From Thermoplasmata archaeon (GTDB lineage: Archaea; Thermoplasmatota; Thermoplasmata; GCA-020350865): DNA of 64,000 nt. Both the position numbers and the translations under genes were made by a program. Positions 1-64,000 of the stretch are shown here, one piece after another; position 1 is the stretch's first letter; the number at the start of each line of letters is the position of its first letter. The notes beneath the pieces were generated by a model that did no database searches, was not told the DNA's origin, and saw only the letters and a program-made list of their open reading frames with translations. The DNA is taken from NCBI GenBank assembly GCA_020348445.1, contig CP070751.1, positions 190,006 to 254,005 on the forward strand, read 5' to 3'.

Positions 1-2046
1 ACCAGGATCAACTCGATAACAGCAATAGGATACGACATCATTATGCAAAGTGTTTTAGAAGAAGGCCTGGAAAGTTATTTTGATTGGTTCGAAAGTTACA
101 GAATGGAAATGCTGGCTTATTCCTTACCCGTGGTTGCGGTGGGATTTTATCTGGGAATAGTGGGAATCGACCTTTCAGTAGGGCAGAAGCGTAGGGTATA
201 TGGCATACTCAAAAGCCGCGGTGCAAACGAGAAACAGATCTATATGTCATTACTTCTAGAGGCCGTGATATTGGGCGTCATCGCCGGTATTTGTGGACTG
301 GTTCTGGGAGTTTTTATAAGCAGGATATTTCTTACCACGATTCCAGGTTCAAGAAACATAACACCTGATTTAGATTTCTTCCAGTTGAATATCTCCACAA
401 CTTCGATTTTGATGGCAATGATATTTGCCGTGATTCTCATGCTGTTCGCCAGCATCAAACCTGCAAAACGGGTCTCGCAAATGCCTGTAATAGAGTCTAT
501 GCATCATCGCTCTGAAGCCGCTTACGAGAGGGCATATTCACCCTTTTGGGACATATTCTTTGTTTCCTTTGCAGTCTTTGCATACATAATGGTGGCCGAA
601 GTGAACTTCAGTGAGCTTGATCCTGCGAGATTTGGTGTTGTGATCACGATTTTGCTGATCTTTTTATACATAATAAGCATTCTCTGGCTTCCCTTTTCTC
701 CTATCATATTGATGTTCAGTCTAACGAGATTGCTTACAAGGGGTACAGATAAGGTCTACAGGTTCTTCTCAAGGGCTGTCAAGCCATTTGCAGGGGAGCT
801 GTGGTACGTGATACACAAGAACATGACAAGGAATCCAAAGAGGGTCTCCATGGTTAGTATCATAATCGCCTTGGCCCTTGGATTCGGTATCTTCATGACC
901 ACGATGATAGGCACCACCATGTACGGCGAGGAGCTGGAAGAAAGGGCAAAGATAGGTGCTGATCTGTACGTTATCCCATCACAAAGGGATTTCTTAATTG
1001 AAGATGAGATAGAGAAAATTGATGGAGTTTCAGAGGTCATTCCCGTGACCTGGATGTCCAAAAGGGTCTTGGGAGGTGGAGAGTACCTTACAAGGAAGAT
1101 TTCTTTTTTCAATGCATCAGAATATTTGGGTCATGTGGACGTTGACGATCACTATTTTGTCTCAGGATCACCAAAAGATGCCCTGACCAAACTGAGCAGT
1201 GGAAATGCCATTATCGTGGGCGAAAGTATTGCAGAAACTAATTCCCTGAGTGTTGGGAGCCGTGTTAGAGTCGAGGATATTTCAGAAGATGGTGGCGGGG
1301 ATTCCCGTGATGATGATCCAATTCTGAAGACAAACACCTTCACTGTAGTGGGGATTGTCAGGGCCATGCCTGGCCTGGAGTACATAGATATGGGTCAAAA
1401 TTACTGGGGCGGGGGCATTTACATGGATTTTTCTTCCCTGGATACATCTTCATGGGATTTTAATTCGGAATGGCACTTTCTCGTGGATGTGGAAGATGGT
1501 AAAGATTCAAAGGTTGTTGAAAACGCAATATTTGAAAACCTGGGTCCTGCAATCAAGGAAATTAAAAATCTCAAGACCGCAATCAACAATATTCGAAATG
1601 ACATGCCCTCAAATTCTATTCTGTATCTAATGCTCATAAACATAGGTTTTATGATAATCATCATAACAATGGGCCTGGGTTTGATTTTGTTCATCTCCAT
1701 AAGCGAGCGAAAAAACGAGTTCGCCACCATGATGGCAAGGGGAGCTGAGAGCAAACATATTTCTGTGTTGATCATAGGGGAGGCCTTGTCCATAACCATG
1801 GTGGGCGCCATTGTCGGGGTATTTTCTGGCCTGTTTACGGCGTACACATTCAACAAGATGCTTACCAAAACCACACTTTTCGGAGCAGGGCAGGACATGA
1901 TGTCTGGCAGGCCACTTATTATACCCTGGTATGGAGTCTTAATTATTATACTCGCTCTAATCGCGTTGATTATCACATCGATTCTCGCTGCATTTCGGGC
2001 AAAGAGAATCAAACTGCATTCGGCCTTAAGAATCAGAGGTGGATGA
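1..2046 (+). CDS. FtsX-family ABC transporter permease (5' end outside window)
   Basis: Membrane subunit of a MacB/LolCE-type ABC exporter, which moves lipids, lipoproteins or peptides out of the membrane. The reading frame is open to base 1, so the gene probably starts upstream; the first ATG inside is at 43. About 680 visible residues show two FtsX-like membrane blocks. The first has helices near residues 40, 90 and 130 plus further helices around 190-250. The second follows an amphipathic segment with one helix near 285, a large extracytoplasmic domain (about 310-540), and three C-terminal helices near 555, 600 and 640. The stop overlaps the region just before the ATPase gene at 2048, so the two form an operon. 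The duplicated FtsX domains on one chain resemble permeases that work as single large subunits. The substrate is not shown by the sequence. Confidence 0.85.
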   Translation, partial: TRINSITAIGYDIIMQSVLEEGLESYFDWFESYRMEMLAYSLPVVAVGFYLGIVGIDLSVGQKRRVYGILKSRGANEKQIYMSLLLEAVILGVIAGICGLVLGVFISRIFLTTIPGSRNITPDLDFFQLNISTTSILMAMIFAVILMLFASIKPAKRVSQMPVIESMHHRSEAAYERAYSPFWDIFFVSFAVFAYIMVAEVNFSELDPARFGVVITILLIFLYIISILWLPFSPIILMFSLTRLLTRGTDKVYRFFSRAVKPFAGELWYVIHKNMTRNPKRVSMVSIIIALALGFGIFMTTMIGTTMYGEELEERAKIGADLYVIPSQRDFLIEDEIEKIDGVSEVIPVTWMSKRVLGGGEYLTRKISFFNASEYLGHVDVDDHYFVSGSPKDALTKLSSGNAIIVGESIAETNSLSVGSRVRVEDISEDGGGDSRDDDPILKTNTFTVVGIVRAMPGLEYIDMGQNYWGGGIYMDFSSLDTSSWDFNSEWHFLVDVEDGKDSKVVENAIFENLGPAIKEIKNLKTAINNIRNDMPSNSILYLMLINIGFMIIIITMGLGLILFISISERKNEFATMMARGAESKHISVLIIGEALSITMVGAIVGVFSGLFTAYTFNKMLTKTTLFGAGQDMMSGRPLIIPWYGVLIIILALIALIITSILAAFRAKRIKLHSALRIRGG

Positions 2047-2047
2047 A

Positions 2048-2824
2048 ATGGCTAACATAGCAATAAAAGATTTGATGAGGGTGTACAAGACTGGAAAGTC
2101 CGAGGTAATAGCACTTCGGGGTTTGAATTTGAACGTCAAAGACGGCGAGATCATCGCTATCATGGGCCCCTCTGGTTGTGGAAAGACGACTTTATTGAAT
2201 CTCATTGGAGGGTTGGACAGGCCCACGGCCGGCTCTATAGTGGTGGACGGACAGAACATAATCAATTTCCCGGACAGCGAACTTGTACGATACAGAAGGG
2301 AGGATGTGGGCTTCGTTTTCCAGTTCTTCAATCTTGTCCCCACCCTCACTGCCTATGAAAACATTGAGCTGCCCATGAGGCTCGCCGCAAAACCAAGTGC
2401 GGAGAGAAAGAAAAGGGTAACTGAGCTTTTAGAATTGGTGGATATGAAGGAGAGGGCAGTGCATATGCCTGACGAGCTTTCCGGTGGGGAGCAGCAGCGC
2501 GTTGCACTGGCAACGGCCCTTGCCAATGACCCGAAGGTGATTTTAGCTGATGAGCCCACAGGTGAATTGGACACAAAGACAGGAAGGGAGGTCCTTCAGC
2601 TCTTCAAGACCTTAAGGGACAAGTACAACAAAACCGAGATCATAGTGACCCATGATCTTCGAATATCCGAATTTGCAGACAGATCACTCACTATAATCGA
2701 TGGATTGATAACTGGCCAGCAGGATGAATTCGAAAGAAAGAGAATGAAAAAATACGAGGAATTTCAAAAGGCTCTGGAATTGCCCACGGATGAAGTTGCA
2801 TCCTCTGAATCTAAATCTCATTAG
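2048..2824 (+). CDS. ABC transporter ATPase, LolD/MacB type
   Basis: Cytoplasmic ATPase that powers the permease encoded immediately upstream. All motifs are present: Walker A (GPSGCGKTT near residue 40), Q-loop region, signature LSGGEQQR near 143, Walker B with ILADEP near 165, and H-loop THD near 200. At 258 residues it is slightly longer than LolD because of a charged C-terminal tail. ATG 2048 is chosen over an in-frame GTG at 2039 because AGGTGG lies 5 nt upstream of the ATG. The start is 1 nt beyond the permease stop, so translation is probably coupled. Confidence 0.93.
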
Positions 2825-2843
2825 ATATTAATTTCTTCCATCA

Positions 2844-2850
2844 TTTTTTT
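2844..2850 (+). terminator. Oligo-T terminator after the ABC operon
   Basis: A run of seven T residues lies 20 nt after the ATPase stop and before the next start. Archaeal RNA polymerase often terminates at such T tracts without a hairpin. The call rests on position and composition only. Confidence 0.4.
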
Positions 2851-2877
2851 ATATTCTAAAATGCTTGTGGTTATTTG

Positions 2878-3693
2878 ATGGTCGACGAAATTCCTTCATT
2901 AACACTACAGGAGAAAACACTTCTTCACCTTCTGGATTTCAAGGGTCTGGAAGATACGTTCGAGCTTCCTCCGGAAGTCACACAAAAAGGGATTGCAGCT
3001 AAGATAGGAGCGCAGCGAAAGCACATGCCTAGGATCCTGAAGAAGCTCGTGGATAGCAACATGGTATCTGAAAGGAGGGGGCGCGTTCAGGGAAGCTCGC
3101 AGAGCATGAAGGTGTACCTCCTTACATGGAACGGAATTTCCAAGGCCAATAAAATAAAGGAGTTCGCAGAAAACTCACAAATCAGGGTTAGGGACAGAGA
3201 AGGTAACCTCGTCGAAGCGAAAATCGAGGATGTAAACGACATTATAGAGGGGGAATTGTCACTTCTTGATATTATCAACAACATCTCCGAAGGTGGGATC
3301 TTCGAGGGAATAGTCGAGGGCATAGAAGATGTTGAAGAACTCGAGCCCATGCCGCCGAAACACGAGATATACTGGCACACACTTCTTCAGGTATGGAAGG
3401 ACGGAAGGGCAAGTGTGGACGAGGAGGATATCCTAAAGGAACTCAGAAAGATTCTGAACATATCAGATGAAGATCACATCAGGATGCAGGAGAGAATCAT
3501 AAGGTACGCATCCCCGGTGAGAAAGAAGCTCCTTGATATATATTCTGCTGCATACGAGGCCGCCCTCAAAGACGATCTCATTACCGACGATGAGAGGGCG
3601 CTTTTGGAGGCCTTAAGGCAGAAGCTCGGCCTCAAAGAGGACGAGCAAAAAGAGATTGAAGACAAGATAAACCAAACGCGCATACGCTCTTAG
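2878..3693 (+). CDS. Winged-helix (MarR-like) protein with helical C-terminal domain
   Basis: Probable DNA-binding regulator of 271 residues. Residues about 8-90 form a winged helix: a helix-turn-helix around 38-65 (segment with AAKIGAQRKHMPRIL) followed by a wing with basic residues (SERRGRVQGSS) and a strand. Residues 175-271 are acidic and helical, with two repeats of a pattern built on DEEDILKEL and DDERALLEAL, like TerB-type or EF-hand-like helical repeats. The start is ATG 2878; a TTG lies just before it at 2875. The gene is monocistronic, between the ABC operon and the methyltransferase. Target genes are unknown; control of either neighbour is inference only. Confidence 0.6.
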   Translation: MVDEIPSLTLQEKTLLHLLDFKGLEDTFELPPEVTQKGIAAKIGAQRKHMPRILKKLVDSNMVSERRGRVQGSSQSMKVYLLTWNGISKANKIKEFAENSQIRVRDREGNLVEAKIEDVNDIIEGELSLLDIINNISEGGIFEGIVEGIEDVEELEPMPPKHEIYWHTLLQVWKDGRASVDEEDILKELRKILNISDEDHIRMQERIIRYASPVRKKLLDIYSAAYEAALKDDLITDDERALLEALRQKLGLKEDEQKEIEDKINQTRIRS

Positions 3694-3725
3694 ATTCTTT
3701 ATTATTATTCAAAAATGGTGAAGTG

Positions 3726-4535
3726 ATGCACGAGATCTTCGAGCCAAAAATCTATTACAAGGACAGCAGGAATATGAGTGATGTTCCTGATGGCTCAGTA
3801 CATCTTGTCATCACAAGTCCCCCCTATTTCAATACCAAGGATTACAGTGACGATACAACAGGTGCAGACTTGGGTAACATCGACGATTTAAATGTGTGGT
3901 TGTCCGAGATAAAGAAGGTGTGGAGTGAGTGCTTCCGGGTCCTTTCACCTGGAAGGAAGATGTTCATCAATATAATGAACCTGCCAATTACAGTTGACAA
4001 CACTTTCCGGTCCCTCAATCTGGTGGGGAGGACCACAGATCTATGCGAGGATTTAGGATTTATTTTCAAGAGGGACATAATCTGGCATAAAACCAATTCT
4101 GTAAGGGCACCCTTCGGCAGTTACCCATATCCCGTGGGAATCCTGATAAACAACATGCACGAATCGATTCTGGAGTTCGAGAAACCAAGTGACGGGAAAT
4201 CCAAATACGATCACCTGTCCCAGGAAAACAAGGAAGCCTCAAAATTAGAGCGGGATTTCTGGCTTGCACTGAAGAACTCGGATGTGTGGATCATGAAACC
4301 TTATAAGAGTGGGACAAGGGAGCATCTTGCTCCTTTTCCTGATGAACTGCCCTTTCGCCTGATCAAGGGGTATTCATATTTGTCCGAGACAGTGCTCGAC
4401 CCCTTTCTTGGCATGGGGACCACCTTGAAGGTTGCTAAGAGATTGGGGAGAAGAAGCATAGGTTATGAGATCAATAAGAACTATAAACATATGATCGATT
4501 CTGCTCTTTCCCAGAAGCTGCTGGTTGAGTTTTAA
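3726..4535 (+). CDS. Site-specific DNA methyltransferase, beta class, orphan
   Basis: AdoMet-dependent amino-methyltransferase of 269 residues that modifies N4 of cytosine or N6 of adenine. The catalytic motif IV, SPPY, is at residues 31-34. The AdoMet-binding motif I (DPFLGMGTT) is near residue 225, followed by the GYEIN motif. Motif IV preceding motif I is the beta-class order, leaving residues about 90-200 for target recognition. SPPY is commoner in N4-cytosine enzymes, but the base cannot be fixed from sequence. ATG 3726 has GGTGA 4 nt upstream. No restriction endonuclease gene is adjacent, so it looks like an orphan (regulatory or epigenetic) methyltransferase. Confidence 0.85.
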   Translation: MHEIFEPKIYYKDSRNMSDVPDGSVHLVITSPPYFNTKDYSDDTTGADLGNIDDLNVWLSEIKKVWSECFRVLSPGRKMFINIMNLPITVDNTFRSLNLVGRTTDLCEDLGFIFKRDIIWHKTNSVRAPFGSYPYPVGILINNMHESILEFEKPSDGKSKYDHLSQENKEASKLERDFWLALKNSDVWIMKPYKSGTREHLAPFPDELPFRLIKGYSYLSETVLDPFLGMGTTLKVAKRLGRRSIGYEINKNYKHMIDSALSQKLLVEF

Positions 4536-4548
4536 GGCCTGAAAAATA

Positions 4549-5235
4549 TCATTCCAGTCTTCCTGTCAAACCGCATTCTGGGCATGAAATCTTTGCAGGC
4601 CTACTTGTTTTTGTTATAACAAAAACCTTTTTACATTTTGGACAAGTGACCTGTTCAAGCTGCGAGGGTGAAGGCAGGTCAGTTTGGGCAGCCTGGGCCT
4701 CCTGAGGTGATAACATTGATTTACTAGGGGGTTGGCCTGATGGTGAAGCACCTGGTTGGGACGCAATTTGCATGGTACCTTGAGTTGCCGGTTCCACTTT
4801 AAACTGAACCACATCTTCTACAGTGAGCTTTTTTGTGATTGAGCCAGCTATCATGACCACCAGACCAAGAACGATGAATAGAACGCCAAATGAACCGCCC
4901 AGAGTGGGAATCTTCTCCACAAGATAGCTATTTTCATCCCAGTTTGTGGCGTTCTTTCCAAATTCGATTGTAATGAGCACATTATCATCTTTATCGAAGG
5001 TGTCATCCTTAGTGTAAACCAGGATTTCTCCATTATCCAGCTCAAGGATATATATATCGCCTGTTTGAGTAATAGCGGTTATCTCCCCCACGTACCTGAT
5101 GGTCTTTTCCTCTTTTACATCACTTATTTCAAAGGAGTCCTTTGTCTCATATGCGATAAGTGGCCATAACATCAACACCATGAAAATGCCTATGATTAAA
5201 ATAACCAAACCCATGACCACAAAACCGGCTCTCAT
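4549..5235 (-). CDS. Membrane protein with extracytoplasmic OB-like domain and C-terminal zinc ribbon
   Basis: Unrecognised 228-residue protein. There is a transmembrane helix at about residues 5-28 and a beta-rich domain at 35-110 between the helices (nucleic-acid or OB-like strand pattern, function unknown). A second helix spans about 112-135. A Pro/Gln/Ser-rich linker follows, then a C-terminal zinc ribbon with Cys pairs CPKC and CPEC. The ribbon would face the cytoplasm. ATG 5235 is preferred over a TTG at 5256 because GGTG lies 5 nt upstream. It is convergent with the methyltransferase gene, 13 bp apart. Single-zinc-ribbon membrane proteins with proline-rich linkers are common in archaea and mostly unassigned. 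Confidence 0.65.
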   Translation of the reverse strand: MRAGFVVMGLVILIIGIFMVLMLWPLIAYETKDSFEISDVKEEKTIRYVGEITAITQTGDIYILELDNGEILVYTKDDTFDKDDNVLITIEFGKNATNWDENSYLVEKIPTLGGSFGVLFIVLGLVVMIAGSITKKLTVEDVVQFKVEPATQGTMQIASQPGASPSGQPPSKSMLSPQEAQAAQTDLPSPSQLEQVTCPKCKKVFVITKTSRPAKISCPECGLTGRLE

Positions 5236-5386
5236 CTTAAACACCGTGTTTATCAAATCCAGGATTTATCTTTGGACGTCTTTATTATATTAGAGATTGG
5301 GTTGTGTATTTGAATTTTTTGGCCTTTGGAATAGATAAAAAAATCCTAAAAATATCAATTATCCTTCCTCGGGCAATCACGAAAGC

Positions 5387-5394
5387 TTTATATA
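5387..5394 (+). promoter_or_regulatory. TATA box for the Cro-type regulator
   Basis: TTTATATA is preceded by the purine-rich GAAAGC (BRE-like). Transcription would start about 25 nt downstream, around 5415, which is between the two candidate start codons at 5410 and 5422. This favours a leaderless or near-leaderless mRNA starting at ATG 5422. Confidence 0.6.
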
Positions 5395-5409
5395 GAAAAG
5401 TTATCCTAT

Positions 5410-6375
5410 ATGTCGATTGGCATGACCAGAAAGGAGGTTCTCACAGAAATAAGGAATATCCTGATCAATATTGGATTTTCTGTGTCGGAACCGCATTCGA
5501 TGAGAAGTATAAGTTTTGATTTAGTAGCAAAAAGGGACGACGTGCTGCTAATAATAAAGGCCCTGGGCAATGTGGATGCTTTTAACAAGGAGAATGCCAA
5601 GGAGCTGCAGATACTGGCAAACCTGCTGCAAGGCTCCCCCTTTATCATTGGAGCTAAAAGCAGCACAAGCGAAATAGAAGATGGGGTAGTATATTTTCGA
5701 TATGGCATACCCATAATCTCAATGGGAACATTCAAGGACTTCTTTGTGGAGGAGGTCCCGCCCTTTGTTTTTGCCGCACCTGGTGGACTTTATGTTCATA
5801 TAGACGGTAAACTGCTTAGAAGTATAAGAGAAAATAATCAACTATCACTTGGCTCCCTTGCTGAAATTGCCAAGGTATCGCGTCGCAGCATACAGCTTTA
5901 TGAAAGTGGTATGGGGGCCATGGTTGATGCAGCACTTAGAATCGAGGAATTTATAAATACACCGATTATACTGCCAATAAATCCGCTTATGTGCTATGCC
6001 AAGACAGATGAGGAAACAGACCAGTGGATCGACAGTTTCGAGAAATTCGAGGGATTAGAAAAGGATATCTTCCGTCGCCTGAAGGTCCTTGGATACAATA
6101 TCATGCCCACTGAAAAGAGCCCCTTTGATGCCCTGACCAAGGACACCAAGACCCTGATCTTAACCTCTGTTGAGCACTATGATGGCACCCTGGCAAAAAG
6201 GGCAAAGGTCGTGACAAATATATCAAAGGTTATAGAGAGGCATTCTGTTATATTTGTTGAGAAATCGAGAAAAACGAGCCTTGAGGGCGCCCCTCTAATC
6301 GACAGGAATGAGCTCAAGAACATCGATGATTCGGAGAGGATAATCGAACTCATCCTCGAAAGAAAGGGTAAGTAA
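5410..6375 (+). CDS. Archaeal Cro/C1-type HTH transcriptional regulator
   Basis: Member of a conserved archaeal regulator family of about 310-320 residues (COG1395 type). Residues about 5-115 form an alpha/beta domain that resembles the restriction-endonuclease/Holliday-resolvase fold in strand order. Residues about 130-190 hold a Cro/C1 helix-turn-helix containing IREN..LSLGSLAEIAKVSRRSIQLYE. The C-terminal third (205-321) is a second alpha/beta domain of unknown role. The ORF opens at ATG 5410, but a second ATG at 5422 fits the TATA box position better and would shorten the protein by four residues. It is followed after 14 bp by the TraB-like gene, so the two may be co-transcribed. Confidence 0.8.
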   Translation: MSIGMTRKEVLTEIRNILINIGFSVSEPHSMRSISFDLVAKRDDVLLIIKALGNVDAFNKENAKELQILANLLQGSPFIIGAKSSTSEIEDGVVYFRYGIPIISMGTFKDFFVEEVPPFVFAAPGGLYVHIDGKLLRSIRENNQLSLGSLAEIAKVSRRSIQLYESGMGAMVDAALRIEEFINTPIILPINPLMCYAKTDEETDQWIDSFEKFEGLEKDIFRRLKVLGYNIMPTEKSPFDALTKDTKTLILTSVEHYDGTLAKRAKVVTNISKVIERHSVIFVEKSRKTSLEGAPLIDRNELKNIDDSERIIELILERKGK

Positions 6376-6389
6376 TATTTGGGAATTTT

Positions 6390-7034
6390 ATGAAAGAAAT
6401 TCAATTGGGAACCTCCAAGATATATATCCCGGAGATCATAAATGGTTTGACCAGCGAAACTGCCAAGGTGAATAACGCTTATAAAAAGGTCAATCCTGAT
6501 GTTGTGGCTATTCAGGCCTCTGAGGAGGAATTGGAGGGACTGAAAAGTGTTATTGAGGGGGAGGAATGCGATTACTTTCTATCAAATTACGAAGAAATTT
6601 ATGCGAGAAGGCTGGCATCTTTCGGCGAGGTCAAGGTCCCTCCACCATGCTATGAAACTGCCCTGAAATTATGTTTAGATAATGAAACTCCCATCGCCGC
6701 CATTGATATGGGGGATATATATTATGCGGACGTTTTCTGCGAATGCATCTCGGGATGGGATCTGATTCGACATTCTTTAAGGGTGAAGAAGATGAGAAGA
6801 AAGCGTTTTCGTGCAAAAACCCCCGAAGAATTCGTACTTGAATGGGACAAAGAGATAAACAAGCTCAAGGGCTTCAGACATCTTGAGGCAAAACGCGAGG
6901 AGTATATGGCCCGCGAGCTTATTAGATTGGCGAAGGAGCACGAGCGCATCCTAAGCATCATCGAGATGCAGAGGGCAGAAGGTGTGTACAAGCGGATACA
7001 AAAGGAAATAGATACTGAGATTAGCAATGAGTAG
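6390..7034 (+). CDS. TraB/Tiki-like domain protein lacking the usual catalytic residues
   Basis: A 214-residue soluble protein with the layout of the TraB/PrgY/Tiki fold. The N-terminal strand, helix and PDVVAIQ segment match the family's opening, and residues near 170-185 (KREEYMARELIRLAKEH) match the diagnostic ERDxxMA helix. However, the first family motif GxxH reads GTSK here (K10), the usual VELD Glu is Gln42, and the second GxxH near residue 192 has no His. Canonical family members are metal-dependent hydrolases or pheromone-shutdown proteins. This one is probably non-catalytic. It lacks the C-terminal membrane helices of archaeal TraB. No ribosome-binding site is obvious. Confidence 0.5.
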   Translation: MKEIQLGTSKIYIPEIINGLTSETAKVNNAYKKVNPDVVAIQASEEELEGLKSVIEGEECDYFLSNYEEIYARRLASFGEVKVPPPCYETALKLCLDNETPIAAIDMGDIYYADVFCECISGWDLIRHSLRVKKMRRKRFRAKTPEEFVLEWDKEINKLKGFRHLEAKREEYMARELIRLAKEHERILSIIEMQRAEGVYKRIQKEIDTEISNE

Positions 7035-7098
7035 CTCAAGGGAATTACACTTAATTAAAATTGTAAATATCTGAATTTGAGTTTCTAATTTTTTATGT

Positions 7099-7250
7099 GT
7101 TATTGGGTGGGAGGAGGGCGGTAGGTGGTAGGCAGATTTTTAGGCGGGAGGGGGTAATGGATGGAGGGGGAAATAGATAGAGGATTTCATTCTTTAATTT
7201 TCTGGGTGGGAAGTGAGGGTATTGGATAAGGGGAGCATAGGATGGGGGCA
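7099..7250 (+). repeat. G-run intergenic element (copy 1) in the 332-bp gap before carS
   Basis: The gap between 7034 and carS contains a cluster of guanine runs on the + strand. One unit begins TTATTGGGTGGGAGGAGGG at 7100. A second, at 7143-7170, ends in GGATGGAGGGGG. Looser GGG runs follow to about 7246. The same core occurs at 14986, 45451 and 49682, and inverted at 61411. No ORF with coding character covers the stretch. Four or more G3 runs within 30 nt could form a G-quadruplex. Confidence 0.6.
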
Positions 7251-7366
7251 TAGAAGTTCCTTTAAAATCGCCACTTAAAAAATAGGATTGCGAAGGTGGG
7301 CCCTTCATCTTCACAACCTTACCAAAAATATATCTCAACTATCACCTATTCGGAATCTGTGGCGTG

Positions 7367-7936
7367 ATGACCAGCGATATTATCGAGATTGTTTTAATGG
7401 GCATATGGCTCACCATTCCCGCTTATGTTGCCAATCCCTCAGCCGTGCTCTTCGGCGGTGGCACTCCAATGGATTTTGGAAAGTCTCTTAAAAGCGGAGA
7501 GAGAATCCTAGGTGACGGAAAAACCTGGCGCGGTTTTTTCGGGGGCACAGGCTCAGGCATCATTATCGGCCTTATCCAGATTGCATCTTCCTCTCCAATT
7601 GATGAGGACCATTTTGGATTTGGTAAATTTCCTGATTTTATCGTGATAATAGTAATCTTGGCATTTGGGGCATTGATTGGTGATGTGCTTGGCAGTTTTG
7701 TGAAGAGGAGACTAGGGATTAAACGAGGGAAAAAGGCTCCAATTCTGGATCAATACGATTTTCTAATGGGCGCGTGGCTGCTGATACTAATTTTTAAAAC
7801 TCAGTGGTTCCTAGACCACTTCATTATCTGGCCTGCAACACTGGCCTTAATTACCGTAATAATTTTAACGCCCTTCCTTCATAGGGGGGTGAACGTATTG
7901 GGCTATAAAATGGGCAAGAAAGATGTTCCTTGGTGA
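7367..7936 (+). CDS. carS: CDP-archaeol synthase
   Basis: Integral-membrane enzyme that transfers CMP from CTP to 2,3-di-O-geranylgeranylglyceryl phosphate, making CDP-archaeol for polar archaeal lipids. It is 189 residues, the usual length. Conserved parts are visible: the N-terminal helix ending in PAYVANPSAVLFGGG, the cytosolic loop with DGKTWRGFFGG near residue 50, and the RRLGIKRGKKAPILDQYDF loop near residue 110, which carries the metal- and substrate-binding acidic residues. Five hydrophobic helices can be traced. ATG 7367 is chosen; a GTG lies just upstream at 7364. A TATA-like AAATATATC at about 7325-7333 supports a short leader. The small zinc-protein gene follows after 4 bp. Confidence 0.9.
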   Translation: MTSDIIEIVLMGIWLTIPAYVANPSAVLFGGGTPMDFGKSLKSGERILGDGKTWRGFFGGTGSGIIIGLIQIASSSPIDEDHFGFGKFPDFIVIIVILAFGALIGDVLGSFVKRRLGIKRGKKAPILDQYDFLMGAWLLILIFKTQWFLDHFIIWPATLALITVIILTPFLHRGVNVLGYKMGKKDVPW

Positions 7937-7940
7937 TATC

Positions 7941-8087
7941 ATGGAAGGAAGATGCGAGATTTGTGATGCAAGACCTGCAACTCAGGAGTGTATCAAATGC
8001 CAAAAGAAGGTGTGTTCCACATGCTTTTGGACGCAAATCGGGGTTTGCAGGGAATGTGGAGATTCCGGCTCAGGGAAAATAGCGTAG
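7941..8087 (+). CDS. Small eight-Cys zinc-binding protein
   Basis: A 48-residue ORF. Four cysteine pairs are spaced as CEIC, CIKC, CSTC and CREC, a pattern that could bind two zinc ions in a B-box or HIT-finger-like cross-brace. ATG 7941 lies 4 bp after the carS stop, with GGTGAT across that stop as ribosome-binding site, so it is translationally linked to carS. Codon use and the regular CxxC spacing argue for a real gene. Function is unknown; a protein-protein adaptor role is inference. Confidence 0.7.
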   Translation: MEGRCEICDARPATQECIKCQKKVCSTCFWTQIGVCRECGDSGSGKIA

Positions 8088-8123
8088 TAACATGATATTC
8101 AATTTGGGGTTTGAGGTGAAAAT

Positions 8124-8627
8124 TTGTTGAAGGACTCCCTAAAGAAGTGCGGAGCTTTCAAAACAGGAGAGTTTACGCTCACAAGCGGTAAAAAAAGCAA
8201 CTTCTATGTCGACATCAAACAAGCAAGCACAGTCCCGGAAATACTAAGGGAAATTGCACAATGCATGGCTGGGAAGTTAACAGATGAAAAAAAGATCGCG
8301 GGTATGGAGTTGGGTGCAGTTCCTTTGGCTGTTGCACTATCACTTGAGACGAATTTACCTTATCTGATCATAAGAAAGAGGGAACGAAAACACGGAACAG
8401 GTAAACTCGTAGAGGGAAATCTAAAATCTGGGGATAAGGTCATCCTGGTCGAAGATGTGACCACCACTGGCTCATCCCTTCTTAAAGCGGCAGAAATCAT
8501 CAAGCAGGAAGGAGGCATCGTAGACAGGGCATTGGTCGTGGTTGACAGGGAGGAAGGGGCATTTGAGTTGCTAAAGGAAAATGGCCTCGAACTCGTGCCA
8601 CTTGTTCGGGTAAGCGAGATGATGTGA
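8124..8627 (+). CDS. pyrE: Orotate phosphoribosyltransferase
   Basis: Adds orotate to PRPP to form OMP in pyrimidine synthesis. At 167 residues it has the length of short archaeal PyrE. The PRPP-binding loop VILVEDVTTTGSS is near residues 110-122, and the catalytic loop region IIRKRERKHGTGK is near 85-97. The TTG start at 8124 is supported by GAGGTGA five nt upstream; no ATG is available near the N-terminus. It is transcribed with carS and the small zinc gene. The other pyrimidine genes of the window, pyrB and pyrI, lie 40 kb away. Confidence 0.92.
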   Translation: MLKDSLKKCGAFKTGEFTLTSGKKSNFYVDIKQASTVPEILREIAQCMAGKLTDEKKIAGMELGAVPLAVALSLETNLPYLIIRKRERKHGTGKLVEGNLKSGDKVILVEDVTTTGSSLLKAAEIIKQEGGIVDRALVVVDREEGAFELLKENGLELVPLVRVSEMM

Positions 8628-8718
8628 AAAGGTGGATACCCCCCTTGTAACCCATAAATACACAGACAAAACTTTTAATACAACAAATATTCATTATTCT
8701 GTTTAATAGAATGTAGAC

Positions 8719-8728
8719 TTTATTTAAA
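8719..8728 (+). promoter_or_regulatory. TATA box giving a leaderless mRNA for the M14/C11 protein
   Basis: TTTATTTAAA is centred 24 nt upstream of ATG 8748. That spacing places transcription start at or next to the A of the start codon, and there is no Shine-Dalgarno sequence. Confidence 0.6.
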
Positions 8729-8747
8729 ATCTAAACCGGCAATAGGT

Positions 8748-11700
8748 ATGGATGGAACCTGGATGAGATTGATTAATAATGATAAAAAATTCTATAAACT
8801 CACAAGGGCTATCCTCGCAATCCTCGTATGCCAGGCTCTCTTTATATCCTTAACACCTTTTTTAGCATTTAATGCTCAGACTGGGGGTTACAGTGGAGAG
8901 CCGAGTCAATACCATACCAATTCAGAAATGGCGTCCGAATTACAGGTAATCAAAGGCAACCATACATCCATAGTAAGACTCTATAATTTAACCACCACTT
9001 TTGAAGGTAGAACGTTGTGGGCTGTTAAGATCTCAGATGGATTTGTAACCGAGGCTGAGGACTACAATGATCCCGAAGAGCCCGACGTGCTGTTTATAGG
9101 AGGGCAAAAGGCCAATTCTTTTATATCTGTTGAAATGGCAATTTATCTTATAAATCATCTCACAGACAAATATGGTGAGGACGATCACGTAACAGACCTA
9201 GTCAACAACAGGGAGATTTGGATTATTCCCATGTTAAATCCCGATGGTCATGTGTATGTGGAAGAAGGTAATGAGGATTGGGAGAAGAACAGAAGAGATA
9301 ATGGAGGCGGTAATTTTGGGGTTAATTTGGACAGGAACTACGAATACATGTGGGGAGGTGCTGGCTCAAGCGGTGATCCATCTGATGTGAGCTATAGAGG
9401 ATCTGAGCCATTCTCCGAGAAAGAGACCCAGGCCCTTAGAACACTGGTTGAAAATCAAGATTTTGTTTTTTCATTGACCTTTGAAAGTTTTGGTGAGACT
9501 ATAACATACCCATGGGGCCATACCAGCACGCCCTCACCTGACGAAAATCTTCTTTTAGAAATTGCATCTGATATGGCGATGTACACAGAATACGATGTAA
9601 TACAAAGCGGGGATGTAGAAATAACCCATGGCAACTTAAATGACTGGCTCCATAATAAAACCGATGTTCTTCCATTTACGGTATTTGCAGGGACAGAGAA
9701 CATCCCTGACGAGGAAAATATAGAGGAAATCGCAGAAAAGAACATCCCTTCATGCCTTTACCTAATCGATATCTCTGACAACCCCCTTCGGGCGAAAAAA
9801 GCCGAATGGACATTTTTGGTGTACATGAGTGCTGACAACGATCTAGAAGGGGATGGAATAAGAGATATCAATGAAATGGAGCTTGTTGGCTCTAACCCAT
9901 ATTTGAATATCATTGTTCAGTGCGATAGGGCAGTTGGAGGTAACGATTCAAACGGGGACTGGACGAATACCAGTAGGTTCCTTATTATGAAGGATGACGA
10001 TGTTGATATAATCAATTCCCCAGTAATCGAGTATCTTGGCGAGATGAACATGGCAGATCCGCAGACTCTGCGTGACTTCGTTAATTGGGGTTTTACCAAT
10101 TTTCCGGCTGAGCGTTATTTTTTAGACATCTGGGGTCATGGCCAAGGATGGCAAGGTGTGTCAAAGGATAAATCTGATTGGCTTGAAATGAACGAGATAA
10201 AATCTGTATTACCCAATTTTTTAGAAAGGATTGACGTGGTGGGCTTTGACAATTGTAACATGGCCATGATCGAAGTCTATACTCAATTTCTGGGTTATAC
10301 AGACTATATCGTGGGTTCAGAAAAGGAAGAGGATGCCTGGGGCTGGCCCTATGATTGGATTTTCTCGGAAATAGTGTCTAATCCTCAAATCTCTCCAGTT
10401 AATTTATCAACTTTCATTGCAGAATCTTATGTTGAATGGTCAGTTAACCTAAGTTACTATTCAGCCACTGCTTCTGTTGTTGATATGAGTTATCTATCCG
10501 AAGTGATCAACAGAACAGATGAACTTGCAAGGGACATTAACTGGACCTTTGCCTTGTATTCAGATGAGATAGTCTGGGCGATATCAGAAACCGAAAGATA
10601 TGGAAAGCCTCCCAATCCAAATGATCTGTACCATTTCTTGGAATTGATAGAGGAAAGGGTCCCAAATAAACCAATACAGATCAAGGCAGAAAATGCAATA
10701 AAAGCTATTGAGACCATGGTTGTGGCTGAGCGTCATCTAACCAAGGAATCTGATATGAGCGTTGAAAACGCCCATGGGATAGCTGTATGGCTTTATCAGG
10801 GTGGCTCGGCCTCAGATTTCGCAGATTATCAGACTTTGGACTTTGCAAAGCTCACCCACTGGGATGAATTCTTAGCAAAGACAAAGAATCCACCTCCTAA
10901 ACCATATGCATTATTTCCCCTGGACTATACCCTCTCCGATTCTGATAACGATGAAAATATGGATACCATCGACCTAGAGTATTCTACAAATATCACAGGC
11001 CTTAACGTGACAGTGGGTGTTTACAGCAGTGACAACGAACATATCATAACATTCAACACACCCAATACACTACAAGGCGAGAATTATCACTGCTCCTTCA
11101 ATCCATATGACTACGATTACCCCTCGGACTACTACAATTTTTACGCATATATTGTAAACGATACCAATATGCCGCAGAATTACTCACAGGTAGTCGATGT
11201 TTGGCTGGGGAACGAAAAGCCCGATGTATATTTGAAGAACATCACATTTTACAGAAAGGATGGTGTATTGGTAGGTGGCAATACAGGTAAACGGCCTATA
11301 GACGGCGAGAACACCGTAATCAAAGCCGATATCGCAAACAACGGCGATACCCCCTTATTGAATGTAAAAATCGAATTCTTTGAAGGGGAAATTCTTATTG
11401 CCACAGATCAATTAGACTTGAATCTAGGTGAGGAAAAGAGCGTGTCCACATCATGGTTGGCAAGGGTTGGAGAACGTGAAATCAAGGTAGTGGCGGATGG
11501 CGATAATAACATTAAAGAGGTGAATGAGAGCAACAACGAAATTATCGAGATCGTGGATGTCAAGTCAATTACACCAACAAATCCACTTATAATAAGGGGT
11601 AAAGTATACAACAGAGACGATATCAACATCATAGGTGCCAAAGTCCAGATTAAGAACCTCCGCACCAACGCTACGATAAACAAAACCACGAGTGAGAAGG

Positions 11701-11963
11701 GCTACAAGGCTGAGTTGCCTCCAGATTGGTACCTCGAAGGTGACAGGATAGACGTCAAGGCCTCATATGCCTCTGCCAAGGATAATATCACGATTATCGC
11801 GTATTCTGAAGATGGCGAGGTCTGGGTGAACATAACCCTGGATACAGAGGTGTACGACGCCCTATACTACTTCAAACTCGCTCTTATAGTCTTTGAGATA
11901 ATCGGTTTTATTCTTGTAATCAAGTATTACATCGGAATGAAACGGCAGAAAGGCGGGGTATGA
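8748..11963 (+). CDS. Secreted fusion: degenerate M14 domain, C11 (clostripain) peptidase, CARDB domain, membrane anchor
   Basis: A 1071-residue exported protein. A signal or anchor helix is at about 19-41. Residues 55-340 have the zinc carboxypeptidase (M14) fold, with NPDG at 164-167 and the RN and YPWG landmarks. All catalytic positions are changed: the HxxE ligands are K121 and S124, the third ligand is E246, and the general-base Glu is F313. Residues 353-720 form a clostripain-like C11 cysteine peptidase with His464 (WGHGQGW) and Cys503 (DNC), both intact. A CARDB/Ig-like domain occupies about 870-960, a carboxypeptidase-regulatory-like domain follows, and a helix at about 1040-1062 anchors the C-terminus. 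The likely role is extracellular proteolysis by C11, with M14 as a binding or scaffold module. Confidence 0.85.
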   Translation: MDGTWMRLINNDKKFYKLTRAILAILVCQALFISLTPFLAFNAQTGGYSGEPSQYHTNSEMASELQVIKGNHTSIVRLYNLTTTFEGRTLWAVKISDGFVTEAEDYNDPEEPDVLFIGGQKANSFISVEMAIYLINHLTDKYGEDDHVTDLVNNREIWIIPMLNPDGHVYVEEGNEDWEKNRRDNGGGNFGVNLDRNYEYMWGGAGSSGDPSDVSYRGSEPFSEKETQALRTLVENQDFVFSLTFESFGETITYPWGHTSTPSPDENLLLEIASDMAMYTEYDVIQSGDVEITHGNLNDWLHNKTDVLPFTVFAGTENIPDEENIEEIAEKNIPSCLYLIDISDNPLRAKKAEWTFLVYMSADNDLEGDGIRDINEMELVGSNPYLNIIVQCDRAVGGNDSNGDWTNTSRFLIMKDDDVDIINSPVIEYLGEMNMADPQTLRDFVNWGFTNFPAERYFLDIWGHGQGWQGVSKDKSDWLEMNEIKSVLPNFLERIDVVGFDNCNMAMIEVYTQFLGYTDYIVGSEKEEDAWGWPYDWIFSEIVSNPQISPVNLSTFIAESYVEWSVNLSYYSATASVVDMSYLSEVINRTDELARDINWTFALYSDEIVWAISETERYGKPPNPNDLYHFLELIEERVPNKPIQIKAENAIKAIETMVVAERHLTKESDMSVENAHGIAVWLYQGGSASDFADYQTLDFAKLTHWDEFLAKTKNPPPKPYALFPLDYTLSDSDNDENMDTIDLEYSTNITGLNVTVGVYSSDNEHIITFNTPNTLQGENYHCSFNPYDYDYPSDYYNFYAYIVNDTNMPQNYSQVVDVWLGNEKPDVYLKNITFYRKDGVLVGGNTGKRPIDGENTVIKADIANNGDTPLLNVKIEFFEGEILIATDQLDLNLGEEKSVSTSWLARVGEREIKVVADGDNNIKEVNESNNEIIEIVDVKSITPTNPLIIRGKVYNRDDINIIGAKVQIKNLRTNATINKTTSEKGYKAELPPDWYLEGDRIDVKASYASAKDNITIIAYSEDGEVWVNITLDTEVYDALYYFKLALIVFEIIGFILVIKYYIGMKRQKGGV

Positions 11964-12006
11964 AAACCTATTTACTTTTAATCTACCATTTAGGTTGCGT
12001 GCTTTT

Positions 12007-13242
12007 ATGGAGATAAATTGCGATCTGCACATTCACAGCAAGTACTCCATTGGATCCAGCAAGAACATGAGCATTGAATTGCTCTCCACTGAGGCAAAAA
12101 AGAAAGGGATCCAGCTTCTGGCAACTGGAGACTGCCTTCATTCAGGCTGGCTTAAGGAAATAAAAGAGCTGGAAGAAATCGATGATGGCACTTTTGAAAT
12201 GAATGGAACCAGATTTGTTCTGACCACAGAGGTTGAGGATAATCATAGGGTTCATCATCTCCTGATCTTCCCCTCGCTTTCCTCAACTTTAGATTTTCGC
12301 AAGAAGATCGCATCCAGTTCACCAAATCTAGATACAGATGGAAGACCCAATATAGCCATGGATGGCGAGGAAATAGCTCAGCTTGCCAAGGATGTCGAAG
12401 CTCTGATAGGTCCCTCTCACGCATTCACTCCATGGACTGCACTATACGCATATCATGACTCCCTGAGCTCCTGTTATGGTGATTTAGAGGATTATATATC
12501 CTTTGTGGAGCTGGGTCTTTCTGCAGACACCCACTATGCAGACAGAATCGCCGAGCTTGGGAGATTATCTTTCCTTACAAATTCAGATGCACATTCCCCC
12601 TATCCAATTAGATTGGCCAGGGAATTCAACAGGTTCCATGTAAAAGACCTCACCTATACCGAGCTTAAAAAAGCGCTTCTTAGGAAAGGTGGAAGAAAAC
12701 CGATTTTGAATGTGGGCCTTCCTCCCCAAGAAGGGAAATACAACGAAAGCGCCTGTATAAAATGCTTTACACATTACACTCTCAGAGAGGCCATGATGCA
12801 CAAGTGGAAATGCACAAAATGCGGAAAAAGAATAAAAAAAGGGGTAAAGGACAGGGTGAATGAGATCGCAACCTACGAATTACCAAAACACCCATCTCAT
12901 AGACCCAAGTATTTGTACCTGGTCCCCCTTGCCGAGATCATATCCAAGGCAATTGGACAAAAATCACCCCAAACCAAAACCGTGTTCAAATTCTGGGATG
13001 CTTTAATTTCTGAATTTAATGATGAGGTGTCTGTACTGGTGGACGTGGATATCGAAGATATTGCGAAAGTCACGGATGAGAGGGTGACAGATGCAATATC
13101 AGCTCTCAGAAAAGGGAGGGTGATTATCCACCCAGGTGGAGGGGGGCAATACGGACATGTGGAGTTTCCAGGTGAAGATTACGAGCCCGAAGCTGAACAA
13201 AAAGAGAAGAGAGAAGGGCAGATGAGTCTTTTTGAGTTCTGA
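12007..13242 (+). CDS. endoQ: Endonuclease Q (PHP-domain DNA repair nuclease)
   Basis: Cleaves DNA 5' of deaminated bases (uracil, hypoxanthine, xanthine) and abasic sites. At 411 residues it matches the EndoQ family. The PHP domain opens with the metal-binding DLHIHSKYS at residues 5-13 and continues with later His/Asp ligands (GPSHAFTPW near 135; NSDAHSPYPIRLAREFNRF near 190). A zinc finger with CIKC and CTKC is near 250-275. The extreme C-terminus, QMSLFEF, fits a PCNA-interacting peptide. ATG 12007 is preferred over TTG 11995 because it starts exactly at the conserved domain and fits a T-rich TATA-like element near 11970. Family assignment rests on the PHP plus zinc-finger layout. Confidence 0.82.
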   Translation: MEINCDLHIHSKYSIGSSKNMSIELLSTEAKKKGIQLLATGDCLHSGWLKEIKELEEIDDGTFEMNGTRFVLTTEVEDNHRVHHLLIFPSLSSTLDFRKKIASSSPNLDTDGRPNIAMDGEEIAQLAKDVEALIGPSHAFTPWTALYAYHDSLSSCYGDLEDYISFVELGLSADTHYADRIAELGRLSFLTNSDAHSPYPIRLAREFNRFHVKDLTYTELKKALLRKGGRKPILNVGLPPQEGKYNESACIKCFTHYTLREAMMHKWKCTKCGKRIKKGVKDRVNEIATYELPKHPSHRPKYLYLVPLAEIISKAIGQKSPQTKTVFKFWDALISEFNDEVSVLVDVDIEDIAKVTDERVTDAISALRKGRVIIHPGGGGQYGHVEFPGEDYEPEAEQKEKREGQMSLFEF

Positions 13243-13257
13243 GATATTGGGAATAAA

Positions 13258-13947
13258 TTAATCGCGGATTTTCCTTTTAAATCTCTTTCTAAAAAGGAAC
13301 TTCAGGTTTCTCCAGCCATCATTCCAGCTCTGAAGCTTGGCCTCCCCCTTTCTCATCCTGTAAATTACTGGAATTTCCCTGGCTCTTAGTTCCTTTTTCC
13401 ATGCCTCGATTTTTATTTCCTCGGACAAAGGCATACCGTCACTGGTCAGGTTGATTTTCTCGAGTATGCTTCTTCTAAAGATCCACATTCCCGATTGGGA
13501 ATCCTTGATGCGCATGCTGAAGAGGATATTGGTTGTTACCTTCAAGATCCAGTTTCCCAGCCTGTGCTTGGCAGACATCACTCCCTTTTCCAGCTTGGAA
13601 AGTCTATCGCATGTTATAAAATCTAAATTCTCTGTATCCAGGATTCTGACCAGGCCGGGAATGTCCTCAGCAGGATAGGTGCAGTCAGCATCCAAAGTTG
13701 CTATTACCTCACCTTCTGCCTTCTCGAACCCTGTTTTGTAGGCTCTCCCGTATCCCCGTCTCGGTTCATCAATGATCTTTGCTCCCTTGGAGCGAGCGAT
13801 TTCCCTTGTCCTGTCCTTGGAGTTGGTATCCACAACCAAAACCTCATATCCACCCTCAAAATCCTTCATGGAATCGTTTATGGTGTCCATAACCTCCCCT
13901 ATCGAAGCCTCTTCGTTCATGGTCGGTATGATTATGGATACCCTCAA
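13258..13947 (-). CDS. Family 2 glycosyltransferase, polyprenyl-phosphate sugar synthase type
   Basis: Cytoplasmic GT-A enzyme of 229 residues, similar to dolichyl-phosphate mannose or glucose synthases. It carries the N-terminal IIIPTMNEE motif, the nucleotide-binding VVDTNSKDRT, the metal-binding DADCTYP near residue 85, and SQSGMWIF in the acceptor region near 150. The start is TTG 13947; the next Met is inside the first conserved strand. It probably charges a lipid carrier for N-glycosylation or surface polysaccharide. It is convergent with EndoQ, 15 bp apart. Confidence 0.85.
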   Translation of the reverse strand: MRVSIIIPTMNEEASIGEVMDTINDSMKDFEGGYEVLVVDTNSKDRTREIARSKGAKIIDEPRRGYGRAYKTGFEKAEGEVIATLDADCTYPAEDIPGLVRILDTENLDFITCDRLSKLEKGVMSAKHRLGNWILKVTTNILFSMRIKDSQSGMWIFRRSILEKINLTSDGMPLSEEIKIEAWKKELRAREIPVIYRMRKGEAKLQSWNDGWRNLKFLFRKRFKRKIRD

Positions 13948-14095
13948 TGTATCGCCTGAACCGAGGGTAATTTTTGTTATTATTTAATGATTTCTGCCAA
14001 TTTGAGCCGTTATTAGAAAGAACTGTTTTAACTGGAATAAATAGCTGATAAAAAGGTAGAATTACCTTATTCCTATATGTATAATCAATATTTGG

Positions 14096-14875
14096 TCATT
14101 TATTTTTACGGCTGAATACCTTGCAAGTGAAGTAACCCAAAAGAGCAATTCCCAACCTAGTAACATACCAGAAGGTCATATGTGCCTTTAACATCTCAAC
14201 AGGGCGGTAGCTCTTCCAAAGTCTACCATGCTTTAACGTCAACTGTTTTCTGCCGAAACCGTTCCAGAAAGCCTGTTTAAAGAATCCTAAGAGGTTGCTT
14301 CTCGTTCTATGATAGACCATTGCATGCTCTTTATATATCAGCTTGGCGCCTTTGTCAACTGCTCTGTAATTCAAATCAATATCCTCTGCTGTTCTGAACC
14401 ATGAATCAAATCCATCTATCTTATCAAATACTTCTTTTTTATAGGTTAGGTTGCAGCTTGGGAACGTAAGATCAAATCCTTTGTAGTACAATTCCACACG
14501 ATCTAGGTCCTCAAAGGCCTTGTTACCTATGTTTATGGTCTTGCCGGCCACTATATCCCCCTCTTCCAATCCCTTCCTCATTTCCGCGATCCACACATGA
14601 TGTGCAATACAGTCACCGTCTATAAAAGCCAGAGCCTCGCCCTTTGCCATCTTGGCCCCAAAATTCCTGGATTCGCCCCTGGTTCCCCCGTGTTCAAATA
14701 TTCTTATAAAATCATGGTCCTTGGCATAGCTTCTTGCTATTTCCACGGTCCTGTCTTCGCTTGCCGAATCGACTATTAGGATTTCTAAGGGCTGCTCCTG
14801 GGTAACCAGACTGTCCAGAAGATTAGGCAGGTTCCGCTCTTCGTTTCTGACGGTTATTATTATACTTATCAGCAT
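14096..14875 (-). CDS. Family 2 glycosyltransferase
   Basis: GT-A glycosyltransferase of 259 residues. It shows ITVRNEERNL at the N-terminus, VDSASEDRT near 35, the metal-binding IDGDC near 88 and the FRTAEDIDLNYR catalytic loop near 165. A hydrophobic stretch at about 233-250 may attach it to the membrane. It resembles enzymes that extend surface glycans. It is divergent from the next glycosyltransferase gene, with a 310-bp G-rich intergenic region between them. Confidence 0.85.
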   Translation of the reverse strand: MLISIIITVRNEERNLPNLLDSLVTQEQPLEILIVDSASEDRTVEIARSYAKDHDFIRIFEHGGTRGESRNFGAKMAKGEALAFIDGDCIAHHVWIAEMRKGLEEGDIVAGKTINIGNKAFEDLDRVELYYKGFDLTFPSCNLTYKKEVFDKIDGFDSWFRTAEDIDLNYRAVDKGAKLIYKEHAMVYHRTRSNLLGFFKQAFWNGFGRKQLTLKHGRLWKSYRPVEMLKAHMTFWYVTRLGIALLGYFTCKVFSRKNK

Positions 14876-14985
14876 GATTTCTCAGAGTTACAAATTCTAC
14901 AACTATTTCATTGTTTCGATAAAGTTGTCTATTACCCGAAGTGGCAAATATCCCATCCTTAACATCGATATTCTGCTTCTTTTTA

Positions 14986-15110
14986 ATTATTGGGCGGGAG
15001 GAGGGGGTTTTGGATGGAGGGCATATTGGGGGCCCATAGGCTTAAGATATCGACACTTTATCATGTAGGAAATAGAATGGGCCACGAGGGTGGGGATTTT
15101 GGATGGAGGG
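14986..15110 (+). repeat. G-run intergenic element (copy 2) in the divergent gap between glycosyltransferases
   Basis: The 310-bp gap between 14875 and 15186 holds ATTATTGGGCGGGAGGAGGG from about 14987. A 14-nt direct repeat TTTTGGATGGAGGG follows at 15008-15021 and 15097-15110, each copy preceded by further G runs. The region separates two divergent genes, so it overlaps their promoters. No coding ORF is convincing here. Confidence 0.65.
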
Positions 15111-15185
15111 AGCCATACATTTTTAAAAAATCAAAAGAGAGATATACCATAAGGATATATGCGAAGGAAAAGGTGAGAAATAGGC

Positions 15186-16262
15186 ATGGAAAATGAGAAT
15201 AAGGATGATCTCCCCTTTGTCTCAGTGGTAATGACGGTCTTGAACATGGAGAGGACTATTAAAGAATGCTTAGAATCCCTAATTAATCTGGATTATCCCA
15301 AGAATAAGTACGAGATAATCGTTGTTGACGGAAAATCAAAGGACCGCACAAAGGAGATAGTACAGTCCATTATTGACGATACCAAAGAACCTGAAATCCG
15401 CCTATATGAAAAAGAGGGGCTTGTGGGAGTGGGCCGAAACGAGGCCTTTTCCCATTCAAAAGGGGATTTCATTGCCATAACTGATGGGGACATGGTTGTC
15501 CCCTCAGATTGGTTATCCAATTTAATTGACGGATTCGAAGATGATGTGGCTGGTGTCGGGGGACCCAACGATAATGCGGATAAATCTCTTATTACAACGG
15601 CTATATCCTGTATAGATGTTCAGGGGCCCTCGAATGATGTGGTTCCATTATTTGGTGATAATCCTTATACAGAAGAGAAGTTAAGCGGCTCTGATGTTTA
15701 CACAACAGTATGCAGAAATACAGCATACCGAAAGAAAGTGCTGGATGATATAAAAGGTTTTGACGAGCGGATAATCTCATGTGATGATCCAGAGCTCAAT
15801 ATAAAGATATTGAAAAAGGGCTATAAATTGAAGTACACCCCAAATGCCCTTGTAAAACATCACCACAGATCCTCAATTTCGGGATTTTACAGGCAGCAGA
15901 GACGCTATGCTGTAAGCCAGGCAATCGTTAATAAAATACATCCCGAGCTTTATCGACGCATTCAACCTCTGCCTTTTGTGGCCTTTATTTTTCTACTTAT
16001 TCTGATTGCTTCTTCATTTTTTGTTCCCAACCTCATCTATTTAGTATTTCTTATTATCGTGGTGTATGCAGCGTTATATCTGGGATATGGACTCAAATGC
16101 GCCATGATTAAGCACGAGCTCAGGCTCATATATCTCATTCCCATCATAGTATTGGCATGGCACTGGGCCTGGGTTGTGCATTACCCCAAGGGATTGATAT
16201 TCAGAAAAAAGGTGCTTTCTGGGGATGAGGAATTTATCAAGAAATTTTCCAAGATGTACTAG
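15186..16262 (+). CDS. Membrane-associated family 2 glycosyltransferase
   Basis: A 358-residue glycosyltransferase. The GT-A domain covers residues about 10-240, with VVMTVLNMERT, the nucleotide-binding VVDGKSKDRT, the metal site TDGDMV near 98 and the acceptor-loop CDDPELNIK near 200. The C-terminal third has two or three membrane helices (about 262-300 and 315-330), as in enzymes acting on lipid-linked sugars. ATG 15186 has GGTGAG upstream. The three glycosyltransferases at 13.2-16.3 kb probably belong to one surface-glycan locus, though they lie on both strands. Confidence 0.85.
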   Translation: MENENKDDLPFVSVVMTVLNMERTIKECLESLINLDYPKNKYEIIVVDGKSKDRTKEIVQSIIDDTKEPEIRLYEKEGLVGVGRNEAFSHSKGDFIAITDGDMVVPSDWLSNLIDGFEDDVAGVGGPNDNADKSLITTAISCIDVQGPSNDVVPLFGDNPYTEEKLSGSDVYTTVCRNTAYRKKVLDDIKGFDERIISCDDPELNIKILKKGYKLKYTPNALVKHHHRSSISGFYRQQRRYAVSQAIVNKIHPELYRRIQPLPFVAFIFLLILIASSFFVPNLIYLVFLIIVVYAALYLGYGLKCAMIKHELRLIYLIPIIVLAWHWAWVVHYPKGLIFRKKVLSGDEEFIKKFSKMY

Positions 16263-16266
16263 ATAA

Positions 16267-17637
16267 TTATCTTTTCTTTCTTCTTCCTTTTCCTTTACTT
16301 TTGCCCCTTCCTTTTGGTCTGCCTCTCCCTTTAGCCGGTGGTCTTCTTGCTGTTTGTGGTCCTCTACCCTTTGTTCCAGGGGATCTTGCTGGGTGCCCTC
16401 TGGGTGCCTGTTTGGAAGCACCTGGCCCAACCCTATTTTGTTGAGGGGGATATGATTGCCTTACGGTAGGGGTTTTTTGGGGGCGCGCTATTGGTTGCAC
16501 GGCTGCACATCCATGCCTTGCTCCCCCCTGAGAACCTGCATTTATTGGGGATTTTGTTTCTTTTAGCTCCTCTTTTGGTATTACGGGCTTGCTTGGATGG
16601 AGTTGCTCAGTCTTTTTTTCGACCTCGGGTATTGGTTGTGTTTGAGCAGGAGTATTAGAAGGCAAATCCTGTTGCGGAGCGAAAGCAGACTCATTAAAGT
16701 TCAAAATATCTGTCTGTGAATATGGTGACTCAGCAACTCGTGTATGCGGTGGGGCGGTAACTGGAGCTGGTTGTGGATATCCTTGTTGAGGTGCAGATGC
16801 TCCCAGATAGCAATTCATTTGGTTTGGCTGGCCATATGATGGTTGAGTTGTTTGTGCAGGTTGTGGAGAATTTGCCGGTAATGATTGTAAAGATGCAATC
16901 ACAGCGCCTGGTGTTGGCTGGGGAGAGTATGCTGGAGTTTGTTGAACTGATGTAGCTGGAACCTGCGAGGGAGCTGGTTGTGGTGAATAAGTGGGCTCCT
17001 GCTCAGCCTGCTCAACTTCCAATCGCTTGGGTTTTATCTTCAATTTTAATGTGGATGGTCCCTGTTTTATCAGGTTCCAACCCCCTTTTACCAGGGCGGC
17101 GCCTATAAGGAACATCACAAGATGAAGCATACCCAATAAAAACGCTGCTGCCAAAGGGACAATGAAATTACTATCAAAATCAAAGGAAATATCACCGTCC
17201 TCAGGTTCGCTTCTTCCACCGCCATTATTACCTAATGCAACATTAACATCTGAATAAGTTGTGCTTGATTCCCCATTTTCATCCTCTACAGTAAGGCTGA
17301 CTTCATAATCACCATTTGATTGAAAGGTATGCTGAGGATTTTGATCGTTACTTGTCTCTCCGTCTCCGAAGTCCCATTCCCAGCTGGAAATAGGTGCATC
17401 TCCTTCTTTAGACTTGTCCCTGAAATCCACACTCAGGTCGTTTGTGTCCCAAGAGAATTGGGCGTTAGGGCCCTGTGTGTTTTCCTCTTCCTGTGGAAAC
17501 TGCTCCTCAAAATAGGCTCCTGGGCTTTGCACTATAGCCATTGCGCTGGTTAATACCCAAAGCAGGATCACGATTCCAGAGACAAGCAGAAAAATCCCGA
17601 TAATCATCCCTATCTTTTCGTTGTTCATGAATATCAT
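16267..17637 (-). CDS. PKD-domain membrane protein with Pro/Gln-rich and basic tail
   Basis: Unassigned 456-residue membrane protein. Helix 1 is at about 8-35. A PKD domain at about 55-135 carries the typical SWEWDFGDGETS and HTFQSNGDYEVSLTV strands. A second membrane segment lies at about 158-185. The rest (200-456) is low-complexity Pro/Gln/Ser/Ala followed by a Lys/Arg/Gly-rich terminus (residues 425-456). PKD domains are extracellular adhesion or binding modules, so the tail is cytoplasmic if both helices span. The basic tail could bind nucleic acid or acidic polymers, which is inference. It is convergent with the glycosyltransferase at 15186, 4 bp apart. Confidence 0.7.
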   Translation of the reverse strand: MIFMNNEKIGMIIGIFLLVSGIVILLWVLTSAMAIVQSPGAYFEEQFPQEEENTQGPNAQFSWDTNDLSVDFRDKSKEGDAPISSWEWDFGDGETSNDQNPQHTFQSNGDYEVSLTVEDENGESSTTYSDVNVALGNNGGGRSEPEDGDISFDFDSNFIVPLAAAFLLGMLHLVMFLIGAALVKGGWNLIKQGPSTLKLKIKPKRLEVEQAEQEPTYSPQPAPSQVPATSVQQTPAYSPQPTPGAVIASLQSLPANSPQPAQTTQPSYGQPNQMNCYLGASAPQQGYPQPAPVTAPPHTRVAESPYSQTDILNFNESAFAPQQDLPSNTPAQTQPIPEVEKKTEQLHPSKPVIPKEELKETKSPINAGSQGGARHGCAAVQPIARPQKTPTVRQSYPPQQNRVGPGASKQAPRGHPARSPGTKGRGPQTARRPPAKGRGRPKGRGKSKGKGRRKKR

Positions 17638-17710
17638 GATTGAAAAGAAAGCCTGGGTGGTATCTATTTTTCGACCTGATTATCAATTATCGAATTGTAA
17701 AGTTGCAGGT

Positions 17711-17924
17711 TCATTCCTTGCCGTATCTTCTTTTGAAGTCCTCGTAAGTTTCTTCAGATATCTTGGCTTTTTTGTACTTTTTCTTGATCTTTTCGAAGAT
17801 TTCATCGTCTGGTATGTCCTTGGATGGAACTTGTAGAATCCAAACCCTCTGTATCCAAAAACAGCGACAGGACCATAATCAAATACGAGCTTTCCAGTGC
17901 CTGCCTTCAGCTTTTAGAGTCCAT
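17711..17924 (-). pseudogene. Broken small gene (about 71 codons) with SHOCT-like end
   Basis: On the minus strand a coherent protein can be read only by changing frame twice. From ATG 17924 four codons lead to a stop. After one missing A in an AAAA run the frame reads on through LVFDYGPVAVFGYRGFGFYK. After one missing base near AAGTT it continues as VPSKDIPDDEIFEKIKKKY and ends with ISEETYEDFKRRYGKE. The final 35 residues look like a short C-terminal (SHOCT) oligomerisation helix pair. Both breaks fit single-base homopolymer deletions, so it is either a decayed gene or an assembly error. Confidence 0.55.
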
Positions 17925-17978
17925 TGATAACGATGTAAATAACTATTATAACCAAAAATAAGGGATCTAGACATACTT

Positions 17979-18071
17979 TTGGCAACCGATGAAATTAATG
18001 AGAATGAATATCTAGAAAACAAAAAGAAACTAGAGCTGGAAATGAAGAAGGCAAAAAAGGACCTATGGTGA
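17979..18071 (+). CDS. Possible tiny ORF or gene remnant, SHOCT-like
   Basis: A 30-codon reading frame from TTG 17979 encodes a charged helical peptide (ATDEINENEYLENKKKLE...). It again resembles the ISxxEYxxKKxxL pattern of SHOCT segments. No ribosome-binding site is evident. It may be the tail of a second eroded gene of the same kind as the neighbouring pseudogene. With that pseudogene it accounts for most of the gap between 17637 and 18084. Confidence 0.25.
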   Translation: MATDEINENEYLENKKKLELEMKKAKKDLW

Positions 18072-18083
18072 GAAAAGGTTTTT

Positions 18084-20042
18084 TTACTTTTGAAGCTCAT
18101 TTACGATTTTCTCATAGAAATCAAGGGATTCCGGGTTTGCGAGGGCGTCCCTGTTGGTAACTGCCTTACCATTTATTATGTTCGTGATGGCACTTTCGAC
18201 CTTCTTTCCACTGAACGTATAGGGTATATCGGGTGCCTGAAGGATCAGGGCAGGAACATGCCTGGGAGAGGCATTTTTTCTCAAAGTAACCTTGATCTTC
18301 TTTTTCAAATCCTCATCTAATTCCTGGCCCTCAACGAGTTTGACAAAGAGAATAATACGCTGGTCCTCCTGCCATCTCTGCCCAATTGCCAGGCTGTCCG
18401 CAACCTCAGAGAGCTCCTCCACCTGATTGTATATCTCCGAGGTACCGATCCGAACACCAGAGGGCATGAGAAGTGAATCTGAGCGCCCAAAGAAAACAAC
18501 ACCCCTTGTCTTGCTGCTGAACGTAACATAATCACCATGGCGCCAAATCCCGGGATAGACTCCAAAATAGGCATTATGGTACTTTTTGCCATCTGGATCG
18601 TTCCAGAAATAAAGTGGCATTGGGGGTGCGGGGGCTTCACAGACCAGCTCTCCCTGCCTGTCAACCACTGGATTTCCATTTTCGTTATAAGAGTTTATCT
18701 TCATTCCCAGGCCCGGGCCCTGCAATTCCCCAGAATATACGGGCTGAATTGGACTTCCCGTGCAGAAACAGCCATTGATATCTGTTCCACCTGAACTGGA
18801 ATTGAAATGTAAATCCTCCTTGATTTCGCGGTAGATGTACTCAAATCCTTCGGGAAGAAGAACAGAACCTGTCTGCCAAATCTCTTTTAAAGGGGACAGA
18901 TCAAAATCGTTTTTCGGACTAATCTTCTGAGCCCGAAGATAATTGATATATGTTGCACTGCAACCGAACATTGTCACCTTCTCATCCTGAATCAGTTTCC
19001 ATGCAGTCTTGGGGTCCGGGTAATTTGGATTCCCGTCAAATAAGAGTATGGTATTTCCCGTAGCCAAAGAAGTCATCACCCAGTTCCACATCATCCAGCT
19101 TGCTGTTGTAATGAACCAATGTACGTCGTCCTTTTTCAAATCAGTATGAAGTACCAACTCCTTTAATTGGTTAACTAGAAGACCTGCTGCCCCTTGGACC
19201 ATGCACTTGGGCTTACCTGTGGTTCCAGAGGAGAACATGATATATACTGGGTGATCAGAGGGCAATTGCTCGAACTTGATATCGCCTCCGCCTTCAGAGG
19301 ATAGAAAATCCCCGTAATGAACAGCCTTGGGAATATTCCTAATATCAGGTTTTTCCTCTGTATATGGGACAACGACCAGTTTCTCAATGGAAGGAATCCC
19401 CTCAACGACCTTGACTGCATTAGAGAGGGTATTGAAAGTCCTGCCTTTGTAGTAATAACCGTCAGCAGTGAACATCACCTTTGGCTCAATTTGACCAAAT
19501 CTATCCAAGGCCGCGTTTGGCCCTATATCAGTTGCAGATGATGCCCATGTGGCACCCACAGCAGTTGCAGCCAGCATTGCAGCTGCGGTTTCGATCATAT
19601 TGGGCATGTATCCCACTACTCTATCTCCTGGTTGAATCCCCATATCCCTAAGGGATCTTGACAGCCGGTTCACGGTGTTGTATAGCTCGGAATAACTCAT
19701 TCTGGCCTCCTTTTGGGTTTCCCCTTTGAATATAAAGGCAGTATGATCGTCTTTGAACCGAAGAAGATTCTCTGCAAAATTCAATCTCGCACCAACGAAC
19801 CAGTTTGTTCCAGGGAACTTACTCAGGTCCTCAACAACTGTTTCATAGGGTTGGGAGGCTTTGATTTCGGCAAAGTCCCACATAGCAGCCCAGAAATCAG
19901 GTATATTTTTTATAGACCAGTCGTAAAGTTCAAAATACGATTCAAAGTTCTCTCCATATTTTTTGTTTACGAATTCTATGAACTTGGTCATGTTTGCATT
20001 TTTTACATGCTCTTCTGAAGGTTCCCACAATAATTTGCTCAT
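18084..20042 (-). CDS. aacS: Acetoacetyl-CoA synthetase
   Basis: ATP-dependent ligase making acetoacetyl-CoA from acetoacetate and CoA through an acyl-AMP. It is 652 residues, typical for AacS. The ANL-superfamily P-loop motif YIMFSSGTTGKPKCMVQG is near residue 265. SGGTDINGCF near 415 and WRHGDYV near 515 are also present, as is the catalytic lysine region FSGKKVESAI near 610. The N-terminal EPSEEHVKNANMTKFI is characteristic of AacS over acetyl-CoA synthetase. The start is ATG 20042 with AAGGAGG seven nt upstream, so the longer ORF from 20120 is rejected. It may feed the CoA-ester pathway implied by the thiolase operon at 26-30 kb. Confidence 0.9.
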   Translation of the reverse strand: MSKLLWEPSEEHVKNANMTKFIEFVNKKYGENFESYFELYDWSIKNIPDFWAAMWDFAEIKASQPYETVVEDLSKFPGTNWFVGARLNFAENLLRFKDDHTAFIFKGETQKEARMSYSELYNTVNRLSRSLRDMGIQPGDRVVGYMPNMIETAAAMLAATAVGATWASSATDIGPNAALDRFGQIEPKVMFTADGYYYKGRTFNTLSNAVKVVEGIPSIEKLVVVPYTEEKPDIRNIPKAVHYGDFLSSEGGGDIKFEQLPSDHPVYIMFSSGTTGKPKCMVQGAAGLLVNQLKELVLHTDLKKDDVHWFITTASWMMWNWVMTSLATGNTILLFDGNPNYPDPKTAWKLIQDEKVTMFGCSATYINYLRAQKISPKNDFDLSPLKEIWQTGSVLLPEGFEYIYREIKEDLHFNSSSGGTDINGCFCTGSPIQPVYSGELQGPGLGMKINSYNENGNPVVDRQGELVCEAPAPPMPLYFWNDPDGKKYHNAYFGVYPGIWRHGDYVTFSSKTRGVVFFGRSDSLLMPSGVRIGTSEIYNQVEELSEVADSLAIGQRWQEDQRIILFVKLVEGQELDEDLKKKIKVTLRKNASPRHVPALILQAPDIPYTFSGKKVESAITNIINGKAVTNRDALANPESLDFYEKIVNELQK

Positions 20043-20190
20043 TATTTCTGCCTCCTTGATATCTTCCTTGGAAATATATCCCCCTTTGTTACTCCCCCAT
20101 TGATAGGATAAAAACAGCATGGATAAGACGTTATAAAATAGTTTCGCGCAAATTCTCCTCGATATTGTTCCTCATAAGACCACCAGTAAA

Positions 20191-20290
20191 CTATAGATAC
20201 GCCTTCTTGTATTCAACAGTAGTGAATCCATGGCCATCATAGAGGCAAAAGAGATTCCCAAGAGTTTCATGGATGTGCAGGTCGAATTTT
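20191..20290 (-). pseudogene. Possible remnant of an acetyltransferase C-terminus
   Basis: In the gap between aacS and the kinase-like gene, the minus strand reads through about 30 codons ending LYDGHGFTTVEYKKAYL and then a stop. The pattern tyrosine-x-x-x-GF, then strand and terminus, is like the end of GNAT acetyltransferases. There is no start codon or upstream domain, so at most it is a fragment. The rest of this 277-bp gap shows no gene. Confidence 0.2.
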
Positions 20291-20319
20291 TTATTTAACA
20301 GGCATATACGAGGAAGAAC

Positions 20320-20898
20320 ATGGAAAAAGGCGAGCTATTTCGAAGGGTCTTCCATATGACTGCTGCAGGGTATCTGGTCTATTATTTACTTCCAGACGAG
20401 CTTATCCCAGGATTCTATAAATGGCATGGTGTTCTCATCATTATGATCTCAGCCTTGATCGTCGAGGGTGTTAGGCTGAAGTATGGCAAGCTTTTTTTTG
20501 GTCTGAGGGAATACGAAAAAAAGCGGATTTCAGCCTTTGCATGGTTCTCAATAGGTATGTGCATAGCACTTTTGTTCTTTGAAATGATTTTTGTCGTTCC
20601 TGTAGTCATTGGTATGGCTGTAATAGATCCCCTGATAGGGGAAGTCAGGCAAAGGAAGGAGAAGTTATACCCAGTTGTTCCTTCTGTGATATATGCCCTG
20701 ATCATGTTTCTTTGTCTTTTGCTCCTCTCAGAGATGTCGGAGATATGGCTGATCCTTTTCTCGATTTTAGGCACGATATCGGCAATTACAGCGGAAAGGT
20801 GGGACTTGAAACACATAGATGATGATTTTCTAATGATCGTTATTCCACTTCTTGTCTTGAGCATGTTCCATTATCTCATTTTTAATGTTCTGACATAG
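20320..20898 (+). CDS. Polyprenol/dolichol kinase-like (CTP-transferase superfamily) membrane protein
   Basis: A 192-residue protein with about six membrane helices. It begins with the RRVFHM segment seen at the start of archaeal and bacterial diacylglycerol/dolichol kinase-like proteins. It has a conserved acidic stretch IDPLIGEV near 108 and DDDFLMIVIPL near the C-terminus, the places where metal-nucleotide binding residues sit in the Sec59/CDP-diglyceride family. It would phosphorylate a polyprenol or geranylgeranyl lipid; the substrate is inferred. ATG 20320 has GAGGAAG upstream and a TATA-like TTTTTATTTAA near 20286-20297. Confidence 0.65.
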   Translation: MEKGELFRRVFHMTAAGYLVYYLLPDELIPGFYKWHGVLIIMISALIVEGVRLKYGKLFFGLREYEKKRISAFAWFSIGMCIALLFFEMIFVVPVVIGMAVIDPLIGEVRQRKEKLYPVVPSVIYALIMFLCLLLLSEMSEIWLILFSILGTISAITAERWDLKHIDDDFLMIVIPLLVLSMFHYLIFNVLT

Positions 20899-21038
20899 CA
20901 TGAGTTATATGTTCAATATGTATTAATCGAAAAATTCCATCCAGCCAAATACAAAATGTATTTAAAGACTAATAATTATATACTCCAATACTAGACGAAA
21001 TTCGCAACGGAGGTTAATTTACGCGCAGCTATTGGGCA

Positions 21039-23807
21039 TTGAGAATAATCGGCTTACTCTTGATTTTGGGAATTATTCTCTCCTTTACAGGGATAGGAGA
21101 AGGGCCTTATCATGTATCTGATTCAGTAACTCCCTTTGAGGATATGAATCATATTGAACCCGTTCCAGAGGGATATATACATAGACCTATAATCGAATTT
21201 TTCACAGGCCTTTCTTGTTCTTACTGCATGGAAGGTCCACATCAAGATCTTGACAAGTTATGGGAGGAAAATGTCGACAAACCAGAGGAGCCCTTTACTT
21301 TCGTAGTGTTCCATCAGTTAAATGGTGGTCAAGTAGATGATCTTGCCACGGATGAGAGTAGGGAAAGGATGCGGCACTATCAGCCTCAAATATCTAGTAC
21401 ACCAGATGCCGAATTCGATGGGGGTTACATAAGACTGGGTGGACTTGACGCAAGCGATCCTGTGACACACGATAACGCCCACACAGCAGTCGAGGACTGC
21501 AAGACAAGATACGAACGCCAGTTTGACCCCTGGAATCCAAGACAGATGTTACGAAACGAGTTCAAGTTCGTAGATCTATATGTGAAACAGGTGTTCACAG
21601 GAGAAGGCTATGCAGTATCAGTTCAGGTCCATTACCGTGGGATGGATACTATACTATTTTCAGATCCTCTCCAAGGCAGTTTGTATGTATTCATGATTGA
21701 GGATAATGTTACCGCTTACAGCACTGTTTTAGATGAGAATATCTCAAATCACAATGTGTTTCGAGGATATGCCATAGAAGACGAGCAATTCACGCTCTCT
21801 GAGGATGAGTGGTACGAAACCATAGTGGAATGGGAAATACCCACGGATGCAAAGGTCCCCATAAAACCCGGCGATCTTACTGCAGTTGCGGCAGTCTATG
21901 ACTTGGATGATACAGACTCGCAAAATGAGAACCAAGGCAACAATGTCAATGTTCCCAGATGCATTCAATCAGCAACACCAAAGTCAACAGCATTTGACCT
22001 GGGAAACGATCTGCCAACTCTGGATGATATCACCATTACATATGACAGCCAAGCCCATATCACTGCGCAGTTTGACGATGATGACGGTATCTCAATGGCC
22101 TATGTCCTCTATAACACAGAGGCAATGAACTCTACTAGCTGGAATTATGTGGAGATGACGATTTCTGGTGAAGAGATTTGCGATGAAACAGGGGCATGCT
22201 ATGCATATGCCAATGGTGTGGGTACAGTTTCTATTCCCATGAAAGAGGGGGAGATGCTCTACTATATGCTTCTTATCTATGATGGAAATGCTACAGAGGG
22301 AAAAGCCGGGATGTTTTCCTATAAAGCCCAGAGGACCTCCGTCGCTGGTACCGAAGGTAACCTGTCTATAGCGATAATACTTATGATTTTTGGGGTGCTG
22401 TTGCTGATAGTAGGATTTGTATATATTTTAATGGAAAGAAAAAGAGAAGAGATTGTTGAGGTTCAACCAGAGCCCATTGCGTCCTCACCTCAGTCAGAAG
22501 AACAAGGAGCACAGCAAGTTGCTATGCCATTAAGAAAGAGACCATCAAAGAACATGATGATTGGGACGATAATTTTAGGTATCATCCTGATATCTGCCGG
22601 AGCAGTTGCCGCTGTGCTTTTTTCTGCTACAAAAGAGGTGCCTGATATCGAAATGAAGGATGTCGAGGGCAATGAATTCTCACTTTCGGACTTTCGGGGA
22701 AAGGTAGTGTTCTTGGAGTTCATGGCCACATGGTGTTCGGACTGTCAGAAATTAACAAAGGAGATGAAGGATGTATATTCACATTACGGCGATGATATTG
22801 TTATGATATCCCTGGACATAGAACATGATGAAAATCCAGATATGCTTAAGGATTATGCCGATAAAAACGATGCAAAATGGATATTTGCATTTCCCAAAGA
22901 TATAAACAGTGTATTGGGCACGTTTAGCATCCACGAAATCCCGAAATCGCTTATAATCGATAAAGACGGGTATTTGACTTTTGAATTCGTCCTGTCTCAA
23001 GACTCAGATGAAATAATTAAGAAGATTGAAGCCACAAGACAGGGGGCGGCAGATCCCATTGCAAGTTACTCCATACCTTTAGTATTATTGGCCTTTGCCA
23101 CTGGAATTGCATCCTTCTTTTCACCTTGCTCATTTCCTATGCTTCCTGGCTATGTGGGTTACTATTTGGGACTTGAAGATGAAAAAGAACAAAAGCAGAG
23201 AAAGGAGATCCTTAAAAGAGCATTGCCTATTGGAATTGCAGCCGCTTTAGGATTGCTTTTCATTTATTTATTTATGGGTCTTCTCATTATGATCATAGGT
23301 GCCCCAATCTATCCTTTTCTTCAATATATGATACCAGTTATCGCAGTCATTGTGATTATACTTGGTTTATTAATGCTTACAAATATACAGTATTATTTCA
23401 TAACAAATAGAATAAACAGTGTAGCAAACTCCATAACTTCTAAGATCAAGGTAAGGAATAAAACACTGACCGAGAGAATTAACGAAAAAGAAGTTGGTGG
23501 GATATTCGTATACGGTATGGGTTATGGTCTTGTCGCCGCGGGATGCACACTTCCATTATTTCTTCTCATCGTCACTACATCAATTTCCACAGGTGGATTC
23601 TTATCCGGTATGCTCATATTCTTCGTGTATGGCCTTGGCGCTGCGATTCTTATGGTGGCAGTAACCTTATTGGTTGCATTATCAAAAGATTCTATTATAA
23701 ACAAAATGAAAATGTCCACAGAAAAAATCAAGGTGGCAAGCGGTCTTATTATGATAATTGCTGGGATAGCGGTTTTAATAGGATTTTATGTCGCCTTTTT
23801 GGCCTAG
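21039..23807 (+). CDS. Thioredoxin-fold / redoxin / CcdA fusion, membrane thiol-disulfide transporter
   Basis: A 922-residue fusion. After a signal helix comes an extracytoplasmic thioredoxin-like domain with CSYC at residues 60-63, then a beta domain and a membrane helix near 455. A further helix near 515 leads to a TlpA/redoxin domain with WCSDC near 564-568. The C-terminus is a six-helix CcdA/DsbD unit with the paired cysteines in SPCSFPMLPGY (about 695) and AAGCTLPLF (about 836). It should carry reducing equivalents across the membrane to exported disulfide proteins, like DsbD. The first usual start codon is TTG 21039, but GGAGGT at 21009-21014 is 24 nt away from it. That site is ideally spaced for an in-frame ACG at 21021, which would add the residues (M)RSYWA. 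Confidence 0.85.
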   Translation: MRIIGLLLILGIILSFTGIGEGPYHVSDSVTPFEDMNHIEPVPEGYIHRPIIEFFTGLSCSYCMEGPHQDLDKLWEENVDKPEEPFTFVVFHQLNGGQVDDLATDESRERMRHYQPQISSTPDAEFDGGYIRLGGLDASDPVTHDNAHTAVEDCKTRYERQFDPWNPRQMLRNEFKFVDLYVKQVFTGEGYAVSVQVHYRGMDTILFSDPLQGSLYVFMIEDNVTAYSTVLDENISNHNVFRGYAIEDEQFTLSEDEWYETIVEWEIPTDAKVPIKPGDLTAVAAVYDLDDTDSQNENQGNNVNVPRCIQSATPKSTAFDLGNDLPTLDDITITYDSQAHITAQFDDDDGISMAYVLYNTEAMNSTSWNYVEMTISGEEICDETGACYAYANGVGTVSIPMKEGEMLYYMLLIYDGNATEGKAGMFSYKAQRTSVAGTEGNLSIAIILMIFGVLLLIVGFVYILMERKREEIVEVQPEPIASSPQSEEQGAQQVAMPLRKRPSKNMMIGTIILGIILISAGAVAAVLFSATKEVPDIEMKDVEGNEFSLSDFRGKVVFLEFMATWCSDCQKLTKEMKDVYSHYGDDIVMISLDIEHDENPDMLKDYADKNDAKWIFAFPKDINSVLGTFSIHEIPKSLIIDKDGYLTFEFVLSQDSDEIIKKIEATRQGAADPIASYSIPLVLLAFATGIASFFSPCSFPMLPGYVGYYLGLEDEKEQKQRKEILKRALPIGIAAALGLLFIYLFMGLLIMIIGAPIYPFLQYMIPVIAVIVIILGLLMLTNIQYYFITNRINSVANSITSKIKVRNKTLTERINEKEVGGIFVYGMGYGLVAAGCTLPLFLLIVTTSISTGGFLSGMLIFFVYGLGAAILMVAVTLLVALSKDSIINKMKMSTEKIKVASGLIMIIAGIAVLIGFYVAFLA

Positions 23808-23872
23808 ATAGAATGCGCTTATTCTAATAACCAGGAACTCCTTTCAGTTTTTTTATATTTTGGTTTACCAGA

Positions 23873-24166
23873 CTATTTCAAAACATCCAGTTTGCCGAAT
23901 TTCCCGGCCGAAATCTCCAGGTTCCCATCCCATTCCTTTACCCATCCGTTAGTGATACATACCTTATCATCCACCTTTACACGATCGATCTCATCGTTCC
24001 AAAGGGTCAGGCCGATTCTTCCTCCAAAGCCGTCTTGTGCAACAGCATTTGCCACCCTTCCTTTTACGCCTAATCTGCTAATAAAACCCCTTGCATCCTC
24101 TTTTTCGACGATGACAAGCTCTATCTTCTCCACACTAGTTTTCGGTTTCAATTCGCTTATTCTCAT
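23873..24166 (-). CDS. OB-fold nucleic-acid-binding protein (RPA/SOSS-B-like)
   Basis: A 97-residue single OB-fold protein. The order KIELVIVEKEDAR..RLGVKGRVANAVAQDGFG, then GLTLWNDEIDRVKVDDKVCITNG and GNLEISAGKFGKL, is the strand pattern of archaeal single-stranded DNA-binding RPA fragments. Two adjacent ATGs lie at 24169 and 24166. The second has GAGG five nt upstream and begins MRISELKP, so it is used here. A TATA-like TTTTAAAT lies about 35 nt upstream, inside the gap to the M20 gene. It may bind ssDNA or RNA. Confidence 0.75.
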   Translation of the reverse strand: MRISELKPKTSVEKIELVIVEKEDARGFISRLGVKGRVANAVAQDGFGGRIGLTLWNDEIDRVKVDDKVCITNGWVKEWDGNLEISAGKFGKLDVLK

Positions 24167-24218
24167 CATCTCCCTCGCACAAGGGGTATGAGGTTGTGAA
24201 GATTTAAAAGTTAGTACG

Positions 24219-25457
24219 TCATTGCGTGCAAAACAGGGTTGCATACACCTTTGCATCACCCACGATGTTGTCGATCCACGCGTATTCGTTGGGGCTGTGG
24301 GCTACCTCGTCAAGCTTTGCCCAAACAACGGCAGGATAGCCTGCCCTTCTGAAAATAGCGGCACATGTGCCTCCTCCTATGCCTCCTGCAAATGGTTTGA
24401 TATCATATACCTGCTCTATTGCCTCTTTTAGCATTAAAACCGCAGGGCTGTCAGGAGATGTGGGTGGGGCTGCAGGGTCGTATTGCGGTCTTTCGAAGTC
24501 AAATGTTACACCTGTTTTTGCAGATACCAAATCCGCTATCTCCTTTATGGTATCATACACATTTTCAGGGTCATAATCAGGCAGTATCCTGCAGTCCATA
24601 TAAAAAATATCCTCTCCCGGAATAGTGTTGATGTTCGGTACATTTGCCTTCTTTTTTGTGGGTTCGAATGTGGAAATTGGTGGGGAAAACAGCTCGTCCC
24701 TTTTATTGTATTTCTTATGTAATTCTTCCTCAACCCTAACTCCAAACTTCATTGCGGCTTTGAAGGCATTGATCCCGCGCTCTGGTCTACTTCCGTGACA
24801 TTGTTTTCCTGTGGTTGTGATTTTTATCCACATAATGGATTTTTCAGATACTTCTATCAGAGTTCCGTCTTTGTTTCCTCCATCTGGTACAATGATTATG
24901 TCATCCTCCTCAAACAAGCCCTTTTTAATCAAAGCTTTTATTCCAAATTCGCTTCCCAGCTCTTCATCTGCCACAATTGCGATATTGATGTTGTGTTGAG
25001 GAATTACCCCTTCCTCTTTCAGAGCTTTCACAGCATACAGGGCGGCAATCATCTCCTGGCCGTTGTCCTCGACACCCCGACCATATATCTTTCCATCTTT
25101 GACAACAGGCTCGAAGGGATCCGAATCCCATAGCTTTAAATCACCCTCTGGAACGACATCCATGTGAGTAACTATCCAGATATTGGGTTTTGGCCCTCCT
25201 TCTCCCTTGATCCTAGCTATTATATTTGGTCTGACTTTATCTGGTGAAGATTCGTCAGGTACATCGATTCTTTCTATTTCATGGAAGCCGAATTCCGAGA
25301 TCAGGTCAAGTATGGATTGTGCCTTCTTCACCTCCCCTTCACCACCAGACCTTGGGTTGATGGCCGGGATTCTGATTAAGTTTCCCAAGGTTTCTATCAT
25401 CTCATCTCGCATACCATCTAATCTAGAATTCACCGCAATTATCGTGTCATTTGGCAT
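24219..25457 (-). CDS. M20-family metallopeptidase / deacylase (ArgE/DapE type)
   Basis: Zinc-dependent amidohydrolase of 412 residues, cytoplasmic. Visible landmarks are the first metal His in THMDVVPEG near residue 98, the bridging Asp in GRGVEDNGQ near 130, and the catalytic Glu pair in VADEELGSEFG near 165. The dimerisation-lid His is in TTTGKQCHGSRPERG near 220, and the last metal His is in DEVAHSPNEYAWID near 385. Archaeal relatives are annotated as succinyl-diaminopimelate desuccinylase, acetylornithine/acetyl-lysine deacetylase or dipeptidase, and sequence alone does not decide. ATG 25457 has AGGTGG six nt upstream. Confidence 0.88.
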   Translation of the reverse strand: MPNDTIIAVNSRLDGMRDEMIETLGNLIRIPAINPRSGGEGEVKKAQSILDLISEFGFHEIERIDVPDESSPDKVRPNIIARIKGEGGPKPNIWIVTHMDVVPEGDLKLWDSDPFEPVVKDGKIYGRGVEDNGQEMIAALYAVKALKEEGVIPQHNINIAIVADEELGSEFGIKALIKKGLFEEDDIIIVPDGGNKDGTLIEVSEKSIMWIKITTTGKQCHGSRPERGINAFKAAMKFGVRVEEELHKKYNKRDELFSPPISTFEPTKKKANVPNINTIPGEDIFYMDCRILPDYDPENVYDTIKEIADLVSAKTGVTFDFERPQYDPAAPPTSPDSPAVLMLKEAIEQVYDIKPFAGGIGGGTCAAIFRRAGYPAVVWAKLDEVAHSPNEYAWIDNIVGDAKVYATLFCTQ

Positions 25458-25676
25458 TGTCAACCACCTGTGAATTTTTTATAACCTTAAAACAAAAGCA
25501 GATACAATTTTTGGCATTAATAGATTGCTATTTTTTTCATTTTACGCTTAATGATACATTATCAGGGCAGATAATGATGTCCCAAATTATATTAAAACAA
25601 AGGAGGTTGCTTAAGAAGAAAATGTTGCAAAAGGACCTAACTTTGCAACTGATAAAAAATAAACGGAGGTGAAATA

Positions 25677-25961
25677 TTGACCGGATGGATAACATATATG
25701 GAAGTGTCCATGTACTCCGAGGGTGCAACACCAACAGAACTCACAACCAGACTTAGAGAACACGGATGGAAACCATGCTATGGAAGATATGATTACGGCT
25801 ACAAGTGGACCGAGAACTGGGGAAACAAAGAGCACAATATCAATGAGTTCTTAGATTTCATAAACAAATGGCATGAAATTCTAAAAGGATACAACGTGCA
25901 CTATTCACTGCATACCTACGAAGAGGGGAAGGAAGACTTCTGGGTAAAGTGGAGTGAATAA
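25677..25961 (+). CDS. Hypothetical protein, aromatic-rich
   Basis: Unrecognised 94-residue soluble protein rich in Trp and Tyr, with helices around 20-30 and 52-66. The TTG start at 25677 has a perfect GGAGGTG five nt upstream, which strongly supports translation. A short upstream frame (25574-25672) ends on that ribosome-binding site and could be a leader peptide, but this is uncertain. The gene stands alone between the M20 hydrolase and a small zinc-ribbon gene. Function is unknown. Confidence 0.65.
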   Translation: MTGWITYMEVSMYSEGATPTELTTRLREHGWKPCYGRYDYGYKWTENWGNKEHNINEFLDFINKWHEILKGYNVHYSLHTYEEGKEDFWVKWSE

Positions 25962-26061
25962 ACCAGCTCCACTACCATTTTATTTTTCTGTTTATCCAGT
26001 TTATCTTATGATCCCATTAGTCATACTCGTCATACTGTTCATACTCTTTATTATTTTACTC

Positions 26062-26244
26062 TTATAATGAGACCGATAAACCGATATCAAATATCCAATG
26101 ACAGCTTGGGCAGATCAATTTCCAGGATAGCTTTTCACTCTCATCAATTCTCTCGAACATGCTGTGAAAACCATCCTCGTAACCGCAGTGCGGACAAATC
26201 CTGAATTCAGTTTCCATTTTTATTTTATTTACCTCAGTTATCAT
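26062..26244 (-). CDS. Small zinc-ribbon protein
   Basis: A 60-residue protein with two Cys pairs, CPHC near residue 17 and CPSC near 45, typical of a zinc ribbon. ATG 26244 is chosen because GGAGGT lies six nt upstream; the longer frame to 26271 includes that site and is rejected. It sits 62 bp downstream of the DUF35/thiolase operon on the same strand and may be the last gene of that transcript. Role unknown. Confidence 0.6.
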   Translation of the reverse strand: MITEVNKIKMETEFRICPHCGYEDGFHSMFERIDESEKLSWKLICPSCHWIFDIGLSVSL

Positions 26245-26305
26245 TTGTTTACCTCCCCGTAATATATACAATATAAAATAAAAAAAGATAAAAAGAGGGT
26301 TTGTT

Positions 26306-26779
26306 CTATTCGAAATAGAGGATGTCCTTCAACGTTCCCTCTCTCTTTTTCTTTGGTCTGAGCACGGCCTTGACCTTTTGGCCGAATAGATCCTTGTCCG
26401 GGTTCTTGGTCTTGATTATCCCGAGCATTGCACTGTCTGTTTTGTCTATATCGATCAGGGCAATGACCTTTGGCTCCTTTAATTTCTTGCCATGGGCATT
26501 GATAGTGGCAACTGTCCAAACCCGTACTGTCCCCCTTGCAGGAACCTCTATCCATGCCTTATCAGGTATGTCGCAGAAGCAGTCCTCGCAGAACATTCTC
26601 GGCGGCATAAACACCTTCTTGCACTGGGGACATCGGCTGGCAAGGAACGTATCTTTCTTCTTTAGATGCGCAAAAAATCTGTTGCCTGCAACGCCGTTTG
26701 TATAGAGATAATCGGCCTGCATGTCTCCGCGCCAGTGCATAAATGATGTTGGATCAGATTGTTTTTCCAAGAATGTCAT
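26306..26779 (-). CDS. Zn-ribbon/OB-fold (DUF35) protein, second copy
   Basis: A 157-residue DUF35 protein: a rubredoxin-like zinc ribbon with CPQC and CEDC near residues 50-70 and an OB-fold at about 75-155. DUF35 proteins bind thiolase-superfamily enzymes and help channel acyl-CoA substrates; known partners are archaeal acetoacetyl-CoA thiolase/HMG-CoA synthase and the Ltp2-type aldolases. Its ATG overlaps the stop of the preceding DUF35 gene by 4 nt (ATGA), so it is fourth in an operon of two thiolase-like and two DUF35 genes. The N-terminal 45 residues may contact the partner enzyme. Confidence 0.85.
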   Translation of the reverse strand: MTFLEKQSDPTSFMHWRGDMQADYLYTNGVAGNRFFAHLKKKDTFLASRCPQCKKVFMPPRMFCEDCFCDIPDKAWIEVPARGTVRVWTVATINAHGKKLKEPKVIALIDIDKTDSAMLGIIKTKNPDKDLFGQKVKAVLRPKKKREGTLKDILYFE

Positions 26780-27312
26780 TTTTTTCTACCTCCTTTTTTT
26801 ACGGGTTCAAAATATATGATGTCTCTAATTGATCCCTCTCTCTCCTCTTTTGGCTTCCACACTGCCTTGACCTTCATACCGATATGCAGCTCCTCTGGCT
26901 TCATTCCCCCGAAGTAGTGCATGAATCCGTGCTTTGGCGAGGCCCCATCTATGGATACCACACCCACCAATATGGGTTCCTTGATCCTTCTTGCGTCTGC
27001 GTCAAGGTAAGAGATAGAATAGGTTTCCACAGAGCCTGTGTCTTTAAGGTAAACCCATTCATCTGTAGGACCATAGCAGTGTTCGCAGAACATCCTTGGG
27101 GGGACGATTACCCTTCTGCATTTTCTGCATTTTCTCCCTACGATTTTACCGTTTTTAAGTTCCTCTAAGAACCTGCTCATTGCAGGGCCCACACTCCAGC
27201 TGTACTGCACCTCTGGCTCCCACCAGGTATAAGCGATCTTTTTGTTCACGATGTCCTTTGTGCTCACATGGGTTCCTGGCGCGGATTTCGGCATAGCTTG
27301 TTTCTTTGCCAT
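26776..27312 (-). CDS. Zn-ribbon/OB-fold (DUF35) protein, first copy
   Basis: A 178-residue paralogue of the next gene. It has an N-terminal helical extension ending in YSWSVGPAMSRFLEELKNGK, a zinc ribbon with CRKC and CEHC near residues 60-80, and an OB-fold to the C-terminus with KVKAVWKPKEERE near the end. It lies 4 bp after the thiolase-like gene stop. Having one DUF35 copy for each thiolase copy suggests two matched pairs or a four-subunit complex, which is inference. Confidence 0.85.
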   Translation of the reverse strand: MAKKQAMPKSAPGTHVSTKDIVNKKIAYTWWEPEVQYSWSVGPAMSRFLEELKNGKIVGRKCRKCRRVIVPPRMFCEHCYGPTDEWVYLKDTGSVETYSISYLDADARRIKEPILVGVVSIDGASPKHGFMHYFGGMKPEELHIGMKVKAVWKPKEEREGSIRDIIYFEPVKKGGRKK

Positions 27313-27316
27313 TTTA

Positions 27317-28477
27317 TCACTTCCTCAGAACAATGACAGTGCCCATCTGCATGATATCTCCCCAGGCCTGTCCTACACCCACTCTCGGGTCTCCTGGCAC
27401 CTGTCTTTTCCCAGCTTTTCCTGTAAGCTGCCAATACAGTTCGCACACCTTCTGGCCCATGGTGGCTGCAATTGGATTTCCCACGCCTAAAAGACCACCT
27501 GAAGGACAAACTGGCAGATCGCCGTCTCTCTGGGTCACCCCTTCTCTTGTGAGGATCGGGGCCTGACCTTTATCACAGAGCAAAAGGCCCTCCATATGAT
27601 GAAGCTCCTTGTAGTCAAAGGGATCGTAGGGCTCTGCTATGTCTATCTCCTTGAAGGGATTTGATATGCCTGCCATCTTGTACGCCATCTTTGCAGCATT
27701 TGCGACGTACTGGGGGAAGTACAAATCGCGGTTAGTCCACATTGTACTGTCAATTGTCCACCCTGTTCCAGCCACCCATACTGGCTCGTCGGTGAATTGC
27801 CTGGCCTTGTCCTTTGAGCAGTATATCAACGCAGAGGCCCCATCACTTGGAGGACTGATATCCAGTCTCTGAACTGGCCAGGCCATCATCTCGGAGTTCA
27901 GAACATCTTCAACTGTAATATTGGGGTCTGCAAGCTGGGCACAAGGGTGCCCCACCGCGTTTCTCTTGTTTTTCACAGCAACAAGAGCAATATCCTCTTT
28001 TTTGATGTCATGGGCTGTCATGTACCTGTTCATCTCCATTGCAAAAAGCCAAACGAGATTGGGATTGAGTGGTCTGTCAAGAATTGGATCCCAGATATGC
28101 CGAAATGCCGTCTGGGGATGAGGGTAGCAAGAACCCATTTTCTCCTCGCAAACCACAAGGGCTACATCTGCCACACCGGATGCAACATGCCACCATCCTG
28201 CAATTGGGGCAAAGACTCCTGTGCCGCCGCCATTGAAAACCCTGACATAAGGTTTGCCTGCTGCTGCACATCCGTCTACGAGATTGTCTCCCTTGATGTG
28301 AATGCCATCGAAAGCATCGGGGGCACTTCCCAAGACAACCATATCGATGTCCTGCTTTTCTATGCCTGCTTCCTCCATTGCCATTTTCGTGGCCAGATAG
28401 GAGAGCTCCTTTCCAGTTTCCAAAAGGCGCCTGCGAAATAATGTCATTCCACCGCCTATTACGGCAACTTCCCTCAT
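27317..28477 (-). CDS. Thiolase-superfamily protein without the nucleophilic Cys
   Basis: A 386-residue SCP2-thiolase-like protein that keeps the two-lobed fold landmarks (MREVAVIGGGMTLF start, EIDIAEPYDPFDYKELHH near 277-293, SGGLLGVGNP near 326-335). At the position of the catalytic Cys it reads RVFNGGGTG, so the nucleophile is replaced by Gly84. The GHP His is Asn334. The second catalytic Cys near the C-terminus is also absent. It cannot run a classical thiolase reaction. It could be a structural partner of the upstream thiolase or a thiolase-like aldolase, as in Ltp2-DUF35 complexes. ATG 28477 has GGAGGTGAT upstream; the longer frame to 28591 is rejected. Confidence 0.85.
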   Translation of the reverse strand: MREVAVIGGGMTLFRRRLLETGKELSYLATKMAMEEAGIEKQDIDMVVLGSAPDAFDGIHIKGDNLVDGCAAAGKPYVRVFNGGGTGVFAPIAGWWHVASGVADVALVVCEEKMGSCYPHPQTAFRHIWDPILDRPLNPNLVWLFAMEMNRYMTAHDIKKEDIALVAVKNKRNAVGHPCAQLADPNITVEDVLNSEMMAWPVQRLDISPPSDGASALIYCSKDKARQFTDEPVWVAGTGWTIDSTMWTNRDLYFPQYVANAAKMAYKMAGISNPFKEIDIAEPYDPFDYKELHHMEGLLLCDKGQAPILTREGVTQRDGDLPVCPSGGLLGVGNPIAATMGQKVCELYWQLTGKAGKRQVPGDPRVGVGQAWGDIMQMGTVIVLRK

Positions 28478-28481
28478 GCTA

Positions 28482-29729
28482 TCACCTCCCCTCCCGTGTA
28501 AATATCGCAACTGCTCCTGTTCCAGTGGGGATCCCGCGCCATGATTGAGCCAGTCCCACCTCACAATCAGGAACCTGTCTTTTTCCTGCATGGCCGCGAA
28601 GTTGTGTCACGATCTCAAGTGATTTCTGAAGTCCTGTTGCCTCTAAGCAGTTGCCCACTCCCAGAAGACCGCCTGATGTGTTTGTTGGAAGCGAGCCTTT
28701 GACATCAAGCTCCCCTTCCTCAAGTAACTCTGCAGCCTCACCCGATCTTGCAAGTCCCAAGCTTTCCAGGTGCTGAAGCTCCTTGTAAGAGAATTTGTCG
28801 TCCACTTCAACTATATCAATCTCCTTTCTAGGCTTCTTGATCCCTGCCATCTTGTAGGCCATCTTTGCCGCGACTTTGGCATACCCTGCATCCATACCCC
28901 TTGTGGAGAGCCACGGAGTCTCTGAGCAGTACCCAAATCCTGATAAGTAGATTGGATCTACACCTAGCTCCTTTGCCTTCTTGTGGGATGCCAGGACAAT
29001 GCAGACTGCACCGTCAACTGTTGGGGCGATATCCAGGCTTTTTACAGGCTTGAACATGTATTCTGACTCCATTACGTCCTCGACTCTTATTCTTGCCTCA
29101 TAGTCTGCATAGGGATTTCTGAATGCGTTTTTCTTGTTCTTGACCACGACCTTTGCGCACTGCTCTTCTGTGGTTCCTGTCTTTCTCAGGTAATGCTGCA
29201 TCTCCAATCCTGCCAAAAAGTACGGGTGAATCCTCTCCGTTTCCTTGGAACTGCCAATGAGGGGTTTTGGAGCCTTTTTTGTGTATGAAGGCGAGCCTGC
29301 AAAATTCGGTCTTTCCACAGGCCCTGATATGGGCCGCTCGAAGACGGGATCGAATGCAAAGAGCACCACATCTCCGAAAGTGAGCAGGTCTGAGACCTTA
29401 CTGTGGGCCTCTATTGCCACAATGTCCATCAACCCGGTTTTTATCTGCATAAAAGCGTTTCCCAGTCCGTGAATTCCGTCTCCGCACACGGTTCCGCATG
29501 GCCGTAATGTCGCTCCGATTTGATCGGGCACGAACTCATCGAAGATGCCGAAACCTTCGTAGTAGTCCTCGGCACATGTGATGAAACTGTCAACGTCCTT
29601 TCTTGGATCGATTCCTGCATCGACATAGGCCTTCTGGCATGCCTCGTACATGAACTCCTTCCATTCCATGTCCGGGGTCATGGAATTGAAATCTGTATGT
29701 CCTACTCCTATTACGCATACCTTGTTCAT
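28482..29729 (-). CDS. Thiolase-superfamily protein (SCP2-thiolase type) with altered active site
   Basis: A 415-residue protein, first gene of the operon. The nucleophile position is retained as Cys82 in TVCGDG. The GHPxGATG motif reads GNCLEATG, so the active-site His is Asn360 followed by Cys361. The C-terminal CxG Cys is missing (QSWRGIPTGTG). The motif DKFSYKELQHLE near 311-322 is shared with the sister thiolase and matches the SCP2-thiolase HDCF region. It likely acts on acyl-CoA carbon-carbon bonds, but the chemistry is not certain. ATG 29729 is six nt below AAGGTGAT. The 242 bp upstream, before hef, hold a TATA-like TTTTTAAAT near 29877 and no gene. Confidence 0.85.
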   Translation of the reverse strand: MNKVCVIGVGHTDFNSMTPDMEWKEFMYEACQKAYVDAGIDPRKDVDSFITCAEDYYEGFGIFDEFVPDQIGATLRPCGTVCGDGIHGLGNAFMQIKTGLMDIVAIEAHSKVSDLLTFGDVVLFAFDPVFERPISGPVERPNFAGSPSYTKKAPKPLIGSSKETERIHPYFLAGLEMQHYLRKTGTTEEQCAKVVVKNKKNAFRNPYADYEARIRVEDVMESEYMFKPVKSLDIAPTVDGAVCIVLASHKKAKELGVDPIYLSGFGYCSETPWLSTRGMDAGYAKVAAKMAYKMAGIKKPRKEIDIVEVDDKFSYKELQHLESLGLARSGEAAELLEEGELDVKGSLPTNTSGGLLGVGNCLEATGLQKSLEIVTQLRGHAGKRQVPDCEVGLAQSWRGIPTGTGAVAIFTREGR

Positions 29730-29971
29730 CAATCTATCACCTTATCTTTCCCTGTATTCTCCTTTACTAACCTTACCGTCATTTGTCACAATTTTGGGGG
29801 GAAAAATCTCTACCTGGGTCCACTGTTCGTTCATTGTCGAACTTCTTTCCTCCCCGACCCTGCAACGAAATTATCATTTAAAAACATTATTATACCGTTA
29901 TCCATGGGGATACCCGCAAGCCATATGGTGAAAATAACGGGAGTATCGACAGTTGCCGAAGTGGCTATCCT

Positions 29972-32365
29972 CTACTTCTTTAAATATCCACTTTTTATTA
30001 CATCAACGATTCCCTTTGCAATGGTATCGCCTATTCCCCTCACCTCGCAAAGTTGTTTCTCATCGGCTTTCATGATGGCATCTACACTCCCAAAATGCGC
30101 AAGAAGCCTTTGAGCCAAGGTGGCCGAGACTCCAGGAAGCCCCTCGATTATGAACTGCTGTCTTTCGGAAAGGGACATTGAAACCTTTTCACCCCGAATT
30201 CCAACCGGTCTTCCTTCATCAAATTCCCGCTTTGACATCATGGCCAGCAGATTCGCGGTTTCCTTGAAATTGGATGTGGAGATTATTGATATATTGAAGT
30301 CCGAAATTATTGAGGCTAATGCGCCTATTATGGCCTGATCGGATATCCCTCTTCTGGAGAGTAAACCCTCACCTTCCAAGACCAAAATGGGATTAATGTA
30401 TGCGCTCTTTAACATCTTGAGCTGGGAAAACAATCTACCGTCCATAAGTGATGCAAGAAAGTCATCCACTTCTTTTCTTTCCACTGCAAGCCTGTCAGAT
30501 AGTATGTAATCTGCAACATCCAGTTGTTGGGACTCCACAACTATGCCCTTTCTTGACAACTCTTTAACAACCTCGGAATTGAACTCCCTCGTGTCCGCAA
30601 TTATGGCGAGCTTTCTCTCCTTGGTACTAAAATCAGTGAGTTGCAGTTGGCCCTTCTTTTCATCTTGGGATCTTTTTGTTTGGGTCTTTAGATTGATGGT
30701 TGCAGGGACCTTCTTGTCTTCTTTTACTATTTCTGAGACTTCACTTTTTTTGATGACTGGCTCTGATTTTTCAGGGGCTATCTTTTCAGCAATCATTTCT
30801 ATTTCAGTTTCCGATATAGCCCTGGGTTCCCCCACCATAATCTGCTTGCTCAGCTCGGTTCTAAGAACATGAAGTTCTCTTTTCATTCTCTTCTCCTTAC
30901 TCACTGAAGACCAGTAATAAGCCTCGTCCCTTGTTTGTTTTGCAATTAGAACTACGACCTTGCCAGCCCTCTTTCTCCCTGTTCTTCCCCTCCGCTGAAT
31001 TGTTCTAATCTCAGAGGGAACAGGTTCGTAAAAAATAACAAGATCAGTAGAGGGAATATCCAAACCCTCCTCTGCAACACTAGTGGCCACAAGGACATTG
31101 TACCTCCCATCTTTGAAATCTTGAATGAGCTCGACCTGCTTTTTTTGAGTGAGTCCCTTGTCCTCTCCTCTTGATGCCTGGCCAACAAATCTCACAGGCT
31201 TTATTCCTTTGTAGGAGGCAAGTTCCCTGTTCACAAGTTCTGAGGTATCGCGGTAATGTGTGAACACGATAATCCTTGAATCTTTCTTTGCCTTAAACTG
31301 CTTCTTTACTTCGTTTGCTACGAATCCGATTTTCGGGTGCTCCAGATTTATCTCATAGGCGAGCCTGATGGCCTTCTTGATCTTGGGATTGTTTATAACA
31401 GATCTGGCGGCCTTGCTGCTTCCCCTTGAATTGGCCTCCTTCCCCATTCTTTCTAAATAATTTTTGAGGGCTGATATGCCCTGGGTTTCAACAAGCTCCA
31501 AAGCATGATTCACCTTGACTGCCGCAGCCTGGGCACTGGCTGCATGGTATAATGAGGATTGTTTTCCGCCACCTTCAGCAAGTCTCGCTCTTATTTCCCT
31601 CTGAACCTTCAGAAGGTCTTTCATAGACACCATCTTGTTTGATCTAAAGAATCCGTATTTCTTAAGGTCCTTCACATACCCGTTGAAGACATCCTTTAAA
31701 ATAGTAATTATCTCGAGAAATCTTGCGGGAACAGGAACCCGAATCCACCTGACCTTGATTTCGTGAACATAGGGAATCACATCTGGATCAAATTCTGAGC
31801 GTATCTCCACCTGCACTATTCCAAGATTGTTACACACTTCCAAAATACGTTTTGTTTCACTCCCTGGAGATGCGGTCGTCCCCAGAACGAGACCGTTTAT
31901 CCCTCGATATTTTTCAGCTATGAAAACGTAGGCGTAATCACCTGTTGCACGATGGGCCTCGTCGAAAATTATCAGAGCAAATTCGTCGAGCTTTGTCCTT
32001 GCCGAGATAAGATCATTTACCACCACTTGGGGAGTGGAAACAATAATGTTCGCGTCTTTCCAGAGCTCGCCTCTTTTTTTCGGGCCCACTTCACCTGTGA
32101 AGACCATAGGTTCTGAATCCACGAGAAATTCCCTGATAAAAGCCGCATGCTGTTCCACAAGAGGCTTTGTAGGTGCAAGAAAGAGAACCTTGCCTTTCTT
32201 CTTTTTCAGAACCTCGGCAATTACCAAAAGTGCCACTATTGTTTTTCCCATTCCAGTTGGCAGTACAACCAAAGTTGATTGGGAATTCGCGGAGCTGGCA
32301 ATATTCACCTGATACATCCTTTTTTCGATAGAGTTGGCTTTGATTTTAGGATGCTCTACAAACAT
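29972..32365 (-). CDS. hef: Hef helicase/nuclease (XPF/FANCM family)
   Basis: A 797-residue archaeal replication-fork repair enzyme. The N-terminal SF2 helicase has Walker A LPTGMGKTIVALL near 36-48, DEAH near 135, and helicase domain 2 with ATSVAEEGLDIP near 430 and QRRGRTGR near 458. The C-terminal ERCC4 nuclease carries IADTREF near 603 and the catalytic VERKEVDD near 640. Tandem helix-hairpin-helix motifs (LPGVSATLAQRLL, VRGIGDTIAKGI) finish the protein. It processes forked and Holliday-like DNA and works with PCNA in related archaea. No Shine-Dalgarno sequence precedes ATG 32365, so it is probably leaderless. Length is normal for Hef. Confidence 0.93.
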   Translation of the reverse strand: MFVEHPKIKANSIEKRMYQVNIASSANSQSTLVVLPTGMGKTIVALLVIAEVLKKKKGKVLFLAPTKPLVEQHAAFIREFLVDSEPMVFTGEVGPKKRGELWKDANIIVSTPQVVVNDLISARTKLDEFALIIFDEAHRATGDYAYVFIAEKYRGINGLVLGTTASPGSETKRILEVCNNLGIVQVEIRSEFDPDVIPYVHEIKVRWIRVPVPARFLEIITILKDVFNGYVKDLKKYGFFRSNKMVSMKDLLKVQREIRARLAEGGGKQSSLYHAASAQAAAVKVNHALELVETQGISALKNYLERMGKEANSRGSSKAARSVINNPKIKKAIRLAYEINLEHPKIGFVANEVKKQFKAKKDSRIIVFTHYRDTSELVNRELASYKGIKPVRFVGQASRGEDKGLTQKKQVELIQDFKDGRYNVLVATSVAEEGLDIPSTDLVIFYEPVPSEIRTIQRRGRTGRKRAGKVVVLIAKQTRDEAYYWSSVSKEKRMKRELHVLRTELSKQIMVGEPRAISETEIEMIAEKIAPEKSEPVIKKSEVSEIVKEDKKVPATINLKTQTKRSQDEKKGQLQLTDFSTKERKLAIIADTREFNSEVVKELSRKGIVVESQQLDVADYILSDRLAVERKEVDDFLASLMDGRLFSQLKMLKSAYINPILVLEGEGLLSRRGISDQAIIGALASIISDFNISIISTSNFKETANLLAMMSKREFDEGRPVGIRGEKVSMSLSERQQFIIEGLPGVSATLAQRLLAHFGSVDAIMKADEKQLCEVRGIGDTIAKGIVDVIKSGYLKK

Positions 32366-32616
32366 AGGAGGTTAATGGCCATAGGAACTATTCAACGTTT
32401 GGGTAGGGGTTAGGTTAGGAGGGAAAAATAAGAATAATAATTTTTCCGTTGACGCTCCTATAGCCATCTTGCAAGGGGCCCTAATGCGCATTACACTCCC
32501 TTACAACAGATTCTTATTGGGCCATTCCATATATAAGGCTTGGTTGGTAAATACCGTGATTACACCAGATAACCGAGAGAACGTTATTTATTGATTCCAG
32601 CAACCAATTGTATTGC

Positions 32617-33066
32617 TTAGTGAGAAAAAATTATTCTTGATAATAGGAAATATGCGAAAAAACCAATGATTAGTCCGATAAATGCACTAAATATACTTAC
32701 CTGATATCCAATATCCTGGTATTTTCTCCAGTATTCGATTGAAATAAAAAGAGTGTATAGAATCATAATTGTTACAAATAATGTTAGTATTGCAAAACAG
32801 AGAACCAATATTAGATGTTCTTCATTAGATAACTCGGAAGTTCCTGCAGGGCTGAGCATAAATAGTATTCCAATCAATATGTAAATTTGAATTATTAATT
32901 GGGTTATTATTGTTAAATTAAAAGAGCGCAGTTTTTCGTCAGATGAATGAAGAACCTGATAAGGGGGATTTAGATAGGTTTGGGGGAGGTATTTCGCATC
33001 GCCCTCAATGGAACTCTGATCAAAGGATTCCTCATCAATTCTTGACTTTAACTCGTCTTGGGTCAT
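32617..33066 (-). CDS. Hypothetical membrane protein, three helices
   Basis: Unrecognised 149-residue protein. The N-terminus (1-45) is polar. Hydrophobic helices are at about 52-72, 85-108 and 120-145. Its codon use and base composition are clearly more AT-rich than those of hef and rdgB, as in the next gene and the tRNA-associated array. It lies 30 bp downstream of the second membrane gene, so the two form a pair. The 251 bp between it and hef hold a short G-rich tract near 32400 and no gene. Confidence 0.6.
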   Translation of the reverse strand: MTQDELKSRIDEESFDQSSIEGDAKYLPQTYLNPPYQVLHSSDEKLRSFNLTIITQLIIQIYILIGILFMLSPAGTSELSNEEHLILVLCFAILTLFVTIMILYTLFISIEYWRKYQDIGYQVSIFSAFIGLIIGFFAYFLLSRIIFSH

Positions 33067-33096
33067 TTTGGAAATTTCCCCTTTTTTAATTATATA

Positions 33097-33810
33097 TTAT
33101 TTAAATGGACATAAAGGATCGCCTTCGAACTCTGCCACACCAATAATTGTTTGATTATAGGGTAATTTCAAAATTTCGTGTTCCCAATCGCTTCTAATGA
33201 CATCCCCTTCGTCAAGATCAACATGAAAAGTTCCACTATCGACACCAAATGTGTGCAAATGACCATCTATTACATTATCGTGTGGAAAAATCGTAGCTTG
33301 CGATATGTCTGGATCTAAAGAATCGATATGGAATTCAATTGATAAATTAATCCAACGTCCTTTACCTTTGTCTGATCCTTTTACTATTTCATCGTGATTA
33401 GCAATTTTAAGACTTATGGAGTTGCTGTTGTTAAACTCGAATAAATAATCAAACCTTACTGAGTAGTCCAAATCTGGAATTGATAAAACTAAAAAATATG
33501 TTTCATTTGTTACATTCATTCTGCTGTCTGAATCTAGTTTGTAATAAAGTTCATCTAATAATGCATCATCGAGTTGAGCTTCGGAATCGATTGTAAAATA
33601 GAACGATTTAAGGCGAACCCCAGGAAGCATACAGTAATATAACCAAGAAATTAATATAAGAGAAATAATGATAAAAACTATGGCTATTATTATCTCTTTT
33701 TTATACTTTTTTTGATACTCCTGATATTTTTCCTCTGGAGTTTTTATACCTGAGTTTCCTGTGTACTTAAGGATTCCCTTTTTATTTGTCATTTCAGATA
33801 TCCTTCCCAT
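33097..33810 (-). CDS. Hypothetical membrane-anchored protein
   Basis: Unrecognised 237-residue protein. It has a Lys-rich cytoplasmic N-terminus, one membrane helix at about 40-62, and an extracytoplasmic beta-rich domain (65-237) with several N-glycosylation-type NxT/S sites. Two starts are possible: ATG 33810, or ATG 33792, which has GGAAGG upstream. Base composition is AT-rich. It borders the tRNA-Gln hairpin array, so this two-gene segment could be a small acquired island, which is inference. Confidence 0.6.
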   Translation of the reverse strand: MGRISEMTNKKGILKYTGNSGIKTPEEKYQEYQKKYKKEIIIAIVFIIISLILISWLYYCMLPGVRLKSFYFTIDSEAQLDDALLDELYYKLDSDSRMNVTNETYFLVLSIPDLDYSVRFDYLFEFNNSNSISLKIANHDEIVKGSDKGKGRWINLSIEFHIDSLDPDISQATIFPHDNVIDGHLHTFGVDSGTFHVDLDEGDVIRSDWEHEILKLPYNQTIIGVAEFEGDPLCPFK

Positions 33811-33890
33811 AAATCATATATTAATACATTCTATTTTTATTTTATCATATTGGTCAGTTACTGCCTAACTGAATAATAAATAAAAGGAGT

Positions 33891-33951
33891 AGCCCCGGGC
33901 CGCAGAAATAAGAGATAATTAGAGTTCCATTATATTTCTAGGTAAGTGGCT
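33891..33951 (-). other. tRNA-ended hairpin unit Z
   Basis: A 61-nt unit downstream of the tRNA. The outer stem is AGCCCC against GTGGCT (five of six pairs). The inner stem AGAAATA (33904-33910) pairs with TATTTCT (33933-33939). It is the most eroded unit of the array. Confidence 0.4.
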
Positions 33952-33983
33952 AATCTGGATGACAACTTATAAAAGAGGAAGAG

Positions 33984-34057
33984 TAGCCCCGAGTGGATTC
34001 GAACCACCGTCTCCGGTTCCAAGGACCGGAATGATTGACCAGCTACAACACGGGGCT
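33984..34057 (-). tRNA. tRNA-Gln (anticodon TTG)
   Basis: A 74-nt gene including the discriminator base; CCA is not encoded. Acceptor AGCCCCG pairs with CGGGGCT. The anticodon stem CCGGT/ACCGG encloses the loop CCTTGGA, which puts TTG at positions 34-36. The T-arm GGTGG-TTCGAAT-CCACT is canonical. The A1-U72 start is typical of archaeal tRNA-Gln. Two oddities stand out: position 33 is C instead of the nearly universal U, and the D-stem keeps only two firm pairs. It lies inside an array of hairpins that copy its acceptor ends. Isotype rests on the loop register set by a perfect five-pair stem. Confidence 0.85.
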
Positions 34058-34085
34058 ATTTGATTTGAACTTGTAGAGGCCAAAT

Positions 34086-34151
34086 AGCCCCTAGCACGAG
34101 GAAAAGCGATATCAAAACTGTCTCAATACTTTTCCTCCATGACACGGGGCT
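34086..34151 (-). other. tRNA-ended hairpin unit A
   Basis: A 66-nt unit immediately upstream of the tRNA. Its first ten bases are identical to those of the tRNA (AGCCCCGTGT). The outer stem is AGCCCC/GGGGCT. The inner stem is nine perfect pairs: GAGGAAAAG at 34098-34106 against CTTTTCCTC at 34129-34137. A TATA-like AGTATAAAG lies about 22 nt upstream on the minus strand (34169-34177), so transcription is plausible. Confidence 0.5.
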
Positions 34152-34178
34152 TCTATGATTAAATTCTGCTTTATACTA

Positions 34179-34241
34179 ATCCCCTATCAGAAAAAAAAGG
34201 TTATTATGTTATTAAGATTTCTTTTTTTCTACTAAGGGGCT
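34179..34241 (-). other. tRNA-ended hairpin unit B
   Basis: A 63-nt unit. The outer stem is AGCCCC against GGGGAT. The inner stem is an A-tract helix: AGA(8)G at 34189-34199 against CT(7)CT at 34221-34230, ten pairs with a bulge. It keeps the unit spacing of about 90 nt. Confidence 0.45.
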
Positions 34242-34267
34242 TTATAGCATTATATCGCAACATTCAA

Positions 34268-34332
34268 ATCCCCTTGCAGTAAATAAAGAGTTGGGAGGTT
34301 GCTGCAATTCCTTTTTTTACTACTACGGGGCT
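34268..34332 (-). other. tRNA-ended hairpin unit C
   Basis: A 65-nt unit at the rdgB-proximal end. The outer stem is AGCCCC/GGGGAT. The inner stem is GCAGTAAATAAAG (34276-34288) against CTTTTTTTACTAC (34311-34323), 11 of 13 positions paired. The six bases before its 5' end (TCAAAT) and its first eight bases are the same as those of the tRNA gene. Confidence 0.45.
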
Positions 34333-34369
34333 ATTTGACACAGAGACTCCGATAAGTCATTTCTCCTTC

Positions 34370-34933
34370 TTATTTATTACTCAAAAACTCTGCTAATTGT
34401 CTAAGTGCGATGGCCCTGTGAGAATGTTTGTTCTTCTCCTCAATCTCCATCTCCGCAAATGTCTTTTCCGCACCCTTGGGAATGAATATAGGATCGTATC
34501 CGAATCCATGGTGACCTCGGGGCATAATGGCGATTGTACCATCCACCCGCCCCTTGAAAAACAAAGGCTCTGAACCCTTCTCACAATAAGCGACACAGGA
34601 TTCGAAATACGCACTTCTATCCTCCTTACCTTTCAACAATCTTAATATTCCATCAAATCCAATTGTTACAAAAAAATGTTTTGAAAAAACACCAGGGTAA
34701 TTATTCAAGGCGGAGACAAAAAGCCCTGCGTCCTCTATAATCACTGCCTCTTCGATTTTCTTCTCTTTCATGATCCAATTGATCCCAAAAGAGGCCACCT
34801 CCTCAAGATCCGAGGACTGCAACTCTGGATAAGATATATGCACTTGCTCAATCTCAAATCCTAAAGGCGCAAATAACTTCTGGGTTTCCAACAACTTTCC
34901 GGGATTTGAAGTTCCAAATTGAATTTTTTTCAT
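34370..34933 (-). CDS. rdgB: Non-canonical purine NTP pyrophosphatase (RdgB/HAM1)
   Basis: Hydrolyses ITP, XTP and dITP to monophosphates, keeping deaminated purines out of nucleic acids. It is 187 residues, the family length. The substrate motif TSNPGKL is at residues 8-14, EDAGL near 65, and the GYDPIF motif with FAEM and SHR near 140-172. It overlaps the bud32 stop by 4 nt (ATGA), so the two are co-translated. It pairs logically with EndoQ in this window: one cleanses the pool, the other repairs deaminated DNA. Confidence 0.92.
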   Translation of the reverse strand: MKKIQFGTSNPGKLLETQKLFAPLGFEIEQVHISYPELQSSDLEEVASFGINWIMKEKKIEEAVIIEDAGLFVSALNNYPGVFSKHFFVTIGFDGILRLLKGKEDRSAYFESCVAYCEKGSEPLFFKGRVDGTIAIMPRGHHGFGYDPIFIPKGAEKTFAEMEIEEKNKHSHRAIALRQLAEFLSNK

Positions 34934-35550
34934 GTGTACCTACCTCTTTTTTCTATTTCTTTTACCTTAGCAATCACCTTATCAGCTTCAGTGTATTCAA
35001 TTTTATACCCTTCAAGTACGTGATCGAACATTTCAAGAATCTCAGAATGCGTGCTTTCAAAGGCCTCGGAAAGAAGATGCAGATCCACTCCCTTGGCCTC
35101 AACCTCCTTGCTCTTTCCCCCCAAACTGAAGTCTATGAAGTATATTCGATCGTTCATGAGGATCATGTTGGAGGTAGTGAGGTCCCCGTGAATCAAATCA
35201 TTTTTGTGAAACTTCCCGACACATCTTCCGATTTCTGTGCATAGTCTCTTTTGCTCCTCATCCCCTACAATGTGAAGGGCCTCTTTGATCTGCTTTCCAT
35301 CAATATACTCCATCACAATCTGGCTCTTTAAGGTATCCACATCATAAATAATTGGTGTAGACACTCCAAAGCCTCGTGCCTCTGAAATCAGCTTGGCCTC
35401 AAGCTTGGTACGGGCTTCTCTTAGTCTCCTATCTATCTCTTCATGGCGATAGGATTTTACAACCCGGCTTTTTAGAACAACATGCCTGTTTTGCCATTCT
35501 GAAAGATGTATTTCAGCTTCAGCACCGCGCTTTATGAGTTCCAATTCCAA
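34930..35550 (-). CDS. bud32: KEOPS complex kinase/ATPase Bud32
   Basis: Small atypical kinase of 206 residues that activates Kae1 in tRNA t6A37 synthesis. It has the G-rich N-lobe (RGAEAEIHL), an invariant Lys in VVLKSRV, the catalytic loop HGDLTTSNM near 135, and the metal-binding DFSLG near 155. A basic C-terminal tail KRGRYT ends the protein. In many euryarchaea Bud32 is fused to Kae1. Here the two are separate, with four other genes between them, all on one strand. It overlaps rdgB by 4 nt. Confidence 0.92.
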   Translation of the reverse strand: MELELIKRGAEAEIHLSEWQNRHVVLKSRVVKSYRHEEIDRRLREARTKLEAKLISEARGFGVSTPIIYDVDTLKSQIVMEYIDGKQIKEALHIVGDEEQKRLCTEIGRCVGKFHKNDLIHGDLTTSNMILMNDRIYFIDFSLGGKSKEVEAKGVDLHLLSEAFESTHSEILEMFDHVLEGYKIEYTEADKVIAKVKEIEKRGRYT

Positions 35551-35633
35551 TCACTCCTTGAGTATTGTTCCTTACTTAGTTCAATATATCCAAAGAGCTT
35601 TTTAATTACTTAAAATGTGGCCTTCATTTGGAT

Positions 35634-35900
35634 CTATCCGCTTTTCACCATATCTGAAAAGTCGAACATCCTCAGTATCCTACTGGAATCTAAGTAGATC
35701 TCGGTAAAGATCCTTGCAGTCTCCTTATCTATACCATTGGCGCGAAGCTCCTTCTCGAAAATCCTGCCTCCCTTCTGGGCTTGTTTCTTGAAACTGAGAT
35801 ACGTTCCTCCAAGTCTCAGCATAAGTGGGATAAGGGAGGGGACAAGGGATGCAGCAAGCCTTATACCCTCCCCTGACTCAGACCTATTACTTCTTTTCAT
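35634..35900 (-). CDS. Hypothetical protein, small helical
   Basis: Unrecognised 88-residue protein. A moderately hydrophobic segment at about 15-37 could associate with the membrane, followed by an amphipathic helical C-terminus. AAGGAGATGG precedes ATG 35900. It is next to another small helical gene (35922-36212) and a winged-helix gene in one run between bud32 and kae1, which suggests a co-expressed trio. Function unknown. Confidence 0.55.
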   Translation of the reverse strand: MKRSNRSESGEGIRLAASLVPSLIPLMLRLGGTYLSFKKQAQKGGRIFEKELRANGIDKETARIFTEIYLDSSRILRMFDFSDMVKSG

Positions 35901-35921
35901 TAGACGCCATCTCCTTTCTCA

Positions 35922-36212
35922 TTATTCTGTGGGCCCGTGATTTTGGCTTGCGAACTTGCTAAACATGCCTCCAATATTCAAGGTGGACATATACTGGCGT
36001 GTCAGCTCAAAGGCCTGCTCGTCCGTCATGCCCGCATCCTTCAGCTCCTTGTAGAATGTCGCAACAGCAATTCCGAACTTCTTGGCCTGATCTGGACCGT
36101 ACAATACACCAGCAAGTTCCTTTAGGAGTCCCGGCACCTTGTCGGATACGATGTTCAAGATTTCCTTTATTTTTTCTGGGTCAGGCATTCCATGTTCTTC
36201 GTGATGATTCAT
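35922..36212 (-). CDS. Hypothetical helical protein
   Basis: A 96-residue protein made mainly of amphipathic helices, with His-rich residues near the start (NHHEEHG). ATG 36212 is six nt below AGGTGA, so the longer GTG frame to 36221 is rejected. It lies 21 bp upstream of the 88-residue gene in the same operon. The middle (PGLLKELAGVLYGPDQAKKFG) looks like a protein-interaction helix pair. Family not recognised. Confidence 0.6.
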   Translation of the reverse strand: MNHHEEHGMPDPEKIKEILNIVSDKVPGLLKELAGVLYGPDQAKKFGIAVATFYKELKDAGMTDEQAFELTRQYMSTLNIGGMFSKFASQNHGPTE

Positions 36213-36247
36213 TTTTTTCACCTCTTTTTAAACCAAGGGTGACCTCC

Positions 36248-36682
36248 CTATATAGATATGCCGAGCAGTTGTGACCACTTCCTGAGCACTTCTTCTGAAA
36301 GTGAGTATGTGGACACAGCACCCTCACCCTTCTGCTCCACCACGCCTTGCTCGATCATTGTTTTGATTCTTTCCCTTACGATTCGTCTTGAAGCACTGCC
36401 TCTTTTTGTGCGGAGTGCCTCAGTTATCTGGGATATGTTCTGATCGCGCCTTTCCATCAACACCTTCATTATATCCTTGGAAATGGGGTCCTTTACCTCG
36501 GGAGTTACCATGTCAGGTGATAAACCTCCATGGCTCAGTGCCAAGTCCACAAGGCGAAGGTACTTGCCTGTGGCCTTCTGCATATCCCGTACAGGGGCCA
36601 TGAGCTGTGCTATCGCATCTTCTAGCTCGGCTATACGTTTATTCAATTCCTTGATCTGTTTGGGCAAATCCTCTTCAGTCAC
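36248..36682 (-). CDS. Winged-helix regulator with N-terminal coiled coil
   Basis: A 144-residue protein. Residues 5-40 form a heptad-patterned coiled coil, probably a dimer interface. Residues about 70-140 are a winged helix (ISKDIMKVLMERRDQNISQI, then RRIVRERIKTMIEQGVV, then a wing). It probably controls the two small helical genes immediately downstream, which share its strand and spacing; that link is inference. No metal-binding cysteines. Confidence 0.6.
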   Translation of the reverse strand: MTEEDLPKQIKELNKRIAELEDAIAQLMAPVRDMQKATGKYLRLVDLALSHGGLSPDMVTPEVKDPISKDIMKVLMERRDQNISQITEALRTKRGSASRRIVRERIKTMIEQGVVEQKGEGAVSTYSLSEEVLRKWSQLLGISI

Positions 36683-36727
36683 AGCCTACGCAATAACCTC
36701 GACGTTTAAAATTCCTTTGGAAGGTTT

Positions 36728-38285
<1,558 letters not shown>

Positions 38286-38357
38286 TCAAAATAGTGCTTC
38301 GAATATAAAATAGTATCATAATATTCTTGAAGAATATAATATGATTCGGAATTATCA

Positions 38358-38525
38358 TCAGGCAAAGATCTTGATATGTTCGAGATTCTCCACCATTTCA
38401 TTGATATATTCGTTTGGATTCTCCAGCTTGGTCTCATATCCGTGTGTTGGGCAGTAGTATATCCCCAAGGTCGTGTTATATTTGGCATATTTTTCGCATA
38501 CACTGCATATTACTTTCAAGTGCAT
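38358..38525 (-). CDS. Small zinc-finger protein
   Basis: A 55-residue protein with a CSVC pair near residues 7-10 and CPTH near 25-28, a C3H zinc site. The start at ATG 38525 is supported by a TATA box at 38581-38592 that would start transcription near 38560, downstream of the longer frame's first codons. The C-terminal half is acidic and helical. Role unknown. Confidence 0.5.
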   Translation of the reverse strand: MHLKVICSVCEKYAKYNTTLGIYYCPTHGYETKLENPNEYINEMVENLEHIKIFA

Positions 38526-38580
38526 CCCTCCGCATAGCGGGTTGTTAGACGTTTTGTCTGACACCATATACACTTATCCC

Positions 38581-38637
38581 TATTTAAATATTTCGCTAAA
38601 ATTCCCGATTTACTCTTGAGGCGAAAGGTATATATAG
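38581..38637. promoter_or_regulatory. Divergent promoter pair
   Basis: Minus strand: BRE-like CGAAA followed by TATTTAAAT (38581-38592), serving the small zinc gene. Plus strand: BRE-like GCGAAA at 38621-38626 followed by TATATATA at 38628-38635, serving the membrane-protein gene, whose TTG 38659 is at the predicted transcription start. The two elements are about 45 bp apart, back to back. Confidence 0.65.
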
Positions 38638-38658
38638 TGTAAGCTTCATATATGTTCC

Positions 38659-40014
38659 TTGTCTGACAAAGTGTCGGAAACATTTTGGGATGGGATACCC
38701 ATGCTCTGGCGAAAAAAGAAAGATAATGTATACGGTGATTTCACTACAAGTAGACTTCTTGGCAATGGAATTTACTCAGTTAACGAGCCAGATTTCGAAG
38801 AAGGGGGCGGTTTTCTCAACCTCAGAGAACGTCCTGTTTTGGTGGGAATATGGTATGTCTTTATTTTGTCCTGTCTACTTTGGTGGCTTCCGCTCTTCGG
38901 TCCCATGATCGCTGGGTATATAGGCGGAAGAAAGGCGGGCTCTCCCTTGAAGGGGATCATGGTGGCCATAATTCCTGTCTTCATCATACTGCTTTTACTA
39001 ATAGGTATAGATGTGGGCCTTATTCCCGGGCTTGGTGCTGTTGTAGCCATTCCCTCGATGCTCATGAGCGGAATTCAATCTATTTCCCCCACAGGTGCTT
39101 CGTATCTCTCTGGAATGTATGACAGTCTCGGAGGAGTTGTGGGTGTTAATGGCAATGGTTTCTTCATCGTGGTGATTTTCGGATATATCGGAGGGATGAT
39201 GGCAGATATTAACAGAAAGGATTTGGCCCATGCAACAGGCAACAAGCATTTTTATGACGGTTTCGCCAATAAGTTCTCTGGTTGGCATATAGGCAAATTC
39301 GCTGATATGGTGGCAGAGAGGGTTTTATGGAGCCTGGGAACAGTTAGTTATGCAGGAAAAAACATCATCGCAAGGACCCACTCAGAGCCTGATACATTCA
39401 GTTTCGAGAACTTAAAAAGCCTGCCAGCCTCAACACATTCTGAACCCTATCAATATGAAAGTCGGGCCGACTCTTACGAATCCGAAAGGGCCTTCGGATA
39501 CGATGATTATCAACCCCTGGATTACGAGCCGCTACCACCAAATGACATTCGTGATGTGGATTCCTTTGAAAATTATGAACCTATAATTCCTGAAAGGGAG
39601 TATCAAGAATCTGAATGGAGTGTAACTCATCGTGACCTATCCGAAGACTCCATGATAAATTCATGGAAAGAGCATGATAGGAATGTGGGCAAGGGCCCAA
39701 ATAAACAAAGAAGCGAGCGCAATTCAAACAAAAGCAGCCCAAAAAGATCATCAAAGACAAAGACCAAAGAAAAAAGGGATGCTGTTATCTTTGATTCCAA
39801 AGAAAAAAATTCAGATAAAGACAGACCAAAGAAGAAAAACACACCTGTTAAGCGCAAACAACTGCCTCTGGTAACAAGAGCCCTTGCTGCAGTTGATGAG
39901 ATAAAGGTCAAAAAGGATGATGAAGAGGAGCAAGAAGAGCCTCTTTTAAGCGAGGTGACAGAAGTGAGTAAGCCACAGCGGGCCAAACAGGCTCAATCCT
40001 ATGAAAGATTATGA
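38659..40014 (+). CDS. Membrane protein with long disordered cytoplasmic tail
   Basis: Unrecognised 451-residue protein. The N-terminal 55 residues are soluble. Helices at about 57-82, 92-125 and 165-180, with glycine-rich turns (AGYIGGRKAGSPLKG), resemble archaeal DUF5518-type small membrane proteins. From about 230 to 451 the chain is polar and low-complexity: Tyr/Pro/Glu-rich, then Lys/Ser-rich, then acidic, probably disordered. The TTG start coincides with the expected transcription start of a strong TATA box, so the mRNA is leaderless. Function unknown. Confidence 0.65.
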   Translation: MSDKVSETFWDGIPMLWRKKKDNVYGDFTTSRLLGNGIYSVNEPDFEEGGGFLNLRERPVLVGIWYVFILSCLLWWLPLFGPMIAGYIGGRKAGSPLKGIMVAIIPVFIILLLLIGIDVGLIPGLGAVVAIPSMLMSGIQSISPTGASYLSGMYDSLGGVVGVNGNGFFIVVIFGYIGGMMADINRKDLAHATGNKHFYDGFANKFSGWHIGKFADMVAERVLWSLGTVSYAGKNIIARTHSEPDTFSFENLKSLPASTHSEPYQYESRADSYESERAFGYDDYQPLDYEPLPPNDIRDVDSFENYEPIIPEREYQESEWSVTHRDLSEDSMINSWKEHDRNVGKGPNKQRSERNSNKSSPKRSSKTKTKEKRDAVIFDSKEKNSDKDRPKKKNTPVKRKQLPLVTRALAAVDEIKVKKDDEEEQEEPLLSEVTEVSKPQRAKQAQSYERL

Positions 40015-40119
40015 GAATAGGAGGTGTTCATCTAAAATTTGAAAAAAAGAATGTTAAAACAATAAAATATGGCACCATCTGCTTCCATAATCCAACCACA
40101 ATCAGATCAACACCGAAAA

Positions 40120-40581
40120 TTACTGAATGACATCGCCAATTACATCTGCGATCTTCTCAAGCATCTTCTTATCCTCAGAATCGAATGCACAGGGATAATC
40201 GCTGTCAATGTCGATTTCACCTATTATTCTGTCTTTTGACCAGATAGGAACTACGATCTCAGATTTTGTTTCAACGCTGCATGCGAGATACCGTTCATCT
40301 GATGAGACATCGGGAACTATTACGGTCTGCTCGTCAACAACCGCGGCCCCGCAGATGCCCTGCCCAATCTTGATGCGGGTATGTTCTGTTGGCCTTCCAA
40401 GGTAGTATTTCAAAACCAGATCTTCTCCTTGGATGAGGTATATCCCTACCCAGGTGTAATGCGGTACTTCTTTTAGTATCTCAACTGCCTTTTTTACGAT
40501 ATCCTCGTTTTTCTCTACGCTATCTAGGATTTTGTCAATAATATGGTGCTCGTTTAGCCTTTTTTCCGCCATTTCCGCCAT
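40120..40581 (-). CDS. GAF-domain protein, free methionine-(R)-sulfoxide reductase type
   Basis: A 153-residue single GAF domain. It has the fRMsr signature: GQGICGAAV near 73-81, then DVSSDERYLACSVETKSEIVVPI near 91-113, placing Cys77 and Cys101 at the resolving and catalytic positions and the acidic residues of the substrate pocket in GEIDIDSD near 121-128. Such enzymes reduce free Met-R-sulfoxide with thioredoxin. The start at ATG 40581 coincides with the transcription start expected from the TATA at 40601-40613, so the mRNA is leaderless; the long frame to 40941 is rejected. Confidence 0.75.
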   Translation of the reverse strand: MAEMAEKRLNEHHIIDKILDSVEKNEDIVKKAVEILKEVPHYTWVGIYLIQGEDLVLKYYLGRPTEHTRIKIGQGICGAAVVDEQTVIVPDVSSDERYLACSVETKSEIVVPIWSKDRIIGEIDIDSDYPCAFDSEDKKMLEKIADVIGDVIQ

Positions 40582-40600
40582 ATTCTCGTAATATAAGAGG

Positions 40601-40642
40601 TAATTTATAATATTTCTGATAGTACAGTAGGAATTTTTATTA
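40601..40642. promoter_or_regulatory. Shared divergent promoter region, GAF protein and M42 peptidase
   Basis: Minus-strand TATA ATATTATAAATTA (40601-40613) lies 26 nt before ATG 40581. Plus-strand TTTTATTA (40635-40642) would start transcription near 40665, giving the M42 mRNA a leader of about 20 nt with GAGGTGA at 40681-40687. Confidence 0.5.
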
Positions 40643-40683
40643 ACCCTGGGAACATATCTAATTAACGTGCATAAACACACGAG

Positions 40684-41721
40684 GTGAAGAGAACGGCAAA
40701 GGATGAGATTTACAGGCTCATTAAGGAACTTTCCGATGCTTTTGGTGTTAGCGGAAATGAAAAGGCAGTAAGAGATATCATCCAAAGCCGAATCAAAGAC
40801 CATATCGATGAGATGTCTACCGATAAGATGGGGAACTTCATTTGCAAAAGGAAAGGGAAGGATAAAGACTCGGCCCTGATACTGGCAGCCCATATGGACG
40901 AAATAGGGCTGATGGCAAGGGAAGTGGACAAGCATGGCCACATCTACTTCTCAAGGATTGGGGTGCTTAGCAAACAGGTTTTGCTTGGTCAAAAAGTGCA
41001 TATTCAAGGAAAGAAAAAGGTGATACACGGGGTTATCACCCATAAGAAGCTGCATAAAGGGGATGAAGCCGAGGGTCTACCCGAAGAAACAGAGCTGTAC
41101 GTTGATACCGGAGTAGGAAGCGATGAACTGGAATCCATGGGAATTGGGATAGGTACATACATCGTGCCCGAGAAGAAATTGGATATTTTGGGAAATGGAG
41201 ACATAATCTCCGGTAAGGCCCTGGATGACCGTCTGGGTTGCGCTATTTTAGTCAAACTGGCAGAATCAGTGAAAAATCCGCCCACTGATGTTTACTATGT
41301 CTTTACTGCCCAGGAAGAGATTGGCATGTACGGTGCAAAGACCTCCATGTGGAAAATCGATGCCACCTGTGCAATTGCTGTGGATATCTCCTTTGCCACA
41401 GATTTTTCAGATTCTGGCATTATTCTGGGCAAGGGCCCGGTGATAACTATAAAGGACAGTGATTTAATAGCAAATCGTCAACTTGTTGATTTTCTAATCG
41501 AACTCGCAAAGAAAAGACGAATCCCATACCAGCTTGAGGTAAGCGATATCGGTACAACCGACGCACTTTACCTTTCCATAAGCAAGGGAGGCCTACCTGC
41601 AACGGCAGTTGGTGTACCAATACGAAACCCCCATTCCACAATATCCATGGCCTCCCTAAAGGATGTGAAGTACTGTATGCGGCTTTTAAAGGCGTTTTTA
41701 CAGTATCCACCTAATCTTTAA
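40684..41721 (+). CDS. M42-family aminopeptidase (TET/endoglucanase-like)
   Basis: Co-catalytic metal aminopeptidase of about 342-345 residues, usually a dodecameric shell that finishes peptides released by the proteasome. Metal ligands are visible in AAHMDEIG near 65, the bridging Asp in ALDDRLG near 182, the catalytic Glu pair in FTAQEEIG near 213, Asp in AVDIS near 235, and His in RNPHSTISM near 318. The frame's first start codon is GTG 40684, but that GTG is inside the Shine-Dalgarno sequence GAGGTGA. The in-frame ACG at 40693 has ideal spacing, so the true start may be ACG. Confidence 0.9.
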   Translation: MKRTAKDEIYRLIKELSDAFGVSGNEKAVRDIIQSRIKDHIDEMSTDKMGNFICKRKGKDKDSALILAAHMDEIGLMAREVDKHGHIYFSRIGVLSKQVLLGQKVHIQGKKKVIHGVITHKKLHKGDEAEGLPEETELYVDTGVGSDELESMGIGIGTYIVPEKKLDILGNGDIISGKALDDRLGCAILVKLAESVKNPPTDVYYVFTAQEEIGMYGAKTSMWKIDATCAIAVDISFATDFSDSGIILGKGPVITIKDSDLIANRQLVDFLIELAKKRRIPYQLEVSDIGTTDALYLSISKGGLPATAVGVPIRNPHSTISMASLKDVKYCMRLLKAFLQYPPNL

Positions 41722-41780
41722 TCTTGATTTTTATCAAACATTCTATATAGCCAAAAACATATTCAGATTCGGTTTTAAAG

Positions 41781-43556
41781 ATGGCAGGCAAAATAAAGGT
41801 CCTGGATGAGAGGGTAATAAGCCAAATTGCGGCAGGGGAGGTAATCGAAAGGCCAGCCTCTGTGGTCAAGGAATTGGTTGAAAACTCAATAGATGCAGAT
41901 TCCACTCAGATATTTATACAAATAGAAGACGGTGGAAAGAAATCCATAACTGTGGTTGATGATGGAATAGGAATGAGCAGAGAAGATACCGAGAAGGCGT
42001 TTTTCCGCCATTCCACAAGCAAGATCAAATCCTTGCGTGATTTGGAATCCATAACATCACTGGGTTTCAGAGGTGAAGCTCTGGCAAGCATAGCCGCCGT
42101 GGCCAAGGTCACTCTTCAAACCAAATCCCGTGAATCTAAAACCGAAGTTGGAACAGATATTCTTGTTGAAGGAGGAAAAATTAGATATGTTAGAGATGTG
42201 GCATGCAATGAGGGTACCAAAGTCATTGTCAGGGATCTTTTTTACAACACCCCTGCAAGGCGTAAATATCTCAAGAACACCCGGGCCGAATTGGCAAAAA
42301 TCACCGATATCGTCACACGCCAGGCTTTGATACACCCTGAGATTTTTTTCAAATTGGTTCACAACGGCTCTGAGATAATTAACACCCCGAAGGCCTTGAC
42401 ACCCTTGGACAATATAGTTCATATTTATGGAAAGGAGACGGCCCGGGATATGCTACCAGTGGATTATTCAAATCACGATATGAAGATAGAAGGTTACATC
42501 TCCAAACCTGCAGTCACTCGGAAATCTTCTTCTTATATCTCCATTTTCGTCAGGGGGCGCTACATCACATCCAAACTCCTTTCTTCAGCCTTAAAAGAGG
42601 GATACCACAACCTCATTATGAAGAATCGTTACCCTATAGCAGTAATATCCTTGGACATCCACCCAAGGAAGATAGATGTCAATGTACACCCAACAAAGCT
42701 CGAAATAAGGTTCGAGGACGAGAAAAAAGTATACAATGCATTTATTAGCGCCATTGAAAATACCCTTCAGTCCAAATCTTTGATTCCAAAAGGCGATTTT
42801 GTTGTTGAATCAAGAAGTATCGAGACTTTCGAAACGTCAGGGGTAATAGACCAGGAGGAATTGAAGAAAGTTATTCCGATAATCGAATCCAAAAGACAGG
42901 TAATCATTGATGATCTTGAGAAAAAGTTAGAACTTGAGGAAGAACCTGAGGGACTTTCTGAGAGAAGAACAACACAAATTCCCACAATATCACTTATCGG
43001 CCAGATACTCAGCACCTACATAGTGGCAGAAAGCCACGAGAACATCCTTATAATAGATCAGCACGCAGCACATGAACGGGTGCTATTTGAGAAATTAATG
43101 CAAGCAACTTTCGAGGATAAAAAAGAACGTCAAGAACTGCTTTCCCCCTTGACCCTTGAGTTTGATCCAAAACAAAGAGACTACATCGATTCTAATCCAG
43201 ATATCCTCGATTCCCTTGGTTTTAAAATCGAGCATTTTGGGGGCAACACATTTCAAGTAAGAGCTGTACCAGTTGTATTTGGAAAAACTGAGAGTAAGAG
43301 AATAGTGCCTGACATAATAGACGAGCTTATCTCTTTGGGCAAGACTAAACAGAAAGATGAATTAATTGAAAAGGCCAAGGCAATTGTCGCTTGTCACAGC
43401 GCAATCCGCGGAGGGGAAGAACTGACCTTAATCCAGATGAAGGATCTTGTGGAAAGTCTCTACAAAACAAAGAATGCATATAGCTGTCCACATGGAAGAC
43501 CTTCGATTATTTCAATGTCAAAAGACGATCTAGAAAAGATGTTCAAAAGAAAATAA
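41781..43556 (+). CDS. mutL: DNA mismatch repair protein MutL
   Basis: A 591-residue MutL. The N-terminal GHKL ATPase has ELVENSIDA near 33-41, DDGIGM near 61 and GFRGEALASIAA near 95-106. The second domain contains the NVHPTK motif near 298. The C-terminal endonuclease motif DQHAAHERVLFE starts at Asp426, and the companion ACHSAIRGGE and CPHGRP motifs near 537 and 572 are intact, so it is the nicking type of MutL found in MutH-lacking bacteria. MutL is uncommon in archaea and is usually viewed as acquired from bacteria. No mutS is in this window. ATG 41781 follows M42 by 59 bp. Confidence 0.95.
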   Translation: MAGKIKVLDERVISQIAAGEVIERPASVVKELVENSIDADSTQIFIQIEDGGKKSITVVDDGIGMSREDTEKAFFRHSTSKIKSLRDLESITSLGFRGEALASIAAVAKVTLQTKSRESKTEVGTDILVEGGKIRYVRDVACNEGTKVIVRDLFYNTPARRKYLKNTRAELAKITDIVTRQALIHPEIFFKLVHNGSEIINTPKALTPLDNIVHIYGKETARDMLPVDYSNHDMKIEGYISKPAVTRKSSSYISIFVRGRYITSKLLSSALKEGYHNLIMKNRYPIAVISLDIHPRKIDVNVHPTKLEIRFEDEKKVYNAFISAIENTLQSKSLIPKGDFVVESRSIETFETSGVIDQEELKKVIPIIESKRQVIIDDLEKKLELEEEPEGLSERRTTQIPTISLIGQILSTYIVAESHENILIIDQHAAHERVLFEKLMQATFEDKKERQELLSPLTLEFDPKQRDYIDSNPDILDSLGFKIEHFGGNTFQVRAVPVVFGKTESKRIVPDIIDELISLGKTKQKDELIEKAKAIVACHSAIRGGEELTLIQMKDLVESLYKTKNAYSCPHGRPSIISMSKDDLEKMFKRK

Positions 43557-43560
43557 AGGT

Positions 43561-43601
43561 GATTTGGTGCCGGGGAGGGAGGGGGCAGTCGGCACCAAAT
43601 C
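43561..43601. repeat. 12-bp perfect hairpin with G-run loop after mutL
   Basis: GATTTGGTGCCG (43561-43572) and its exact complement CGGCACCAAATC (43590-43601) enclose a 17-nt loop made almost entirely of G runs. The stem begins 4 nt after the mutL stop. It could be a transcript-end hairpin, and its loop is related in composition to the dispersed G-run elements. Confidence 0.75.
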
Positions 43602-43740
43602 CTCAGCTGAACCCGTTGTCTTCGCACAGGATGCATATAGTAGAGTGGGCACCGTGTAATAACAGTTGTAAATAGCGGCTATTAAGTATTTTGTGGGATT
43701 ACCCCGGGAATGCCCCTATAAAAAACCAAAGGATTTATTC

Positions 43741-45252
43741 CTAAGCCTCTTCCTCGTGCGCGCACTCGACGCATGCGAACTCGACATATGCAAAATATAG
43801 CTCGCAATCTGGGCTTCCCTCGGTTGCCTCCCTTGTATCGCACCAAATGCCGTATGCAGTTGTATTGCTTGCTGTAAGACCGATATAATCACCGATAAAA
43901 GGCGATGAACCTTGGGCATTATTGCCGTCAAAAGACTCAGTCGTTATGTTGGTTTGGTACGCGAAATTCTCTCCTCCACTTTTCGATAACGCATAGTAAA
44001 TATGCATCACTGTATTGTCGTCGTCATCCCTTCTGTCATAGAATATGAGATGTACATAACCTTGATCAGAAACAGCCACAGCCGAGAAGAACTGGTCCTT
44101 TCCGTTGCCTTCTGTGTCATTGTTCACCCTGATGGCGTCGCTCCAGGTCTCCCCGTTGTCTCTGCTGTAGATCAACATTATATCTGCATCGCCTTCACGA
44201 TAATCATTCCATGTAACGTAAAGGCTACCACTTGTGTTGGTATCGCTTAGGTCTACAGCCGACATGAGGAGGGTAGGTGTGCGGAACTCACAGTTCGGTA
44301 GTTCATTCCTCGGTATCTCCATCGTTTCACAGATGGATCTGGGTTCTGTAAATGATTGGCCTTCATCTGATGAATAGATGTACATTATTCTTTCATCTCC
44401 GGGGGCATCCGCACCAAAATTAGTCCAAAACACATGCACGGTCCCATCGGGTGTTACCTGGATAGTAGTCCCCTGCATGCTTTTTTGGATGGTGAAAAAA
44501 TCAGATATCACTTGAGGTATGCTAAAACTGTTTCCCCCATCGGTTGACCTTGATAATAGAATGTTTACCCTGCTTAGCATAGTAAATACAGCCCAGGTGA
44601 CATAAACATTCCCGTTATCCATATCAACTGCCATCCATTCTTTATCATGGAAGGCTATTGGAGTCTGGAAAGCCAATACTAGAATGCTTATTTGATTGAA
44701 GGTCTCCCCACCGTCAGTTGACTTGGCTACGAATATTCCATTATCACGGCCCGCAGCCAGGCCCAAATTCACGGGATTAGCGGGATTAGTGGCCCGCTTA
44801 AAGCATATCCCAGAAATATATACATTCCCTTCAGGTCCAAAACACACAACAGGGTCACCAGCACCGTCATAACCTGAGAGTGGAGAAATTGGTCCCAGAA
44901 AATACCCAGGAATCAAATCCCTTGACCAGTTCTTTCCCCCATCCCAGGAAACGTAATAACCTACCCAGGCATCACCATTTGGAGTACCGTAGTCGTTACC
45001 AGCTGCAACAAGGTGCAGGGGGTCATTGGGATCAACTGCTATGCTGGGCTCATTGTTGTTCTCAGGAACATCAGTTACTGCAATATTTTCGAAGGTTATT
45101 CCCATTTCCTCTTCCTCAGACCTCCTTCTTGGTCTTCGAGGTTCGTACAGCACCAATGAAGCAGCCAATGTGGCTGATAGCAAAATCAGTAGAACTATCA
45201 CAGCAAATGTCTTTTGACCTGGTGGAAGAAGTTCGTCTGAATCGGGGTCCAT
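43741..45252 (-). CDS. Secreted Asp-box (BNR/sialidase-like beta-propeller) protein
   Basis: A 503-residue exported protein with an N-terminal anchor at about 16-36. At least six Asp-box repeats (S-x-D-x-G-x-x-[WF]) are visible: SWDGGKNWS near 103, STDGGETFN, STDGGNSFS, SSDEGQSFT, SRDNGETWS and SKSGGENFA. This gives a six-bladed propeller as in sialidases. The catalytic Arg triad and nucleophile Tyr of sialidases cannot be assigned with confidence, so a binding or scaffold role is as likely as glycan hydrolysis. The C-terminus has a CVEC pair and ends acidic. It is divergent from the subtilase gene across a 307-bp region. Confidence 0.75.
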   Translation of the reverse strand: MDPDSDELLPPGQKTFAVIVLLILLSATLAASLVLYEPRRPRRRSEEEEMGITFENIAVTDVPENNNEPSIAVDPNDPLHLVAAGNDYGTPNGDAWVGYYVSWDGGKNWSRDLIPGYFLGPISPLSGYDGAGDPVVCFGPEGNVYISGICFKRATNPANPVNLGLAAGRDNGIFVAKSTDGGETFNQISILVLAFQTPIAFHDKEWMAVDMDNGNVYVTWAVFTMLSRVNILLSRSTDGGNSFSIPQVISDFFTIQKSMQGTTIQVTPDGTVHVFWTNFGADAPGDERIMYIYSSDEGQSFTEPRSICETMEIPRNELPNCEFRTPTLLMSAVDLSDTNTSGSLYVTWNDYREGDADIMLIYSRDNGETWSDAIRVNNDTEGNGKDQFFSAVAVSDQGYVHLIFYDRRDDDDNTVMHIYYALSKSGGENFAYQTNITTESFDGNNAQGSSPFIGDYIGLTASNTTAYGIWCDTREATEGSPDCELYFAYVEFACVECAHEEEA

Positions 45253-45450
45253 GTGAAATATAATATTGTAATTGGGATATTTAAGGGTTATTAAAATATC
45301 GAGTTGATTGCCTAATTTAAAGACTATGATGCACTCAATTTAAAAATCGGGGTGTAAAAAGGAGGTTCAACTAACATGTTCCCCTTCAAATCTTTGTAAT
45401 TTTAGTGGATGTTAATGTATGGGATTCAAATAATGTTGGATTAGAATTTG

Positions 45451-45495
45451 TAGGGTGGGAGGAGGGGGTGAGGAGGAGGGGGTGAGGAGGAGGGA
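45451..45495 (+). repeat. G-run intergenic element (copy 3)
   Basis: GTAGGGTGGGAGGAGGGGG is followed by two direct copies of TGAGGAGGAGGG. It lies in the 307-bp divergent gap between the Asp-box protein and the subtilase, about 32 bp upstream of the subtilase TATA box. The rest of the gap is AT-rich and shows no gene. Confidence 0.65.
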
Positions 45496-45526
45496 TTAAG
45501 TTGCCATCCTCAAATAAAACATAATA

Positions 45527-45535
45527 AAATATAAA
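45527..45535 (+). promoter_or_regulatory. TATA box of the subtilase gene
   Basis: AAATATAAA is centred 29 nt upstream of ATG 45560, with no Shine-Dalgarno sequence between. This predicts a leaderless or nearly leaderless mRNA. Confidence 0.55.
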
Positions 45536-45559
45536 TCCCAGTAAGAGAATCTTATATGC

Positions 45560-47527
45560 ATGACAACCCCGAAAAAAGTCCTGGTTATATTCTTTGTAGC
45601 CATATTGATTTCACTGCCGTTTGCAGATATGATCAGAAACCAGACAGAAGAGTCTTCACAGCCAGAGTTGTCAAACCTTCCTACTGTAATTTCGTTTAGG
45701 CTGCAGGATACAGATGATGACTGGTGGGAGACAACATCCTTTGATTCAGACAGAAACGGTATTTTCGATTCCCTGGACAAAAAAATCGAACAGAATGAAG
45801 AAGACTTTGTGGATGTATACCTTGATTACGAATACCCCCCCACTCAAGAAGATATCGCGTTGTTAGAAGAAAAAGGATTGTATGTAACAACTTTATTACC
45901 CACAGCTTGGGCTGTGGGCTTAAAAGATGTTCCCATTTCCTTATTGCCTACCCTAGCAGAAATAGAGGGTGTGGTGATGGTTGAGCCAAAAGGTAACCCA
46001 AAATACCTCTCTGATATTGCTACACCATCGGTCAAAGCCAAGGAGTCGGATGAATATTCTCCAGACACTGCATGGGAACTTGGATACAAAGGATTTGGTG
46101 CGGTAATTGCTATAATGGATACTGGGGTGGACAACGGTCATCCCAGTCTTTCAGGTAAGTTCGTGGCTGGTGCAGATTTTACCAAGCCCTTGCCATATTT
46201 CACATCAGATGATGGAACATATGATCCAGATGATGTACAGGGGCACGGCACAACCTGCGCAGGAATAGCCATGGGGACAGGTGCTCCCGATGGCGATTAC
46301 ATGGGCACGGGTCCTGATGCAAAGCTCGTGGATCTAAGGATAGGTACCATACTTGGAGCCTCACCTGGAGAAGGGCCCCAGTCTGTTTATGACGCTGCAC
46401 TGGACGCAATTGATTGGGCGATAAGGAACCATGCAAATAAGTGGACTAAAGTGCCAGAGGAATTCCATGGAATCGACATATTGTCTCTTTCATGGGGCAT
46501 ACCATATGAAGGATCCTCAGACGGTTCTGACCTGTATTCCCAGGGGCTAAACAACCTCGTTGATGTTGGAGTTATTGCCGTGGTGGCTGCAGGAAACGAC
46601 GGCCCAGATAACGATGGCTTTACTGGCATGGGTGCAGCAGACAAGGCGATTACAGTTGCAGCCACAGATGAGCTCGACACAATCGATAGAGGCGATGATA
46701 TAATTGCTGAGTACTCATCCCGAGGTCCGAGGATGGACGATAATGACGGCAATCCATACGATGAACTCAAGCCTGATGTGGCAGCTCCCGGAACCGGCAT
46801 CACAAATGCACAGTTCGACAGAACTGGCGATGGCTCAGGAAACGGGTACGAGCCAAGAGGAAGCGGGACATCCTATGCAACTCCCTGTGTTGCAGGCGTG
46901 GTTGCCTTGATACTTGATGCAAATTCCGAACTTACCCCCGAAATAGTGAAAGAGATCCTTCGCTTCACCGCCGAAAGAAGGGGTAATGCCACCTTCCCTG
47001 AGCTGGACCCGTTCTGGAACAAGGATTTCGGCTATGGAATCGTGGATGCCTACCAGGCTGTGAAAGTGGCTGAAAGCATTGAGGATGTCGCTGAAATCGA
47101 TGTAAATCTCCAGTGCTTCATAATGGATATCTCTAATTCTTCATCAAAGTACATCGACATTTCGGGTATCGCATGGTCAAAGAATGGAGAGGTGGAGGGC
47201 GTGGAGGTGAGAATAGACGGCGGAAAATGGGTAAAAGTAAAAGATATGGATAATGGTACATGGGCCAAATGGACATACCGCATCCAAACAAAAGACCTTT
47301 CAAAAGGCAATCACATCATAGAAGCAAGGGCAATTTCCGGTGATAAATATTCATTATTTCACGAGGAGGATGTTTTTGTGGCCCAGTCCTTCCGCGACGA
47401 CGAATTCGACGCAGCCTGTCTTCCTGGGATAGCCATTATCGTCCTTGTTTTAGGTGTTGCTGTTTACATAATTCTTAGAAAGGGGCCGAAAAATGGACCT
47501 GAAAACAAGGTTTCGGATGAAGGGTAG
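45560..47527 (+). CDS. Secreted, membrane-anchored subtilisin-family (S8) serine protease
   Basis: A 655-residue protease. A signal peptide is at about 5-24 and an I9-like propeptide segment at about 85-145. The catalytic triad is Asp187 (IMDTGVD), His229 (GHGTTCAG) and Ser438 (GSGTSYATP), with oxyanion Asn346 (AAGND). A beta-rich P-like domain follows at about 525-620. A membrane helix at about 628-645 and a short polar tail anchor the C-terminus. All catalytic residues are intact. With the C11 protein at 8.7 kb it gives the cell a surface proteolytic capacity. Confidence 0.93.
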   Translation: MTTPKKVLVIFFVAILISLPFADMIRNQTEESSQPELSNLPTVISFRLQDTDDDWWETTSFDSDRNGIFDSLDKKIEQNEEDFVDVYLDYEYPPTQEDIALLEEKGLYVTTLLPTAWAVGLKDVPISLLPTLAEIEGVVMVEPKGNPKYLSDIATPSVKAKESDEYSPDTAWELGYKGFGAVIAIMDTGVDNGHPSLSGKFVAGADFTKPLPYFTSDDGTYDPDDVQGHGTTCAGIAMGTGAPDGDYMGTGPDAKLVDLRIGTILGASPGEGPQSVYDAALDAIDWAIRNHANKWTKVPEEFHGIDILSLSWGIPYEGSSDGSDLYSQGLNNLVDVGVIAVVAAGNDGPDNDGFTGMGAADKAITVAATDELDTIDRGDDIIAEYSSRGPRMDDNDGNPYDELKPDVAAPGTGITNAQFDRTGDGSGNGYEPRGSGTSYATPCVAGVVALILDANSELTPEIVKEILRFTAERRGNATFPELDPFWNKDFGYGIVDAYQAVKVAESIEDVAEIDVNLQCFIMDISNSSSKYIDISGIAWSKNGEVEGVEVRIDGGKWVKVKDMDNGTWAKWTYRIQTKDLSKGNHIIEARAISGDKYSLFHEEDVFVAQSFRDDEFDAACLPGIAIIVLVLGVAVYIILRKGPKNGPENKVSDEG

Positions 47528-47534
47528 TAATTGG

Positions 47535-47552
47535 TTTTGATTTCAATCAAAA
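47535..47552 (+). terminator. Hairpin terminator after the subtilase gene
   Basis: TTTTGATT and AATCAAAA form an 18-nt inverted repeat that begins 7 nt after the stop codon and is followed by T-rich sequence (TTGTTGTTTTC). Confidence 0.45.
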
Positions 47553-47612
47553 TTGTTGTTTTCTATGTATTGTACATAATTGGCTTGCTACCCATTCATA
47601 AAAATCCACAGG

Positions 47613-48089
47613 CTAGACCATATGCTCAGATATATCCTCGATTTCCCTCTCGCAGTACCAGCATTTCAGTTTCGGAGGGTCCCTGGAGATTATATTGAAC
47701 TTACTTTCCACTGGTTCCTGCCGGTTCGTAATGCAGTTGAGATTGGCGCATTTAACTATTCCTTTAACTATCTCGGGTAGCTCGACCCTGTGTTTTTCGG
47801 CAACGTTGTAATTTCTGATGATGTTGATGGTGGCAAATGGCGCAATCAGGGCTATCTTATCAACCTCCTTGGCGTCAAGCTCCCTATCCTCGATTTTAAC
47901 GACATCCTTCCAGTCTGTTTTGCTGCTGGGAACATGCATCAAAACACTCACTGTTGAATTAACACCTCCTTCACCTATGCCAAGTATCTTGAGCACCTTG
48001 AGGGCTGTATTGCACGTGATGTGATCTATTACAGTTCCATTTCTAATGGGCGTGACCTTAAATTCCTTGACCTCTTCCCCTTTGTCCAT
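47613..48089 (-). CDS. pyrI: Aspartate carbamoyltransferase regulatory chain
   Basis: A 158-residue regulatory subunit. The N-terminal nucleotide-binding domain contains KVTPIRNGTVIDHI (residues about 11-24). The C-terminal zinc domain has four Cys in the pattern CANLNC and CWYC, which hold it to the catalytic trimer. It gives ATP/CTP allostery to PyrB. It is the third gene of a pyrB-nitroreductase-pyrI operon and starts 4 bp after the nitroreductase stop. Confidence 0.93.
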   Translation of the reverse strand: MDKGEEVKEFKVTPIRNGTVIDHITCNTALKVLKILGIGEGGVNSTVSVLMHVPSSKTDWKDVVKIEDRELDAKEVDKIALIAPFATINIIRNYNVAEKHRVELPEIVKGIVKCANLNCITNRQEPVESKFNIISRDPPKLKCWYCEREIEDISEHMV

Positions 48090-48093
48090 TCAT

Positions 48094-48651
48094 TCACCAC
48101 CTTTCATAATGGATTTTTTTCTTTAAATCGGTAACCTGCTTGAGTTTTGGTTTTATTTTTGGCGAGCCCAGGGCCACTATTGAGGCTATTTCAATGTGTT
48201 TGGGCATTCCCAACAATTTCTTTATCTCGTTTGAATGCTTTTTGAGGGCAAATGGGGCACCCACCCATACAGCGCCAAGACCCAGGGAATGGGCAGCCAA
48301 AAGTATATTCTGTGTTGCTGCTGAGCCGTCATGTCTCCAGAAAATGGGGCTCTTTTTCGTGTTACAGGCCACAACAATAAAAAGCGGCGCCTCAGCTATT
48401 TTCTCAAACTGTTCCTTCGTATCCTTCAATCTCCTTTTTTTGCGCTCGTACAGGGAACGGGCCCCGAGATAGCCTATCCGATCCTTGACATTTTGATCCT
48501 TAACCAAGATGAACTCCCAAGGACGCCCGTTGGAGGCTGATGGTGCCCTGAGTCCACATCTTAAAATCTCGGCTATTTGCGATGGAGGTACCTCATCTTC
48601 CTCGAAACTGCGGACGCTCCGTCTTGTGTTTATATTCTCGATTGCTTCCAC
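48094..48651 (-). CDS. Nitroreductase-family FMN oxidoreductase
   Basis: A 185-residue flavoprotein. FMN-binding landmarks are RRSVRSFEEDEV near residue 10, APSASNGRPWEFILV near 36-50, and the GLGAVWVGAP segment near 124-133. The family includes nitroreductases, FMN-dependent dehydrogenases and F420-linked enzymes, so the substrate is open. GTG 48651 shares its first base with the pyrB stop (TAGTG). This tight coupling inside the pyr operon suggests a function linked to pyrimidine metabolism, which is inference. Confidence 0.85.
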   Translation of the reverse strand: MEAIENINTRRSVRSFEEDEVPPSQIAEILRCGLRAPSASNGRPWEFILVKDQNVKDRIGYLGARSLYERKKRRLKDTKEQFEKIAEAPLFIVVACNTKKSPIFWRHDGSAATQNILLAAHSLGLGAVWVGAPFALKKHSNEIKKLLGMPKHIEIASIVALGSPKIKPKLKQVTDLKKKIHYERW

Positions 48652-49595
48652 TAGATTACACCGCCATCAAAATCCGGAATGAGCAGCAATCCCAGCAGGG
48701 CCATTCTAACCATAACACCATTTTTCGCCTGTTTGAAGTACACTGCATGTTGAGTAGAATCCACTTCAAATGCAATCTCATCCACCCTCGGCAACGGATG
48801 CATCACGATGAGATTTTCCTTAGCATTTTTCAATAGGGCTTTGTCCACCTTATATAATCCTGCCACTTTGAGATATTCTTCATCATCAGGAAACCGCTCT
48901 TTTTGTATCCTGGTCACGTAAAGAACATCTGCATCCGAAATCGTTTCGTATAGTGATTCGTTCAGTGCTGGAGTTTTACCCATTTCCTTTAGATTGTTGA
49001 TTATCTCCTGCGGCATTTGCATCAGATTCGGCGCAACAAAAGTCAGATTTGCACCAAAAAGAGCAAGGACATATGAAAGTGAGTGCACGGTCCTTCCGTA
49101 TTTCAAATCTCCCACCAGAACCACATTGATATCTTTGATCTTGCCCTTCTCGCTCTTTATCGTATACAGATCCAAAAGAGTCTGGGTCGGGTGCTGGCCT
49201 GCACCATCTCCTGCATTGATTACAGGTTTTGAAGAGAACTGCGAGGCCAATTTAGCAGCACCCTCGTTTGGGTGTCTTAAAACGATGACATCGGCGTAGG
49301 ACTCCGCCATTTTAATTGTGTCAGCCATGGTCTCGCCTTTTGAAAAGGATGTGTTGTCCGGCTCAGCAAAACCGATTGTACTTCCACCCAATCTGAGCAT
49401 GGCACTTTCAAAGGAAAGCCTCGTCCTGGTGCTGGGTTCATAGAATAGAGAAGCCAGAACCTTCCCCTCAAGAATATTGCTCTTCTTTTCGCCCTCTGCA
49501 ACGGGATGCATTTTTTTTGTGATATCGAGAATATGTTCTATTTCTTCCCCTGAAAAATCCTTTATTGAGACAACATCTCTGCCCATAAATTCCAT
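48651..49595 (-). CDS. pyrB: Aspartate carbamoyltransferase catalytic chain
   Basis: Condenses carbamoyl phosphate with aspartate, the first committed step of pyrimidine synthesis. It is 314 residues. The carbamoyl-phosphate loop YEPSTRTRLSFESA is near residue 52. SFSKGETMADTI near 82 supplies the mobile-loop Ser and Lys, HPTQTLLDLYTI is near 137, and MHPLPRVDEI near 270. ATG 49595 follows GGGGGTAG. Its upstream region carries a G-run element (49682-49721), which lies in the likely promoter area. Confidence 0.95.
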   Translation of the reverse strand: MEFMGRDVVSIKDFSGEEIEHILDITKKMHPVAEGEKKSNILEGKVLASLFYEPSTRTRLSFESAMLRLGGSTIGFAEPDNTSFSKGETMADTIKMAESYADVIVLRHPNEGAAKLASQFSSKPVINAGDGAGQHPTQTLLDLYTIKSEKGKIKDINVVLVGDLKYGRTVHSLSYVLALFGANLTFVAPNLMQMPQEIINNLKEMGKTPALNESLYETISDADVLYVTRIQKERFPDDEEYLKVAGLYKVDKALLKNAKENLIVMHPLPRVDEIAFEVDSTQHAVYFKQAKNGVMVRMALLGLLLIPDFDGGVI

Positions 49596-49681
49596 GCTAC
49601 CCCCTCTGTAAGGGATTATAGTGTATAAAGATTTATTCTTTGTGGAAATTTAAACCATGGTTACTTCTTCGTCCCATCCAT

Positions 49682-49721
49682 ATTATTGGGCGGGCGGAGG
49701 GGGGACATGGATGGTGGGTTT
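49682..49721 (+). repeat. G-run intergenic element (copy 4)
   Basis: ATTATTGGGCGGGCGGAGGGG is followed by GGATGGTGGG. It lies between pyrB (start 49595, minus) and the small membrane gene whose stop is at 49727. The core matches the 14986 copy except for one substitution in the GGGAGGAGG part. Confidence 0.65.
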
Positions 49722-49726
49722 AAGAA

Positions 49727-49894
49727 TTAAAAAATTCCAAGTGCCCAGAGTATAAATACGATACCACCCACCACAATCAATATCACACTAATGATTTGGG
49801 CGGTGAGAAGCCAAGTGTAGAGCTTAACCCTCTTTTCTGGGGAATTTGTCAAATCCTCGAGAAACTTGTCCCTGGGCATATATTGCACCGTCAT
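49727..49894 (-). CDS. Small single-helix membrane protein
   Basis: A 55-residue ORF. The first 25 residues are polar and charged (MPRDKFLEDLTNSPEKR). A single hydrophobic helix spans about residues 28-54 and runs to the C-terminus. Start at ATG 49894. Its coding look comes from the clean split between a charged head and a long helix and from the absence of another gene in the 413-bp gap between pyrB and the giant protein. Function unknown. Confidence 0.55.
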   Translation of the reverse strand: MTVQYMPRDKFLEDLTNSPEKRVKLYTWLLTAQIISVILIVVGGIVFILWALGIF

Positions 49895-50008
49895 TTAGCC
49901 TGGTATAGTTCAGGAAAACCGATTATTTTAACAAGATAAATACCTTGCGATTTGGAAGATGAGGGATTGTAATGATTACCCATTATTGACTTAGATATAG
50001 GGCATCTT

Positions 50009-53000
50009 TTACTCTTCTTTTGTTTCTTCCTCGATATTCTCTGAAGGCGAGGGGCCCTCTTCTTCCTCCAAATTCTCTGGTGTAGAGGATTCCTCTTCCC
50101 CTTCTAGCGGAGCTTCTGGTTCCTCCGGCACTCTTGGTTCTTCTGGTCCCCCTGTCTCCTCAGGTTCACCTGAGTCCTCAAATTCCTTGGTTTCTTCCAG
50201 TTCTTCTGGTGTCTCTGGTTCTTTTGACTCCCCTGTCTCCTCAGGTTCACCTGATTCCTCAAATCCCTTGCCTTCTTCTAGGTCTTCTGGTGTCCCTGGT
50301 TCTTCTGGCTCCCCTGGTTCCTCAAGTTCACCCGATTCCTCAAATTCCTTAGGTTCTTCCAGCTCTTCAGATGTCTCTGGCTCCTCTGACTCCTCCAGTT
50401 CTTCAAATTCCTCAGCCTCTTTAGGCTCCTCTTCCTCTGTGATTGCCGCTTCTCCGGGTGGTGGAGGTAATTCCCTCTTCTCTTCGTGAGGGCCCGCTTC
50501 TTCTTCTGGTTTCTTACGTCTCGTCAACAACAACAAAACTACCAAGACGATTATAATTACGAGGACAATCAGTAATATCGTAAAATCGAATTCTTCCTCT
50601 TCAGATTTTTTCGATTTTGCAGAATCAAATGGAAAATCATCTTCCTCATCAGGAACTCCATCATTATCGTCGTCGGGATCTGTGGAGTCTGGAATGAAGT
50701 CACCATCGTTGTCTGGTGGTTTCGATCCTGAATCAAGTGGATCTGTACCCTCAGAATTTTCTACGGTGTCGTTGTAACCGTCATTGTCGTCATCAGGATC
50801 CTCAGAGTCCGGGATGCCGTCGGAATCAGTATCCAAGGGAGGTATCTCTAAAGGAACTGTCGTAAAGGTTAGGACATATTCTGATTCCATGGGATTTCCA
50901 ATTATATCGGTAACATCCTTGTCCATCGTCAACGTATAGGTTGTATTCCGCTCTAGATTGTTGGTTGCAAAGGACAAGGACAATACAGTGCCCTCTGCAT
51001 TCCACTGGTATGTGAACTCCGCTGTGGGGGATATTTCCACATAATCAGTGGCATTGAATTTAACCATGGGCTCGCTGAAGGTGATGGAAATTGTGGAATC
51101 GATTTCCACCTCAGTTGACTGGTTCGTGGGTGTTGTGGAAACAACATAGGGATGTGTAGCGTCCACAGTGATTTCAAACCAAATTCTCGCCTCGTTTCCC
51201 ACCTCGTCCTCTGCCTCAACAAAGACTGTATAATGCCCGTCATCCCAATCTGAAGTATCGATATCATACGGGTCCTCAAGATCAGTATATGTGACTCCAT
51301 CCTTCGAGAATTCCACTGATTCCGTGTCTAATGAAAGCACACTGATTTGAATGATTGTCCCTTGGAGGATTGTAGAATGATTGAGGGCAGGGTCCACTGA
51401 AATATCAGGAGGCGTGGTGTCCAATGTGAAGAAAAATGATTGGCTGCTTGGATTTCCTGCCTCATCTATCGCATTAATTAGAATCGTATAGCCTCCATCA
51501 AGCCAGCCAACAGTTGATATATCGAATGGATCCGAAAATGACTGGGCCGTCTCTCCATTTATGGAGTAATTGGCATGTAATAAGTTGGACTCAATTATAG
51601 AGAAGTTCAAATTCGTTCCAGCATGGATTACCGAGTTGTGGGGAGGTGAGTTCAGCTGAATTACGGGATCTGTGGAATCTATTGTAAAGAAATACCACTG
51701 GATCTCCACATTTCCTGCCAAATCTGTGGCTTTGATCAGAACTTCGTGGTCTCCGCTTGACCATCCTGAGGTGGATAACTCAAAGGGATCTGCGATTGGA
51801 AATTCTGTTCCGCCATCAAGGGAATAATTAACCTGCATCAGATTCAGATCCTCTATTGAAAAGTCCAATGTAGTTCCAGGAGCTATCACAGAATTATTTA
51901 GTGGGGAATCCAAAGAGATGGTGGGCTTATAAGAATCGATTTTAAAGGTGAACAAAGAGGAATTTGAATTACCAACAGAATCAACACAGTTGATTTGAAC
52001 TGTGTTCTCCCCCTCCATCCATCCTGCGGTGGAAATGTTGAATGGATCGGTAAGCGGTATTGCTGGCCCTCCATTTAACGAGTAATTTGCCCAACCAAAG
52101 TATGGATCAGAGAACGAAAAGTCCAAAACTGTCCCATTTAGAATGTACGAACCGTTACCGGGAGTGTTCAAAATTATCTCAGGTCCTGAGCTGTCCAAGG
52201 TGAATGTATACGAGCTCGTGTTTAGATTGCCTACAATGTCCAATGCTTTGATTAAAATTGTATAATCACCATCATCCCACCCTGAGGTGGTGATATCGAA
52301 GGGGTCGGTAAACGGAACATCTGTGGCTCCATTTATGGAGTAATTAATCTGTGCCAAATTATCATCCGTGACTGTAAAGTTCAATATAGTTCCTTGGACA
52401 ATGACAGAATTGTTATCTGGAGAGTTCAAGATTATCTTTGGAAGTGTTGAATCGATTGTGAAGTTGAACCAGGAAGATTTGAGATTTCCTGCCCAATCCA
52501 AGGCATTGATCTGGACAATATAATTATTGTCAAGCCATCCTGTCGTGGAAATATCGAAACCTGGGAAAAGTGGAGTTTCAGGCCCTCCATTTACCGAATA
52601 ATTCACCTGCATTAGGTTCGTATCTTCAACATAAAAGTCAAGAATGGTTCCACTCTGAATTATCGAGTTGTTGGACGGAGAATTCAACTGAATTGTCGGC
52701 AGAATTGTATCAATTGTAAAGGAGTACCAAGAAATATTCAAATGGCCTGCTAAATCAATTGCTTTTATAAGTATTGTATAATCACCATCACTCCATCCAG
52801 TCGTGGGAATATCAAATGGAGTGGAAAACGGAATCTCTGGCCCTACGTTTATGGTGTAATTGACATGATCGAGGTTGTTGTCGGTGATTGAGAAATTTAA
52901 AACAAGCCCATCACGGAAAACTGAATTGTTGCTTGGAGAATTTAAAATAATTAGTGGCGGTATTGAGTCCACAGTAAAGTAAAATGTTCTCTCTGCATAA

Positions 53001-56000
53001 TTATTATTGATATCCTTTGCCTGGACTGTAACCACGTGCAATCCGTCTGACCAGCTGGAAACAGATATATCAAATGGATCTAGAAAGAGCAGGTTAGGGC
53101 CACCATTCAATGAATAATTTGCATAATCAAAATCCCAATCTGTTATCTTGAAATCAAGAATGTCGCTTGGTGTGATAACGGAATTATTTGCAGGGGATAT
53201 CAGCCAGATTAGAGGCGGGATTAGATCTTTTAGGTCCATGAGAGGATAGTTGTCCAATGAATCTAAATCGACCCAATACTCGGTATCTCCAATACCATCA
53301 GGAGGAGGTACATCCTGTGTAGGAGTGGAATTGAAGTCGAAACCTGTGTAGTCGCTCCAGAAGTTCCCTCCTGCGGGATAACCATTATCCCATTGATTAC
53401 CATTGTTGCTATCATCGAAAGCCTGATTTGTATTATCTATGATGTTATTGTGGTAAACCAGGTTGTTTGAGGATCCTGCAAGAGATATCCCGTACATTGT
53501 GTTTGAGGATACGGTGTTGTTGGTTATGTTATTGTTCTGGGAGGCATACAGATACATCCCATGCCTGTTGTTTGAAGCCACATTGCTTGTGACATCATTT
53601 CCTGATGAGAAACCCATTAATATACCAACAGTACCATCAGTCAGGTCCTGATACTCTATAATCACGTTCGTGCAGTTGCCCAAAATCACCTCACCACCGT
53701 CTGAAGGGACCGTACCGCTAATCTGGTCCTTCCAGTAGTATACTGGCTTACCGTTCACTGTATTCGGAGTATCGATATCGTGTGTATTCCAATGTTCTAC
53801 GAGATCACCCTCGATCCAAATTCCGTTCTGAACCAAAGGATTTGAGATCAGATTATTCCCAGTGGAGTAGCCGAGATGTATACCAGATATGTTGTTGTAC
53901 GATGCAGGATTGGCAAACAGGGTATTTCCATTAGATCGATATAGGTAGATGCCATACCAATTATTCGAAGATGCATCGTTACCTAGAATGTCGTTGTTAT
54001 TTGAAAATCCCAACTCAATTCCCACGGTACCGTAGGTAGGTTCGGTAATCGAGACTTCCACATTCATGCAATTGGCAAGTATAACCTCCCCTGCATCAGA
54101 AGGGACTATGCCACTTGTCTGGTCCTTCCAATAGTATACTGGCTTGCCATTTACTGTATTATTGGTATCGATGGTGTGGGTGTTCCAGTGGTTAATATCC
54201 CCTTGTTCAATGAATATTCCGTCCCGAATCATTGTATTTGCGGTGATGTTAATGTTTAATGAGAGGTAAAGAAAGATACCACAATCATTATAGGAAGCGT
54301 TATTGCCATCAAGGATGATCTGACTGGATCCGTCGAGATTGATGCCGTACCTGTTGTACGAAACGTTGTTACTTGTCAAATTGTTATCACTAGAACTCCA
54401 CACATATATGCCATCACCAATATTTTCCATTATATTGTTGTTTGTGAGATTATTATCATTTGAAGTGCGCAGATAGATGCCGTCATCCTCGTTCATATAC
54501 GCGGCGTTGTCAGTGAGATTATTATTGTTGGCATCCCTAAGATATATACCATCTCCCAAGTTATAGGAGGCATTGTTATCGATGAGATCGTTCTCATGGG
54601 AGGATCTGAGATATATACCACTTGCCGCATTGTTCCATACAGTATTATTGATCAAGTCATTGTTATCAGAAAATTGGAGATAGAATCCATTTCCTGTTCC
54701 CCATCCAAAACCACTTCGGGTCATGGATGCAACATTATCAGTGACTGTGCAGGTGCTGACATCCCTCAGATAGAGGCCCAATGTGGTGTTTGAAGCGATG
54801 TTGTTTGTGACATCATAATCACTGATATCTCTTAAATATAGGCCCATTCCGCTGTCTGAGGCATTGTTGCCTTCAATGGTGCCATCACTGCAATATCTTA
54901 GATAAATACCGCGCTCGGCGTTTAAGGTGACGATGTTTCCAGTAATATTATTCCAGTCTGAAATATAGGCATAAAAGCCATATACCCCATTTAATGCGTC
55001 CACCTGCGAGATCGTGGTATTAAATGAATATCCAAGCTCCACTCCAACAGAAGCATTGGACAAATCTTGGTCAATAATCTGGATGTCTGTGCAATTCACA
55101 AGAAGGACCTGCCCTGCGCCTGCGGGTATCGATCCCCCCACTTGATTTACCCAGTAATAAATGGGTTTTGTATTTGCCGTATTGGAGGTGTTGATGTAAT
55201 GGCTAGCCCACTCTCCAAGGAAATTCCCGAAGATAAATACACCGTTATTTACCATAGAATTGAAAGTTAAGTTATTTGCGTTCGAGCTAGAAAGATAGAT
55301 ACCAAAGTAATTGTCTGAAATGATATTTCCTGTGAGGATGTTCATATCAGATTCCAAAACATCGATACCGTAATCATTATCAGTAATATTGTTGCTGTCA
55401 ACAGTATTTTCACCGGATTGATAAACTAAAATACCGTCAGCACTACCACCCATACCGCCTCCATGATGGTTAAATATAGTGTTGTCTATGATATTGTTTC
55501 GGAATGAGCCTTGAACATGAATGCCCTCATCAACGTTGCCCTCAATAAGGTTGCTCTCAATGGTGCTATCAACGGTATTGATAACACGTATACCGTCTCT
55601 ACCATTACCGGTAACATAATTGTCTACCACAGAACAGTTATCTACATTCGAAAGTACTATACCTCCATTACTCATACCCCCACCCCCACCGGTGACAGTA
55701 AATCCTGTCATGTTCACCCAATCTGCAGTAATTGTGACGACATCACCACTTCCGCTCCCATCGATTATCGTGCTATTCTTGTCCTCTCCAGTGAGATTTA
55801 AGGTCCTATCCACGACTATATTCTCAAAATATGTTCCATTGTAAACAAAGACTGTGCTCCCAGGACTGGCCGCATTTATCGCATCCTGTATAGTTGTGTA
55901 GTTTTCTGCTGGATTTCCAGGCCCTGAGCCGGGAACATCGTCAACATAGATCGTTGTGCCTCTCACAGGTGATGTGATCTCGACCATAAAGAAAACAATG

Positions 56001-56044
56001 CTCATTAGGATCACAAAACTTAATAAAAACGCCCTAACTTTCAT
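50009..56044 (-). CDS. Giant surface protein: beta-helix, eight Ig-like repeats, Big_5, calcium repeats, anchor, acidic tail
   Basis: A 2011-residue exported protein. The signal helix is at about 4-24. Residues 30 to about 1000 form a right-handed parallel beta-helix of NosD/periplasmic copper-binding type, with many turns of the pattern G-I/L-Y-L-R-x-S-x-x-N-x-L and three embedded modules containing GKPVYYWKDQ or the related TKPIYYWVNQ. Eight Ig-like repeats of about 86 residues follow (about 1010-1690), each opening P-x-I-x-L-N-S-P-x-N-N-S. A SbsA-type Ig-like (Big_5) domain and thrombospondin type 3-like calcium repeats (DSDGIPDSEDPDDDNDG) come next. A membrane helix then precedes a Glu/Pro-rich cytoplasmic tail. 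ATG 56044 is preferred over GTG 56053. Adhesion, S-layer association or polysaccharide binding are the likely roles. Confidence 0.88.
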   Translation of the reverse strand: MKVRAFLLSFVILMSIVFFMVEITSPVRGTTIYVDDVPGSGPGNPAENYTTIQDAINAASPGSTVFVYNGTYFENIVVDRTLNLTGEDKNSTIIDGSGSGDVVTITADWVNMTGFTVTGGGGGMSNGGIVLSNVDNCSVVDNYVTGNGRDGIRVINTVDSTIESNLIEGNVDEGIHVQGSFRNNIIDNTIFNHHGGGMGGSADGILVYQSGENTVDSNNITDNDYGIDVLESDMNILTGNIISDNYFGIYLSSSNANNLTFNSMVNNGVFIFGNFLGEWASHYINTSNTANTKPIYYWVNQVGGSIPAGAGQVLLVNCTDIQIIDQDLSNASVGVELGYSFNTTISQVDALNGVYGFYAYISDWNNITGNIVTLNAERGIYLRYCSDGTIEGNNASDSGMGLYLRDISDYDVTNNIASNTTLGLYLRDVSTCTVTDNVASMTRSGFGWGTGNGFYLQFSDNNDLINNTVWNNAASGIYLRSSHENDLIDNNASYNLGDGIYLRDANNNNLTDNAAYMNEDDGIYLRTSNDNNLTNNNIMENIGDGIYVWSSSDNNLTSNNVSYNRYGINLDGSSQIILDGNNASYNDCGIFLYLSLNINITANTMIRDGIFIEQGDINHWNTHTIDTNNTVNGKPVYYWKDQTSGIVPSDAGEVILANCMNVEVSITEPTYGTVGIELGFSNNNDILGNDASSNNWYGIYLYRSNGNTLFANPASYNNISGIHLGYSTGNNLISNPLVQNGIWIEGDLVEHWNTHDIDTPNTVNGKPVYYWKDQISGTVPSDGGEVILGNCTNVIIEYQDLTDGTVGILMGFSSGNDVTSNVASNNRHGMYLYASQNNNITNNTVSSNTMYGISLAGSSNNLVYHNNIIDNTNQAFDDSNNGNQWDNGYPAGGNFWSDYTGFDFNSTPTQDVPPPDGIGDTEYWVDLDSLDNYPLMDLKDLIPPLIWLISPANNSVITPSDILDFKITDWDFDYANYSLNGGPNLLFLDPFDISVSSWSDGLHVVTVQAKDINNNYAERTFYFTVDSIPPLIILNSPSNNSVFRDGLVLNFSITDNNLDHVNYTINVGPEIPFSTPFDIPTTGWSDGDYTILIKAIDLAGHLNISWYSFTIDTILPTIQLNSPSNNSIIQSGTILDFYVEDTNLMQVNYSVNGGPETPLFPGFDISTTGWLDNNYIVQINALDWAGNLKSSWFNFTIDSTLPKIILNSPDNNSVIVQGTILNFTVTDDNLAQINYSINGATDVPFTDPFDITTSGWDDGDYTILIKALDIVGNLNTSSYTFTLDSSGPEIILNTPGNGSYILNGTVLDFSFSDPYFGWANYSLNGGPAIPLTDPFNISTAGWMEGENTVQINCVDSVGNSNSSLFTFKIDSYKPTISLDSPLNNSVIAPGTTLDFSIEDLNLMQVNYSLDGGTEFPIADPFELSTSGWSSGDHEVLIKATDLAGNVEIQWYFFTIDSTDPVIQLNSPPHNSVIHAGTNLNFSIIESNLLHANYSINGETAQSFSDPFDISTVGWLDGGYTILINAIDEAGNPSSQSFFFTLDTTPPDISVDPALNHSTILQGTIIQISVLSLDTESVEFSKDGVTYTDLEDPYDIDTSDWDDGHYTVFVEAEDEVGNEARIWFEITVDATHPYVVSTTPTNQSTEVEIDSTISITFSEPMVKFNATDYVEISPTAEFTYQWNAEGTVLSLSFATNNLERNTTYTLTMDKDVTDIIGNPMESEYVLTFTTVPLEIPPLDTDSDGIPDSEDPDDDNDGYNDTVENSEGTDPLDSGSKPPDNDGDFIPDSTDPDDDNDGVPDEEDDFPFDSAKSKKSEEEEFDFTILLIVLVIIIVLVVLLLLTRRKKPEEEAGPHEEKRELPPPPGEAAITEEEEPKEAEEFEELEESEEPETSEELEEPKEFEESGELEEPGEPEEPGTPEDLEEGKGFEESGEPEETGESKEPETPEELEETKEFEDSGEPEETGGPEEPRVPEEPEAPLEGEEESSTPENLEEEEGPSPSENIEEETKEE
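50138..50380 (-). repeat. Three tandem 81-bp repeats in the acidic tail
   Basis: The tail of the giant protein contains three 27-residue repeats with the consensus P-E-T-P-E-E-L-E-E-x-K-E-F-E-E-S-G-E-P-E-E. They correspond to 81-bp direct repeats at about 50138-50218, 50219-50299 and 50300-50380. Their similarity at DNA level suggests recent unequal duplication. Confidence 0.7.
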
Positions 56045-56194
56045 AAGAACCACTGGGGGGGCGTAATGTTTAGTTAGGTAAATAAACTTTGGTAAGATTT
56101 TTTGAAAACCCAGTCATTGTACCAATTATATCTTTCTATAGCATATCGCCCCAAGTTGTGCTCTATCCACATACGCCAAAAATGTATAAAATCC

Positions 56195-56857
56195 TTAAGC
56201 AGCAGCCTCGGCTTCCTCCGCAGCCTCCATTATGGCCTTTATCCTCTTTCGTCTGAAGAAGTCCTCTCTCTCCCTCTCCTGCAGCTGCATCTCGATGTAC
56301 TTCTCTGTGGCTTTAAGCCTGGGAATGAAAATATGTTCCAGGGCATTGACTCTTCGCTTTGTCTTTTCTATCTCGATTGCCAGGCGCTCGATTGTACCCT
56401 CTACTTCCGCGAGTCTTAAAATATCGATTAAGAGTTTTCGGAATTTCTCGCATGCCTCGTCCAACTTCGCGCTGGTGTCTATATACCCATAAAGTGGCTC
56501 CCCTGTCCGCGAGGGAATGGCGTCGTATTCAACCTTGGGGACATGAACCCCCATGATGTTCACAGTTCTCATGGGCACTTTCCCTAATTCCGGAATCGAA
56601 CCCGTAGCATCCCCAACCTTGTCCTGGCCCATGATCATCTGGGCCTCCATCAAGGCTGTGTAGGACCTCTTAAGGTCGGAATTGGCCTTCTCCCTCAAGG
56701 TGTTTCTGTCCTTTATAATATCGAAGAACTGAACCACAAGGGCGTCCCTCTTCTCGCTTAAAAGTTTGTGTCCTTTCTCGGCGAGCTTCTTCCTTTTCCT
56801 TACTGAGAGAAGTTCCATGCGGGTGGGATTAATACCTTCAATTATCTCCTCTACCAT
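56195..56857 (-). CDS. atpD: A/V-type ATP synthase subunit D (central stalk)
   Basis: Central rotor-stalk subunit of the archaeal A1Ao ATP synthase. It is 220 residues, forming two long antiparallel coiled-coil helices. The N-terminal INPTRMELLSVRKRKKLAEKGHKLL and the C-terminal TKRRVNALEHIFIPRL motifs are diagnostic. ATG 56857 matches the family start, and GTGATT lies just upstream; the longer frame to 56905 is rejected. None of the other ATP synthase genes is visible in the window, so this subunit is separate from a complete cluster or is the last gene of one reaching from elsewhere. Confidence 0.93.
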   Translation of the reverse strand: MVEEIIEGINPTRMELLSVRKRKKLAEKGHKLLSEKRDALVVQFFDIIKDRNTLREKANSDLKRSYTALMEAQMIMGQDKVGDATGSIPELGKVPMRTVNIMGVHVPKVEYDAIPSRTGEPLYGYIDTSAKLDEACEKFRKLLIDILRLAEVEGTIERLAIEIEKTKRRVNALEHIFIPRLKATEKYIEMQLQEREREDFFRRKRIKAIMEAAEEAEAAA

Positions 56858-57041
56858 TGTAATCACACGCTTGGACAGGTTTGGATGTGATTCCCGAAAT
56901 AGCATGATTAATTAAATGCTTTTCTGTGGTTTCAGAAGAAAATTTAATCATCTTCCCTTTTCATGTAAAAAGAATAGTAAATGGGTGGAGGATAAGGAAG
57001 ATGAATTGACCTGAACTGATGGGGGTAGTGGCATTGTGTAT

Positions 57042-58085
57042 TCAATTGATCTTATATCTTAAAATCGCACCGATTCCTCCCAGTGCCTCGAGTTTTTTTC
57101 CTGCATCTTGCATTTCGTTGATAATCACGATTTCTGATTTCTTCTCTGATGCGAGGTTGAGCAGCTCGTTCACCTTCTTCTCCCTTACCAGTTTATCGGT
57201 GACCAACAATGTGGATACGGCTCCTGCTATTAGTGCACTTTCGACCTCGTTTTGGCCATAGGCGTAGTTGCCGTTCTTTGATATCTCTTTTAATAGCTCC
57301 TCTATCATGTTGGTTTCATATGCAACCCTTGTGTTGTGAAGGATCTTGGGTGCAAGTCCCTCCTTGAGGATCTCTTGAATCCCTGTCATACCCACATGAC
57401 CTGTCCCTTGAAGTGTGCTATTTGAAAAAAGCTCTGGATTTATGTTTTTACCGTAATTAAAAAACTCCTCTTTGGCAAACCCAGGCCCCAGAATAATAAG
57501 TGGTTTTGGGTCCATTAAAAGACCTTCCAGTTTACCAAGAACCTCCCGATAGAACCTCGTCTTGGCTTCTTTGCTTCTTTTGTATCGTTTGCCTGATTCT
57601 CCAGTGGTTATATGGGCCATCTCTTGAACACCCGATTGTCGAAGAATGGCAAAATGTGCTTCATCATAATCTATGCTTAGAAATAGGACCAAAGGCTGTT
57701 TCGTGGCAGATTGGGCTTCCGCCAAACGTTTAAGATGATGATCGCTCCACGTCTCTTTTATTATACTGATTTTATCCCCCTCTTTCAGATTCAGCGTGTG
57801 ATAGGACCCGATATCCTGGGGGCCTTCATTTATAATGCCATGAACCCTCAATCGATCCGCGAACTCATGAAATTCTATTTCTTCCACCAATATCCCCAGC
57901 CGCATGGGTTTTTTCTTTCCCCTCTCGGGCCTGAGCTTGTCTGTCTTCTTCTCCTCCCGCCGGTGGGTCATTGCCCAAACCAAATCGCCTTTTTCGAGCA
58001 TGTTAAATAAATGCCACAGATCATCCATGGACTCAATTAGCAATTTTATCTCGGTTCCCTTTTTATCTTTGTAAAGGACCTTCAA
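57042..58085 (-). CDS. pelA: Pelota (Dom34) ribosome-rescue factor
   Basis: A 347-residue eRF1-like protein that, with aEF1A or ABCE1, rescues stalled ribosomes and starts no-go decay. The N-terminal Sm-like domain contains MDDLWHLFNMLEKGDLVWAMTHR. The central domain has FLSIDYDEAHFAILRQSGV, and the C-terminal domain has GQNEVESALIAGAVSTLLVTD. It lacks the GGQ loop of eRF1, as expected. The start is TTG 58085 with GGGAG upstream. Length is normal. Confidence 0.94.
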   Translation of the reverse strand: MKVLYKDKKGTEIKLLIESMDDLWHLFNMLEKGDLVWAMTHRREEKKTDKLRPERGKKKPMRLGILVEEIEFHEFADRLRVHGIINEGPQDIGSYHTLNLKEGDKISIIKETWSDHHLKRLAEAQSATKQPLVLFLSIDYDEAHFAILRQSGVQEMAHITTGESGKRYKRSKEAKTRFYREVLGKLEGLLMDPKPLIILGPGFAKEEFFNYGKNINPELFSNSTLQGTGHVGMTGIQEILKEGLAPKILHNTRVAYETNMIEELLKEISKNGNYAYGQNEVESALIAGAVSTLLVTDKLVREKKVNELLNLASEKKSEIVIINEMQDAGKKLEALGGIGAILRYKIN

Positions 58086-58222
58086 TTCTCTCCCTCAGGG
58101 TATACTCAAATCTTATTTCGCCTTATAATGAACCAATATAAATAAGTTTATCGTGACTGTGAATGCCTTCAATTACTGTTTGAATTATGTTCCGAACCTA
58201 AAGTGGGATTCTCCAATAAAAA

Positions 58223-58235
58223 ATTATATATAAAT
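58223..58235 (+). promoter_or_regulatory. TATA box of the Cys-rich gene pair
   Basis: ATTATATATAAAT is a near-ideal archaeal TATA element. Transcription would start near 58255, giving a leader of about 28 nt with GGGATGGG before ATG 58283. Confidence 0.55.
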
Positions 58236-58282
58236 TCATTTCCATTAGGGTTATACATCTTATTCATAGGGATGGGATTATA

Positions 58283-58516
58283 ATGTGTAGGTACAGCTAC
58301 GGTAATGGCAGATGTGCAAACATCGACGTTGATGTGAATTTTTGTGTGGGCGAGAAGAACTGCAATCTATCTGATATACTGAGAAGTAGAGCCTTTCGAG
58401 GACAGCCCCAGGATAATATTTGGCGCCCCATACCATCAAATGTGTGGTCCGACAAAATGCTATTAGGCAGCAAAAAAACGAAGGCTAATTACAAAATTGG
58501 CACGGAATTTAAATGA
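58283..58516 (+). CDS. Cys-rich small protein, first of tandem paralogues
   Basis: A 77-residue protein whose first 30 residues carry cysteines spaced C-x9-C-x9-C-x5-C within the signature (M)CRYSYGNGRC..FCVGEKNC. The same signature opens the next gene. The C-terminal half lacks cysteines and is basic. The pattern suggests a compact metal-binding knuckle. It overlaps the next ORF by 4 nt. No known family could be named. Confidence 0.55.
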   Translation: MCRYSYGNGRCANIDVDVNFCVGEKNCNLSDILRSRAFRGQPQDNIWRPIPSNVWSDKMLLGSKKTKANYKIGTEFK

Positions 58517-58749
58517 TCTGCAAGTACGATGATGGAAATGGGTGGTGTACCTCAAAATTCGAGGGATTTGGATGTATAAAGGAAAGATGTGAGATTTACG
58601 CCCCTAAAAACGATGAAGGGAATGAATGTTCTGGTATTGCAGGGCAAGGCATCTACTGCAGAAAGTACAATCGCTTCTTTTGCGCCGGAAAGGAAAATTG
58701 CACAAACCAAAATAAATATAATAGAAAGCTAAAAATGAACTTTTACTGA
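58513..58749 (+). CDS. Cys-rich small protein, second of tandem paralogues
   Basis: A 78-residue protein with two copies of the Cys unit: CKYDDGNGWC..GCIKERC near the start and CSG..YCRKYNRFFCAGKENC near residues 38-62, eight cysteines in all. It overlaps the first paralogue by 4 nt (ATGA), so the two are co-translated. The repeat suggests internal duplication of a four-Cys metal site. Function unknown; redox or nucleic-acid binding are both possible. Confidence 0.55.
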   Translation: MICKYDDGNGWCTSKFEGFGCIKERCEIYAPKNDEGNECSGIAGQGIYCRKYNRFFCAGKENCTNQNKYNRKLKMNFY

Positions 58750-58761
58750 GAGAGATGGGAC

Positions 58762-58866
58762 ATGAAAATAAACCTTGGAAAATGGGAGTACGATCTCAGT
58801 CTAAAAGGTGCGAAGCTCGTGAGTTACAATATCTATGCTAATTCATGGGTTCGGATCATAAGATAG
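58762..58866 (+). CDS. Possible short ORF after the Cys-rich pair
   Basis: A 34-codon frame from ATG 58762, beginning MKINLGKWEYDLSLKGAKLV. It starts 12 bp after the second Cys-rich gene with a weak GAGATGGG upstream. It alternates polar and hydrophobic residues like a beta hairpin. It could be a third gene of this operon or a truncated remnant. From 58867 to 59045 nothing else is seen. Confidence 0.3.
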   Translation: MKINLGKWEYDLSLKGAKLVSYNIYANSWVRIIR

Positions 58867-59045
58867 ACCTTAACATGAAATATTTGGATCTGGATCCCCA
58901 AAATAACATGGGACATTGGGTATAAGTCAATTTAAGAAGGGATTAAGGGGAAATCACCAAAGAAAATTGGAAATTGAATGCAATACAAATCCGAGAAAGT
59001 ATTAACGGAAATTATTGAATTTTAAAAGCTGAATGCCACCAATTT

Positions 59046-59345
59046 TTATCCTGCGATATGTTTTCTACATCTTGCACATATGATTTTGCACTCTTTACCA
59101 CATTTTTGACATGTGCCTATTAAAAATCGTTCAGTAACAGGTGCGCGGCAGCACTCCGAGATGACATCGACCAATTCTCCACAATAGCTGCATCTATGCT
59201 TTTTACCCTGCTTAAGCCCGTGCTTTCTAAAATAGTAAAGGTATATCAAGAAAATAATAAAAAGTATGATAGCTAGAACTATTGCGTATATACAAAGGTT
59301 CCCCAGGGGTAAATCTGTCCCGTTATCATTAATACTCAGCACCAA
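59046..59345 (-). CDS. Membrane protein with cytoplasmic zinc ribbons
   Basis: A 99-residue protein. One helix at about 18-38 is followed by a basic stretch and a Cys-rich domain with CSYC, CC, CQKC and CARC, enough for two zinc sites. The start is TTG 59345 or GTG 59342; neither has a strong ribosome-binding site. The gene stands alone in an AT-rich patch. Role unknown. Confidence 0.5.
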   Translation of the reverse strand: MVLSINDNGTDLPLGNLCIYAIVLAIILFIIFLIYLYYFRKHGLKQGKKHRCSYCGELVDVISECCRAPVTERFLIGTCQKCGKECKIICARCRKHIAG

Positions 59346-59539
59346 CCTAAAGATCTATATTCTGAGGATATAAATAGACTTATATAATAAAATATCTTTC
59401 CATTTTTCTTTGGATGATCATGAGAATATGATTAACAAATATGAAGATATATACTATAAAATTTAAATGATTTAAGAATAAAAATAAGCTAAAGAACGAA
59501 AAAATTTAAAATGCATAGGATATTCGGGTGCTGATAACA

Positions 59540-59920
59540 ATGTCTCTTAGGCGATTTTTCACGACTTACACCCTTCAATTCGGGTTTATTCTCTTTATAC
59601 TTGGTATTATTCTTACGATACTAGGTATTTTTGGTGTGTTCTATTACGATCAAAGCCCAGATTTTCTGAAGAGAACCCTGGATTATATAGGTAATTGGAC
59701 ATATTGGTGTATACTTGTTGGCCCTATTTTGCTCATTGCAGGAGGCTGGTATTTTTTTGATAATATAAATAAAAGAAAGGAATTCAAAGAACTTTTAGAA
59801 ACCACAAGTAAGGCTAAATTCATAAGAAATCAGGATAGGGTTGAATTTCTAGCCTGGAAATTGACTCCTGAACATCAAAACCAATTGGCAGAGAAAAAGA
59901 GAAAGTTTCATATTAAGTAG
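59540..59920 (+). CDS. Hypothetical two-helix membrane protein
   Basis: A 126-residue protein with helices at about 12-36 and 53-75 and a charged cytoplasmic C-terminus. ATG 59540 is preferred to GTG 59528 because a TATA-like AAAATTTAAAAT near 59500-59511 places transcription start around 59531. The C-terminal 45 residues are Lys/Glu-rich and helical. Not recognised. The 175 bp between it and hflX are AT-rich with a G8 run near 60014 and no gene. Confidence 0.55.
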   Translation: MSLRRFFTTYTLQFGFILFILGIILTILGIFGVFYYDQSPDFLKRTLDYIGNWTYWCILVGPILLIAGGWYFFDNINKRKEFKELLETTSKAKFIRNQDRVEFLAWKLTPEHQNQLAEKKRKFHIK

Positions 59921-60095
59921 TGGTTTATGTGATGAAATCCTGTAATCCAAAGAGACATTTTAAAAATTTAATGTGACAAATAATTCAAGGATTTGGGGGA
60001 ATATACGTTTAGCTGGGGGGGGCCTTTATTTCCTATGGAACTATATTTTTTATAATAAATAGATTGATATTCCCCAATCTGTTTACTAGATATTG

Positions 60096-61382
60096 ATGGT
60101 TGAGAGAAAAAAATGTATATTGATATCTTTAGATGATAATATTGATGAAATTAGTAATCTGACAACATCATTAAATTTTATTATTGAAGAAGTTTTTATA
60201 CAACATAAAGAGAAACCCAATCCAAAATACTATTTAGGTTATGGTAAAGTAAAGGAGATTAAAGAGTATTTAGAAGAGAATGATATAAAAACTGCGATCT
60301 TTAATGCATCTTTAAAACCATCTCAACAATATAATCTCGAAGGATTTTTAGAGATAACAATATATGATCGAATAAGATTGATATTGGAGATATTCTCGGA
60401 TAGGGCCCATAGTGAGGAGGCGAGATTACAGGTTGAACTTGCTAAACTACAATATGAAATTCCATTGTTAAGAGATTGGATTCACAAGGCTAGATATGGA
60501 GAGAGACCTGGATTTATGGCAGGCGGAGAATATGAGGTGGCTCAATATTATGAAATCAGTAGAAAAAGAATAAAAAAGATGAAAGAAAAGCTTAGAAAAA
60601 TAGAAAAGGAAAGAGATCTAAGAAGAAAGAAGCGAAGAAAGTTAGGATATTACCTTATAGGCATTGTTGGTTATACCAATGCTGGGAAGAGTACATTATT
60701 TAATTTAATCTCGCATGAAACTGTAAAAGTAGAGAATAGGTTATTTACCACGTTATCCACTACAACAAGAAAGATTCCCGAATTGGAAAAACCTATTTTA
60801 CTAACCGATACCGTAGGCTTGATAGATAACCTGCCACATTGGGTCATAGAGGCCTTCCATTCTACACTTGAAGAGGTATTTCTTTCAGATATTATTTTAT
60901 TAATGTTAGATATAAGTGAATCAATAGATGATATAAATAGGAAATTACAAACCAGCTTTGATATACTCCTCCCAGATTTAAATCCCTCAAATATCATTCT
61001 TGTTCTTAATAAGATTGATAAAGTAAAGGATTATGAATCTATAAATAATGAAGATAAACTACTGGATAAAATTGAAATGGATCATGAGATAAAGGATATA
61101 ATAACGATATCTGCAAAAAATGAAGATTATAAGGAAAAAGTCATTAATGTTATATTAAAATCGTTATATTATCCAATTAGTCTATCGATATTGTTACCAA
61201 ATAAATCCGAATCTCAAGGTTTTATAAGCTGGCTATATAAAAATAGTGAAATAATATCTATTGAATATGAAAATCAGATAAAGATAGAACTTAGATGTAG
61301 GAAAAGGGACGAGGGACACATAATAAAGAAATGCAAATCTTTAAATGGCAAGGTAACAAAGGATAAGGAAATAGAAACCTAA
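60096..61382 (+). CDS. hflX: HflX-family ribosome-associated GTPase
   Basis: A 428-residue GTPase that binds the large ribosomal subunit and splits stalled or hibernating ribosomes in characterised members. The N-terminal HflX domain ends with the glycine-rich RYGERPGFMAGGEYE (about 145-160) and a coiled coil (165-190). The G domain has G1 GYTNAGKST near 200, G3 DTVG near 243 and G4 NKID near 310. The C-terminal 60 residues are a small ferredoxin-like domain. ATG 60096 follows a TTG at 60093. The gene is strikingly AT-rich in its third codon positions compared with pelA or nadA, which hints at separate origin. Confidence 0.92.
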   Translation: MVERKKCILISLDDNIDEISNLTTSLNFIIEEVFIQHKEKPNPKYYLGYGKVKEIKEYLEENDIKTAIFNASLKPSQQYNLEGFLEITIYDRIRLILEIFSDRAHSEEARLQVELAKLQYEIPLLRDWIHKARYGERPGFMAGGEYEVAQYYEISRKRIKKMKEKLRKIEKERDLRRKKRRKLGYYLIGIVGYTNAGKSTLFNLISHETVKVENRLFTTLSTTTRKIPELEKPILLTDTVGLIDNLPHWVIEAFHSTLEEVFLSDIILLMLDISESIDDINRKLQTSFDILLPDLNPSNIILVLNKIDKVKDYESINNEDKLLDKIEMDHEIKDIITISAKNEDYKEKVINVILKSLYYPISLSILLPNKSESQGFISWLYKNSEIISIEYENQIKIELRCRKRDEGHIIKKCKSLNGKVTKDKEIET

Positions 61383-61410
61383 CCCCCCTATCATCTCCAC
61401 CTGAAATAAA

Positions 61411-61432
61411 GGGGTCCCCTCCCAATAATATT
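61411..61432 (-). repeat. G-run element, inverted copy (5)
   Basis: The minus strand reads TATTATTGGGAGGGGACCCC, matching the start of the other copies. It lies between the convergent ends of hflX and the DUF89 gene and is followed on the same strand by another GGGGGG run near 61383. It is the only copy found with the G runs on the minus strand. Confidence 0.5.
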
Positions 61433-61485
61433 TATAATTCCCTTTTGAATACTGATTAATCACAAATCGATCAATCTCTTCTTCT

Positions 61486-62352
61486 TTATTCATATACCTT
61501 GACCGCACTGATGTTCATAGGGAGATTCATATCTTTTGCCACAGGTTCACATTTTGTTCTTAGGAGATAGGCAATGGGTCTGTAATCTGTCTCAGAAAAT
61601 GTCTCGTAGTTGCCCATGCCCTTTGATATGATGAGATCAACATTCTCTAAAGCCTTCTTCAAATCCTCCCCCATATCTTCGAAATTCACTCCCACAGCAT
61701 AACAACCCGTGGTCAGGATCTTATCAGTCACATCCCCTATTTCAAATTCTTGAGCATCCTCCAAGGTTGCATCAGTAAGTATGGGCTGTCCCCTTACTAC
61801 AAAAGTCAGATGAACATCAAACTTTTTAATTTCCTGACACAATAGTTTGTCAAATACAATTTCACCACAATTATCTGCAAAATAGAGCACCTTTCCCCCT
61901 TTCTCAAGATATTCCCTTACCTTATCTGTCTCGTCCTTATTAAGACCCTCAGCCAATAATGTATCAAATTGCTCTGTAAGTTTCTCGGGGCTTTCTGGGC
62001 TTGAAGATATACCAAAATCAAGTACGTTGCCGATGATGGAGCAAAGAACAGCTGCCTTGAATCTGTCCTTAGAGTTGTTGATCACTTCTTGGGCCTTGGG
62101 AAGTAGTGAGACAGCAGTTTGGTTGCATCTATCCTTTATTGCTTTGTAAGGATCCCTTGTTCCAAGGATATCGTAGGTAGCATCGTGAACTTCTGTTGCA
62201 ACCACTGCGGAACATGATTCTTTTAGGTCGTACTTACTTATAATCCTACAAACCTCATTAAGAACCTCCAAAGCCTTGGAAGGGTCGATGAGGTTGGTTT
62301 CATACAATATTCTGTTGAGAAGACAGGGAACGCAACTTGGATAGATATTCAT
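61486..62352 (-). CDS. DUF89/ARMT1-type damage-control phosphatase
   Basis: A 288-residue metal-dependent phosphatase-like protein. The N-terminal CVPCLLNR (residues 7-14) is typical of the stand-alone archaeal subfamily. The metal-binding core shows ADNCGEIVFDKLL near 168, VRGQPILTDAT near 196 and SKGMGNYETFSE near 252. DUF89 enzymes remove damaged or excess phosphometabolites such as sugar phosphates. The start ATG 62352 and the normal length support an intact gene. It is 46 bp downstream of nadA on the same strand and may be co-transcribed with it. Confidence 0.88.
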   Translation of the reverse strand: MNIYPSCVPCLLNRILYETNLIDPSKALEVLNEVCRIISKYDLKESCSAVVATEVHDATYDILGTRDPYKAIKDRCNQTAVSLLPKAQEVINNSKDRFKAAVLCSIIGNVLDFGISSSPESPEKLTEQFDTLLAEGLNKDETDKVREYLEKGGKVLYFADNCGEIVFDKLLCQEIKKFDVHLTFVVRGQPILTDATLEDAQEFEIGDVTDKILTTGCYAVGVNFEDMGEDLKKALENVDLIISKGMGNYETFSETDYRPIAYLLRTKCEPVAKDMNLPMNISAVKVYE

Positions 62353-62398
62353 GGATAGGGGGAAAAGCAGTGGTAATTAAAAAGATTATCCTCAAAAT

Positions 62399-63310
62399 TT
62401 AATCCTGCCTCCCAATGGCCACCATTTTGTCCAAAGGGGCCCTTGCCTTTTTAATTACTTCATCTGGTAAAATGATCCTGGGCTTTAGGTTTCTTAGGGC
62501 ATCCAACGTATTCTCAAGGGTGATCTTCTTCATGCTCGGGCAAATGGCATCTGAGATAGCGTAGAAGGTCTTATCTGGATTCTCCTTCTTAAGTCTGTGA
62601 ACCAGGCCTTCCTCTGTTCCGATAATAAACTCTTTTGAATCAGATGAAGCACAATGCTTGGCCATGCCCTCAGTGGAATACACAAAATCCGCGATATCTA
62701 TTACATCGGGACTGCATTCAGGATGAACAAGAACCTCAGCAATGGGATAAGAGGCCTTCAGATCCTGAATCTGCGCCACTGAGATATCCTGATGAACATG
62801 ACAATAACCAGGCCAGAAAATGAACTTCTTATCTGGTAAAAATCTTTGAGCATAAAGGCCGAGATTTGAATCAGGAACAAATAAAATGGTATCTTCCTCT
62901 ATGGATTTGATGACCTTCACGGCATTGGCAGATGTACAGCATATATCGGTTTCGGTTTTCACCTCAGCTGTTGTATTCACATAGCTCACCACAGTTGCCT
63001 CAGGATTCTTTTTCTTTGCCATCCTCAGCCCCTCAACATCAACCATGGCTGCCATGGGGCATTTTGCCTTGGGATTTGGATGAATTATGGTTTTTTCGGG
63101 ATTCAAGATAAGGGCAGACTCGGCCATGAAGTCCACACCACAGAAGATGATGAGATCCGATTCCACCTTGGTGGCCTTAACAGCCAGGGCTAGGGAATCA
63201 CCTACAAAATCCGCGAGGTCCTGAATCGCAGGGATTTGATAGTTATGGGCCAGTATAACGGCGTTTTTTTCCTTTTTTGCGTTTATTATATCCTCCACGA
63301 TATTTGACAT
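62399..63310 (-). CDS. nadA: Quinolinate synthase
   Basis: Makes quinolinate from iminoaspartate and dihydroxyacetone phosphate for NAD synthesis, using a [4Fe-4S] cluster. It is 303 residues, the compact archaeal form. The three cluster cysteines are Cys84 (KAKCPMA), Cys170 (GYCHVH) and Cys257 (AICPSM). AHNYQ near 21 and SYVNTTAEVK near 109 bind substrate. No nadB or nadC is adjacent in the visible part. ATG 63310. Confidence 0.95.
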   Translation of the reverse strand: MSNIVEDIINAKKEKNAVILAHNYQIPAIQDLADFVGDSLALAVKATKVESDLIIFCGVDFMAESALILNPEKTIIHPNPKAKCPMAAMVDVEGLRMAKKKNPEATVVSYVNTTAEVKTETDICCTSANAVKVIKSIEEDTILFVPDSNLGLYAQRFLPDKKFIFWPGYCHVHQDISVAQIQDLKASYPIAEVLVHPECSPDVIDIADFVYSTEGMAKHCASSDSKEFIIGTEEGLVHRLKKENPDKTFYAISDAICPSMKKITLENTLDALRNLKPRIILPDEVIKKARAPLDKMVAIGRQD

Positions 63311-63373
63311 TAAAAGAAGGTAATCTGAGGGTTGTATAAAAGGTTTTTTGGACCTTTTTTATGATAACCAAAA

Positions 63374-63383
63374 CAATATATAG
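63374..63383 (+). promoter_or_regulatory. TATA box of the KaiC-like gene
   Basis: CAATATATAG is centred about 29 nt before ATG 63408, consistent with a very short leader. It is the only promoter-like element between this gene and nadA. Confidence 0.55.
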
Positions 63384-63407
63384 AAACGAGTGCAATAAGG
63401 GAAAAGC

Positions 63408-64000
63408 ATGCCTGAGGCTGAAGAGGAAGAATTGAACGCTGCTGGCGAAAGCAGGTGCATCACGGGCATCGATGGTCTTGATAGGATTTTAAATGGTGGG
63501 ATACCAAGGGGTAACACCGTTCTAATTACAGGAAGCTGTGGCACTGGCAAAACAACGTTGAGTTTCGAATTTCTACTTCATGGGGCAATACACGACGAAA
63601 ACAGCCTCTTTATCAGCGTGACCGAGAATTGGGAGAAACTCCTAAAGAACGTGATTCCATACGATTTTTTCGACGACTCGCTCCTTAAATCGAAAAAACT
63701 CATTATGATAGATTTGGGTGCCATTTACAGCAAATTGGGCCTTGAAAAGGCTGAGTTCACAATGGAGGACATCGACATCATTGTAAGGGCGATAGGAGAT
63801 ATCGTGCGAGAGTGGAGCATAAAAAGACTTGTAATAGATTCAATAACCTCCATTTGCTTCCAGCTGAAGACAAAGGAAAAGATCAGAGACTTCATATTGA
63901 GTTTGGGGAAGAATCTCTCGGAAGCGGGTTGTACATGCATTCTTGTTTCAGAGATATCACCAGGAGAGCAGAGCTACTCCATGTACGGTGTCGAGGAAGC
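63408..64000 (+). CDS. KaiC/RadA-like RecA-superfamily ATPase (3' end outside window)
   Basis: The frame from ATG 63408 is open to the end of the window, giving 197 codons. It has the KaiC-type start CITGIDGLDRILNGGIPRGN, Walker A GSCGTGKTT near residues 46-54, and Walker B LVIDSITS near 143. This is the layout of archaeal single-domain KaiC-like signalling ATPases, not of RadA recombinase, which would have an N-terminal helix-hairpin-helix. The role may be signal-coupled ATPase activity, inferred from relatives. A TATA box precedes it. Confidence 0.85.
   Translation, partial: MPEAEEEELNAAGESRCITGIDGLDRILNGGIPRGNTVLITGSCGTGKTTLSFEFLLHGAIHDENSLFISVTENWEKLLKNVIPYDFFDDSLLKSKKLIMIDLGAIYSKLGLEKAEFTMEDIDIIVRAIGDIVREWSIKRLVIDSITSICFQLKTKEKIRDFILSLGKNLSEAGCTCILVSEISPGEQSYSMYGVEE

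Follow-up and report, generated by a model that had tools for sequence, protein, structure and literature searches.

In insertion sequences of the IS200/IS605 type, a guide strand near the foot of a hairpin pairs with a flanking site, and in the attC sites of integrons a two-block stem, an unpaired spacer and a variable end loop make up an element whose structure is conserved over its sequence; both can be likened to the hairpin modules at tRNA genes that are described here. The attC sites differ in that the end letters of the modules follow the acceptor of the neighbouring tRNA, with no fixed core sequence such as an R-box and no gene cassettes, and integrase domains are few in the genome. 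The ends of IS200/IS605 elements and the transposase-free PATEs of Haloquadratum (PMC3119063) share with the modules the features of being short, palindrome-bearing and archaeal, but the modules carry a complement of ∼9–11 nt that is fitted to each tRNA, they are tied to tRNA genes, and no parent element was found for them.

Other described systems involve the tRNA gene itself. The remnants of attachment sites in tRNA genes, i.e., the attL and attR partial tRNAs (PMC9897764, PMC8371274), also place a partial copy of one tRNA end beside a complete gene. Here, however, the copy lies 60–125 bp away, usually after a complement and a hairpin, it occurs on both sides of many tRNAs, and it tracks the tRNA in evolution. 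The copy in an att remnant would run from the crossover to the 3′ end with the discriminator; the one considered here spans nt 61–72, with a loss of identity at nt 73. Permuted and split archaeal tRNA genes (PMC3218864) present the order acceptor 3′ strand, loop, acceptor 5′ strand, and weak Rfam matches to tmRNA_permuted occur in our material; yet the tRNA gene is whole here, and what follows the extra strand is a hairpin, not a D-arm. Finally, riboswitches and T-box leaders have, like the modules, three strands able to form two alternative helices, but the switched element would in this case be the tRNA itself in cis, and not an mRNA leader.

Att remnants, PATEs, attC sites and permuted tRNAs each fail, or leave open, at least one defining feature. 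In the Rfam search the tRNA alone reached the gathering score, all other matches being weak and overlapping it, and no description of such modules was found in a limited search of open-access papers. The hairpin-module architecture at tRNA genes looks like a new, undescribed one.

The array around tRNA-Gln

The array was met in a window, i.e., the whole stretch of 64,000 nucleotides that was analysed, which is part of a 5.16-Mb archaeal contig; the source genome is labelled G000 and its congener G001. The order is sampled by three genomes, one of them the congener, and loci were read as targeted stretches. To judge from their translations, one of the two genes beside the array is probably XTP-pyrophosphatase-like, and the other is small and of unknown function.

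A preliminary description of this DNA had reported tRNA-Gln together with four co-oriented units that reuse its acceptor ends, and this arrangement was found as described, on the minus strand and at a spacing of 90–106 nt (Table 1). Its internal hairpins are likewise present in all units; when z-scores were computed against dinucleotide shuffles, the folds of W3, W2 and W1 beat the shuffled sequences, whereas W4, with a z of only −0.6, is not significant by itself and draws its support from close copies elsewhere in the genome. Copies ∼80% identical to W4 in DNA are found at locus L008, and there is a lone copy (L009), whose end stem is altered on both sides (GAGCG/CGCTC). ARAGORN and Rfam detect the central tRNA-Gln alone, and each unit has one hairpin in place of the D, anticodon and T arms, so that W1–W4 are not tRNAs or tRNA-like. 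Lying upstream and downstream of tRNA-Gln, respectively, W1–W3 and W4 represent different classes. An 11-bp perfect palindrome between W3 and the tRNA, with an 18-nt loop, was absent from the preliminary description; it is the complement arm of the upstream class, to which W1–W3 belong.

Table 1. Positions of the tRNA-Gln array and its component strands within the window
Feature	Positions	Strand	Support
tRNA-Gln (TTG), centre of the modules	33983..34057	−	ARAGORN; Rfam RF00005, 50.4 bits
W3, upstream module adjoining tRNA-Gln: 5′-end copy, hairpin (∼22-nt loop), 5′-end complement	34086..34151	−	fold z −4.8; covariance model R1, 31.9 bits; copy profile
Copy of tRNA nt 1–10 (AGCCCCGTGT), 5′ end of W3	34142..34151	−	
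W3 complement strand (GGGGCTATTTG on minus), perfect complement of tRNA leader and 5′ acceptor strand	34081..34091	−	11-nt inverted repeat (I13), 100% matched, arms 18 nt apart
tRNA-Gln 5′ leader and acceptor 5′ strand (CAAATAGCCCC on minus), target of the W3 complement	34052..34062	−	
W2, second upstream module (AGCCCC..GGGGAT, A-rich stem, ∼22-nt loop)	34179..34241	−	R1, 43.1 bits, E 3e-7; z −2.6
W1, third upstream module (AGCCCCGTAG..GGGGAT)	34268..34332	−	R1, 54.3 bits, E 8e-10; z −2.4
W4, downstream module: degenerate complement, hairpin core TATAAT..TCTTA, acceptor copy	33891..33951	−	close DNA copies; core letters common to other tRNA-linked units; own z −0.6
W4 complement strand (TTAGCCAC), imperfect partner of tRNA 3′ end, 29-nt gap	33946..33953	−	6/9 match
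Copy of tRNA acceptor 3′ strand (CGGGGCT), 3′ end of W4	33891..33897	−	sequence

The units reach beyond the array (33891–34332) and beyond tRNA-Gln, being found at many tRNAs throughout the genome. Within G000, relatives of W4 and of the array accompany three more tRNA-Gln genes and a glutaminyl-tRNA synthetase (GlnRS) gene at L008, in addition to the lone copy. The GlnRS gene (L008:2489–4193, minus strand) is of bacterial type and adjoins the tRNA-Gln modules. Its nearest named relatives are from MAGs that bear the labels Methanomassiliicoccales and Thermoplasmata, of which the closest, CP070739, corresponds to the congener, while outside Thermoplasmata the closest relatives come from Sedimentisphaerales/Phycisphaerae; the sequences suggest horizontal transfer of the gene. 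Several Thermoplasmata keep GlnRS with flanking tRNA-Gln genes. A GlnRS-linked role, prompted by the position of this gene beside the tRNA-Gln cluster, was dropped once other tRNAs proved to have units, and decoys of RNase P, RNase Z or GlnRS were set aside because the units are not tRNA-Gln-specific. Two tRNA-Gln-like stretches (L008:2116–2216, minus strand, and L010:12050–12150), on which ARAGORN is silent, have a T-arm and an acceptor 3′ strand and carry a different hairpin instead of the D and anticodon parts.

Anatomy of the modules and their hairpin core

In a downstream module the tRNA is followed by a gap of ∼24 nt, by a strand complementary to nt 66–74 of the tRNA (strand A), by one to six hairpins, and by a copy of nt 61–72. 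The gap is T-rich and measures 24 nt in 11 of the 30 well-matched cases, and mostly 23–29 nt; as such a gap could be a terminator, strand A may lie off the tRNA transcript. Over 34 tRNA–unit pairs the identity of the copy is 0.76–1.00 at nt 61–72, and since it falls from 0.76 at nt 61 to 0.35 at nt 60, the copy ends at the border of the T-stem. On the 3′ side it passes from 0.88 at nt 72 to 0.65 and 0.53 at nt 73 and 74. The copy thus takes in the 3′ strands of the T-stem and of the acceptor, and nothing else.

Strand A matches the tRNA at 36 of 42 positions when nt 73 and 74 are taken together, compared with 20 of 42 for the unit's own 3′ strand (p 4e-4), from which it follows that its partner is the tRNA; a unit-internal P1 as the main helix was rejected on the same ground. 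Where the tRNA acceptor contains a G-U pair, as at all five tRNA-Ala sites and at Arg-CCT, strand A is the Watson-Crick complement of the 3′ strand and does not repeat the letter of the tRNA 5′ strand, with one Arg-TCT site as the exception.

The upstream module mirrors this arrangement: first comes a copy of nt 1–13, then a hairpin, and then a strand complementary to the tRNA 5′ end. A copy of nt 1–11 (≥10/11) precedes 36 tRNAs; its identity is ∼1.0 at nt 1–11, as follows from the use of these positions for selection, and then 0.72 and 0.69 at nt 12 and 13 and 0.39 at nt 14, i.e., the copy stops at the end of the D-stem strand. Between this copy and the tRNA, the complement of the tRNA 5′ end is found in 27 of the 36 cases, against 5.4 expected.

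The modules also change together with their tRNAs. Between G000 and G001, tRNA-Pro(CGG) has two differences within nt 61–72, and the copy carries both of them; the acceptor change, which is the one in the range of strand A, is matched in strand A as well. Strand A likewise follows the tRNA difference at tRNA-Gly(GCC) and tRNA-Ala(CGC). Such co-change requires either selection that maintains the pairing or gene conversion that is still going on.

Regarding the hairpin core, a model with a 9-bp stem was built from 39 units that were picked partly for pairing, which inflates their paired fraction, and it counts 80 two-sided changes against 18 in shuffles. The earlier proposal of conserved structure, as opposed to decay, is borne out by these changes, by the presence of units in relatives, and by the conservation of orthologous units and their co-change with the tRNA; similarly, most unit folds are better than those of shuffled sequence. 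Many downstream hairpins have the conserved core UUAUR...UCUUAA, and the loop lengths are almost constant, as is the usual gap. Mismatches in the core stems, read on the tRNA strand, comprise 12 G-U against 68 others, while the acceptor stems of the tRNAs have 27 against 3; this scarcity of G-U is not RNA-like for the tRNA strand. In distinct arms of the stems, reading the opposite strand turns the mismatches into mostly G-U (21) and G-A (20), compared with 6 and 2 on the tRNA strand. The folding energy of the core, on the other hand, favours the tRNA strand, the antisense strand being lower in only 25 of 90 (p 1e-5). In a few units the core is inverted relative to the tRNA (L140, L097, L231 and L174). 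One subfamily of core hairpins (L228, L229, L230, L233, L239, L222:996 and L140:1179) is mostly preceded by a 9-bp hairpin of its own (GTGGCCTAT/ATAGTCCAC, 23-nt loop), and most of its copies are away from any recognised tRNA.

Distribution over tRNA genes and genomes

In G000 and G001 modules are found at tRNA-Ala, Ile, Arg, Leu, Ser, Gly, Pro, Trp, His, Phe, Asp, Glu, and Gln. A scan of the tRNA flanks of both genomes gave 31 hairpin units matching the acceptor of the very tRNA beside them, against 1.7 in shuffled flanks. Downstream complement and copy are both present at 17 of 44 tRNAs in G000, where the module counts omit one dense tRNA cluster without units, and at 13 of 31 in G001, whereas shuffled flanks give 0–0.2; upstream, copy and complement occur together in seven and four cases, respectively, against none in shuffled flanks. 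All module counts are lower bounds, because the Rfam tRNA search misses several tRNA genes that contain large introns. Such introns are seen in tRNA-Trp, His, and Phe of G000 (L225, L226 and L227), and at these tRNAs arrays of up to six hairpins lie inside one pair of end strands. A complete module is absent from about half of the tRNAs. The dense cluster (L152, G000:C1:4640571–4643566) has about twenty tRNA genes and no modules, in contrast to single tRNA genes.

Units are present in the congener and in other Thermoplasmata, so relatives do not carry merely a tRNA in these places. In G041 and G108, which belong to another Thermoplasmata family, downstream complement and copy are found together at 7 of 31 tRNAs, and the frame is retained, e.g., at tRNA-Met, Phe, Arg, and Glu, some of the hairpin cores being different ones; one further Thermoplasmata MAG (L021) has an upstream module with an 11-nt copy at tRNA-Gln. 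The combination of downstream complement and copy occurred at none of 24 other Thermoplasmata loci and at none of 10 bacterial loci. Searched at a lenient E-value, the core model gives 64 matches in G000, 37 in G001, and, across 400 genomes of the class, weak matches in 4 others; in G002 the search gave no match. Whichever explanation is true, the surroundings of tRNA genes in these Thermoplasmata contain a large structured family overlooked by annotation programs.

A few copies of the module are dispersed and have no tRNA. Four of them in G041 (L218–L221), identical over ∼115 nt and built on a two-hairpin frame, lie at non-tRNA sites and are possibly a mobile or ncRNA derivative. A locus conserved in G000 and G001 (L232:989, L248:970 and L235:1051) presents a TATA-like box, a tRNA-end-like strand (GCTGAGCCCAC), a complement, hairpins, and a copy, with no tRNA body, and is a candidate for an independent ncRNA gene.

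A proposed strand exchange and the competing explanations

The order of end, complement, hairpin, and copy permits two exclusive folds: a native tRNA beside a closed module, or a tRNA closed by the surrogate strand with its true end held in the hairpin. In constrained folding of 13 precursors the two states lie within ∼5 kcal/mol in nine, and the swapped one is lower in ten, although the presence of the copies in itself accounts for part of this closeness. On these sequences, the modules might be cis-acting strand-exchange switches in tRNA precursors, a reading to which we give slightly less than an even chance. It is the most likely one because the copies are limited to the strands that are paired inside the tRNA (acceptor plus T-stem, or D-stem), and the complements to the acceptor with discriminator and nt 74, or to the 5′ acceptor strand with the leader. 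In the closed hairpin, strand A would pair with the true 3′ end of the tRNA, and so mask it from RNase Z, the CCA-adding enzyme, and the synthetase; the copy of nt 61–72 would act as the surrogate partner of the 5′ acceptor strand and of the T-stem 5′ strand, thereby leaving the cloverleaf folded; the upstream module would act likewise on the 5′ end, with RNase P as the enzyme concerned; and the hairpin core would be a putative site at which binding or sensing shifts the balance. The excess of modules over shuffled flanks, the borders of the copies, the fit of strand A to the tRNA (also at G-U pairs), the co-change at tRNA-Pro(CGG), the closeness of the two folds, and the occurrence of the same frame in another family (G041 and G108) count for strand exchange. 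The scarcity of G-U on the tRNA strand, the inverted cores, the T-rich gap, the tRNAs without a complete module, and the tRNA-less copies count against it.

Several of these latter features suit miniature DNA elements, integrative or transposable, whose insertion at the border of the T-loop (60/61) or of the D-loop (13/14) of a tRNA gene would bring along the piece that restores the tRNA; the copy would then be an att site or target duplication, and the hairpin the structure recognised, as it is at IS200/IS605 ends or in integron attC sites. We regard such elements as a rather unlikely explanation, if a serious one. Integration does leave direct repeats of a tRNA end beside the tRNA; tRNA 3′ ends are the preferred sites of archaeal integrases, the 5′ half being used by one group (PMC8371274), and cleavage at the borders of the D- and T-loops has been proposed for them (PMC8371274), which could also set the borders of the copies. 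Tandem arrays, inverted units, and dispersed copies exist, the core stems are Watson-Crick with little tolerance of G-U, and Y1 transposases are present in the genome. Nevertheless, the units measure just ∼60–125 bp with no enzyme nearby; the surroundings of the Y1 loci contain no unit-like hairpin except for one marginal 16-bit match, so that a parent IS200/IS605 element was rejected; tyrosine integrases are few; and Cas1 is absent from G000 and G001, as well as from G002 and G108, by which a casposon or a CRISPR-like array was also set aside. Passive duplication, moreover, would retain the discriminator, whereas identity drops from ∼0.9 to 0.65 at nt 73, and the mobility of one element explains neither a complement fitted to each tRNA nor the co-change of orthologous units.

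Two further explanations deal with the pairing in other ways. A double template switch can yield strands in the order direct, inverted, direct, and the modules could be a functionless by-product of template switching in DNA and palindrome correction around tRNA genes; this order is the one observed, and near-perfect Watson-Crick arms fit mutation over selection. We consider it very improbable, given that ∼60 core hairpins in one genome share their loop letters (∼100 matches when the congener is included), that loop lengths and usual gap hardly vary, and that the copies, upstream and downstream alike, end at the borders of helices. Free-standing RNAs that mimic the tRNA acceptor, possibly transcribed on the other strand than the tRNA and with a 3′ end in common with it, are improbable too. 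The end stems of a module do read alike on both strands, arm mismatches become mostly G-U and G-A in the opposite reading, and in antisense the complement strand reads the same as the tRNA 3′ end, discriminator included; but the core folds better on the tRNA strand, which contradicts the hint that the mismatch types give of an antisense-strand RNA, and a copy of an unpaired T-stem strand is useless to a mimic. Of the roles suggested in the preliminary description, an expanded tRNA-derived repeat was right in part, while processing decoys and free tRNA mimics are disfavoured, the arms not being a plain copy of the acceptor and the units occurring at other tRNAs besides tRNA-Gln. An interaction with the adjacent tRNA fits better than mimicry of a mature acceptor, because the complement pairs with the discriminator and nt 74 and the copy runs into the unpaired T-stem strand. 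H/ACA and C/D guides were rejected, as no boxes were seen and there was no Rfam match.

Extended to the whole genome, strand exchange would amount to a set of mirror-symmetric RNA switches in cis, in which most tRNA genes carry surrogate 5′ or 3′ strands, or both, and masking strands, and the exchange controls the availability of the ends and hence maturation; we hold this wider form to be possible but doubtful. To our knowledge, regulation of tRNA supply in cis by precursor folding is known in no organism, and if the RNA reading is true, these archaea would regulate their supply in this way, tRNA by tRNA. If instead the DNA reading is true, the modules would be miniature elements of a new kind, each made to match one tRNA gene, and flanking much of the tRNA set on both sides.
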